This document shows, one piece after another, positions 1 through 64,000 of a stretch of DNA of 64,000 nt. The notes beneath the pieces are model-generated. The model did no database searches and was not told where the DNA came from. It was given only the letters and a program-made list of their open reading frames with translations. The stretch lies in contig WIXG01000317.1 in NCBI GenBank assembly GCA_009869945.1, forward strand, positions 1 to 64,000. Direction: 5' to 3'. The position numbers were made by a program, and so were the translations under genes. Numbering within the stretch: the first letter of the stretch is position 1; every line of letters begins with the position of its first letter. Source of the DNA: Mesaphorura yosii (Eukaryota; Arthropoda; Collembola; Poduromorpha; Tullbergiidae).

Positions 1-2
1 GG

Positions 3-152
3 AGGTGTGACACTGGCGGAGCCGACAAGAGGCGCCCTACTGGTGGAGACGGCAAGGGGCGCCTGATCCATGTTCGGCAGCCTGTCCTGGTGCGAGGCAA
101 AAGGACCCAAACCCCACCGGTGTCACTTGCAAAGGTGCGAAGAAACAAGTGA
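3..152 (+). CDS. C-terminal fragment of an unknown gene (left edge)
   Basis: An open frame enters from the left edge and ends at TGA 150-152, giving 49 residues. It is visibly more GC-rich than the DNA that follows, as expected of coding sequence here. The peptide is strongly basic, with pieces such as RGKRTQTPPVS and a final AKVRRNK, which would suit a nuclear or RNA/DNA-binding protein tail, but I do not recognise a family. There is no upstream start, so it would be the last exon of a plus-strand gene that is tail to tail with the TACC gene. It could be a chance open frame; the composition shift is the main support. Confidence 0.4.
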   Translation, partial: RCDTGGADKRRPTGGDGKGRLIHVRQPVLVRGKRTQTPPVSLAKVRRNK

Positions 153-246
153 ATGAAAAGGAAATGTGCTTTATAGGTCTTGCCTGAAAAAGCTAGAAAT
201 GCCCCGTTTCAACTTCATTTTCATTACTAAATATTACGTAATATGT

Positions 247-265
247 TTTATTGAGGCATTTTATT
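247..265 (-). terminator. Poly(A) signals of the TACC gene
   Basis: Two AATAAA hexamers on the minus strand (complement of 247-252 and 260-265) lie about 140 bases past the TACC stop codon, a normal distance for a 3' UTR end. Confidence 0.6.
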
Positions 266-405
266 ACTTAAATTGGCATCATTTTAACTGGGTTGGAAAT
301 AGAAAACACTTTCATGAGGATGAGAACTTGAAGTATTGTGGAAGTTCTTCACAAATGCTTGATGTGAGTTTCTGTTTAGGTCGATAGCTTACCGGCGGGT
401 TTGCT

Positions 406-1365
406 TTAGTTAATCTTCCCACTGACCAAGTCGTCGCATAAAGCATTCAGTTTTTGCAACTCACGGCCTTTCTGCTCCACATCATTCTCAAGAGTGTCAA
501 CTTTCATTTCAGCCTTGCGAAGAAGAATTCGAAGTTTGTTGTTCTCAGATTCCATGTCTTTCAGTCGAGCTTGATAATCTGCATGCATGCTGTAGAAAAT
601 GGAGTAAGGTTGAATTGGGTAACTGATAAAGCTCTTGCCCCTAGATAGACAAAGTAAAACTGATTTTGTGTTTTGGCTTACCATTCTAACGACTGTTGGA
701 CCTTGTCTTTTAATTCCTCGATTTTGCGATCACGTTTGTTGATTCGATCCAACATTTCTTCGTCTCGCTTTTTCAAGATCTCTTCATTCAAACGATAGTT
801 TTCTAGCAACCCTTTAGCACGTTCGTATTTTCTGAAAGTAGGAAGCGGCCATTAATAACTCCAGTCTAGCTGATAAATTGTTCAAAATTTATAGCTAGTC
901 GTATATGGTACCTGTGCACATCGGAAAATGCATTTTCAACGTTTCTCAGATCTTCCCAGGCCTGGTCTCTTTCACGAATTAGGTCAATTTTCTCGAGATC
1001 TGCTTCATCCAACTTGCCCTTCAACTCCTCTACACGTTGAATGCAACCAACCATAGTCTTCTCATATTCAGCCAAAATTCGACTACGAAAAAGACGAAGA
1101 CAATCAATCAGTCTCGCTTGTCATCTTGTCCTGCATAACTTCGATACTAACACAATTAACTACAAGGTACTTACGGGCTAACTTCATCAGTGGATGCAAC
1201 CGGATTGGCAGGAGCATCGACAGCATTGCCATTCTTTGTATTATCTTGTTGGGATTGATCGTCGTTATGAGAGTCAGTCCCTTCGGCGATGTTGTTGTTC
1301 TGTGGCTTCATACCAGCCCCTTCAATTTGCAAGTTTTCCATTTGTTGCAACAATGAAGTACTCAT
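406..1365 (-). CDS. tacc: TACC-domain protein (transforming acidic coiled-coil), short form
   Basis: TACC proteins bind XMAP215-type polymerases and stabilise centrosomal and spindle microtubules. Four exons join in phase (1365-1175, 1082-912, 831-682, 589-406) to give 231 residues. Residues 1-63 are acidic and unstructured. From about residue 65 the protein is a continuous coiled coil matching the C-terminal TACC domain: AEYEKTMVGCIQ near its start, NVENAFSDVHRKYERAK in the middle, and the family's ending EMKV-like stretch MKVDTLENDV followed by LNALCDDLVSG. All splice sites are GT-AG. The protein is almost only the TACC domain, near the size of nematode TAC-1 and far smaller than fly or vertebrate TACCs; upstream exons cannot be excluded. 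The first ATG of the first exon is used as the start. It is divergent from NANS. Confidence 0.88.
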
Positions 1366-2531
1366 TCTTAATTAATAAAAGCACTCAGTGATCATTCCAA
1401 TTTCACCACACTTCGTTGATATTGGACCAGGATTCCAACTTGACAGACACTGGTATAGAAATGACAAAGCAGACACAGCACTCAGTCAACTCTGTTACAG
1501 ACACCAGTGATAACCAGTCATGAAGAATCAAGCAGTTAGGGCTTACCTATATCCTGCAAGAAGAATAGTTGAATTTTTAGCGAAAAACTAATCAAATTTT
1601 GGTATGTGGCACAGAAAACTTAATTTAGACGCCTAAAAGAAAGTATTTGCGTAGCTCTGATGGGACAAGTGGCACTTAATTTTGTACTAATTTGGTGAGC
1701 CGAAATAAATACACTGTTAGATTTTGCAAAATGAAATAAATGAAAACTGAAAGGATAAAATGTTACCAGGGATGCGGAAAACTAAATCCGAAGCCCTTGC
1801 CTTTTACATTTCGTAAATGTCAAACTCAATTTATTGACACTTGCTAATCGTTTCCGCTTGATTCGTATTTTGTTCTCCGCATATACAACAGGTTCAATGG
1901 AATTTTGCATACGCCTTGCCACAAAGAAAAGTTACCTTGCGTCTCAAAGCAGAGTTGCTTGACCGCTATGCGAGGCAATACACAATACAGAGGCTGCACG
2001 TTGACCGGAGCAAAGTCCCGTCACCCTGAGAATTGGATTTTGGAAAGCGTCAAGTCATTAATTTAATGCCTTATTTAAGCTAAGCCAGTTTTTGCCAATG
2101 CTAATGATTCCCATGCAGAGTTTCAACAAGCCATTGTTAGCTGTTGTTCACGTCAATCGTCTATGACCTGTATTTTCAGAAAGCTGGAGCCTCGAACGTT
2201 CTGATATGGAATTGACTTTGAACAATGAAACATTTAGTTAGGTTTTGTCCTGTCTTCAATTTGGTCAATCATGCGTCATCAATGTATCAAAGTCTTTTCA
2301 GAAAGCTAGCTACGTCAAATGAATTTCATTGTCTACGAAAGTTCGAAGCTGCGTTTCCGTAGATTGATCCTTTGCTGCTGAGCATGTCCGTCTTTCGTGC
2401 GATGGCCGCGAATAGCAGGTAATGGGACTGAAGAGAGTTCCAGTCAGCGGCTCTTCCAGCCTTGCGATTGAGTTCTTCAGTAGCATAAAGTTTGATAATT
2501 AAGGATTTTTAGCGGTGTATAGCGGTGAACT
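1366..2531. other. Divergent intergenic region TACC/NANS
   Basis: About 1.17 kb separates two genes transcribed away from each other, so it should hold both promoters and 5' UTRs. I see no convincing ORF, TATA box or RNA gene in it. Confidence 0.6.
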
Positions 2532-4600
2532 ATGTATTCACTTGAGCATCTTGGAATTGGTGAATCTAAGCCGTGTTTCATCATTGCAGAAGCTGGACAG
2601 AACCATCAAGGCAATCTGGAAACAGCAAAGGAAATGATTCGGATCGCAAAGGTTTGTGTTTGTGTGTTTATATCCTAGCGGAAGTAGATGAAAACGTCGA
2701 AGCTTCAACGATGCACTAAAATTAATATCCTGTTAGGAGGCTGGGGCCAGCTGTATCAAGTTCCAAAAGTCCCACCTTCCTGAGCGATTTACTAAGCGAG
2801 CCTTGGAAACACCGTATGACAGTATTCATTCCTTTGGAGCCACGTACGGGGAGCACCGAGCAAAGTTGGAATTCTCAGAGAGCCAATTACGCGAATTGCA
2901 ATCGTATGCACACCAGTTGAGCATACAATTCCTAGTGACGCCCATGGATAAGGCAAGTTGCGTCGGAATCAAACCGGCCTATTTTTCAATCCTCATTGCG
3001 TCTTTCCTCTGCAGACTTCCGCCGATCTTCTGATCAGTATGAATTTGCCGTTTATTAAAATTGGTTCTGGTGATACAAACAACTTCCCTCTGATTGAGCA
3101 TGTTGCAAAGACGAAGGTTCCAATTATTTTATCGACAGGTGAGCTTCACTCTCCAGTTCTTTAATCTTCGTGCTCCAGAATTTATTAGGGTAAGCTATTA
3201 ATCTAGCAGTAATAAAAACCAATTTGGCAGTGAAAAAATAAATGAATTCGGCGGTAAAAATTTATTTTTATTGCAACAGGTAACAATTGAAATTAGGTAT
3301 GAACAGAGCGTCAGTGGAAAAAACGACATTAGCAGTAATGAATCAGGGTATATCAGTAAGGCATGCGAATAAAAATGTACAATGGAATAATTATTGACGG
3401 AACAAAGCTTTTCTTAGTCCCCTCAGGCCGACCGCGACAAATATGTGTAGTGAAATATTCTATGGCCTGATTTCTTCCGTGTGTACTGCAGGAAACTAAT
3501 CCTGGGCGGAGTTCTTCTTGGTCACTTATGTCATCTGATTCTTGATCAGAATTATATGCTATTTGGCTGAGGCTGACTGTCATGCTCGTGCTGGAGACCT
3601 CTGCAACGTGCAGCGTCTTCAAAGTGCAACCGCCAACTGACTTTCAGTGTATTTGGTATTGCACCATACTGCTAGTTATATTTATACTGCAGTAATTTTA
3701 TTTTAAACCACTGATGCAATGTGCACTGTTTTTCATCTAAATCATACCACCGATTTCATTTATTCTGGGAACTCACTGCCACCTCATTTACTGCTAAATT
3801 CCTTTATTTTCTACTGCCGCTTTATATATAAGCAATTTATTAGCGCTTCTTTGACAGGAATGCAGACGCTCGATACAGTGAGACGTGCTCATGATTTAAT
3901 CAAAAAACACCACGAAGAAGTGGCGTTACTTCACTGCGTGAGCGCGTATCCCACCGAACCTGAAGACGTAAACTTGGCAGTGATGGACTTGTATCGGAAA
4001 GAATTTCCTGAAACAGTAATTGGTTACTCAGGACATGAGAAAGGCATTTATATTGCACTTGCGGCAGTTGCAAGAGGTGCGAAGGTAAATTCTTTGGTTT
4101 TATTGTTTCTACTCGCGACGCCTCTTGTGCCTCAATTTATGGGGGCTATAGTGATGGATCCATTTACAGGTGATTGAAAAGCATTTCACACTGGATAAAT
4201 TGCAAAAAGGATCAGACCATCAATGTTCATTGGATCCGACCGAGTTGGCCAATTTAGTCAAACAGATTCGGGAAGTTGAGGCAGCCATTGGAGTTCCTGT
4301 CAAGGTGAGTATCTAGCTGTAATGAAATATACGGAAGGTAATAACATGAAATATTTTCCGTAGAGAATTCTTCCGCGAGAAGAACCTTGTATGAACAAAC
4401 TAGGGAAGTCAATTGTATCAGAGAGACGAATGGGACCTGGTGAAATTACAGGAGAAGATCTTGCAATAAAAGTGTCCAGACCAAAAGGGATGAAGCCAGA
4501 GTTGATTGATTCCGTGATTGGGCTGTCGACTCGTCAAACGATTGAAGAAAATACTCCTATTGGGGTAGAAAACGGCGAAATTGTGCCGATTTTGAATTAA
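2532..4600 (+). CDS. NANS: N-acetylneuraminate (9-phosphate) synthase
   Basis: The enzyme condenses phosphoenolpyruvate with ManNAc-6-phosphate (or ManNAc) to make sialic acid in the cytosol. Six exons join in phase (2532-2651, 2737-2952, 3015-3138, 3858-4084, 4170-4304, 4364-4600) to give 352 residues, close to the 359 of human NANS. The NeuB barrel starts with CFIIAEAGQNHQGN and continues with KVGSGDTNNFP-like KIGSGDTNNFP, a YSGHE metal-site motif and EKHFTLD plus GSDHQCSLDP. The SAF (antifreeze-like) domain fills the last exon, starting at LGKSIVSERRM and ending ENGEIVPILN. Intron 2 has a GC donor (AAG|GCAAGT, AG at 3013-3014). Intron 3 (719 bases) contains an insertion-like element. The start ATG gives a normal N-terminus. 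It converges on CCT7. Confidence 0.96.
3200..3840. mobile_element. Foldback/MITE-like element in NANS intron 3
   Basis: Both ends carry tandem copies of a roughly 22-24 base unit beginning GGCAGT, in opposite orientation. On the left, units start near 3206, 3226 and 3250. On the right, the complementary units occupy 3746-3780, 3781-3794 and 3795-3818. The left unit at 3226-3249 and the right unit at 3795-3818 share GGCAGT plus AAAATAAA(K)GAATT with a one-base indel. A 270-base open frame on the minus strand (3353-3622) lies between them, with an acidic SDQESDDISDQEE stretch; I do not recognise it as a transposase. Element ends and target duplication are not resolved. Confidence 0.5.
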
Positions 4601-5097
4601 CTTCTCTACATTAATGCTCTTCCTTGTTTACAAAACTTTAGTAAGAAACCCACAAATCTCGTAAAACGCTTACAGCCCAATTAGCATGTATTTGCGGTGT
4701 GATGTGTATGGCAGCCCTCGGTTCACCACATAACCTTTTTCTTTGGACTGAAATAAATTTTTGTCGCGAAGAATGATGTTTTGATATAATGACAGTAAAA
4801 CGACACTTGTTTCAAGACTATGCAGAAATTCAATTCAATGATAGACAGTGTCAATTGGAATGTTGAGTAGTGTATAATAAAGGTAACAGCATTGGGTTGA
4901 TTTTAATTCATTTTGGAGTGAAGTAGAAGTAATAAGTATAAACCAGGTTAACATATTTGTTAGTGCATTACAGTTAAAGTAAGTTAGCGCATTTACCACA
5001 CTTGTTTATTGACGCAGATGATGGAGTGAGAGATGAAATACTTGTCCTGTGGACAGTTTTAAAAGCTTGGTTGAAGACGGAATTTGAGGATGGTTAC
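4601..5097. other. Convergent 3' region NANS/CCT7
   Basis: This holds the two facing 3' UTRs. A plus-strand AATAAA at 4752-4757 can serve NANS, and a minus-strand AATAAA (complement 5005-5010) lies 88 bases past the CCT7 stop. I see nothing else in it. Confidence 0.7.
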
Positions 5098-7179
5098 TTA
5101 GCCCATCATGCCACCGCCAGGTCCATACGGATTGTTTGCGGACATGTCGGAACCACCACTTTTGGGGCTTTTGATAGTTTCATCAACCGACAGAATTAAA
5201 CACGTTGCTTCTGTGGCCGCTGCAATGGCATTGATTTTTACGATGGATGGCTCCCAGACAAAAGCTTTGAAGTTGTCTTCAATGTCCTCATTCATTATGT
5301 CGACTCCAAACCAACAATCTCCTAGAATGGAACAAGGAACAAGAATCAGTATTTGTATCAGTATCAAAATAAGCAGATAATTTACCTTGCGCATGTCGCT
5401 GACGCAGTTTGTTAAGTATATTTGTAGCATCAAAGCCAGCGTTGTCGCAGAGCTGCCTTGGAATAATTTCAAAAGCTCTGGCCATCGCACCAATTAGCAG
5501 TTGCTCTCTACCAGCAATGTTTCGCGAGTAGTCACGCAAATACTTTGATATTTCCATCTCAATCGCTCCACCACCTACATCAGAAAGTTTTAAATTTGAA
5601 TTTCTTATTTCAACCGTCAGGAATCAAGAAGCTGAAGAAGCTCACCAGCAACAACAGCATCATTCTTCATCGCACGTCGTACAATCATGATAGCATCATG
5701 GAGCGATCTTTCAGTTTCATCCATAAATTGCAGCGTGCCACCTCGAAGTATTATGGTGCAAGTCTTCGCTTGGGGACAGCCCTTGAATAAGTTGAATCGA
5801 TCTCCACCCACTTGCTTCTCCTCGAAGAACTCGCAAGTTCCCATTGTTCCGTCGTTCAAGTCCGACACTGTAGAAAGAATAGCGCCACCACATGCTTTCA
5901 TTGTACGCTTTAGATCTTCTTCTTGAACGCGTCCAGCACAAAACATATTCCTGTACAATAATCATCAATCTGACGTCAGACTAAAAAAAAACTGGCGATT
6001 ATAAAAATAGAGCATACCTGTCCGCGAAATACTGAGTGGCAACATCACCAATTGGAAGTTTGGATAAAACTACTTGTGCACCACTTGCATGAATTTTGCC
6101 CAACTTATCGTACAGGATATTCCATTCAGCGTCGATGACTTTTTGATATTCCTACAAGAATTTGTTTAAATAATCATTTGATCAGTCGTCTCGTCATTTG
6201 AGAAAAGTGAGTATAAGCGCAATGACCGTTACCTCCACGTTTTCAATTCGAATTTCAGCGTTGTCCCTTTCAGCCTTGAGCTCCAGTTCAATGTTCAACA
6301 AGGCAATTTTCGGATTTTCGTAAGTTTTCGGCTGCATTTCAAATCCAGCATACGAGAATGTCTTCTTGAAGCCCACTCCAGCAACTAGGAATGAGTCTTC
6401 CAACCCGCCGCCCTGCACTTTCTTGATTCCAATCATGTCGAGGGGCAACAGCTCATCAAGTTGCATGACTGCATCCACGGCAATTTTTGCAAAGAAGTCC
6501 TTCTGGTGATGAACTAGTTTAGAACTCAACGCAGTGACAGCACATTTCTCTAAAGTTGCCCGTCGCTCTTCATCGTTTTGGTTTCCAATCCGGACCGACA
6601 ATTCATTAATGCGGTCAATCGCCAATTGGGCAGCCTTACGGTATGCTTTGACAATTATCCTCGGGTGCACTCCTTCTTCGACGTATCCTTTTATCTGCTT
6701 CAAGAATTCTCCAGCTAAGATTACAACACTTGTTGTACCATCTCCAACCTACAAAAGAATGAGATGCACGCATTTCAGGGCAATTTTACTTCACTAAATT
6801 AAAAATTTTCAATAATTCATACCTCTGAGTCCTGAGATTTTGCGATATCGACAAGCGTTTTAGCAGCAGGATGCACAACGTCCAATTTCTTCATGATGGT
6901 CGCGCCGTCGTTAGAAATCGTGGTTCGGCCACCTCCGTCAACGATCAGTTTGTCCATCCCTCTTGGCCCGAGCGTTGTGCGAACAGCCTCCACCACTGCT
7001 TGGCAGGCATTGATGTTTGAAATCAACTGCTCCTTCCCTTGAGCACTCTCAGTTCCCTCACGGAGTAGAATTATTTGAGGTTGCTTGATTACAATCACAA
7101 GAAATGGAACTAATTAGTGCAACTCAAATTGGAGACATGAAAGAACGAGAAAAATTGAAACACAAAATCAACTTACCAT
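5098..7179 (-). CDS. CCT7: T-complex protein 1 subunit eta (CCT7)
   Basis: CCT7 is one of eight subunits of the cytosolic TRiC/CCT chaperonin that folds actin, tubulin and WD40 proteins. Eight pieces join in phase: 7179-7177 (ATG only), 7083-6823, 6748-6233, 6151-6018, 5950-5646, 5574-5386 and 5321-5098, giving 543 residues, the same length as human CCT7. Group II chaperonin motifs are intact: [17 protein letters not shown], the ATPase GDGTTSV, and GGGAIE in the equatorial domain. The eta-specific tail [10 protein letters not shown] is followed by a short Gly/Met tail (PGGGMMG). The start codon stands alone before its splice donor (ATG|GTAAGT), then the next exon begins [10 protein letters not shown], aligning with human PTPVILLKEG. 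Confidence 0.96.
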
Positions 7180-9450
7180 GTTTACTAGGGTCCAACGATA
7201 CTACCAGATTGAAAATTTGATACTAACCACTTCTACAATAGAATTTTGGAGACAGAGATACAATTGCTAACGCCTCAAATCCGGCAATGACAAATTATAA
7301 ATCAAATTCTACCCTTGCGAGAGTATAGTACGAGTCCGGTGCGAACGAAGAGAGCATGCTTTTGCTTTCGGTGCTTTTGTGTGCAGTGCAGAAAAGTTCT
7401 TGTGCAGCCAAGTCAAAACCAAGGAAAACTTGATTCAAAGACTATTCCAGAAGAAAAAGTCATCCCTCAATACACGAGACCTGCTAACCCACACAAATCT
7501 CTCGTTTCTATTTATTCACTCCGCTTTGTCCTCGTGTGGCCGATAATTCGTACGAAATTAGCGTAAAACAAATTGAACAGATTTATTAAACCCTTAGATA
7601 AATTTTAACAAAAAACTGAGGAATTAATTGGCAGTCGGCAGTTGAAGCATCGGGCTTATGGTGGGGGGCTTATGTCGTGGATTCATTCAAATTGTTTAAT
7701 GCTAAAGCGCAGTACTATCTTGGGTACAGTGAACATAATGCCATGAGACAATGTAAAGATGAGAATTTGAGAATTCTGTTGGGTATCGATGTTTTATTTC
7801 CTTTGAGTATAAACAGCGACGTTGAGCCAGCATTCTGTAAGCAATAATTTGCAAGCGTGAAATATAAATAAGTAATTTTTATTCCTTGCTCCAGAAATAA
7901 TTATAGGGTCAAATGAAATGAAATGTGAAATTCGTTCATTTGGTAAGAAGTGCGATGCAAGTCTGTAATCAGCATGCAGAGGGGAATGCGAAACAAAAGT
8001 TATGAAGTGTGAAGAAGGCAATAGTAGAAGTCAAGAGTCAAGATTGGCAAATCATTTACATGGCATTGTTGAAATGAAAGCTCGTTTCAAAAACCCCTTT
8101 CGCTGTGGCTGTCTTCTTTGTTTGGGTGCAGTGCAAACTGGCTCACTTTTTCTTGATCGCAGCGCAAACCTGCTCTTATTGTTTCAGTTTCTGCAAGGTG
8201 CCTAATCAATTCTACTGCAATCAGATGGAAAAGGAAGTCGAAATTGAAATGAGAATTGATAAAGTGCTTTTGTTAAGAACGCGTTCCTCATTTGTCATAT
8301 TCACTACAGGTTGCTTTCATTCACCATTGGAAGCTGATGCTCCACATTGCCGTGGGTCTGTATGCGAGGTTGTATACCGGTTTGACACTAAATTGACAGA
8401 CTCAAGTCGAGCTCGAGGTACCACAACAATAACATGTCAATCGGGTCGTCCCATAAAATCTACACTGTATTCTTACTTTGATTAACTTGCTAATTGATCC
8501 TCATTGAAACGATGTTACATCATGAACAGCCAACCAGCTTGAACTTTCTAACCTGGATTCTCGCACGTCTGGTTGGTCAAGCAGAAGTACCAGTCTGACA
8601 CTCGAAGCATTCTTCAGGCAGACAGATGCAATGTGCAGTGAGCCAACTGAATATAATAGCTATGCACTTTTACTCCCCACTTTAGGTCACGTCACTTAAG
8701 ATTCTAACTGCGAATCAAACAGCGACCAAAAGTGAATGAAAATGTTAGGAGAAGTTGTTCGAGTGAAATAATTTTTCCAACAAGGTAAAGTTGACATTTA
8801 GTAGCAATCATTTCTTTGTCTCGAGAAAAAGCAACCAAGGTTCATGGCAGCGTGTAAGTAAAATCGAAAGAGTCTTATCTTGATAACCATTCGATGCGTT
8901 CTCCATTCATGTTCAATGGTGTGGCAATTGAGTCAGTGGCAATTGGCAATCTGCCGTTGGGAAGAGGCCCCAAGAAACAAGCAGTAAACAACAACCAGAA
9001 GGTACAAGTTAGATTCAGTTGATGACTGATACAGATTCAGAAGAAATGTAATTATAACATTGGCCTCCTTTGTATTCAGTTACACACTAACGAATCTGGG
9101 TGTATGTGCGAGTTACAAGTTGATCTCGAAGTGACTTTGTGTATATTTGATTTGTGGCTGCGATCAGTGAGCCGTGTATATTTTTATCATAACACGTTTT
9201 TCAAGTTCAAGATGAGAATTAACTTTGGTTTCTATTTCATTTGAGGCTCATAGAGTGTGAAGTGTGAAGTGTGAGGGTCAATTCTCTTCCATGCAAAGTT
9301 GGTAACTCTGTGGTTTGCTGAATCCATGGACAAATGTCACGCTAGGAGCCGACAAGGTATCTGTGTCGATGCATTTGAGTCATCATGAAGCCAACGTGCT
9401 ATAATGGGTGTGATTCAATTGCCTGATAAAGCGACCTCGTCTTGAAATCT
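7180..9450. other. Divergent intergenic region, 2.3 kb
   Basis: This lies between the CCT7 5' end (minus) and the next gene (plus). It is AT-rich with several open frames up to 126 codons, none with recognisable composition or splice partners. A short GTGAAGT tandem repeat is present near 9252-9272. It presumably contains both promoters and 5' UTR exons. Confidence 0.5.
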
Positions 9451-11975
9451 ATGCTCCTAGAAATGGTAAGTCATCTAAAATTCATGTGTCTGGTAACTGA
9501 ATAAAAGGTTCTCCTTTCCTAGGATAATGGCAGAATCCGACAAAATGGCAGGCCTCATTCGAAAATTGGGCCTGCTCCTCCACCAAAGCCGAGCTATGCA
9601 AAGGCTAACAGACGGAACAGCGGGCAGCGATCCGGAAGTGTCCCCTCTGCACTGCCACTTCCTCCTCCGCCTCTCGCGGCTTCCAGCTCATCTACTAGCA
9701 GGCTGTACGAAACTAGTAGACCTGGTGTCTCTGACATGAATCCAGGGCGGAGGAACGGAGTAGCTGCGAATATCCGGGGACAAAGACAAAACTCTCCAGC
9801 TGATAGTAAAGAAGATTTTATCAACGATTTGTTAGGGAGTGAGGATGAGAATGAGGATTCAGAACGAACTTATGTCAAGCCAAAGGCAGTCGGAAATGGA
9901 ATCAGGAAATCGCCATCGGCAAGTGGCAAGGAGAGTGGCAGCTCTTATGGTCAGAGTCGTCAGAGTAATGAAAGAATAGAGGAGATGGTACAAGTCAGTG
10001 AAAAAGACGAAGGTAATTTGCAGAACGTGGCAGTTTGAGATAATTAATTTCAACAGCCCTTGCAGAATGAATGCTTATGTTACAAAATGACATCATTTTT
10101 ATCGCAGATGACAAGAGTGGTGATGCAAACTGTTGCTTAAGTCCCAAGGAACTTTTACTCCTGAAAGTGAAACCAGCGTGCAGCAAAATCAGGCCATGCT
10201 GTCAAACCCTGTTCTCAAATCTGGTTGGCGTCCTGATCGGAGCCATCGTGACTTATGCAACTCTACAAATGGGCTTAAGTCCCTCGTCCATATTGACTAT
10301 GTCCGTCAGGTCGTATCGGCCAATCGAGAGTTTTTGGGCGTCGCCCATTTCTGGAATTAGGAGTGAGGGCCCACAGCCGTGGATCACGATGGACTTGAGT
10401 CCTCTTATAACAGGAGTCAGGCAGCTGGACTCTACAGACAAAGGAAGTGAAGTGTTGGATCTGGATTCTTTATCCATTGTTCTAAACGTTACTCATATTC
10501 AGTTTGGCAGTGACGATTACGCTACAAGTGCTGTCTTAAACGAATCAGTGAAAGTGACCAATTCCACGTCAAGAACTCATTTAGTTAAGTTCATTTTCAA
10601 GAGAAACGATAGTGAGGCTATGAATTCAAGGTTCAGAGTTAAGAGACAAGTTAGGACTATCACTTCAAACTCGAAAGATGAATCCGGTAATGATTTCAGC
10701 GAGACAGCAGCATCGTCGGAAGAGGATTCGATTGTGGTTCTACATGAGCAAATAGGAAACGAAGATCAATTTGAGGCCTTCATTCCACTCGTGGAAGACG
10801 TCCAAGAAAAGCTGACGCATTTGCTCCTCCGTTACATCACAATCTCGCCCCAGCATTTACTGGAGTCGCTCAAATACGCGAAGAGGCTCCGTGTGCTTGA
10901 GCTGGATCAAGTGAAGTTGCTCGGCTACTTTGATGGACGCACTCAATTACCTGCTCTATCCAAATTCAGTCTGCACGTGGTGAACAGCAGCAGCCTGATT
11001 TCCACGGCGGCACCCATCAAAACCTACCTCTTCTTTGACAAGGACGGTTACTGGCGTATAGAGAAAATTGCGTCACTTGGCGTGGACATCAACTTAGCTT
11101 TCGATGGACGCAAATACATGGGAATCAGCCACTCAAAAGGCCAGCTAGTTTCTCAGCTTCTCATGACCAACACCATCCTGGAGCAATTGTATATGAATGA
11201 CCGGGTGTTTCAGCTCCAGGATTTGGCGTTAAGTTTTGTTGAATTGAACAACGACCTCGTGCCCGCTTCGCTCGAGCATTTGTCGCTTTCATCTGTCACA
11301 TTCAAGAATGGGCAGTCACTAGAAAAGCTCCTGCAAAAATTGGTGTATTTGAAGAGTCTGGAGCTGAACAACGTAACCGGCAGCTCGGGGCTGAAGGTGT
11401 CAGATTTGCCATCATCACTCAAACACTTAGCCTATGGCAGGTCTTCTTTGCACTACACGCCAGACGTGCTGCTTAATTTAGATTCGCTCTACCTGGATGC
11501 CATCGAGGGCGAAGAGCAGCTGTTTCATAAATTCAACTTTGTCTTCAACGCAAGCCGGGTTGCAGTCTCTGAATTGCCGTCGCCGATTCAACCGCACACG
11601 TTCTTGAAGAGAATTCTCCAAATGAGTGCAGTGCAGTGGATTTACATGGAGAACTTTGACAGGACAGATGTGACGACGCAGAACAAGACGGCACATTCAG
11701 ATTTCACTGAAATCGAATGGTTTCTAATCAGTGCAGGTGTCCCTTCAACGGTTGAAGTGTTTTTGCTCGAAAAGAATGTGACTGCTGGCACGTGGTCTGG
11801 AAACGGGGTCACTATTGAGCAGCACAAGCACCTGTGGTACGACCTATTTGGCATGGAGAAATTTTGGACGCGCGCGTCCGTCGATGTGCTCAACGGAATG
11901 AAGGGACAAAAGTACATCACCTACTATTTGAACAAACATGACGAATCCGACGACTTCACGACGATGGCGCAGTGA
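9451..11975 (+). CDS. Type II membrane protein with leucine-rich ectodomain, unknown family
   Basis: Three exons join in phase (9451-9465, 9523-10012, 10108-11975), giving 790 residues. Residues 1-200 are predicted cytoplasmic: proline- and serine-rich, with an acidic DLLGSEDENEDSE patch. Cysteines at about 177, 178, 193, 199 and 200 sit just before a single membrane segment at about 203-225 (LVGVLIGAIVTYATL). With no signal peptide this implies an extracellular C-terminus. The ectodomain has many N-glycosylation sequons, an RVKR|Q furin-type site at about 345-348, and leucine-rich strands such as LRVLELDQVKL, LEHLSLSSVTF and LKSLELNNVTG spaced irregularly. I see no cysteine in the ectodomain, so there are no disulfide-capped LRR ends. 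The short first exon is inferred from phase and donor only. I do not recognise the family. Confidence 0.8.
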
Positions 11976-12185
11976 AGCAAACGCACATGCTGACAACCTT
12001 GTGATATTAGCCATAAGCATGTAATTTATTCACCAGAAGTTACAGTATTAAAGTTATTGTTCATTAGCGTACTTGCTAAAGTTTTGAATGAGTATTTAAC
12101 ACCATACTTTAACGAGAATTGCAAATTGTCTTGGCCTGAGACGACTCTATTTGTTGGGCTGAATTATCATTACAAAAGGTGTCGT

Positions 12186-12641
12186 TCATTTTCCAGCGCC
12201 TCCGCCGCCGGCTCCTCCAACTCCACCCTCGTGCCATCCCCAGTCGAGGTTGTGATGGCCATGCCAGCCCCATCCATGATGAGGATGCCAGCCGTGGTGG
12301 TGCTTGTGTTCGTATTTGTGATGATGGGGCTTCCACCCATGTTTGTGTGGCTCGTGTTTGTGGTGATGAGGCTTCCAGCCGTGAGGCTTGTGCGGTTTCC
12401 ATCCATGATTCTCCTTGTGATGGTGCTCCTTATGATGGGGTTTCCATCCATGGTGTTCATTATGATGGTGCTCCTTGTGAACTGGCTTCCATCCATGGTG
12501 GTGCCAACCGTTCTGGTGCAGTTTTGGATGGTGCACATGCACCTTCTTGTGATAATAATGCCCAGCGTTCGTGGCAGGCCAAACCAAACACCCGAAAAGC
12601 CCCGATAGAAGAATGAAGGAAGCTATGTTTCTAGTCTCCAT
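12186..12641 (-). CDS. Secreted histidine-rich repeat protein
   Basis: An intronless ORF of 151 residues. METRNIASFILLSGLFGCLV is a signal peptide, with cleavage likely after ATNA. The mature chain is dominated by His, Lys, Gly, Trp and Pro, built on a repeated GWKPHH(H/K) module (GWKP occurs five times), then a Gly-rich tail GGVGGAGGGGAGK. Such chains bind transition metals or join cuticle or mucus matrices; this is inference from composition. The ATG at 12641 is chosen because the upstream in-frame stretch is not signal-like and the TATA box is placed for a transcript starting near 12720. Other frames here are open only because the codons repeat. Confidence 0.78.
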   Translation of the reverse strand: METRNIASFILLSGLFGCLVWPATNAGHYYHKKVHVHHPKLHQNGWHHHGWKPVHKEHHHNEHHGWKPHHKEHHHKENHGWKPHKPHGWKPHHHKHEPHKHGWKPHHHKYEHKHHHGWHPHHGWGWHGHHNLDWGWHEGGVGGAGGGGAGK

Positions 12642-12742
12642 ACTGTACTGTTTGCTCAACAAAATACAATTGTCAACGTCAACTTCGTGTTTGTACAATT
12701 TCCGTCGCTCACGAAATGGTAGAAAGTCGTTCGCGATGCTGA

Positions 12743-12751
12743 CTATTTATA
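12743..12751 (-). promoter_or_regulatory. TATA box of the His-rich gene
   Basis: The minus strand reads TATAAATAG at this position, about 100 bases upstream of the His-rich start codon. It predicts a transcription start near 12720 and a short 5' UTR, typical of strongly transcribed cuticle-type genes. Confidence 0.7.
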
Positions 12752-14231
12752 CGACGCCATAACTTGCATAATCCAAAGCAATGGAGGAAAATTACGTGTG
12801 TAAAACCTTTAAATTGCTTGGTTTGACTTGCGAATGAATCCGGAACTTATCAATGAGTTTGCTTTACTCTTTTGAATTAGGATCTGGGCCATTAGACTGC
12901 AATTTAGTCGAGCAAAAACAAAAGGTCAAACTGCAAGTTCTTTGTGGTTGGTTGCGCATTAAATCTTATAAAAAGTGCACGCATTTCGCTGCGTTTGCAT
13001 TAAATTCTAGATTAGAATGCATTTTTCTAAACTCTAACTGCAAAATAGCAAAATGCATTGTAAGCAAGTCAAGAGTGACGCAAGGCATGACGATGAACAT
13101 GAATTAATGCTAAATATCATGTCAGGCCTGAAATAAATCAAACGTTGATATATTTGATAGTACGATAGTCAATGGCTCTTGCTACACACAGCATTCGAGG
13201 CTTGCAAGTGTCCTTGCGCTTTTGTTTTTGCGTTTAAGACATCGAAGCAACAGAGGAAAGTCTTGATAGGCCTTATCTGGGGTTGGATTTATAATCCAGC
13301 TTATTTAACCAACTGGTAACTGGAATTGAAAGCACAAGCTAGCATAAAGCCTCAGCATGCAACATGGAACCTACATCTGCTGTGTTTGCTTCCGAGGACG
13401 AGTGAGCATATTCCTTTGTCGGAGAAATTCGGATTGTTCGGTTTCCATAAAAACCCTGGAGTAAGGTTGATCAACAAGACAACAAGGAATATCTTTGAGC
13501 CGCACACGTATACTTTTCTTGTCGGTGACATTTAATTTTGTGGTTACGAACAGTAAATCTTCGTCAACTAGAAACCACAGAGAGTGATACATGAAGCTTC
13601 CAGTGTTTAAATGTGATATTGAGGTATAGAACGGCCTTGGTCTGTGCTCTACCAATAGTTTAGTGCCAAGAGCGCATCAAATATCATGTAAGAAAGAAAT
13701 CGATACCTCACTCTGGATTTTAGAGTTTAATCTAGACTTTCGAAGGTTGAAAGTGCACCAGAAAACGCTGTAGTGCATGTAGCTGAATAATTAGAACGAT
13801 CGCACATGTAAGTGGAATTTAATACGACAGATATGAGATATTATACAACTGTCAACTCGTAAGTCGTGCGCCGCATTTGGCCGACTGACACTTCCATGCT
13901 TAGAAACAGAGCACACATTTTTCTTTGTGTCCTCCTTTATACCGCCTGTCATGAGTCAGGCACGGGTGCCGTGTTTGGTCAGCGTTATGTAATGGACGCG
14001 GAATGATATTAATCGTACTCAGCTGACAGACACGATTAGAGTAAATGTAAAATTTAAGAAGAGTAGTGAAATATTTATTATTATTATTATTTATTATGCA
14101 ATCCTTCTAAATCTTTTTCCTTTGTAATGTTCTTTCTTTTTACTGCAGGGCTTCTCAACATTCTGCTTTATTCGTGTCTGGACACTTCGAGCTCCTTGAC
14201 GCCTAAATCCGCTGCAAGTCATACTGTAGAA
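12752..14231. other. Intergenic region and probable 5' UTR intron of C11orf54
   Basis: About 1.5 kb between divergent genes. An ATT-rich run sits at 14073-14096. A pyrimidine tract and AG at about 14147-14149 look like the acceptor of a 5' UTR intron. A 73-codon minus-strand frame ending near 13371 is open but unsupported. Confidence 0.45.
14073..14096. repeat. Imperfect (ATT)n microsatellite
   Basis: A run of ATT trinucleotides with one interruption, upstream of the C11orf54 coding start. Confidence 0.8.
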
Positions 14232-15628
14232 ATGGATTCCTCGACTCTTCCGGTTGAAGTGTTTGACCTGAAGCCGATTGAGCTAACCGCACTGAAGACT
14301 AGTAAGTAATTTCTGATGGAGTTTTTAAAGCGCTAACTTGACTTTGTCATCTTGTGTAAATGTAGCCTTGGAGAAAAATCTCAAGGAATTCTTCAGCGAT
14401 GTCGAAGTCAACGTTGTCGATTGTCCGGATATGTCAGCTGCGCCATTCAATCTGGCTGCTCCAGGTGAGACATTGTTATGAAGCGTTCAAAATGCACGAT
14501 GCTCATGGTGCACGGAATCGGTTCATAGGATTTGGAGGTGGGATCACTGGAATCATTGACCTTGGTGGAGTGCCGTACTTGGTGCCATTAGTTGATAAGA
14601 AGCGGGTTTACAACTTGGAAACTATTGCGACAAAATGTATTGGAAAGAAAGACTATCCAGACGGCTGGTACATTAGCGGAGCTGGAGCCGGGCCGTGGCC
14701 TTCTGAAGTAGTCAACTCGGAGGTACCATAAAATCCCGTTTTATGTTCCACTGTCGCCCATGCAATGTTTGAATTGATCATTCATGATGTTCCTAGATGA
14801 TCATAAGCATGATGGTTGGAAAAGAAGGCAAGCTAAAGTTAAACAAATCTCGTACTGCTAAGCTCTGGGGTGGTTGTGGAGCAAACAAAAATGACATCGT
14901 CGTGAAAGAGTTGGGATTGGATGAGTCGCGTTGTGCGTTGCTGGCCAATTTGATGGTTTCACCTGGAGTCAAGGGCAAGGTCAGTCCACTACGTAATTTA
15001 CTGACTTCATGTCTGCTAATCTCGCGATCTTAAGAATGAAAATGTAATTCTGCGCACAGATACTTGAGATCAAATGCGGCAAGCGAACGAGTAACAAAAC
15101 GCACTTCACATTGAGCATACGGGAGGCTTTGATTAAGGGTGAGTGAGTGTGCTTTTGTATTGCAGTTGAAGTCATATTCGGTGCGGTCTGCAATTATAGA
15201 ATTCGGTTCGGAGCCCATTGCACTTGGTGGAGTGTTTTTGGTGCACAACGCACCCAGCAAAATCCACGTGATGAGTGACTTTTCGACAACTCCGCTAAAT
15301 TCAGACGATGACGTGAACAATTGGCTTCAATTCTACAATATCGATCCACCAATGCTATTTCAGTCCGTTTTGGTGTCATCCGACCCCGTAAGTCTGATAT
15401 GAGACACAATTCTTATGGGTTGGGAGCAACATTTCTGATGGCCTGCAGAATCTGGATTTGCGTGTGGAACATTCCCATGGATGGAGTCTCAACGCCAAAA
15501 ATGAAGCTGGACATTACCATTACGACTTGCAACCAGAGACTGTTCAATATCACGGATACTATGCATTGGCCCAGAAAATCTACAGAATTGATCGACCTGC
15601 AATGACTCACAATATTGGTCGCGACTGA
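14232..15628 (+). CDS. C11orf54: Ester hydrolase C11orf54 homolog (DUF1907)
   Basis: The family is a zinc-binding protein with ester hydrolase activity in vitro, found in cytosol and nucleus. Seven exons join in phase (14232-14301, 14366-14464, 14529-14722, 14797-14979, 15060-15138, 15200-15387, 15449-15628), giving 330 residues against 315 in human. Family blocks in order are VDCPDMS, LGGVPYLVPLV, GAGAGPWP, CALLANL, LNSDDDVNNWL, then VEHSHGW and GHYHYD, whose histidines match the zinc ligands of the human structure, and a C-terminal THNIGRD. The start is the first ATG after a probable UTR acceptor. An upstream in-frame ATG at 14127 would add a hydrophobic leader, but it lies within a pyrimidine-rich acceptor region. 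Confidence 0.93.
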
Positions 15629-16301
15629 ATGTTGCCTTCCCAGTTTATCATGACTTCGTTTCTAAGTTTCTGCAGCTACATGCGAGTAATTTAGTTAAGC
15701 AGATTCAAAAATGCAAGAGCAGCTACAACTCGTTGACTTTTTCTAAAAATTTTATTCAAAACTTCAAAATGTGAATTGACAATAGTAAAAATGTATAAAA
15801 TTCGTGATAATTGACATACTTAATTGCATTAGTTTTTGTAATCGCTACGGCATCTACATGTCATGCTCTAGCAGCTTTTTTGAGTTTTGCGTATTTTCGG
15901 AAAGCAATAAACGACTAAACTGACGTGACATTGCAAACAAACTAAAATAGACCACCTGGCAATTTAATCATACTTTATCCGTTTCTTATTTGCCTAGCAC
16001 TAGCCTAATTTTCTAGAGTTCTAATCTAAAACGTTCAGTCGATTCTATAATCTCTACAACACTACTGTTGGAGCACAAACCTGTCCATGAAGTGTTGCCT
16101 CCTCACACGCACACGCGTCTCAGTCCGCCTCGACGTTAATGCCCTTCCAAACAACAAAACATGTCAGATTAGAATGCACTCCACAAATGACATCCACTCC
16201 AGTCATGAGACTTCATAAATTAACAACAAAATAATAGATTATACAGTAATTAGCCAAAATGTATACACACAGTTTGCATTATTGCAAAATCAAACGACAT
16301 T
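15629..16301. other. Convergent 3' region
   Basis: Facing 3' UTRs of C11orf54 (AATAAA at 15906-15911) and the cuticular gene. I see no coding potential. Confidence 0.6.
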
Positions 16302-19300
16302 TTAATTCTTGGTATTGTTGATTTGTCTGGCGTGAACTCTTGATCGACGAACAACGCGTCTCGCTGTACGAGGCGGATTACCTACGGTGACAAAGTTGTT
16401 GGTGGGGTAAGCTCCGCGAGTGGATGGTAGGTCGTAGTTGTTTGAGTAGACCGTGTTGGACTGGTCGGTGGGAAATCTCATCGTCAACGGCTGCCTGTGC
16501 GAGCAGGCAGGAGTGGCACTGGCAGGTTGTGCCGAGGGCTGGAGCGAGGGACAGAATGGCACAACAGCAGGACGAGTGAAGGCGTTTGATCGACAGTCCG
16601 GGTAGAAAATAACGGGTACGTTGGAAACAACGGCACCAGGGAACTGGGAGTAGTCAATGAATTGGGGATCTTGTGCCTGAGGCTGCTGTTGCTGACTGCA
16701 TCCACCGTTGCATCCGCCGTTCCCATTTCCGGAAGCAGTCTGTTGGTTTTGGCTTCCTTCTTGGGCAGGAACATCCCGACGATTATCGTAATTTATGCCA
16801 CCTCCCATTCCACTTGGTCTTGGACGATCTTCATACGTGACAGTTGGAGAAGGATATGTTCCCTGAGAGCTGGGTGAACCCGAAACAACTCTACTGGGTA
16901 GCTGTTCGGAAGACGGGTAGGACTGGCCATCGGGAGTGCGTATACCGAAGGATGTTGTTGGAGTGCGACTGCCAGAAGTTCCCGAGGTTTGTGGTCCAGC
17001 TGGATTCCGTGAATTGCCGTCTCTTCTTGGGTGATCTGACAGGAAACAAAAAACAGCTTGGTTTCGCTTTGCTGAGTAAATTATGTCGTCCGTAGTTGCT
17101 TACCGAAGCTCCCAGCGCTGCTGGAAGGATATTGAGGAGTGGTCTCTGTGAACTTGGGCGTCTGCTGGATGTAGTTTATGGTTGGAGATGGAGGGCGATA
17201 ATCTGTGCTTGGTGCGGGTGGGGCCCGTGTCTTGGAGCCAGATTCCTCCGATCCGTAAGTACTCAAGTTTTCATTTGAGTTAGGATAAATTATGTTCTTG
17301 TTGCTTCCACCAGCGTAGTAATTGTCGTCATCGCTTTCTACACTTTGTGGATATGGCTTGCTGCCAACTTTAAAATTTGGTTGAGTGATATGAACGCTAA
17401 TTTCGGGCACTCGGTGACTTCCGCTGGTGGGTTCTGGTGGTGGGGTCAGGGAGCCTGTGACTCTGTGTTCAACGTTGTTGAAAGTGCCTTCCTTCCTGTT
17501 ATTTGTCGGTGATACGGAATTGGCAGGAGCTCGGTTGTATCCTGGGACAACCGCTGGTTGCCGGTTGGGTGCCCGATCGCCTTGTCCACCGGATCCTCCT
17601 CTTTCAGCCGAACTTCCTCCACTTCCACGCAGCCGTTCCGGAGTTGCAGTCGGTTTGGATCCTCCGTATCCTTCGGATGCGGGCTTATTTGTCGGCCCAC
17701 CTTCAGAGACAGGGGTAAGTGTCACGTCAATAAACTTTTACTCCTCTTTTGTTGTTGCGAAATGTCTTACCAGTCGGAGTACTTGCTTGAGGTCGCACTT
17801 CATCTACAAAGCCAAGTAATCAAATAACTGAATTTCCTTTAAAATGTACAGAAGCTTTCGAGTGCTTTAACCGTATCACCTACCATTTTCGGCTGCTTCG
17901 CCGTAACCTTGCACAACGGGCTCATCTTTACAAAAAATTTAGTATATCATTACTTTACCTTTAACCGTAAACAGTGCTTCTTGCTTACTGTTTTTTTTGC
18001 TTGCTGAATTTCCTCCATATTCTACTCCTGTTCCAGGACGGTCGTTGGCTGGTGCTGGTGAAACTTTGTTTTCAACTCTTACAGCAGCGGGTTTGGCAGC
18101 TTCAGGAGTTGGCCCATTGTAGCCCGAGTTTTCCTTGTTGACTGTAAAACAAACCGTTTACGTTAAATATCCTTTATGTGCTTCATATTCCATTGTTATT
18201 AGGTCCAATCCTTCCCTTTTGAACTCAAACGTAGTTATTTGCAAGCATTTGTGTAAAATCAGCAGTTCTTGAAACATGTGAGGTTTGTCACTTTGACAAA
18301 GGAATATTCTGAGGCGTGAGGCCAGTTTGTAGTGTTATAGGTGGTGGCTTATGGGAAATGGAATTAGTAAACGAAAGCGATTATGCCACATAATTATGCA
18401 AAATTCAACAGAATGCAGGAAAACAGACGAGACTTGTTACTCACGACATTGATCCAGTTCACAACTCATAAAATTAATTGGCACGACCAGAGTTTAATAC
18501 TAATTATTAATTATTCACTTCATAAATACTTCAACCATTACCCATACTTTTCAAGACTGTAGTAAAAGGCAACGAGCTTTACCTGGTCCCGTGACGCCAT
18601 CGAGGCTTGCTGCTGGCCCGAAAGTCAGCATAACGGAAAGAGGAGTCTGGTCATTCTTCTTGGAAGCGGGAGCTGCCGTCGGTGGAGTTGGTCGTGGTGC
18701 GGGAGCAGAAACCGGGGCCGAAGTGGTTGGGTGGCTTGGAATGGGCACACTCGCAGCTTGAAGAATTGGTTTCGGGTTGGCTGCCAAGATGCTCTGCTCC
18801 AGATTGTCACATTGCTTGGGAAACTCCAGCTGAGACCACCTGCGGTCATTTCCCTTCATTTCGGTGGTTCCTTCTGGGTGATCCTTCGGGTAAAATACCT
18901 TCAACGGCTGGCCCTGCACGAGAGACCTGTATCCCCATGAGTCGGATACGTAGTAAGTGATCTGTGGCTTGTCCAGCGGGTCGACGTAGCCGTAGCATCC
19001 ATACACGACGCCATCCTCAGCCTTGTTCTCGTGGTGGAACTGACCAAGCGGGCCGTCAGGTTTTATGTCGTAGCCGTAATTGTAGTTTCCTGTGCACCAT
19101 AGAAAGTTTCTGTATCACATGTCTTAAACGCTCTAACCCGGCTTTAACTACTTACCTTGTCTAAAATTTTGATTATGGTATTGGGTTTTATTCAAGTTGC
19201 GAATATTTACAACAACGACAGTTCCATTGGCATTTGGAACCTCATTTTTATCGTTGGACACAACTTTGGATTCGGCAACAGTCAGGTAGGTCAGGTACAA

Positions 19301-22300
19301 GAGCCACAAAACCTGCAATAAAGAGCACACAATGGGAATTTTGACACAAGTGTCTCAAACTGCCCCAAGACGCTTAAACTCATCTCATCTCGTTGTCTCA
19401 TGCATGATCATGCCGCAAACAACATGACGCAGTTTGCAGCGCAATTCTTATGCTACTCTGAGTTTGATAAATTGACATATGAGGAACGGAAACAAGGCAG
19501 CGCAGTACAAGTCAAAGTGAATATGAATGGATTTTGACAGGTCTCCTGTTTTGCAGTCCCTCCCTATATTTCATAAAGTTTGCTACTTGTAACGTCACAC
19601 TAATACACATATTTTTGCTCCTGTTACAGTTCGAGGTTGAATATTGACATTGGTTGTCTTGAATTTTGCAAAAGTAATTTCTTGTTGCTGTAATTAAACA
19701 TTGTTTCGTTTCGTGTGGAGTAATCATAAGATCAACAATAAACGTATGAGCTGGCAACCACGCGAAGTGGTCGGCAATATGAGCGGTTTTGCTTATTGCC
19801 CGACTGCAGCAACTCTTAATGTTGAAAGCCGAAGGTTGAGTGTCTTATATAATGCGGCTGTGACTGCCCTGGCGGTCTGTTGCAATAAACCATGTCACAC
19901 TGGACTAAAAGGAAAGGCCACCGCTTTGAGAAATCGATGAAATGAGGAAAAACTGAAATAAACTCGGTTTGAAGGGTTTATGGGCCAACAATGAAAGTTG
20001 TTGATATCTTTAAAAGCTGACCCAGCCCAACCCGGTCTCAATTTCTACTCGTAAAAGAGAGAGAGAGGCACTGAACGCGATTTTTCCTGTGTGGTTGAAG
20101 GTGTGAGCCATTAATTTAAGTGACACATTACGCACAATAGTAGTAGTAGTAGTTGAAATGTAGTTATTAGTAAGAGGCGGTGGCGGTGGCATTTTCCTTG
20201 TGTTGTGATACCTTGATGTGCTATTCCATTATGCATCGGGCAATTGCACATGTTACAAAATTTAAGATCGAATTCTGCATCAAACATTAACCATAGGATT
20301 TAAATGAAGAGCTCCTCTTGTCACGAATCACGACCACACTCAATCAAAATCAATCAAACAGAAGAGCAACTGACTGAGGAATTCTATGACCAGCTCAAGG
20401 TTTGCTGGTCCTATTCATCCAAGACAGAAGGTGTCTGTCAGTGAACAGCAGCAGAATTGGTTCCTCTTTAAATCTTTAAAAGGAACGGCCTCTGCGCTTG
20501 AATCGAACTCGATCACGTTCGTTTGCGTATTTGCCAATTCTCATGCATCGTATTTGTTTTACGTCTGAACATGCAGTTCGATTATTTAATAACTCACTGA
20601 AACTGAAATAGAAATCGCGTTTCCATTGTGCAGACGCACGGTGCTCTGTTGTTTACTTTTCGATTACAACGGGTGATAAACTCCACGACACGTTGCATGT
20701 TAATTTGATTTATGACCGACATGATATAAATTCCGAGTACGTTATGTTCTAAATCTTGTAAAGTCATTCATGTGAAATCGTTGAACCACGGAATTTCTAT
20801 TCTCGGCCTGCTCTCCGTCTCCTTTTAATTTTGCTTTTATTATTCAATTATTGACCTCTCTTCTTTGTTTTAACAGTCAACCAGCCAACTTACTCTCTCT
20901 CGTCTTCACGACCATCCGCGAATGACGCAAGGCGTGATTGACAAGGGCCACTCTCTTTTACGAGATCCACCGCACATGCATTTGCATACGATTACGCATT
21001 GTTCTCACCAGCAACTCATCACCAGCAAAATGCAGATTCCTGAATAGACTCCAAAGTCAATGCGAAGTCCAACTCAATGGATCTTCAAAGCACGCGCGCA
21101 AGCAGTCAATCAATCATTTTTGCATTGTACTGATCCTTGAGTGATTTAATGCTGCATCTCTTATGGAAAATTGTCTTGAGAGTGAACCACAAAACCGTGA
21201 GCAAAGGTCAGCAGCCGATCCCTTATGTAAGTCCTTGCTTGTTAAACGTTTCATCATCCTGAATTCTCGGTGGTTATCGATTAATCGATGCTCTCAAATT
21301 AATTACGCTGATGAACAAACCCACTCATAATTATCGTTCAATAAGAGCCTAACAATGGTTCAACAATGAGATTCACAATTCGCAGTGTGTAATTCGGTCA
21401 ATTAACTGCTAAATTGGTAGTAATTAGCATACACATACAGGCCGTCCGCCTGGCACAATTACCCGTCACATGCAGTAAAGGCTAAGGTGATGATGGAGAG
21501 TGAATGCTTGCTATTAATTCGCTGCTCAGACGGACACGGTTCAGCCGAAGTTTGAATTGTCAATCAAGTTGCGTAAATAAATTGTTTAATTAACGGCCTA
21601 CCGACGCAGAAAGCTCAAGCAAGTGCTCGTTTTCGATTTTCAAAACGTGCTCAACACAATGCTACTGAGACGATTTACTTTTTAACTCCTTCAGTAACGG
21701 TCTACATGGAAGCTCTGTAACCCGGTTTGTCATCACTCAAGATACTGTTCTGGTCGTTGCTCAGAACAAATTTGCGTTTGGTCCTAAGCTTAAGCCGCAT
21801 TTACGACCGTCACGTCACAATCACATAAATTGTGCCCAGTTCACATTGTTATCCCATCACGATTCTCATTTTAGCATTTATTATGTAAATATCGTAAATA
21901 TCATGCACGCCTGAAATTTCTCCTGCAATTAATATCACGGTATCGCACTACCTGTGAGGCCTTGCCTTGATATAGTAAATTAAAAATTAGAGAAATGAGA
22001 CTCTGCCTCAGCAACCGTCTTCATTTCCCATTATCTCTGATTAGAAGTCTCCTCCCGTTACTCTCTGAAGAAAATTGAATGATGTGCTGAAGAGATCACA
22101 ATGCAAAACTTTGTATTTTCTAATACCAGTGTGAACGTTTTCATAAAATATTTAATATTCTTGTGCAACTGCAACCATATCGCACGTTTACATGAGCGAT
22201 GTGCTCAAGTGTGTCTGAAATAATCACTTTTAACGAACGCCAATATTATCGTGGGGGACATCCACATTTGTAATTGCAACTGCAGCTGCACTGGTTGATT

Positions 22301-25300
22301 GCACTGCATTAATTGAGTGCAGTGCAGTTACTCGCTCCTCCTGCATTGGATTGGATTGAGTTATGACTCTTTTCCTTACTCGGTGACATTACGCAACACA
22401 ATCTAGATTATCCAATCCAAGTGCCGCTGAATCAAAGCTCACGGGTCAGCGATTCAACAATTTATTGCAAAATTCCTGTAATATGCGAAAATGAAAGAAC
22501 AAACGCCCGACGCACAATAAATGATCGGCTAATTTAAGCCATTGTCGTCATAAGGCACACCACGCGTGTACGAAAAAAAGCACGTACGTACGAAGGAGGA
22601 ACGCGAGACAAGCCCGTACAAGAAAGAAGTGCATTCATGCACGCCGCTTATCGTCACTTTATTTTAATTTAGGGCAATGTGAAGGCAACAAGACGCACAG
22701 CGTGAGATTTATTTCTATTAATGTACATGACCAATTTATGAGTACGAAATGAGCGAGAGATTAGATTGGAATGCGAAAAATTAACCGGCTGCAAACGCAA
22801 ATATCGATATTCGTCGAAATTAGCTCAGCTTCAATTAGATTAACAGTTTCGAGTATAAAATTTTATTGGTGCTACTATACAAATTGGTCAGGGTGCAGTG
22901 TGAAATGGGAATGATAGTGTTTCAGAGTGCAATATGCGTTATGCATCAGAGAGCAAAAAATGGCAAAAAGTAAATATTTAATGAATTTTAAGCGAAAGTG
23001 AATACGACACAACAAAGTTAATCTCAATTTACACATCTGAAGGAAAGGTACAATTATCGCGAGCTTCTTCGTCTTTTACAATTTTCTTTCTGCTCAAAAA
23101 AACTGCATCAATTGCTAAACGGTTAATTTCATGCTCTACAAGCATCCACTGAAGTTCTTTACCATTCATGCGAGACCTCACATTAACTCATGTCGACTTT
23201 GAGTATGCAGTTCCTTTTGTTTACAGAAATAGACTTTGACTGCGATGCAACCTTTCTTTGTTATGTAATACATTGGATTACAATTGTAGTAAAGCACCTT
23301 GTCAATGCGAGTCCGCGCCCTTGACGAAAATATTTATAATTCGTTTTCAATCCCAATCAGTCCACTGCGTTATAACGGTATGATTGTGGCCTGTGTGTGC
23401 GCGTGTGATTGATAATCACAACCGTTCATAATAAAGAAAACATGTGTTGAGATTAAACTCGGTTAGAATTCTCTCCACCTTTTATGCCTGAGCCTAGGCT
23501 CAAATGCTCACGCGGACAGGCTCTGGCTCTGGCTCTGACTAATTGACTAGACCTTGTCATTCTCTTGTTCAATAATCTCTTACATTTCAATTGTACTCTG
23601 GCCACAGTGACAAACACATTCTTCAGAAATTGCATACTGCCATTTCGATCTTGAGGCTTAATTAAGACTCGAATTGGCAATGGCGATCGCGTTGCATTTG
23701 TACCACCAAAGTTAAGGGTACTAAATATTTGAACAGCGTATCAGAATAATCAATGCATAAATTCGCACATATCAGCTTTAATTAGCAGGAGTTGACTCAT
23801 TTCTCGTTAGCACCAACTAGGGTTCGTGATTTATTGGGATCCAATTACGTTAATGCAACGAGCACAATGGCCGCGTAACGAATTCATTAAACACATGTCA
23901 GATGAGCCAGCCGGTCTTACGCTAAACGCTGAACACTATTCGCGTGGTCTCATTTACTGAGAGGCCTCTGACATCACTGACGCCTGCCACAATGGGAAGG
24001 GTTGAGCAAGACGCTGCGTGAACGTGGACTTGGACTGAGTGTGAGAATGGTGCACATGGTCAGCAACAATCACGAGCATTTAACTTGTATTGTCTGTATT
24101 TAAGCAAACTATGAGAAAATTTCCAAAAATACTTTCATAGCTGCTCTTCCAACGATTGAGACGCGGCTTCGACTTGTACTTTCATTGCGATGATTGACAT
24201 TGACCACATTAATCGTGCTCTTAATGCGTGCAAAGGAATTTCATTGTGGGTCAACAGTTTACGCTCACATGCCAAGCCGTGGCATAACACTTAATCAATG
24301 GAAACTGTTACAAATTTTTGTTACATATGCAACTGGGCGCAAACGTGATGGATGAACATTTTGCATTTGTTAATGGCTTGATTCAATTTGGTCTTACACT
24401 GTCTGCAGCTACAAATTGTTGCGACAAATACAAAGCGCGTTCTTCCATTGTCTCTGCGTTATCAATCAATCGATTATTTAGACCAGAGTGCTTGCTCTGC
24501 TCATCTCACAATGGAATTTGGGCTGTTCTCGTGACTAATGAATGAATTGACTTATCATGAACGCAGCACGCGCACTGTCACGCTTTAAGTAGGGTGAAAT
24601 TACCCTGGTTCTCCAACATGTACCCAATTACACAATACGTGTATTACATCCTCAAAGCGTTGACGTCACTACACTCTCTGGATACACTGATATGAACTTG
24701 AATTTGAGAAACTTCGCCGTATCTTGCCTCCGCCTCTTACAGCACTGTCCAATTGAGCAAATTATCCAAGGTTTATATGTCGAACGGAAAACTCAAGGTG
24801 AAAGATGAAAATGATAGAGCTAACACCGCTTGTATCGTTTTGAGCCCTGGATACGATATTAAACATTTCGTTGAGTGAGAGCACGATAATCAAGATTGCC
24901 CCTAGACTCAACTAATTGGTCCAAACTCCAATGCAGTTTATTGCGTTATCCACTTAAACTAGGACGGAACTAAAGTTAGCCTTAGAGAAGTTCCAAATGT
25001 GTTGTAATGGGCTAAGAAAAGGTTCAAGTTTAAGGCTTGTATGGTTGGTACTTTTGCGTGGTCATCGCGCTTGTAATTTCACAAAGCAAACGTACAGATT
25101 GGCTTCAAAGGTTAAGACATCGCAATGGCAATGCCGCTGGTTGAAGCGAGTTTATCGAAGCAAAGCGAGTCTGATGAGGATGAAGCAGATTAAACCTGAA
25201 AGTGTCTCAACGATGAATCCACACAAAACGGTGAAAAAGTGAGATTATAAATTCACGAGTCCTAATGCAACAATGACGATTATGTAATAACGTAAACGTA

Positions 25301-25888
25301 GCTCAAAATTTACATTTTGAGACTCTCACATTTCGACAGTGAGGTTACATGTTGTAGATGTTCCTGTCAATTCGAAAACAGCGAGGCGAACGCTTTTATG
25401 GTAAATACAAATAGTTTTGTGTTCATGGACCGCATGCAAATGATTTTAATCTCTACTCAAATTGAATTAGCAGAAATCTTGGGACGGGAAGACAATGGAT
25501 TATGTGTTAATTTGTCGACCGTGCTGCGACGTGTGAAGTCAATCAACCTCAGCAATGACAGCAGAACAAATAAATTGTTCTTTGCCTCGATTCTCGAGAT
25601 GATAAAAAGTCAAGATGAAATCAAATCATGATGAATGACATGTGCCGCAAATTTATGCGTAATTGAGTTCTAATCTATCTATCGAATTGCAAGTGGAGAA
25701 AGTCAACAGAATACTACGTTTTTGAAGAATCTTACAGTATTCCCTAATATGGAAGTAAACGCTAGCTCGAGAGTCGAGAATGAAGCGGGCGAAATGTTTG
25801 CTTGCCATATTCTAGGGCTAGCCCTACAAGAAAAGAGGCGTTAGAAAACAATTTTGCTTACCATGGCCTTTGAGACTTTGGAGTACAT
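16302..25888 (-). CDS. Large cuticular protein with chitin-binding (RR-type) domain
   Basis: Exons on minus: 25888-25862 (inferred), 19312-19156, 19089-18583, 18141-17959, 17925-17884, 17803-17771, 17700-17104 and 17035-16302, all phase-consistent, about 759 residues. The inferred first exon (MYSKVSKAM) splices in phase to VLWLLYLTYLTVA|ES, making a good signal peptide. Exon 3 carries a chitin_bind_4-like domain: YNYGYDIKPDGPLGQF, GVVYGCYGYVDP and YYVSDSWGYR. The remaining 550 or so residues are Pro, Gly, Ser, Thr and Gln rich, ending in a basic tail with RRVVRRSRVHARQ. Such proteins are secreted and bind chitin in exoskeleton. Exon 4 has two in-phase donors (after 17989 or after 17959). The body is well supported; the first exon is moderate. 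Confidence 0.75.
19313..25861 (-). other. Probable 6.5-kb first intron of the cuticular gene
   Basis: No open frame here has coding-like composition on either strand. A (TAG)n run lies at 20138-20152, and a short near-perfect hairpin built on GCACTGCA/TGCAGTGC lies at about 22299-22328. Large first introns in cuticular genes often hold enhancers, but I see no specific factor site I can defend. Confidence 0.4.
20138..20152. repeat. (TAG)n microsatellite
   Basis: Five TAG units in a row inside the large intron. Confidence 0.85.
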
Positions 25889-26140
25889 GACGCCGGCGAA
25901 CTGTATCAGGACAATTGAAAAATTGATGTGGAACTGATCGTTTTTCCTGTACTCACTGAGCAAATGGCTTGCAATCGAGATTCGGATTACAAAAGTCTCT
26001 TTGTCACAGCACCGCAGAAACGGAATGATAACGTTTACTGAAAGTCCCTTGACTGGTCAAAGGGTACTTATGCACTTGGGTGCTCCTTACTCGCTTTCAA
26101 TTTCCTGCTCGGGTTAAAACTTTGAATCGAAATTTAAGTT

Positions 26141-26173
26141 TTATTCGGAAGTTAACAAGTTAATTGGTCTCAT
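26141..26173 (-). other. Ten-codon upstream ORF in the cuticular 5' UTR
   Basis: If transcription starts near 26218, the first ATG encountered opens a ten-residue frame ending in TAA before the main start at 25888. It could dampen translation; this depends on the inferred promoter. Confidence 0.35.
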
Positions 26174-26217
26174 GCGGCAAGAAATTGCCAATTGAAGGTA
26201 TCAAAGCAGAATGAAAC

Positions 26218-26246
26218 TGAGAGTTAGATGATGGTCTCTTTATATA
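26218..26246 (-). promoter_or_regulatory. Core promoter: TATA box plus initiator
   Basis: The minus strand has TATATAAAG (complement 26238-26246) and a TCAGTT initiator with its A at 26218, spaced 28 bases. This is the standard arthropod TATA/Inr arrangement and sits about 330 bases upstream of the inferred first coding exon. Confidence 0.55.
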
Positions 26247-29200
26247 GTAGAAGTTAGAAAGAGAAGGTACGCGTTAGCGTGCGTTTAAGTGCAAGCCTCC
26301 GCACTGCGCTGCAGTGTAGGAGCATGCATTGTTGTATAATACGTCATGGTGCACCATTGTTGAGTAGGCCCGAGTGTGATTATGTAAGACACACCAAGCC
26401 GAAGCCGGTATGTGTATGATACGAAAAGGTGAAAATAGGAATCAGAAAAGGGGACAGGAAAAAGGTCTCGTGAATTTTGTAAACAGAGAAAATTGTTGCC
26501 TGTCACTCAAACCAAATGAAAGGTGTGAGTTCAGAAATTCGAATTTGAATGCGGAAAACTGCAATCGATTATTCGGCAACGTGTCAACACGTAATTTCAA
26601 AACTATTTTCCTGTTCTTATACATCTTTCGCTTTCAGGACGGTGTCATGACCTCAGGCTCCTCAGGTTTTTTAACTTCCAGGCCAGTAGGCAGATAATTC
26701 TCAAAGATTTATCTTGTAACCTAAAAATAATCCACTCATTATCACACCTTTTAAATGAGCCTCCTGCACCCGCTTCAACCAGTCTCGGCTGTGATTCTGT
26801 AATACCAACACTTAATCAGAGATGTTTTCCGCTGGGTCTTATGCGAATTATGATGACGACACAACGAGGTTAAATACGGGTCACAAGAAAACTTTGTTTC
26901 ACACTTCATTTCATTTCATCAGGTATGTTCTCAAAACGGTTTTCCTCCTTTCAGAATAGTTAAACATGCAAAGAACTCTATTCGGAAACCGCAAAATCAT
27001 GAATCTCACTCAGAAGAATCCTCTGAAAGTTCTTGTCATGATCGTGGGAATGAAAATGATGCAAAAATGCGCGCAAAAGAATTCAGGTTCAACTAACTCT
27101 TTAATATTGGCAACGTTATTATATCTTGACCGTAAAAAACAAAAGACGTTATTGTACTTTACAAAGTACCTTCACGGATACAAACATTTTGCTTTGATGC
27201 CAAGAATAAAACTGCCACTTCGCCCATATTCTCCGTCAAAGAGTTCTGTTGCGCACAGAATACCAATATAGTGACAAGCCAACACGTCAAACTTGTCAGA
27301 GGGCGATTTTACAGTCAGGCGGTCTGACAATCATAATTATTCTTTTACGCCGGTCTGGGGTAGCATAACTATTGCACTATGGAACCCTTTGAGTGTCTGA
27401 TGGTAAATTTGGAACTGAGAATCCTACATGTAAAGGCTAGTCACAAACTTTCAGGGGCTATGGACCGAATACATGAGGCCTACACCGTTTTCTCGTAACA
27501 TTCTTTGTGCACGGTCGTGCGTAAATGCATTTCCTTCGAGAACATGACTTTTGTTGCCCGTGACTCTCAAAATCGTCGTATCACAACACAGCCTCAAGAT
27601 ACCAAAAGGGATGAGACTCGCATCAGCTCGAAGTCGTTGGATGCTATTATTAGCAATTATAATCATGAACTAAGGAAATATTATTTCATTGTTGAACCAT
27701 CTCAATTTAATTGGAAATAATTGCTGGCTTTTGTTGCTCGGTTTCGATGTCGTGTAGCCATCCCCACGGCCACCTAATCACACGTTAATATGAGCCCGAT
27801 GAGAGCATGTAAGACGAATGGTACGTGTTTACATTGTTATTACTGCTACATTATTGAAATTATGTAAGTATTGTTGGTGTTGGTGACGTTGACCTCCGTC
27901 TGAATCACCGTCTATCATTTTGGAACAAAAATGCACGTTCGTTTTTGCTTACCGTCAAAGCCAATTCGTGGAGGCCGAAGCTGAGAATTTAACCGCGAGA
28001 ATGACTGACAAATAAGCACACGAATCACGTACTCCGTGCACGCCTGGCCCGAGCCGCACACTGTCTCCAGTCAAGTCATTGACCGTGTTGAGCATCTGCA
28101 ATGCAAATTCCTCTGACTCTGACCTGCCTTTCCCTTTCCGCGAAGAATATTCAATTTAAATAAAAACGACCGCAGACGTGTCAATAATTGGCATGCTCAT
28201 GAGTGATCAAATTTGTTTGTTGTCAATGCTCAGCCTGAGTTTATATCATTATTGCTTAACAAGAATCGTGCTGATGTAATGGATGCTTCCTCACCTTTGG
28301 CGCACCCGATAATGATAAGGGTCGCGAAGGCTTCAGCATAATTGCGGGGTAACCTGGCCGCTGTGCACGCTACATTGGATTGTTCGCTGAAGCATGCCGC
28401 ATGCCACTTTTTTGAAAGTCACGGTGGATCTCATTTACGTGTGAAATGGCAACTTGTAAAATTTGCAGTGTTGATGCATTGGCTGAGAGTGAGAAGCTGA
28501 TTTGTTTTCGCCGCTTGCTCATTGAAGAGTTCAAATTTCGGTTCGAGTTTGATGGCAAGCACAGTTGCACAATAATAAAATATTTCAGCTGATCGAGAGT
28601 CACGATATCGGTATGTTCTCGTCGGCTTGTTTAATCCAAATAATCATTGTTGTTCTTTAAAGGCTTTAGAGTACAAATCAAAGCAATGGAAGGATGATGA
28701 CTTGGAAGATCAGAGAAGCGTAATCAAACAAAATTCCTTGACATTCGATTAAGTACTCAGGTCATTGTCTTTCTCAAAGAAAGGATGTTTACTTTTACCT
28801 GAAACCTCAAATTATGTAACAATATTTGCAATATTTGGACACAATTTCTCTGCTTGCAAGTGAACACTTGGATTCTCTTTTGCCAATTGAGGAATTTATG
28901 AGATGAAAAGGAGATTTGTAAATTTCAAAACTACTAATTGTCTTGAATTTTGCTGATGATTTCTGGAGCAACCTCTTGATTCTTTTCGTTCGCATATTAC
29001 AATACGCCCATTTTAGTTTGAGAAATTTGGAAGCAGAAACAAACGATCTATATGCTTGGTCTTCTCTAAACTTCTCACTTGTTTCATAATTTTGTATATT
29101 TTAAGGACAAATGCCATTTGCTAAACAAACCTCTTCTACGCATTAAGTGGCCAATACAAAATTTAACGCACTTGTGTGGACAGAAACGAAAAATGGTTCA

Positions 29201-29469
29201 TCCTTTTGCTCATCAGGAACTCGCTCATAAACAAAGTACTGTGCCTTGATTCACTTCTCTCAATAATGATGTAATCTATTTGTTAAATAATGAAAGGGAA
29301 TACACATCAACGTATAGCCATGCTGTATTCACAAGACTCATTGTCTGTGGTTAGGGACTATCGGGAGGCGCGTCTCGCAACTAATTTACTTTAGCCACAA
29401 AAATGAAGCCTGCTAAATGCGCCAGTCGTTTTAAATGCATAAATTTCGACCGCAAAGACAATAACAATT
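26247..29469. other. Gene-poor intergenic region
   Basis: About 3.2 kb with only short, unsupported open frames. I recognise no exon, RNA gene or repeat family in it. Confidence 0.5.
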
Positions 29470-29694
29470 ATGAAGATGGGCGTGCTTGCGGTTTGTACCT
29501 TGCTCGTATTGTGCAGTGCGTGGGATGCTGAACTAGAATGCAGTGATGATCTAAATCGTCGTAAAATCACTGCAATACTGAAATTACTCAGATGTCCAAA
29601 CAAGGCTCAAATTGCGACAGAACACGGATTTGACCACAAAAGGTACTGGAAAGTTATGCTCATTGTACTTCCCAAAGAATATAAATTCCGATGA
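29470..29694 (+). CDS. Small secreted peptide candidate
   Basis: An ATG-started ORF of 74 residues. MKMGVLAVCTLLVLCSAW is a strong signal peptide; the mature part begins near AELECSDDLNRRK and has two cysteines spaced 18 residues apart, then a basic and aromatic C-terminus. A possible donor (AAAAG|GTACTG) at about 29641 means the visible tail could be intronic. I recognise no hormone or antimicrobial family. It lies just past the 3' end of CYP302A1, convergent with it. Support is the signal peptide alone. Confidence 0.35.
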   Translation: MKMGVLAVCTLLVLCSAWDAELECSDDLNRRKITAILKLLRCPNKAQIATEHGFDHKRYWKVMLIVLPKEYKFR

Positions 29695-29725
29695 TCTCAT
29701 CAGTGGAAACGAGTCCTTATTCCGC

Positions 29726-29731
29726 TTTATT
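29726..29731 (-). terminator. Poly(A) signal of the P450 gene
   Basis: AATAAA on the minus strand, 50 bases past the CYP302A1 stop codon. Confidence 0.65.
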
Positions 29732-29780
29732 CTGCTTTGTAAAGCAATGTCAGATTATTAAGAAGCTGTGCCCCGATTTC

Positions 29781-32700
29781 CTAAGTCCGAGCTGTAAATA
29801 TGAAGTTGAGTGGAGCATCCGGTCTGTTGATTGTGGTTGATTTGCAGTCCAACGCCTTCTGCTCGTTCCAGTCAATGTAAAAGTTGCGCATTAACTGCAA
29901 ACAAAGTAATACTTTGATTTACCGTTTCACCTCAAACTGTTGTTTGATCTGTTTGTCCACTTACTCTTGCTGTTGTGATGTACATTTGTTGCTCCGCCAA
30001 GCGCCGCCCGATGCATGCTCGTGGTCCGTGTCCAAACGGTAGAAGAAGATAGGGATGAACCTTCGCCATTTTTCGCTGCTCCAGCTCCCACCTCTCGGGA
30101 ATGAATTCATTGGGTTTTTCGAAATACTTGGGAAGGCGGCAGGAAACTTGGTTTTGCGTGATGCAGTAAGTCTGGATGCACGGCGTAAACAATGTACTTC
30201 TGTAAATGTAGTAGACAGAAGGTATAGTTACCTCCTCAGGGACGTGGAAGCCCCCGATAGTTCCATCTTTTGTGAGCCAGCGTCCCACGCCGATCGAGAT
30301 TGGGTTCATTCGCAGCGACTCTTTAATTACTCGTCTCAAGTAAGTACACGAGTTGAGAGTCTCCGCGGTGAATGGAGAGTCAGGATTCGGCAAAAGTTTC
30401 TTCAACTCCTCAAACAGAGTCTCCTGACACCGTGGATGAGTCGCAAGATGGTAAAGAACGAAGCCTAGCGAGAAGGAAGTCTGAAACGCATGAAATTGGA
30501 AACATGATTGTTTTCAACGGGAATTGGCCCGAGTTCAGAAGTAAGCCTTAGTCATGAAATCAGTCGGCGTGAAGAATGATTTCTGAGCGGCTGAGTAATG
30601 AAATGAAGAGGAAAGCGCAAACCAACCGTGTCAAGCCCGGCCAGAATCATGTCCGTCGCCATTGTTATGACATTTCGAACATCATCTTGTGAATCTTGAA
30701 GCCACGTCTTGACTATGCATGAATTGTTGATTGATTTCTCATCGGAGCTGTTTTCCCGGTGCAACTCAACGAACCAGCGCGCAGTGCTGTCACACAGGAG
30801 CAAATTCGTGAATAACATTTTATGTTCAAACTACGCAAAGAGCTAAGTCTGTACTGTGCGACGAGTTGTCAAAGATCATGGGAAACTCTCACATTATTGT
30901 AGCTGCAGCTACGCACGCCACGATAATTGCAGCTCGTATCATGAAACTCATTAATTTGAAAATTACGCAATTCCCATACTTTTGCACGCATCCTACTGAT
31001 GCTACAAATTGACACATTTCTTCGCAGAGATGAATAAACTTTTGGTAAATAAAAGAAGGCAACAAACTTTTCAATTTTTGTAGTGCGGTCCCGAAGAAGT
31101 TGGAATTTTGGTGTGTCAAACCAACGCCAAAGCTGAAATCCTCTCTCCGTCTCCAATGTGAGGGAATTTATTGTTTCGGCCGCCTCGATGAGTTCATTCG
31201 GTGTGTAACGAGTTGAGCGAAGATTGGCTGCATTGAATCTGACGCCGAAGAAGTTGAGTCCAACGACTACAGCGAAGTTAAAGCAAGATAGCACTTGAAA
31301 TTCGAGCAAAGTTGTGTTAACAATTATGCGACTGGATGACTGTCAACAACAAGAGACTCGAGAATCAAACGCCGGAAAATTAGCATACTCATCTTCCGTT
31401 TCGTGGAAGACACAAAGTCGAGCATATTAAGCAGCATTTAACTACTTGGGCATATTTACTTTTCCCAAGAATTTTTCTCTTTGAAATGGATAAGAGCAAA
31501 TTAAGCGATCACAACATGTCATAAGGGAGACTCACGTTCCAAGGAAAGTCGCATTAAGTGTGGTAGAAAATCGTTCATGTGAATGGACTCTGTCGACTTG
31601 TTCGCTTTCAATCGCATATTTTGACAGAATTCCTCGACAACAGCATCCGAAGACGGGATGAGTAAACGGACATTGTCGACAACCAAAGCCTTTTGGTAAA
31701 GGCTTCTCATCTTGCCCCATTCCTCACCATTTCTGTGGTATAAACGTGCAAGATAAGAATGGGTTGAGTAAAGGCCACCTCGCAAAGTAATTATTGGGCA
31801 TATTCGCAGGTTACAATGCAGGTATTGTCTCCCTCCTGCGCGTATGTATTTTACCCTGCAGAATGCATTCACAACTCTCAGCTCAGTGCAAACGTTAATT
31901 ACATGCCTTGATTTATTTGCATATTAATTTATGAAAATAGCACTCAGCTAACTCTTGTGCACTAAATTACAGGGAAAAGACGTTTAAAATATTCACGCAT
32001 AATTTGTACGCCCGCAATTAGTGGCAGTGGCGATGAAAGCATATAAGCTCATAAAAGCCAACGTGGCGTCTCGTCAAGTTTAATTACAGAGTAGAAAAAC
32101 GAAGAAGCCTCATAGTTCCCATTTGATTCGTTGTTGCTTCCTCTCTCCTCAATTATTTTGTAATATTCTGTTTGCACAGGCAAGGCATGAACCTCATAAT
32201 TCAAATTAAAAGCTCTCACGATCCATTATGTCATAATATCTACATCTCCTACATTATTACGCACTACTCACATTGATCCCATCGCACTGCATTGTTGGGT
32301 TTCCATGCATCGAGCCAAAATAAAAATTCAAATGTAGTTTAAGGTTACGCTTTAACCTTACACTTAACTGATCTTAATAAAGCAGTAATCGTTGATGCTG
32401 CGTACGATCGATTACATACGACTTACGACTCGTTACAAGGATACTGCACCTTGTGCTTATATTAGTCATCGCTATCGCTTAGTATGTATTTGTAGTAATT
32501 GTATGCAAATCGTATCAACATGTGAGGTATTGTGACACTGAGGTCCCAGCGTGCCCCATAATTGACAACTCCTTAAATTAAACATGTTAATCGAAAATTC
32601 AAGTAAACAAACTCATTACGTCGACAGGAGTCCCGCTGACGGATGCTGATCTGGTGCGTCCATCCGAACCTTCTGCAGCGCCAGATGACTGACGCGGTGA

Positions 32701-33417
32701 GGATACCGTCCTTCGATGCTGAACATGGTTTCGATGTCAACCGGGTCAAAAAGGTACAACAGATTGACGCCAGGAAACTGCTCACGAACCATTTTCCCAT
32801 ATTTCTGGTATTTTAGCATTCCAGTCTTGTGCAGTCGATCGAAGCTGTACTCGCCTAGTTCAAGATTACCAAATGAGAAAATTTTAATAATTTAAAGAAA
32901 CGGCGCCGGTGCCAGGTTTCTACGTTTAAGTTAGTAGACATGTAGGACTGCTCGATTATGAACTTTAAATGGTGCAATAAGAATTACCGTTCAGCACTTC
33001 ATGCTCTTATTTGGAACAGAATGTGAGCAAAAGGTCAAGAATCATTACAAACGCACGGTGAATGCAATCAAAGCAGAATGCATTGAAATATGAAACGTGC
33101 TTACATTCCAAATTTAATAATAGAAACACAAAAAGTACTACGTGAACTATGCAAATCCAGATCATTATTGTCGCGTTGTGTGAAAATATTTCACATTGTT
33201 ACGTTGCGGTTTATGGTATGGGCGAATACAACATACCAATGATTGGAGCGTAGTTGAGCAGGCTTCCCAAAATTGGTAATGACTTTGGTCCAGGAATACT
33301 TTTGAAAGCTTTGACCATTAGCTCCGTTGGTGCACACTTTGTTGCAGTTGCGGTTGGAGAATTTCTGATAGCAGAATGGCAAAGCCTCGTGAGCTGAGAA
33401 CCACGAACAAAACCCAT
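29781..33417 (-). CDS. CYP302A1: Mitochondrial cytochrome P450 CYP302A1 (disembodied-like)
   Basis: In arthropods this Halloween enzyme is the ecdysteroid C22-hydroxylase of prothoracic or Y-organ mitochondria. Eight exons join in phase (33417-33237, 32854-32620, 31732-31536, 31266-31068, 30786-30627, 30480-30232, 30171-29965, 29894-29781), giving 513 residues. The N-terminus (MGFVRGSQLTRLCHSAIR) is a basic mitochondrial leader followed by SIPGPKSLPILGSL. P450 motifs are present: I-helix MILAGLDTTSF, ExxR in KESLRM, FIPERW, and the heme loop PFGHGPRACIGRR. Dib-type stretches include SHLALQKVRMD with LLSTNGEEW, TQNQVSCRLPKYF and a final INRPDAPLNF. One donor is weak (GTTTGT after 31068), supported by phase. 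Start is the first ATG of the frame after the upstream leader stretch. Confidence 0.9.
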
Positions 33418-34655
33418 CGCTCCTGTCGCCCTTCGTTGGGCACGACGTTCACTTTGACCAACAACCGACCAAAACTCACGACACAGAACAATAGACACTG
33501 TAACTTTTAAAAAAGCGACTTGAATTTTCGTCTTCGTCCGATGATGGCAGTCAACTCGGACTTAAACCGATCTCTGCCTTAAGGTTTCAAAGGATGTCGT
33601 GAGCACAGTTTACGCGAATCCATTCGTAACCTTTCTTGCTAAATCTCAAACAAAAAGTTCAGCCGGAATTTACATAAATTGGAGATAGTTTACGTTCCAC
33701 TCTCGCACTCGGTACAACCCTATCGCACTTTACAATCGATTGAGGTTCAAAGTCGCTTCTCAGCGAGTATGGGTAAGACAATCGTCTGCTGAACGAATCC
33801 ATTAATTTACATATCGCTGATTCACAGTAATCAGATTCTGAAATTTATTCAGCTATATTTCATTGTATCGCTTGAATAGTTTGACTGTACTGACCGACCG
33901 TTCGAAGAAGTGAGGAGTTCCAAAATGAATTAAAGTCAAGTGAATAACCCGATGCCCTTTAGCGATGAAACTGCTGTGTTTCAACGAAAACGTCAACGTT
34001 GATATATTGTCCGCACAGTCAACTTGTCTTGCTCTTGCTGGACTGACAGCATATTTAAAGCCAGTTTCTCCGAAATCAACATTTACATTTACATTGCGTG
34101 GAGGGGGACACAAGTGACACTCGTTTGTCCGGCATCGCGGTAGTGCGTTGCAATGCACATGTGGCCTGGCCTTGGCCGTCAAGCTTCCACAGAAATGATG
34201 TTTTAATTTTTAAGCATTAAGTTTAGGGTAATTTTACAAGTCAGACTTTAAGTATATAGTGCGGCTTTCATGAAAGGCAATTCCAATGCTATAATTAAAA
34301 CGACCGTGCCTAAAAAAGAAGGCGAACTTCGAAATCCAGCAAATAAAAAGTCCAGTTGGTATGTCCGTTCTATTCCAAGTCCTCCCATGTGGCAAAGAGT
34401 GAGAAGCTGAACCAACCCCGACAGAAGAGATCTTATACTGCAGGAAGTTCGAACGCTCCCCAGCTAAAAGCAAAGGAAAACTTGAGATTATTCCTAGAAT
34501 ACTTAAATCTTAAAGCAGATTTAGCAAATGATCAACTCAAAGTGATGGCATGACATCCGTCAGTATTTTTGCAATCTGGAAGGAACTTTCATCACACCGC
34601 AAAAACTGAAGCGGGTTCCTAGAAATCTTACAGCGGCACCGCTCTTCATCAGAAT
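33418..34655. other. Divergent intergenic region P450/CLIP homolog
   Basis: About 1.2 kb with both promoters presumed inside. A 109-codon minus-strand frame ending at 33853 is open but has no splice or signal support. Confidence 0.5.
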
Positions 34656-37576
34656 ATGCACAAATCCGTGTCCGTGGTGTTAATCTCACTTGCGGCTGCA
34701 CTGCAGCAACTGCCAACATTCTCCGCCCATTTGGACACGAATCCTTCATCGAGTTTGCAACGAAATAGCTACGACAAAGATGACGGGAATCAAAGCGGAG
34801 CGTTGCGGAATTCTGTGGGTAAGCAATTGTCATTTCGTCGGATTGCAACAGTGGAAAGGTGCAGAAAGTTCAATCCACTTGAATCGTGCTCTAAAGCTAA
34901 ACGAGTGCATTTTCGCAATTTGACTTTTGCTCTCTGAAGACAGCTCTCAATTCAATTCATTGAATTTGCAATGGAGAAGCAACGTCTGTTCATATAAGCT
35001 TGCGTCCGCAATTATTTTCTGTTAAATGTTAACACCTTTCCCATGCATCAGACCAATTTTACAAAATGATTTAGTAAAATTCTCCGTTTTCCTTCTAATT
35101 TTAACACCTTGCTATTAATTAAAGACGATGGTACAACTTCGAATTTCTTGAATGAATTTGAAAGGTGAGAGAGAGGTGAATTGGGGTTAAGGCGTGAATT
35201 AAATGATTATGCAGCTCAGTTTCCTCAATTGCGATGAGTTCAAATTTCGGTTTTCTTCAACGCAAAATTCGAATTTGTATATCCTGAACGCTACATTATT
35301 TTGTCATTATGCCACCTTTCGAAACATTTTATGTCCGACATGAATTCGTACGATGTTCAAAGAAACCATCATAATCACATGCGTTTTGTGATCATCTTTT
35401 CAGGACAAGTCGCCAAAGAACGGTCACTCTACTTCGACGCGATCATTTTTCCTGAAACTGTCCTTCCGTTTTCCTCCAGCAACAAATCGGGGTCCAAAGG
35501 GAACAACCAGCCAATAACTTCTAAATCTGACATCAAATGTGTCACCGTGGACGGTAAAACTGGTGTTTGCCGCAGCATTTTGGCGTGTGAAGCAAACATT
35601 CATTTTCAGTCCCTGTTTACTCACCGAGTTGTAGAGTGTGGCCTGCACGACAATGGCGATATTGAACTCATTTGTTGTCCTCGTAAGTTTGGTCAAGGGA
35701 TATGAAAGTAATTAAAAACCAATTAGAACTTTGTTCGGAAGCTGGTTATGGGAGAGTCCCATTTGTTCCGACATCATAATTAATGACTCGCCATGCCTAG
35801 CTGGCCAACAATAAAACAAAACAGGAGGCTAACTGACAGTCAATATCTCGATTCTCAAACCCATTCATGACCCATGACGCACTATTGTTGCTTTTGATTT
35901 AAACAGAGTGGGTGGGCACACCAGCGGCTAAAATTTCAAGTACGCCGAAAGGACAGTCAAAGCCAGTGCAAGTTGCGGCTCCAAGTTCAGTGCCAACATC
36001 AACATTGAACAATGAGCTGAGTGTAAATAAGAATGTGAGCTGTCTTAATTTCAAATGCGAATAAACCAAGTTAGTTATTTTTGACAGATGATTTAACCTA
36101 ATTAACAAACTCATTCCTGTAGGGTAACGAGGCATCACAGTCTCCACCACCGCCATCAACTTCGGTGGGACTCTCGACCCCTTCTCAAGAGCACGACGTA
36201 GTTGAAACAGATGAGGTCCAGGAAAGTAAGTTGCAAATTGCCCCATTCCTAATAGCGTCAGGCTGAGTTTAAGAAATGAAGCTGCCACTGCAGAGCATGA
36301 GGATTAAATCTTGCGAATTTATTGATGTGGCCCATTTTGCCTTGCGACATAAAGCATTCTTGTGTCTTGCCATTAATTACATGATGCAAGATCCGCTGAA
36401 AGGATAAGGAAAACTGCACGTTAACGAGCATAAAGTGCATGGTCACAACTAATTAAATTTTGTGTCCGCCTTTTTCTTATTTCAGTCTGTGGAATATTTG
36501 ACATTTCACGTTTGAGCATAAAAGGAAAAGGAATCCAACCAAATGGCGGAGTTTTATGGCCGTGGACGGTAGGTGAACGATGAAATGCTGATTACATGCT
36601 AGACTCCCATTACAAATTTTACGAATACGAGCCCTATCCGCGTATATTCATGATATCGCATTTGCTCACATTCATCGTATAGGTTTCAATTGGCAGACGA
36701 CACGAAGATGGTTCAATCAACTTTAGATGTCTTGGATCTTTGATCACGAGAGAATTCATTCTATCGACAGCCCAGTGCGTTCAGCGGGATCCAAATGTGG
36801 TGCTAGTTGGTCGAGGGTATTTGGGCCTTGTGTCAGCGACTGAGAGTCTTCAATTTGCAGAAGCCATTAAAGTCCTGTCTAGGGTGGAATTCCACCAACG
36901 ATACAAGCAGCCATATGTCTATCAAAACATTGCAGTCGTCCGTCTCAAAAGCCCGATTTACGTGACGGGAGAAAGAATTCCAGTGTGTTTCCCATTCTTG
37001 GCAGGAGTGTTGGACATAATTCCATTTACAGGGAAGGTGGCCACAGCAATTGGGTTTGACACTTCGAAAAGTACATTTGGCTTCAACTAAAGGCCAAACT
37101 GAGAAAGCATCAAAATCCCTCAATGCCTACTTTTTGTTTCCAGGTGTAGATAAAATTACATTTGGTATTGAGGAGTACGAAATTTTAAATGCGACACATT
37201 GTTCAAAGATAATTGGCGCTCACAAGCTGCAGACAAGAGTGAGATTTCCGGTTGGAATAAAAGGCGACCATATGTGTGGACTAATCAAAAACCCATCCAC
37301 GTTATGTCAAGTTAGTCGGTCATGAGAAACCTCTTTCGAACGATACCACCCTACCACTCTAATTCTTGAACGAATTGGCAGGCTCCCGGATCACCTCTTG
37401 TAATCTTTGACTCGGCCAGTAACGCTCATGTTATAATCGGGATTTCAACCGGTGACCCAACTTGTGACGAAATGAAGCGACAACTTGTAACATTCACGAG
37501 AATAAACGCCTTTAGCACGTGGGTACGAAACCGAGTAGGAAAACTTCCGGATCCACCACCTTGCTACGCAAACTAA
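34656..37576 (+). CDS. CLIP-domain serine protease homolog, catalytically dead
   Basis: Eight exons join in phase (34656-34818, 35404-35682, 35907-36034, 36123-36225, 36486-36568, 36683-37070, 37144-37310, 37382-37576), giving 501 residues. A signal peptide (MHKSVSVVLISLAAALQQL) is followed by a CLIP domain at about 100-147 with the six-cysteine pattern ending ELICCP, a Pro/Ser linker, and a trypsin-like domain from about 225. All three catalytic positions are changed: STAQC replaces AAHC (His to Gln), YQNIAVVRL replaces the DIAL block (Asp to Asn), and CQAPGSPLV stands where GDSGGP should be. Such homologs act as non-enzymatic cofactors in melanisation and Toll cascades or in cuticle adhesion. 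I cannot tell which role applies. Confidence 0.9.
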
Positions 37577-38459
37577 CGACCGACGACATCATTGTGCAAT
37601 ATCATTGGACAAGAAAGGTTCACGAACAGCATGAAATTCGTAAAGTTGTCATAAAATCTTAAAGGCATGTGAGTAATGAACAAATTATAAATCCACGTAA
37701 TTCTTATTTTATTTTATTAGCATTAACCCTCAAAATGAATATGAACACATTTAGTAACAGACCACAGCAATATTCTCATTCTAACACATTCTATTGCCAT
37801 CTAAGCTACGTGACTTAATATTATCCGTCACTCTACATTTAACTGGAAACTTAATCTCTGCGAAAACATTGTCTTGATTATTCCTTATAAAACATAGAAT
37901 GAGACCTTCCACGCTACATTTTATTTTCGACAAGCTCAACGTCTTATAATAAAGATTGTATTGAACAGGCTCCAATACTTACACAGATGTAATGAATGTA
38001 TCGTCTGACAATGAATTCTTAACCATTTCTGAGATTTTTACTTATTCCTAGGACTTTTACAACAGCTGACGACTGACGTTGAGAATTAATTGTTACGGAC
38101 TATTCTACATACATACAAAATGAAAGAATATGTGGATCTGTAATTAGAAGTACTCCGACATCTCACAAAACTGGACCAGGTATAAAACGGTCAAGTATTC
38201 GTGACTGAAAATTCTGCTCTTAACGATCTTTATGAAAAACATGTCTCAAAATAAAAAAAATGTTGGAGTCCCGCATCAGAAATTAATACACGTAAATATT
38301 TTAGTTACACATATATCTTTTAGATACTGCACGGAGTTTAATTTACGAGGTTGACGTCATCACATCGACACGCCAACTTTAAGTTAAGTAATGGAGAAAA
38401 TATACAGTTTGAGGTTCAATGCAAATGCGCTCGTACAAAGCCAAGTTACACAAAGGAAG
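37577..38459. other. Convergent 3' region
   Basis: AT-rich DNA holding the facing 3' ends of the CLIP homolog and the LEM gene; no coding potential seen. Confidence 0.55.
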
Positions 38460-40097
38460 TTATTGTTGCTTTTGCGCCTCTACTTTTCTCAAAACTGCTT
38501 CCATTTCTTGGTCGATTTTTTGATCCTCGGTTAATTCTGGGTTACCCATCTGGTTAAAGGCAAAAACGAGTCAAGCAAACTTTTATGCTCCAGCAGACAT
38601 AGAGAGTGAAATCGGGACTCGAAACTGACCGCGTAGTAAACAGCAATGAGCAGAACGAGCAGAGCCAATCCAACAAATACGAGCATGCCAAAGCGGTTGT
38701 GATTTTCCTCGGCAGGTTTATCAATGAGCTGTTTGCCAATAAGCCTCCCGGTCGACTGCTCTGTGGAACTGCAAATTGAATTTCAAGAGAAGAGAAGAAA
38801 TTTGAGGCTTGGTTAGGCATCCTTAACAGATGTAACACGGACAATGGCTATTAACTTAATCAGATCGGAACTCTGAGCATACCTTGAGTACAAGTGCGAT
38901 CTTGAGGCAGTGGATCTGAAACCACTAGTCAACGTTGTAGTGCTTGAAGAAACACGAGTTGGTGCCAAAGATTCTTCTGAAACCATCGGTTGAGTCGGAC
39001 GCTTACTGACCGGAGTAGTTCTTGTTTCTTCTAAATATTTGTAATATACAACAGTTTGAAGTTTGCATAGATTAAGCCACTTTAAAATAGAAGATTCCGA
39101 ATAGCTAGTACCTCTCCAATAACCTTTGGCAGGTCTAGTACTCGAAAGTGGAGTATCCGGAGTGTGTCTAGCAGATGTGTCCGCAACCGCGGCTCTAGTT
39201 TGGTCTTTCGGAGTTCCACTTTGACTCTTACGAGGAGCTGACGGACGTCGAATGACAAAATCCCTAAAATTTATAAGGTCAGTTTATTTCATATTCTGTG
39301 GCCTGCAATTGTGGGCTACTGTCTTCGCTTAAAATTAATTAAAAATTGAACTTACTCTTCGGAGGAATAGCCGTTTCCATTTTCAACGCCATTGGCTCCA
39401 TTGGCATGCCCACGGGGGCCACCATGCAGGTGGTCAAAAAGCATTTTCTCGTAGATTAATCGTGTGCTAGCTGTAAACGAGTAGGGGAAATAGATCAATC
39501 ATTTCCACGCCAGTGAATGATAGTAAACAACTCACCAACGACTGGGCCACCAGACAATCCTCTCTGAGTAAGCCGTTCGTACAACTCGGCATCAGTAAGA
39601 TTTCTAATTTCAGCCTCGGTCAAGGCATCCGGGTTCGAAGGGGATGCCTGAAGTAAGGAGGAAGAAGTTAATTTCATGCATACACTTGTGTCTTAACCCA
39701 TGCAGCAGTAAAACAAAGATCAAGCACCAAACATGCAAACAAAACCCCAAACCAGAACCCCTGTAAAAATTAATACTAACTGTAGTGGTGGGTGTGCCAC
39801 GACTGCCAGTTGCCTTAACTGAGCTTATTGATCTCGAGCGTCGAGTTGGCTTCGACTTGTCAAGTGGAGTAGGAGGACTCTCCTCGTCAGAGGAAAAGTC
39901 ACCCGTGGTTTTAATATATTGTTTATAGAGTTTTTCATACTCCTCCTGTACATTTGAATTCCATTCGAAAAGTCATGCAATGCCACCAATTTGAATTTGC
40001 TTTAGAGACTTACCTTTTTGGAGCCACTTGGGGGAAGAGAAACCCCCATATTAACCAGCTCAGCCTTCAGTTGCTCTTTAGTCAACGATGATGACAT
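38460..40097 (-). CDS. LAP2/thymopoietin-like inner nuclear membrane protein (LEM-like plus LEM)
   Basis: Eight exons join in phase (40097-40014, 39945-39781, 39647-39536, 39470-39356, 39263-39112, 39030-38883, 38768-38630, 38549-38460), giving 334 residues. Residues 1-43 resemble the LEM-like DNA-binding domain of LAP2 (LTKEQLKAELVNMGVSLP, then YEKLYKQYI). A linker with DFSSDEESPPTP matches the same place in vertebrate LAP2. A LEM domain follows at about 88-132 (LTDAELYERLTQRGLSGGPV, RLIYEKMLF), which in this family binds BAF. A Ser/Thr/Pro nucleoplasmic region leads to one membrane segment (FGMLVFVGLALLVLLIAVYY) and a 30-residue lumenal tail. The layout is that of LAP2-beta rather than emerin or MAN1. 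A 5' UTR exon probably ends at 40282. Confidence 0.85.
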
Positions 40098-40886
40098 CCT
40101 GCAATGACACATTGATACTCAGCAGAGAATGACAAGAATTACAATATCTTACTCATGAATATGAACGGTTCATAATGAATCTAAGTTTACTTAAGCAAAA
40201 ATGGACTGGTGTGTAATAGCCGAAGATGCAAAGGCAAGTAAACTACATGTTAAAGGTTAAGTTGCCGACTTGAGTACTTACGTGATAAGTTTGAAGATCC
40301 TGGTCAGTGTATCCAAATCAACTGATAGGAACTGTTGACAAAGGTCGGTTGGAACTAATTCGATCTACAATTTATCGAAAAATTGATTGATTAAACCAGA
40401 GCAGCTGCATAGACACTGACGGGACAGAAGACTGGACAATCCAAAAGGAAAAAACTAACAGTGGAACGAAAGCGTTGTGGTTTCTTGTTTTACGAGACGA
40501 AACGAGTTTCGCACCCGGCACTAGCCAAACAAACTCGATCTTACTGGTATCGTTTTGTATCTATTAACATGTCCTTCAGGTTGGAGAGGCTTCTTCTTGG
40601 CTTCTGTGCTCGTGAGCTTGTAGTGTCGTCGCGTTCTTTCGCTCGCTCTGCGCGTCGTCCTCTTCAACTCCAACCAATTCAACTCGAGTTTCAAGCATTG
40701 AGTCAGTTCAAGCAAGTATTACGCACATGTAGCGCCATTTGAATGGATAGCGAAACACGACACATGCGCTGAACTTGCTGAAATTAATTGAGACGGGTCA
40801 TCAATGCTGAAAATCTTAAATTGACCCATCCAAGATCGCTAAAGTCCGTTGATCAGTTTAGGCTGCCAACTAGGGAACTTACCAAC
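40098..40886. other. Bidirectional promoter region LAP2-like/WDR36
   Basis: About 790 bases between two head-to-head nuclear genes. A minus-strand donor at 40281 (cttatcac|GTAAGT) and an acceptor at about 40099 frame a short 5' UTR intron of the LEM gene. Confidence 0.55.
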
Positions 40887-43800
40887 ATGGACACCGGCAC
40901 AGGCGCCATGATGACAACCACCGGGTTCAGGCATACAGAAAGCAAACTATTTAGTGAGTATAGGACACTTGGTCATATCAGCAACCAGATTCCTTGTTTA
41001 GTCAGGTACATGTTTAAAAGAAGAAAGAATTACATCGTCGGATGCACCGGTCTAAGCTTCAATACTTTTGAGGTTCGTTTTCATCTGTCCATTTGACAAA
41101 TAGTCTGGGCAAATAGTGTGCGCAATTGACTTAATTGGCATATTTTTCTTACTCCGCAGTCACAGCAACTGAAAATGCTGTCAACCAGTCCTGACCATGA
41201 CGCTGAAATCTCATGCATGGCGGCCGATACCTATCATGTGTATACTGTGGTGAAGAAAAAGATTTTCGCATGGAGAAGAGGGGTAGAGGTAAGTGTCAGA
41301 TTAGATCGCTAAGTTTGGAACTTTTCAGCTTCTATCAAGTCGTGAAGTATCACTAATTTGTATCCGTTCTTCGTTCTAGCTGAAACACACTTACAAAGGA
41401 CACGAGTACGATATCAATGGTCTTCTTCCCATTGGAGAGTATTTGCTTTCCTACGATGACGCAGGCGTACTTAAAATGTTTAATATAGTCTCCGAAGGTA
41501 TCGTAGGATAATTTTATTCCCTATAGTAGTGCAGCCACATAATTTTTCAACAGTTACCTAATTAAATATTTTCCCTCCAGAATGCGAATGGACAGTCGAA
41601 TTCCCCATAGACTTCTTTCCGACATGTATGATCCATCCAAAAACGTACATCAACAAGGTGCTAATTGGAACTGCCCAGGGAAAAATGGAACTCTTTAACT
41701 TCAATAGAGTCACATCGATTCATCGGTTTAAGGGATGGGGATATTCAATTCTAGCAATGGCACAGGTGCGAGAACATAATTTGTTCATTTATTTTTGGCT
41801 GTCGTAATTATGACTTTTTATCTTGTCAATCTTCTTTCCCTGATGTAGAGCCCTTACGTGGACATTATAGCAGCGTGTTTGGTCAATAAGTCCATAATGT
41901 TTCATCAGTTAAAATCCGATCAACACGTATTGGAACTCAAATGTTTTGAAACTCCAATAAGTCTGGCGTTCCGTTCTGATCGCAATGACACTCTAATTGT
42001 TGGAGGAGATAAAGGAAGCATTACAGTATGGAATACAGCATGTAAGCTGGTTTGGCCATTTGCTTATTTAAATCCTGATATACCAATGCATTATTCGTAC
42101 CTATGCTCTTATGCGTACTTGTTTTCCTTTAGTGGGCGAAATGTCGTCCTTTAAGAAATTTGCTCATCGAAGCCCTGTTAAAGGACTGCAGTGTTTTCAT
42201 CAGGAACCAATATTCGTTACATCCGCAGCCGATAATACTATCAAGGTAATTTCTATGTTGTAGCAAAAGTTGTGAGCATATAATTACGGGAAATTCAACA
42301 ACATTGCCATTACTTAGGTGTGGATATTTGACTTGCCGGATGGCGCGTATCGTCTTTATAGTAGTAGAAGTGGTCATTTCACGCCCTCGAACCGCATAAG
42401 ATTTTATGGTCCTGATGGAAAGAATATTGCCAGTGCTGGGAGCGACAAAACCTTACGCAGTTTTCATGTTTATAATGAAACATACAGTCGTACTATCGGC
42501 AAAGCTAAAATTCCTCTCCATCAACTCAGGATGAAAGCAAATACCCCAGGTGAAGAGTTTATGCCTGAAATTGTGGACTTCACCGAAGGTAATTGTTCTA
42601 GAAGACTCGAATTGGAACCTTATGATTGAAATTGCTACAGGGGAGTTTCTTCATTTCAAAAGACAGCGTCACAGATCCAGACCACCACGGAAGTCACGCA
42701 GCCATCCATGCCGAACAGGTCAATATAACCACGTGGTCCTTCAAAGACAAGAAGCGTGAGAAAGTCATACTGGAACCTACTTATGATAACGAGGCCCAAT
42801 CCGCAACTGTAAGTCCAAACGAATGGGGTAAAAACTCTCTTGAATAGTTATAAGTCCGATTTGCAACTAAACACTAGACCGACTATGCTGTAAAAATGGA
42901 TGTTGACAATTTAAAGCACTACCTGTGTCGAGTCAGTTTGTGCTAGCTTGAATTACAGCTTTTTTTTTGTCTTTTGCACTTCAGTGCGTGTGCATCACTT
43001 CCTGTGGCCAATTTGTCATTGCTGGGTACGACAATGGGTGGGTTCAGCGGTTCAATATCCAGTCAGGCAGACACAGGATGACGTATGGATCTCCAGCAGC
43101 ACATGAGTAAGGGAAGCTTGGTCGGTGCGGAATAGGTTTTTAAGGCATCAAGAGGATTTTATGCTCTCTCATTGTTTTTTAGGCTGACAGTGAATGGTGT
43201 CGTTGTTGACCAAGTGAATCAAATCGTTGCTAGTGGTGGCGGCAATGTAATGAAATTTTGGAGTTTCGACACTGGTGAATTACTCAAAACTCATGAACTG
43301 CCGGGAGATATTCTTACTATGTTTTCTCATCGTGTCAGGTAACTTATTAATAGATGAAGCCGACTGACTCCCATTGTCCACAGTATTGTGAATTGATTGT
43401 CTGTTTAATATTGCAGCGGGTTGATCGCGGTAGCGCTGGATACCTGCAGTATCGTTGTATTGAATATTTTCAGTATGGATGTGTTTAGAAACCTCCATGA
43501 ATTGTCGTCTCCAATTTTGTGTGGATGTTTTTCTCCTGACAATCGTTGGCTCACAGCTTCTACTTCCGATGGTCTCATTCGAACTTGGGATTTACCCACC
43601 TCGAGGTAAATACGTTTGATACGTTTGGATGATGAACAATTTCTTAAAATCTAAGTTAACCGAAATTCTGTTTATTTTACAGTTTAATCGATGTATTTCG
43701 CATGTATTCGCTTGTTCGCTGTATGGATTATTCACCCACTGGTGGATTTTTGGCCATGACATTGCACGACTCTGTCGGCATTCTTGTGTGGACAAACAAA

Positions 43801-44929
43801 TCGCTATATGAGTATTTATCGCTGATGCCAATTTCTGCTGAATTTGAACCGGAACTTCCTGTATGTCCTGAAGAACAGGATACTGATCTTATTGAAAAAA
43901 TGGGTGGGTACATAATTCATTTCGAATTTCAACAGAGCAAAGATAGATAAATTTAGTTAGGGTTGACCAGCAATTTCTTATAATCGGATTGAACTTACCC
44001 TTATAGAAGTGGATGAGGTAGAACAAGGCGAAGTCAGCGAAGCAGTAAATCAAGTGTATGAATCAGTGCAACAAATTGACAACAATGTCACGCTGAGCTT
44101 GCTTCCAAGCGCAAAATGGAAGAATTTGTTGAATCTAGACACTATTAAGGTATTGTATAGCCTTTCCCTTTACCTGAACCTTTCCTTCTTTATTAAGTGA
44201 GATTTTAAGCGAAATGTGTCTTATGTTTATTTAGATGCGAAATCGTCCAAAGATGCCTCCGAAAACGTATGTTGCGCCATTCTTCCTGTCCACACTACTT
44301 GGCGCACCGGCAGATGAGCAAAATAAAGAGGAGATAGACGAACCAAGATCTTCAACTTCTAGAGTTGCACGGAATGATAGAAATGTACAACCCATGGAGC
44401 TATCCACATTTGGGAAGTGCTTATCGAAAGCTCTGACCTGGAAACGCTGTAATGTTTTCATTTTTGCCATTCTTATGTTATACAAAGGATTAATTCAAGT
44501 TAATCATTTACAGGCGAAAGATTGTTAGAAATGCTGGCCTCCATGAGTCCAACAAACATTGAAACCGAATTTATGGCTCTACAACCTTTAGGAGGAGGTT
44601 CAAGACAATTGATGAAGAACTTTCTACTTTTTACCCGTGTGGTCGTTGAGAAAAATGTTGCCTTCGAAGCGAACGAAGCGTATTTGGCGTTATTTCTCAA
44701 GGTTAGCCTATTTCTAAAATAGTAGTGCAATCAGATAAATTACACTAATCGCAAATTAAAAATGTGACGTATTTAGCTTCACGGAGAACAAATTCGCCAT
44801 GATGAGATGCTGTTGGAAACTCTGAAGGACCTGCACAGGGTGATGCGACCCCGTGATGAAAGACTTAATCGAGATGTTGTATCCGTCGTAGCTTTCACAC
44901 GATATGTTAAATCAACATTTTTTCTTTAA
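40887..44929 (+). CDS. WDR36: WD repeat protein 36 / UTP21, SSU processome subunit
   Basis: UTP21 is a tandem beta-propeller protein of the UTP-B complex in nucleolar pre-18S rRNA processing. Sixteen exons: 40887-41072, 41160-41288, 41380-41497, 41581-41765, 41849-42041, 42133-42245, 42318-42588, 42641-42808, 42985-43106, 43183-43338, 43417-43605, 43683-43903, 44007-44149, 44235-44448, 44514-44701, 44777-44929, about 915 residues (human 951). WD blocks include GGDKGSITVWNT, SAADNTIKVWIFD and STSDGLIRTWDLP. The Utp21 C-terminal domain shows LLPSAKWKNLLNLDTIK, NIETEFMALQPLGGG and AYLALFLKLHGEQ. All junctions agree in phase except 42588/42641, where the next exon's good frame is one base off beside a GGGG run. 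The start is the first ATG of the frame. Confidence 0.93.
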
Positions 44930-45039
44930 ATGCTGGTTTGAAAGGCTGAATTTTGTACAACATATATTTTAGCATGTTTTAGTTTGATGACAAATATAAG
45001 TCTGGACGTTACATGTGAATTGATGCCTTGAGTGTACGA

Positions 45040-45045
45040 AATAAA
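45040..45045 (+). terminator. Poly(A) signal of WDR36
   Basis: AATAAA about 110 bases past the WDR36 stop codon. Confidence 0.65.
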
Positions 45046-45226
45046 TTGTTTCTGCGCGCGAAACAAATTGAAATCCGAAATCTCAATCTTTAACTTCAAA
45101 ACAAATCTCTAATGATGGGATAAATTCTTGAATATTGGTGACAATCAGAGCTAAGCGTTAATTACCTTAGCTGAAGGTAACTTGTTACTGATACTGCAGA
45201 ACACTATTCACTTATTTGGCTTTAAA

Positions 45227-45742
45227 ATGTCTGGGAAAGAAAATCGTCCACCCCGTCATTCGGATGAGTTGGAGTGGACACAGTTCCGGAGGGAAACACT
45301 TGGAATATTGGCAGAGGAACCCGAGCCACAGGCGTCGAAGTTCTTCAGAAGAGTGAAAGAAAATCCATTGGTTCCAGTCGGTAAGCGCAAGTTTAGTTTA
45401 GTTAGTGCTTAATTCACAGTTGACAGGTCACGAAAAAGTTATTGGTCTCTGAAAGGTTACGGCAGAGAGCGATGTTTCCATCTAAAATCGGGATAGAAGT
45501 CCGTGAACTGTAGAGCAATGCATACATTCAATTAATTTCATGATTTGTTCTGATTGGCAGGAGCACTGGTCACAGTTGGAGCCCTCACATATGGTCTGGC
45601 GGCTATGCGCAAAGGGGAAATTAAGATGTCACAGAAAATGATGCGTTTGCGTGTAGCAGCACAAGGCTTCACCGTCATTGCAATTCTAGGGGGTCTTCTG
45701 GCTAGCTCTTTCACGGGGAAAGGCGACAAGACATCCGTCTAA
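45227..45742 (+). CDS. HIGD2A: HIG1-domain mitochondrial protein (HIGD2A/RCF1 type)
   Basis: HIGD2/RCF1 proteins are inner mitochondrial membrane factors that help assemble cytochrome c oxidase and supercomplexes. Two exons (45227-45380, 45561-45742) join in phase to give 111 residues, close to the 106 of human HIGD2A. The HIG1 block reads KENPLVPVGALVTVGALTYG, then a loop with QKMMRLRVAAQGFT (the QxxxRxRxxxQ signature) and a second membrane helix VIAILGGLLASSF. The N-terminal 40 residues are hydrophilic and unlike the human one. The ATG at 45227 is the first in frame; the preceding frame has no Met. Confidence 0.92.
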
Positions 45743-46485
45743 AATAGTGATGGCATCCTTCAATTCAACTATTCAGCGCAACCTTCTCCTACCTTGGTAC
45801 AATTAACTAAGAATCGCAGTCCAGTTAAAATGGGGCGGTATTTAAAGGATATGCAAAATTAATTCGAAAGGTATGCTAAAATAATTTACCAGCAGTTTAT
45901 AAAAAGACCTGCTAAATTATTATCCCATATGCTAAATTCTTGAAACTTTTGTTCGAAATTTCGTGTTGTAACCTTCATCTGGTACATGAAAAATTATAGT
46001 TGGCACTTCACTTGTTTCTTTAATGATTACCACCACTGCTTAATGGCAACAGTTAACCTAACTTGGGATACTGCAAACCCGGGTCTCATTACAACAAGCC
46101 TAACCTTACCTAAAACAGAACAAATAGAGAGGAAATTGATCGCTGCTGCAACAAATTAGGTTCAAGTTAGTCAATCAGTCACTTTGTGGTCTATTTAAAT
46201 AATTTACATGTAGCATCTACGACCCTAATTTAGCATGCTGATTAATTAAAAATACACACAGGAGTTCAGCACACCTTTCGAATTAATTTAGCAAACCAAA
46301 TAAATCCTTCCCGTTAAAATGTACAAAAACATGAGAGCCTTGAGTCAATCTTTAACTAGAACATGATTATATTTCAAATATGCAAAACGAATAAAATGGT
46401 TGATTGTTACATCTCGCAATGTGAGTCGTTTAGAATTAATTATTATTAGCAAGCAATCATCTTAATCTAGCTGGATTAGCTAGCT
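45743..46485. other. AT-rich spacer before the Dicer fragment
   Basis: No coding frame is seen. It contains the inverted repeat pair listed separately. The lack of any upstream helicase exons here is why the Dicer piece is read as 5' truncated. Confidence 0.5.
45851..46294. repeat. Inverted repeat pair, MITE-like
   Basis: A 30-base segment at 45851-45880 and the reverse complement of 46265-46294 share AAATTAATTCGAAAGGT followed by (A/G)TGCT(A/G)AA, with about four mismatches over 30 bases. About 384 bases lie between the arms. The size and AT content suit a miniature inverted-repeat element. No target duplication was located. Confidence 0.5.
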
Positions 46486-47381
46486 TTGAAGGCTTTGGAG
46501 GTCTTACTATACAAAGACTACGTACGTCCAATACGTACTTCAGTGCTTGAAGAAGGTCTGGGCGTTCCTTCATGTAATTTGAGGGTCAGATTTGACCCGG
46601 TGACAAGCTTTGCGTCATTCATACAATTTATGGGAAGAGCCCGAAAGAATCACGCCAAGTACTTGGTCTTCCTGAGCTCGGACGAATACGACTCAGGATG
46701 CTCATTACTAAGAAGTTTCCAAAAGGTTAACTCCTCCTTGGATACCAATTTAAGAGAACACCTGAAAGACCTAATGAATGGAGTTCCGATTAACGAGATC
46801 GATGAAGATATCTGCGACTATGTACCAGATTTTTTTACCCATATGGGCTGCTAGGCGCTCAAGTTACGGGGTATACGTGCGTTTCGTTGCTATATCGGTA
46901 AGTTAATGAAATAATTTGCACACATTCTTTACCAACTGAGTGTTGAGGTGGATATTTGAACGATATTCGTTTCCAATTTTCTGCAGATATGCCAATGCAG
47001 TTCGTTGCGCACAAATCAACTGTTGGGACCGGTATGACAAGTGCTCTGTAACTGAATCAGAGCAGGTGGATGGGAGAATCCGATGCCGAGCGTCAATCAT
47101 GCTGCCATCCGGCTCTGCAGTGGGTAATTTGATTGTTAAGGTACGACAAAAATAGTAAAAACCATTCTATAGGGAATTAGAATCATGCAAAACAACGAAA
47201 CTGTGCAATATGAATGATGCTTTAGCGTGAGTACATGCCGAGTAAGCTGGTGAGGAAATCTGCCTGCATGGAAGCCTGTAAAGAGATCTATGCAAAGGGT
47301 GGATTCGATACGAATTTCCTTCCGAGAGTCTCCAACACAACTGCAGATCAGGAAAATTCCATAGCTCGTCTCAGTGTTTAA
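46486..47381 (+). pseudogene. Dicer-derived fragment: helicase C-lobe end plus dimerisation domain
   Basis: Three exons (46486-46897, 46987-47140, 47226-47381) carry Dicer sequence in the right order. The helicase part has motif V (TSVLEEGLGVPSCNL) and motif VI (QFMGRARK). The Dicer dimerisation domain (DUF283) follows with GAQVTGYTCVSLLYRY, RIRCRASIMLPSGSAV and REYMPSKLVRKSACMEACKE. It ends with a stop after IARLSV and AATAAA at 47509, so PAZ, RNase III and dsRNA-binding domains are missing, as are the N-terminal helicase motifs and a start codon. Exon 1 is out of frame across a seven-T run (46830-46836); one more T would restore it. It is most simply a truncated Dicer relic, but a rearranged mini-gene or assembly error is possible. 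Confidence 0.8.
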
Positions 47382-48629
47382 AGCCGTCATACAGAATTAA
47401 TGTGATGATTAGCACTAAGAAATTTGTAAGCACCAGCTAAATTTCACTGCCAATGTCGAACCATGTATTTTACCGCTCTATTTTGATACTTCCTTCTCAA
47501 ATCATGGAAATAAAATCATTGAATAAAAAATACATAAAATAATCATGTTGAATTCAAAATAGTATGAGACGATGTGAAGTGCGCCTGGTGAGCCATTGAA
47601 AATTAAAAACTTTCCCACTGGGTCAATTTCATCCGGCTCCTGCCCAAAATTGCACATGGTATAATCTAAAATGAGAGCAGCGATCACGAACTTTTGCTTT
47701 CGCATGGAAGACCACGAGCAGTTCGCATAAACGAAAGAAAGAGATGTACTGCTTCTAACCCGGTGTCCCAATAAACCCAATTCGAGCCGAAACGGGTTTA
47801 TGCCAGTCCTCATTTTCCCATTCTGTTTTGCATTGACATTATTACTTACTTTAATCATGACATTAACTTATTGGCGCGTGGGAGGCTGCGAGACAGATAC
47901 CGGGAAAGGCTGAGACTTCTCTCCCAACACGCTTCGACGAATCGAAATGTGTTGAAATTGAATTACCGACGTGCTTTGAGATTTTGACATGTCGATCAAG
48001 TCAAGTCGTTGCTGTTGTTTTGACTTCAATTACACATCGTGAATCGGAATGAAATGGCAGGAATTCAGACAGAAATAAATCGTTCCGCCTGAATCATAAT
48101 GAGTTCAATATTTTCTTTTGAGTCATTGACTGTATGCCATAGTAAATATTTCAAGTCAAAGCCAACATTGCGAGACGAAAAATCGGAGTGACACGTTTGT
48201 CGCTGTACCAGCACACTGGCAGAAGCAGACTGAACGATAGACGTGCAACGCTCCGCTTTCGAGATTCTGTAATCCGCTCTTGAAGAAGAGAGCATCACAC
48301 TTTTCCGTAAATATTTTTATGCAGGATCTGGGCTATATTTGCAAGATGAAATGAGATCATGCATTCATTCATTCAAATCCGCCCAATTTGTCTATTAATT
48401 TTGCCTCACGTCGTTTATGTTGCGTTCGCCAATCCTCAAATAAACGACTTTCCGCCAGTTAACCCATTTTCGTTTCGCCGGGATTCGGCAGCAGTTTGCT
48501 TTCTTTGTCCATTCCGATACAAAACGAACTCATTCTCAGATTTTGCCTTCTGGCGTCAGGTGAAGTTCTTTTCAGTTACGTGAAACGCTTGACTTTTGAC
48601 TCCCGAAGCAATTTGTGATTAAGTCAATC
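47382..48629. other. Intergenic region before the lysyl oxidase gene
   Basis: Contains AATAAA signals at 47509-47514 and 47522-47527. A plus-strand frame at 48359-48583 starts with a hydrophobic leader (MHSFIQIRPICLLILPHVVY) but has no further support and may be 5' UTR of the next gene. Confidence 0.45.
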
Positions 48630-51887
<3,258 letters not shown>

Positions 51888-52079
51888 GACACAATGATCG
51901 CTTCTGATCTGTACGGATGGCAAACTGGCTCCACAAGAAACGAGGTGAAAGTATGCACACAACGCGGTGAAATTTACTAAAGTAGAGAGAAAGCATTGTT
52001 CTCAGCTCAGTAGAGCATTGATCAGTATTCGATTTGTGATACGAATGGTATTTTCTGCTGCTGCTGCGAAAAGATACTG

Positions 52080-52085
52080 AATAAA
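52080..52085 (+). terminator. Poly(A) signal of the lysyl oxidase gene
   Basis: AATAAA about 190 bases past the stop codon. Confidence 0.65.
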
Positions 52086-52188
52086 ACTTGCAGGGTTGAA
52101 TGATTGGACCATTAAACGCAGAAGTCAAAAGTTTCAGATTTTTGATTTTATTGAAAAACGATAGAGCGCAGTAAGCTTGTCCTATATC

Positions 52189-52250
52189 ATGGAATGCTTT
52201 TACCTTTTGCTGGGCTTGATTCTTTGTGATTCTGGCTTAACGCATTACAA
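52189..52250 (+). CDS. Candidate signal-peptide first exon
   Basis: ATG opens MECFYLLLGLILCDSGLTHY, a compact signal peptide, and runs into a consensus donor (AA|GTACGT). The phase (two bases carried) does not fit the next candidate exon at 53173, which would then hit TAA at once, so the downstream partner is unknown. It could be a chance match. Confidence 0.25.
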
Positions 52251-53172
52251 GTACGTATTACAAATTAAATTAATTTAAGAGGGTGAAATAGCAATTGGTA
52301 TGACAGGACAGAAATGTTACACATGATTATCTTCGCACGGTCCAGAAGTATTACCGTAACACAATTGTAGTTCTTATATTTAGACATTACTTACGCTAAA
52401 TTATATAAGTTAGACTCTCGTAGTACAGCACACCCTTCAAAAGTCAATACAATCAATCCAGTTCAATTCAATACGTCCAGCAAGAGGTACAATAAAATAT
52501 AGACACTCTGTACATGATTCATGATACACGCGTCATTTTACAATACAATGAAATTAAATAATCACATTTCTTTTCATTTTCATGTGTAATTGCAATTCAT
52601 AATGCGTATTGAAAATAAGTTTGTCTTGTGCGATTTCACAACACACGCAGACAATAAAAGTAGAAAATTCCACCCTGAGAATCAGATAATTTAAACCCGG
52701 CTCCATTATCCTGTGACTGTCACACCCGCATAAAGTCGACTTCCATCACGACAGAATTGCACAGCGTCAGAAAATATGCAAAGATGTCATCTAAAACAAA
52801 CTTACTCCAATTGGAATAAATCTAATCCAATGGCATATAACGCCATTCCACAATTCGCACTAAAATGAACGAGTCGGTTAACTTCTTTCTTCTCAAAGTA
52901 GTATTTTACAAAGGTGGCGAAAGCAAGTGTCAGTGTATGCAGGAATTAACTCGCTCATGCGCCTCGAACCAATGAATACGTACGCATTATTAAAAAACGA
53001 GAGTCGGGACACAGTTTGACGGTTCATTAATACGTATAATCTTATACTTATTCAGCTATTAGCGTTTATAGTCATTTTAATACTACAAGTTACTAGTACA
53101 AGTAGAAATCCTACAGCTCAACTAATTCTAACTCCTTACAATATCGTCGACTTAACGTAGTTTTGCTTTCAG

Positions 53173-53763
53173 ATTTTCAAAATAATAACTCAGATGAACA
53201 AATGCAGAAAAGCAAGAGAAATAAACAGAACGAAAATGACTACGGAGCCAGTGGTAAATATAAGACTGAATAAAGAAACGGAAGTCTTCTCATATGAAAG
53301 TAATGAAATTGCGAGCACATCTAATTTGATCATGAAATCCAACGCAGTTGTTTTCGCCTTCGCCCCTCTGCTAATGAGCTCGGCCACACCACAAAGCTTG
53401 AATGATAGGCAAGGGACAGTGAAAGCGAGGTAACTATCGGATACTTAATACGTTCATTGTCTCGTCCTCTGTAGCACAAATGAGTCAATGAAGGCAGATC
53501 GAGTTTCAACGACGGTTTGTAACTGTGGTTTTGCCAACGCTAAACAGGGAAGCGAAATTGGAGTACCAATATTAATTAAGCGATCCAGTAAATATGATCA
53601 AATCCTGAGCCGAACCAACTCAGCCCAACCTCGTTCACATCTGCACCCTACGAAATTCTCATTCGACAGTGGGTGCAATGTCAGCCATAGCACACGGTAT
53701 TATCAAAAACAATCATTAATCACGCTTAAACTGAAAATTCAGCGCAGAAGGAACAAAAGTTAG
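53173..53763 (+). CDS. Possible two-exon uncharacterised gene
   Basis: Two open blocks share matched splice sites: 53173-53431 between a pyrimidine-rich acceptor and AG|GTAACT, and about 53475-53763 after CTCTGTAG, joined in phase across a 43-base gap that is short for an intron. The second block has VCNCGFANAK, loosely like the pre-protease region of secreted serine proteases, but no protease domain follows before TAG. Antisense frames are also partly open. Treat as weak. Confidence 0.2.
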
Positions 53764-54842
53764 AGAAGTCGTCCGAATCCCATAAATAAATGAATCGCAC
53801 TCAGTCCTTAAAATGAGTACGAGCACACTGATCCTCTAACATTTGCCCGTGAAACCATTAAGTCCGATAGTCCGCTCTCATTAAGCCTTGTTTCTTTGTT
53901 TGTTGCATCCGTCTGATTGATTCATTAGTCAAATCTACCGTGTGGAGTTCAAGGATACAATATGAAAAATAAAGCAGAACACAAAATGAGCTAAATGCAT
54001 GCACGAGTAAATGCTTTCCTACTAAGCGTACCAAAAACGCTACAAACCAATTTAGGTGAACATTGGCTAAATATTTTGGATTTTTTTCCCTTGCAAATTA
54101 ATATTCAGTAACAAAAGATGGGCTGACTCCTTTGAGATCGACAAAGCAAATTAAATCACAAATGTAGACAGAAACTCTCGAAAGTCGAAGCTCGAGACTT
54201 ACTACAATTGTGGACTCGTCATCGAATTAGTTTGTCCATAAAGAAGTTTTGTAAGCTCCATTTCACCCGACCACAAGCCTTCGTGTGACCAAAACTAATG
54301 AAAAGTTCATTGTTCCAAGTTCTTGACCAGCGTAGGACAGATTGCTTGATTTGCATCAGGACATGACGAAAGAATGGCAAGACTAGGACTAGTTACAAAC
54401 TTGCGTTCTTCGTGACCAGTCAGTTGGGACGAACCGCAGTGCCTGAGTTTTCTTGTAGAAATGCTGCGGGAGTAGTACGACGATGAATCCGGAAATTTGC
54501 ATGGGTCCCCCTTCACTTACTTGCCGAGTATTGTATGGTTCCCTATCAACTAACACTGACCACGAAAAGACAAAGGTGGCGACGAATGGATTTCGTACAC
54601 AAGTGGGAAAATTGCAAAGGTTTTGGCTCTCAGGAGTGAATCAGGCTAGAAGAAGATTAGAGAATGGCAAAGGACATATCCTGCAAAACATCGAAATCAA
54701 CTTTCCCTGGCTGGTGCTTGTGTTGCCGGAATACTGCTAGTCTTCTTCTGCTGTAAATTCAGAAGCCTCAATTAACTATATTGGCTACTTTTCACTCATG
54801 CATTTTCTAACTTTTAGCCGTAAAGGAAATGTAAGGACTCAC
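53764..54842. other. 3' flank of the GRK gene, possible last exon
   Basis: On minus, an acceptor-like tract ending CTCCCGCAG at about 54463 precedes a 24-codon frame that begins HFYKKTQALRFVP and ends in TAG; it would join the GRK frame in phase. If this exon is not used, reading through the 54843 donor gives a stop after 14 codons. A plus-strand 85-codon ORF at 54483-54740 overlaps and is unsupported. Confidence 0.35.
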
Positions 54843-58021
<3,179 letters not shown>

Positions 58022-61000
58022 CTGCAAGGAATAATCCCATTAGCATTTAATCACAGACTGTCATTTGAGTAAACGGTGACGTGTGGCTTTCTTTCTACTT
58101 TCCCTTCTGCTCAAAACATGCATGGAAGCAAGGCGGCGAATGTGTGGACAAAGTTCCAGAGTCGGAGAGTGCAAGACTCGCAAGGTTAGACTGAAGGCTA
58201 TGTTGTAAAGAAAACGGGGAAACTTGTGACTGTCCATTACCAGCGTGTCTCCTCCAACGAGATATGAGCGCAATGAAAGCAAGCGGCAAGAAGGCCCATC
58301 GCTGAAATCTGCAATTCCATGCTGGCATGTCTACGCGATATTTGCACATTGTATTGGAAATATGAAAGTCAAAGTTCAGTGAATAAATGGCGTATGATGT
58401 GAACGTCAAGGATGCACGGGCATGTTATTCGGGACATTACTCGGTCCGACAAAGCATGAATAATTAAATAAACAGCGAGATTGATTCACAGACGGCCAAA
58501 AGCTGCACACTTAAAGGCACGTCAGTGAGACTTGCTACTGTGGCTAACCTTGTAGCTTTCTGAAATTCTAATATCCATCTATGACATGAGAACTTCCACA
58601 GCGCGTGCCCCGAGAAAAATTTAATTTTTGATTACCATAAGAAAGAAAAGGTATCACCAGTCCCTCAAACCAAACTATGGCGTAAATAGAAGTCGAGTTG
58701 CCACTGTCATTACATTACATGGATAACACCGTGGCCGCGGCGTGCCGTACGTGCACGTTGCAATGAAGCCGGACTTGTCGAGTTCTCAAACTGGCGAAAT
58801 TTCCATGTAAAAAGTACCAACTCCGAAATCCTTATCCCTGCATCATCTCGATACAATTTATTCGTACCGCTGTCTGCTTGCTAGCATAGCTTGCTTTGTT
58901 GCACACACGATTCGAATTGGAAATAAAGCCACGAGCGCAATTAGCGAGAAAGTACTATGGGATCAGACTCTGTGCCCAGCCATGGAATTTCTCCATCTCG
59001 TCTATTTACTCTTCTACAGTCACTTTCATATCCCATTAATTCGAAAGAATGTCCCACGGCAATGTTTCTCCGAAAGTAATATAGCACTCTAGTCTATCAA
59101 AGCTACTATCATCAGACTCTCCGTCGTTGTTGCTTGAGTACGAATGTTCTGAGCAAATTGCAAGTTCTCACCTTCCCTTCAACTTTGCAAGCGCCGTAAC
59201 TTGATCCATTTAATTTAGCACGGCTAATGTGCACTTGTGTAGACTTTGCTGCCGCAGATGTTCCGCTGCGTTTATACTTTTACCATCTAAACTCAAATAA
59301 AACTGCCTAAATTAAAATTTCTGGGAAGCACTTTCCATTATCAAATTCTCATGCCTACTTTTTGTTTCAAGAACTCAAACTCAATTTCTCCATCATTTTT
59401 CTACCTATTGTGTCTCACTTATCCGCCTTTTTCGTTATTTTTCTATTTCTTTGTGTTTGACATGTGTCAATCAATGACCCGTGTAGTTATAGGAAGTGGT
59501 GTCGCACCTTATTCCAGGTACAAAGTGCACATCACAACACATACTCCAGATCGACTGTCCGTCTAAATCGGTCATCGAAAGGGACTTTCATTCAGGTTTT
59601 AATTTGGCTGAAGGTGGTCAATTGAGACCTGACAATTTCTTGACCTGAGGCCTTTATGAAAATGGACTCTAAAGTTATTAACGGGAAAGTGGCAAGCACT
59701 TAAGTACTTCAATGTGCAAAATATAAATGAATTATGTGCTTATGAGTACGAGTTCATTCTCAGAGCCAATAAAAATGAGTTACAACCTAATAACAATGGA
59801 ACATAAAATGTTTTCAATGTACCACACTCATCGGCTTTGGGCCTTGCACCCGGCTATTTAGACGTTTGGACGAAGGAGGCCCGATATCAAACAAATCGGA
59901 ACAAATCAAGGCAATCGCCAATGCCGCCAATGTGATTGCAGAGAAGAGCGGGCTTAACAATATCAGTCAGTAAATTATTTCTATTTAAGCAGCTTACGTT
60001 TTGCATTCTCGGCACTAACTACTTGGAAAATGAGTTTATTAGTTACCTTCTCTTGCTTTAAGGTAGACAGTATTTGCAACAATATTCTCCAGTTCCATGA
60101 GTTCCAGGATTGCAGCAGTTGTTGATTATGCAGCGACTGCAGAAACGTAGGATTGACGAACAGTTGACCCATCAACTGGATACAATCAGCTATACGGTAG
60201 TTTTGCTATTTGGACATGAACGTTGCCGGGACCGACGGACTGAAGTGTTGAAAGAGTCAATACTGGTCGCCAATTGTTCTGCAGTTGGTACGTCGAATAT
60301 TAAGTAGATCCAAGGAGTTTAAAAATTGTAGAGCCAATTTCTTTGTAATATCTGATTTGATTCAAATTCAACGACTTTCGTTATTGTGACGCAACTCCTT
60401 GATGAATGATGTCGTTCTTGGTCCATTTACAGGAGGAATTCCTAATATTCGGTGTCGACTAAATTCCAGTCTCTACGTTATCTCATTATTTACCAAAATG
60501 GCTATTGGATTTGGCAATTTTAGTATTCAGAATATACTTGCTTCTATTTCGGACGATATTGCAGATGATTCAATTTCAACCAGTTGAGCCCAGGTCAAGT
60601 AGTAGTTGGAGTTTTGTTGGAAATCGGCAAGTCCAATGCTTAATGAATGTGGTTGGTTGTATAATTGAAGTGCTAAACCATTGGCGTTTTCCAGGAACTT
60701 AGAAGTGTCCAAAGACAAGTTGATCAATCATAAGTTAATACTAGAACTTGGTTCTTAGGTTGTTTGTACCTATCGAGTCCTGCAATCGTCCTGATTTGAA
60801 TAAAAAGTTGCCAACTTTCTTTATAGTCGAATTCACGGAATTTATGAACTTGTATTTTGTTTCTTCACGTAGTGGTTCACAATTTCAGATGACTCTTCAA
60901 AGTTGACCAGGACCAAGGACGACCAGAATTCAACTGATGAGCGTGCAGACCAAATCTCAATCAATTGTAGGACTCAAATGATTGGTCACGCTCACTCGTG

Positions 61001-61616
61001 CACTTGAAGAATCGGAATCGGAAGAAATGTTTTTTAAAAATTCACGATAAAGTAAAGCGATGAATGGATTGAAAGTGTGTTTTACGTGCTTTTGCGATCA
61101 CTTGATGTATTGTGCTTTTGTACGTGTGAGGTGATGTTAACGAACGAGAAGACCACACAGACCGATGATGAACTCGTTAGATGTTGGTTTGTGACTGAAC
61201 TGAAGAAGACGAGTTAACCGTGTCTTTCATGTCCGAGTGGGATGTGCAGATAGAATGGATGGATAGAGAACCAGAGAACCAATTTTGCTATTTGAGGTAA
61301 ACTCTAGTCGAGTCGAGTAAAAGAGCCTGACTCTCTGACTGTGACTGGATGGAGTCTAGAGTCTAGCAAGTCTAGCTGCTGGTGTACGAGAGAAGGAAGT
61401 AAGAAGGATAAAATATTCTACAAGGAAGTTTTTACTCTAAAAATTCTGAAAACCGAATTTTCAACCAGAAAGGTTTTCTCACTGAGCCAAGCAGAAATGC
61501 AAACGTCACATGTGTACGCAGAGCGAGACCGAGATCTGTACTGCACACACGACTGGTGCGTATGAAAACATGGAGAAAGGTGCTTTTAAAGGCTTAACAC
61601 CGCAGATAAGAGTTTT
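58022..61616. other. Sparse region upstream of the GRK gene
   Basis: About 3.6 kb that should contain or flank the missing GRK first exon. A minus-strand candidate at 59168-59205 (ATG...GGGAAG|GTGAGA) ends in the wrong phase and was not accepted. No other gene is evident. Confidence 0.4.
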
Positions 61617-61727
61617 ATGGCTGTTGGAGTTGGAGCTGGAAGGATGTTACTTGCGATTCTCGGCCTGATGTTACACGTTTGTTTCGCTACCCCAGTCGAT
61701 ATTGGCAGAAGTAAGCCAAAACCAAAG
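61617..61727 (+). CDS. Signal-peptide first exon of an unknown secreted protein
   Basis: ATG opens MAVGVGAGRMLLAILGLMLH, continuing VCFATPVDIG, a convincing signal peptide with likely cleavage near FA|TP. The frame meets two donors: A|GTAAGC after 61710 and AAG|GTAACG after 61727. The first fits consensus better. No downstream exon was identified before RpL39, so the gene may extend through the sparse 62-63 kb region or beyond. Confidence 0.45.
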
Positions 61728-63286
61728 GTAACGTCGCGTCGCGGAATGTTGAGTTGAAGGAAAGCAGCACGCTACGGTGTTTTTACGAAAGGTATGAAAA
61801 ATCGCAAAATACTTAAAGATCCAGGAAAGACACCGCATTCATCTTGCAAAAGACTACGACTTCGACTCGACTCTCTCTGCATTCTGACTCCCAGACATGA
61901 ATGACTATGGCTAGGTGTTAGTTGACTAGCATCGCACGGGCAGTGGCAGTGCGCCATGCCACTTTCCCTCTAAGGTTTTATGAGCTGCTATGTATTCCGA
62001 GGAAATGGATACGACCACTGCAGCGTAGCCAAGCCAAAAATCAACTAGTCCGACCCCACTCACTGACGATACACGGTAAGCATCTTTCTCGGAGAAACAG
62101 AAAGTTCGAGCTGTAAGTAATGCGTCGTGCCAATATTCTGCATTGAAGCAGTAATAAAATAATTCCAGCGCACATTACAGGGCAATCATAGCTGGAAAAA
62201 CAATCTTTCAGGCCCATTACGACGCGCAGAAAATATAACAAAAGTGAAAAAGCCCAGTTTAATGGCTGCCACTCCATCAATCACAATCATTTAACATGGA
62301 GCGATGGAACATGATACTCCTTTCATCCTCAGGACATGGCTAATGAGACAGTAAACTAGCAGTTACAAGATCACTCGGAGGGATATTGGAACTCTGCCTG
62401 ACAAGGCCACGAGTCAAAACCTTCTATTTCCATTTCCCAAAACGAAATCATTGTGTTTGCTGAAACCTTTCTCTCTCTTTTTTCACCAATAATGAAACGA
62501 CAACCTGCCCCAGCAGTACGATGTCTGCCGTCTGCTGTTTCCTCTTTATTTTTAAGATTCAGAGTGCGAAAAGGCGACATACGGCACGAAATCATGCAAG
62601 ACCATCTCTTTCGAATTAAAGCGTCTCCATTCTCCAACCTCAAGTATTCTAGGAGGAATTCTCTGAGCGTATTGTGCGCCTGGAACACTGAGCGTTCTAG
62701 CGCAAAGATCTTGCGTCTTACAACACCTTCTTTTCATTCACTCTCGTCCGTACTCCCAATAGGACACTAGCAAAAGTCATCCCGTCCTGCCTCGCCTCCT
62801 GCCTCTTGCTCGTAAACGCACGACTCTTACGATAATGACATAAATGTATTACACCGCCACCGAGCAGCCATGACACGCTCAGCACAACGGCTTCCCCGTG
62901 CTTTCCGTCCCAAAACACGAACCTAAACATGAGTTTCCAACTTGCGAATTTTGGTATTCCGACTCGCCTCCTGTCAAGCCATGCAGGTTCCAGTGCATTG
63001 TGTGGAGGTAGCCAGCAAAACGTCATCTGTAATTCTGGGAGCGTCACTTTAGGACATGGGCACGAAATGGAAATAGCAATACGAACTGCCAAACTTCATC
63101 GCATGCCAATATCATCTCCGAAATCGAGCCAGGAAGTTCTTCAGCGGTTTCAATTAATGTTCACACATAAAGCAGAATGTCTCCACAGAACGATAACTTT
63201 TTCAGTTTATTATCATATTAACCAATTTTATAATGGGTTAAGAATGCAACAATACATAAGACTGTAAAATGTAGTTGGCGATCTTC
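61728..63286. other. Region between the signal-peptide exon and RpL39
   Basis: Several overlapping open frames of about 60-125 codons on both strands, none with recognisable composition or splice support. Confidence 0.4.
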
Positions 63287-64000
63287 TTACAGCTTGAGCT
63301 TGGTTCTACGCCAGTGACGCCTCTTCGCGTTATACCTGTAAAGATGGAAATACAAATGAATCAGAATGACATGAACAACATAGCTAGTTTAGCCGACGGA
63401 GGATTCCAGGCGGAAAATTTAGATTTATGACTCACAATTTATTAATACTTAGCCACTACAGGTTTTGTTCTAAGCGTGCAGATCGCTCAAACAAAATCAT
63501 AAGTAGCTTTTAAATATAATGAACTGCATTGACAGGGTACGTGGCCACGTTAAACAGGCTAAGGCTGAACAAGTTGCATTAAGTGGTCGCACAAGAAACT
63601 ATCTACCGCTATTTGCAAGTCCAGACTTTAACTATTTAATTGACTTAGCAAGAAAAAGCTATCCCAACCTAAGCACCAGAATACTAGCCCTATTTACTAA
63701 TTCTGGCTGTTAGGTATTTCTATTAGAAAATGTGGTACCTTTGGGGATATGCATTTCCTCTTTAGAAGGAGATGTTTCTGGTGATGGGTCCAAATTACTA
63801 CGATAGTTTTTACCTCTAGCTAAGGTGGTTGAGGAGTAGATTCACAACCAAACTCGAAATAGCCAACAAGCTCACATAGATGTCAAATTTAAATTTATAT
63901 CGACTTACCGAATGGTATTTCCAGTTTTCATACGAATCCATTGTGGAATGGGACGATTTTGATTCAACTTCTTCGCCAATTTTCGCTTGATGCGAAATGT
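63287..64000 (-). CDS. RpL39: 60S ribosomal protein L39 (eL39), 5' end off the window
   Basis: eL39 is a 51-residue basic protein lining the ribosomal exit tunnel. The last exon (63335-63287) gives [15 protein letters not shown] and stop; the previous exon (from the right edge to 63909) gives [19 protein letters not shown] and [12 protein letters not shown]. The junction (CG|G) restores Arg in phase. This matches the highly conserved family nearly throughout; only the first four or so residues are missing. Unusual relative to most animals are KKLNQN for KKQKQN and the final KLKL for KLGL. The 573-base intron has no feature I can identify. Confidence 0.96.

Follow-up and report, generated by a model that had tools for sequence, protein, structure and literature searches.

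The DNA analysed here, a 64,000-nucleotide stretch of the genome of the springtail Mesaphorura yosii (the window), contains a gene for a protein whose leucine-rich module is shared with secreted proteins and with secreted serine proteases encoded in the same genome. We give an even chance to the reading that the window protein is a type II membrane protein, built from a disordered tail, a signal-anchor and a cysteine-free leucine-rich repeat (LRR) module, and that this module, common to the secreted proteases, binds a shared class of partner. Here, we will describe the gene and the predicted layout of its product, then the module family, its protease members and the history of its N-termini, and finally the roles that the module might have.

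Gene model and predicted membrane layout

The window gene comprises three plus-strand exons, and both introns, at 9466-9522 and 10013-10107, have GT-AG borders. After splicing, the frame runs through 790 codons without a stop, in agreement with the chain length claimed in an earlier note on this DNA. In-frame stops lie directly upstream of the first ATG; a second in-frame ATG has the better start context under the Kozak rules, and the protein may therefore have 786 residues. The features are:

9451..9465, plus strand: exon 1 (MLLEM, start codon), predicted from the DNA; alternative start at 9463
9523..10012, plus strand: exon 2, the N-terminal (cytosolic) part, rich in Pro and Ser and probably disordered, covering residues 6-168 plus base 1 of codon 169
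10108..11975, plus strand: exon 3, with the cysteine cluster, hydrophobic anchor, stalk, RVKR, LRR module and stop
10131..10202, plus strand: juxtamembrane cysteines 177, 178, 193, 199 and 200 (possible palmitoylation); similar clusters in paralogues C125 and C570b
10209..10277, plus strand: hydrophobic segment, residues ~203-225, taken as signal-anchor from the Kyte-Doolittle maximum
10635..10646, plus strand: RVKR, residues 345-348, a sequence motif and possible furin site in the stalk
10773..11876, plus strand: leucine-rich module core, residues 391-758, cysteine-free here, delimited by alignment and by profile searches of the PDB

Serine and proline make up 24% of residues 1-202, as expected from the Pro/Ser-rich N-terminal half described earlier, and a Pfam scan of the exon 2 part up to E 10 returned no match. 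The five listed cysteines are the only ones in the protein, none following residue 200, and the peak Kyte-Doolittle window covers residues 203-221, so that the juxtamembrane cluster and the single hydrophobic segment of the earlier description are both found. Four lysines or arginines flank this segment on its N-terminal side and two on its C-terminal side. All nine sequons (at residues 295, 313, 320, 335, 461, 590, 649, 694 and 725) lie C-terminal to the anchor, in an ectodomain that is indeed sequon-rich and without cysteines; shuffling gives a mean of 4.5, with nine or more in 223 of 10000 shuffles, which is mildly significant, and the complete lack of sequons in the N-terminal half, seen likewise in 1143 of 10000 shuffles, is not significant. 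The sequence fits a type II layout, its orientation being read from charge and sequons, and the protein is probably membrane-anchored, with its N-terminus predicted to lie inside.

The juxtamembrane cysteines may be palmitoylated and the ectodomain may be shed, both being predictions from the residues present. The furin-like site claimed earlier exists as a motif, RVKR being the single RX[KR]R in the protein, and is weak evidence for cleavage because 356 of 5000 ectodomain shuffles (7%) also hold such a motif; its counterpart in C5, an RIKR immediately before the module, lies ~47 residues further downstream in the alignment, and the two sites are not aligned.

An improbable alternative is that the N-terminal part has been mis-joined, with exon 2 belonging to another transcript and the protein starting near the hydrophobic segment, which would then be a signal peptide. 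Exon 1, with 15 bases only and predicted from the DNA, leaves room for this, as does an ATG at 10071, within intron 2, that opens the frame of exon 3; the GT-AG borders of both introns, the frame that stays open across the 490 bases of exon 2 and the hydrophobic segment N-terminal to the module in three paralogues all speak for the model given above.

Within the window, no copies of the DNA of this gene were found as repeats, and a protein search of the genome gave no second module match on the same contig. On the minus strand, 12186-12698 encodes a small protein, rich in His and probably secreted, with HGWKPHH-like repeats; its DNA contains a four-copy family of 45 bases, and the protein has no Pfam match at E 0.001. 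A cuticle-type gene lies at 16302-19090 (minus strand), with a Chitin_bind_4 match at 18905-19090 and long Pro/Ser/Gln-rich frames, three of which had no Pfam match at E 0.001 when scanned alone; that the frames form one gene is a guess. Further coding pieces belong to a NeuB-family (sialic acid synthase-like) gene (3719-4177, plus strand), a TCP-1 chaperonin (6194-6703, minus strand), a cytochrome P450 (29932-30405, minus strand) and a protein kinase (55454-55933, minus strand).

A family of cysteine-poor leucine-rich modules

The window protein is not an orphan, because its own genome (93 Mb in 1127 contigs) holds at least eight further genes with a cysteine-poor module of ~430 residues. Within this assembly, the feature that points to an arthropod is the set of 66 Chitin_bind_4 matches; a mitochondrial COX1 query gave no match, and Daphnia or a tardigrade, guessed at from GC content and short introns, were set aside. 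Protein searches with the window protein matched C5 (E 9.0e-39), C497 (2.0e-17), C309 (1.5e-11) and C1036 (7.6e-4), and a search with C5 as the query added C125, C17 and C570, the last with two tandem genes, C570a and C570b. Each aligned module copy sits in one open frame. Aligned with one another, twelve copies from nine genes have a mean column identity of 24% and agree fully at six columns, one of which is a tryptophan close to the C-terminal end of the module. The alignment and the tree built on it omit five contigs (C536, C569, C580, C581 and C823), the only additions from further queries, with partial matches to the module or its linker, which are possible extra genes or pseudogenes; the match on C569 contains several stops. 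Judged by sequence, this would be an LRR-protease family with membrane, secreted and protease members. A single-protein search of viral and prokaryotic contig collections, sensitive to close relatives only, confirmed no relatives. No Pfam model reached its cut-off for the module, and no title or abstract start among the matches listed from the open-licence literature names such a family. On the sequence, the interpretation given in the earlier note is supported for the LRRs, the missing caps, the one anchor and the cysteine cluster on its N-terminal side; it differs from what is seen here in that the gene has at least eight relatives in the same genome.

The leucine-rich repeats proposed earlier stand out in the spacing of the leucines as well as in structural profile searches. 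In residues 396-790 of the window protein, the strict LxxLxL pattern occurs six times, where shuffling gives 1.40 and reaches six or more in 10 of 5000 trials, and two looser hydrophobic patterns are only weakly enriched in the protein, their counts being reached in 320 and 371 of 5000 shuffles. Over all twelve module copies, the strict pattern is present 28 times against 12.0 expected, the highest of 2000 shuffles having 23; two copies, C5 and C309, contain none. With E 10 as the limit, a profile of the twelve copies matched 61 PDB sequences, the best being YopM (2.6e-6), and 59 of the best 60 of these 61 matches read as LRR proteins from their names or families; the remaining one bears the name antifreeze polypeptide. 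The E-value of YopM is a sum, and the three best matches have no significant single stretch (i-Evalues 0.13, 0.086 and 0.055). As a control, four of the twelve copies were made into a profile, and the same four sequences were reversed. The forward profile matched 17 PDB sequences, of which 15 are LRR proteins (several being the same protein) and only one, F-box/LRR protein 2, has E < 0.1 (9.9e-5). The reversed profile had one match, at E 1.1, which is not named as an LRR protein. The window protein alone found no PDB match at E 10.

It is very improbable, in our judgement, that the repeats are not LRRs and that leucine-rich composition alone explains the resemblance. This would sit well with Pfam LRR models that stay below their cut-off (LRR_2 reaches 18-18.6 bits at best vs 20.9), with the two paralogues wanting the strict pattern, with PDB matches that are mostly weak and with single-sequence AlphaFold models of exon 3 and of the module core that lack confidence (pLDDT 31.6 and 33.5, no residue at 50 or above). 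It is hard to reconcile with a profile whose matches are LRR proteins in 15 of 17 cases when read forward and in none of one when the same letters are reversed, and with an LxxLxL total above that of all 2000 shuffles. At every alignment column cysteine is present in at most five of the twelve copies, so that the family as a whole is without conserved cysteine caps, although most copies other than that of the window protein contain some cysteines (0 to 6 per copy).

Protease paralogues and variable N-termini

Three paralogues, C1036, C497 and C17, are apparent secreted serine proteases, and in each of them a pair of modules comes after the catalytic domain. C1036 is a single frame of 1443 residues. 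The Pfam Trypsin model matches C1036 at E 1.9e-38 and a part of C497 at 3.6e-25, C17 matches the protease part of C1036 at E 1.0e-37, and all three carry the histidine, aspartate and serine-region motifs AAHC, DIA and GDSGG. The C1036 protease matches 270 solved structures, and among the best 60 of them thrombins come closest (best 3.7e-28). A Sushi (complement-control) match in C1036 scores 12.5 bits, below the cut-off of 20.7, and the C497 part has no Sushi match in Pfam at E 0.001. Read by eye, the apparent activation site of the three proteases follows a leucine (RPL or KPL before VIHG, IING and IVHG), and the residue two before the cysteine of CxGDSGG, an aspartate in trypsin-like enzymes, is Ser or Thr. 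Activation after Leu together with this Ser/Thr position would fit an initiator-type protease.

Locus L009, which holds the C1036 protease-LRR gene, also has an adjoining match to the N-terminal GH32 model of Pfam (2.9e-19, at 7307-8101, minus strand). Its GC content is 0.54-0.59 at 2001-8000 vs 0.43 in the first 2000 bases. GH32 genes in animals are often of bacterial origin.

The remaining paralogues differ in what precedes the module. An N-terminal hydrophobic anchor recurs in C125, C570a and C570b, with cysteines before it in two of these three (CACC in C125, CC in C570b); the anchor region of C570a is short and without preceding cysteines, and its hydrophobic segment could be a signal peptide instead. 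The charge of flanking lysines and arginines favours an N-terminus inside for the window protein and C570b, and does not for C125 or C570a (2 vs 3 in both). Signal-peptide-like starts are found in C5, C309, C1036 and C17 and, read by eye, in C497. C5 and C309 are apparently secreted and have a heptad-like (coiled-coil-like) segment, again read by eye and, in C309, from raw DNA. Because the module also sits on such secreted proteins and on proteases, the earlier proposal of a receptor or ligand is incomplete, leaving out the closest context of the protein. The starts of C5 and C309 also weigh against a residence in the Golgi apparatus, in which the window protein would be retained by its anchor and palmitoylated cysteines and the LRR module would act as a luminal chaperone or adaptor. 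Many Golgi proteins are of type II and have cysteines next to the membrane segment; a cytosolic tail of 200 residues and a stalk with RXKR are unusual for Golgi enzymes, and we see only a slight chance of this location.

In the tree of the twelve copies, one group unites the first module of each protease (support 100/99) and another the C570 pair (99/99), and the window module pairs with that of the secreted C5 (89/91). The AU test, which presumes that a group was named before the tree and that long branches exert no pull, rejected a single clade of the four anchored genes (p-AU 0.01) and did not reject grouping the two secreted genes together (0.0515) or the window gene with C125 (0.0795). 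Since the window module pairs with a secreted protein and the single anchored clade is rejected, the N-terminus of the module family was apparently altered on more than one occasion, by a path of which we are unsure. Mapped on the tree, the anchored label takes three changes, possibly one gain and two losses; the strongly supported branches alone force one. The module tree has long branches and leaves five of its nine inner branches open, and the fork joining the window module and C5 also opens once the second module of C1036 is omitted.

Possible roles of the module

We envisage that the Pro-rich, disordered tail of the window protein would lie inside the cell, where it may bind adaptors, followed by the signal-anchor with its possibly palmitoylated cysteine cluster on the cytosolic face and, outside the cell, by a stalk carrying the cysteine-free LRR module. 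The module would recognise one shared class of partner or surface protein. In the protease paralogues, this binding would position the enzyme; the window protein would use it to retain or display that ligand on the cell surface, from which cleavage at RVKR may release the ectodomain. The orientation, palmitoylation, shedding, ligand and link to a protease cascade in this scheme are what we infer for the window protein. By analogy with mosquito complement, described below, the module probably serves for binding and is used on several vehicles.

The main rival is a role in cuticle or matrix, because the genome is cuticle-rich, with 66 Chitin_bind_4 matches, one of them at 18905-19090 of the window. 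The window protein would then be an epidermal or cuticle-matrix adhesion protein whose module binds the apical extracellular matrix, its Pro-rich tail could bind cytoskeletal adaptors (a motif type known for this), and the protease paralogues would act in matrix remodelling or moulting and not in defence. A Pfam scan of the window protein gave no matrix-specific domain, and thrombin-like proteases that carry additional modules are found more often in cascades of clotting or defence; we regard the matrix role as somewhat unlikely.

The predicted layout can be compared with several known systems. Toll and the Toll-like receptors likewise place an extracellular LRR domain on a single-pass membrane protein, and these and other LRR receptors are type I with cysteine caps; in the window protein, by contrast, the anchor is N-terminal, the ectodomain is cysteine-free and LRRNT and LRRCT caps are missing. 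Teneurins are type II proteins with a Pro-rich tail and a furin-like site, features that the window protein resembles, followed by EGF, NHL and YD repeats, for which neither part of the window protein has a Pfam match up to E 10. The protease paralogues recall ModSP/HP14/MSP and horseshoe crab factor C, which are secreted, multi-module proteases of the chymotrypsin fold: read by eye, the paralogues are likewise apparently secreted and multi-module, with apparent activation after Leu and not Arg/Lys. Initiator proteases of the ModSP and factor C type have a complement-control (Sushi) module ahead of the protease, at which C1036 shows the match below cut-off given above. The paralogues differ in the two LRR modules C-terminal to the catalytic domain; ModSP/HP14/MSP and factor C are not known to contain an LRR. 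The mosquito proteins LRIM1 and APL1 have a signal peptide, a coiled coil C-terminal to the LRR and disulfides, whereas the window protein has, by eye, a polar N-terminal half of 200 residues and a module reaching near the C-terminus.

In mosquito complement, the LRR proteins LRIM1 and APL1C form a complex with TEP1 and the pathway is regulated by SPCLIP1, so that LRR proteins and a non-catalytic serine protease meet in one arthropod complement-like pathway (PMC3764210). The mosquito LRR proteins are distinct from the protease homologue, whereas the module described here forms one chain with proteases or is carried on a probable membrane anchor and is without conserved cysteines. A link of the module family to defence is what such analogies would suggest. 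More specifically, and as a tentative idea that we think somewhat unlikely in its full form, one cysteine-poor LRR module may serve as an 'address' on initiator-like proteases and coiled-coil-like scaffolds, both secreted, and on anchored surface proteins, the anchored forms docking or competing with the proteases at the cell surface, which would give cell-bound control of an extracellular cascade with its recognition part after the catalytic domain.

If true, LRR recognition and serine-protease activation, which are separate in mosquito complement, would be joined in one gene family, and the same module would have been put on membranes through a changed N-terminus, so that secreted and anchored forms switch within one family. 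Without cysteine caps, the module would add an unusual type of extracellular LRR, and the family would make it possible to test how protease cascades come to be localised to cells.
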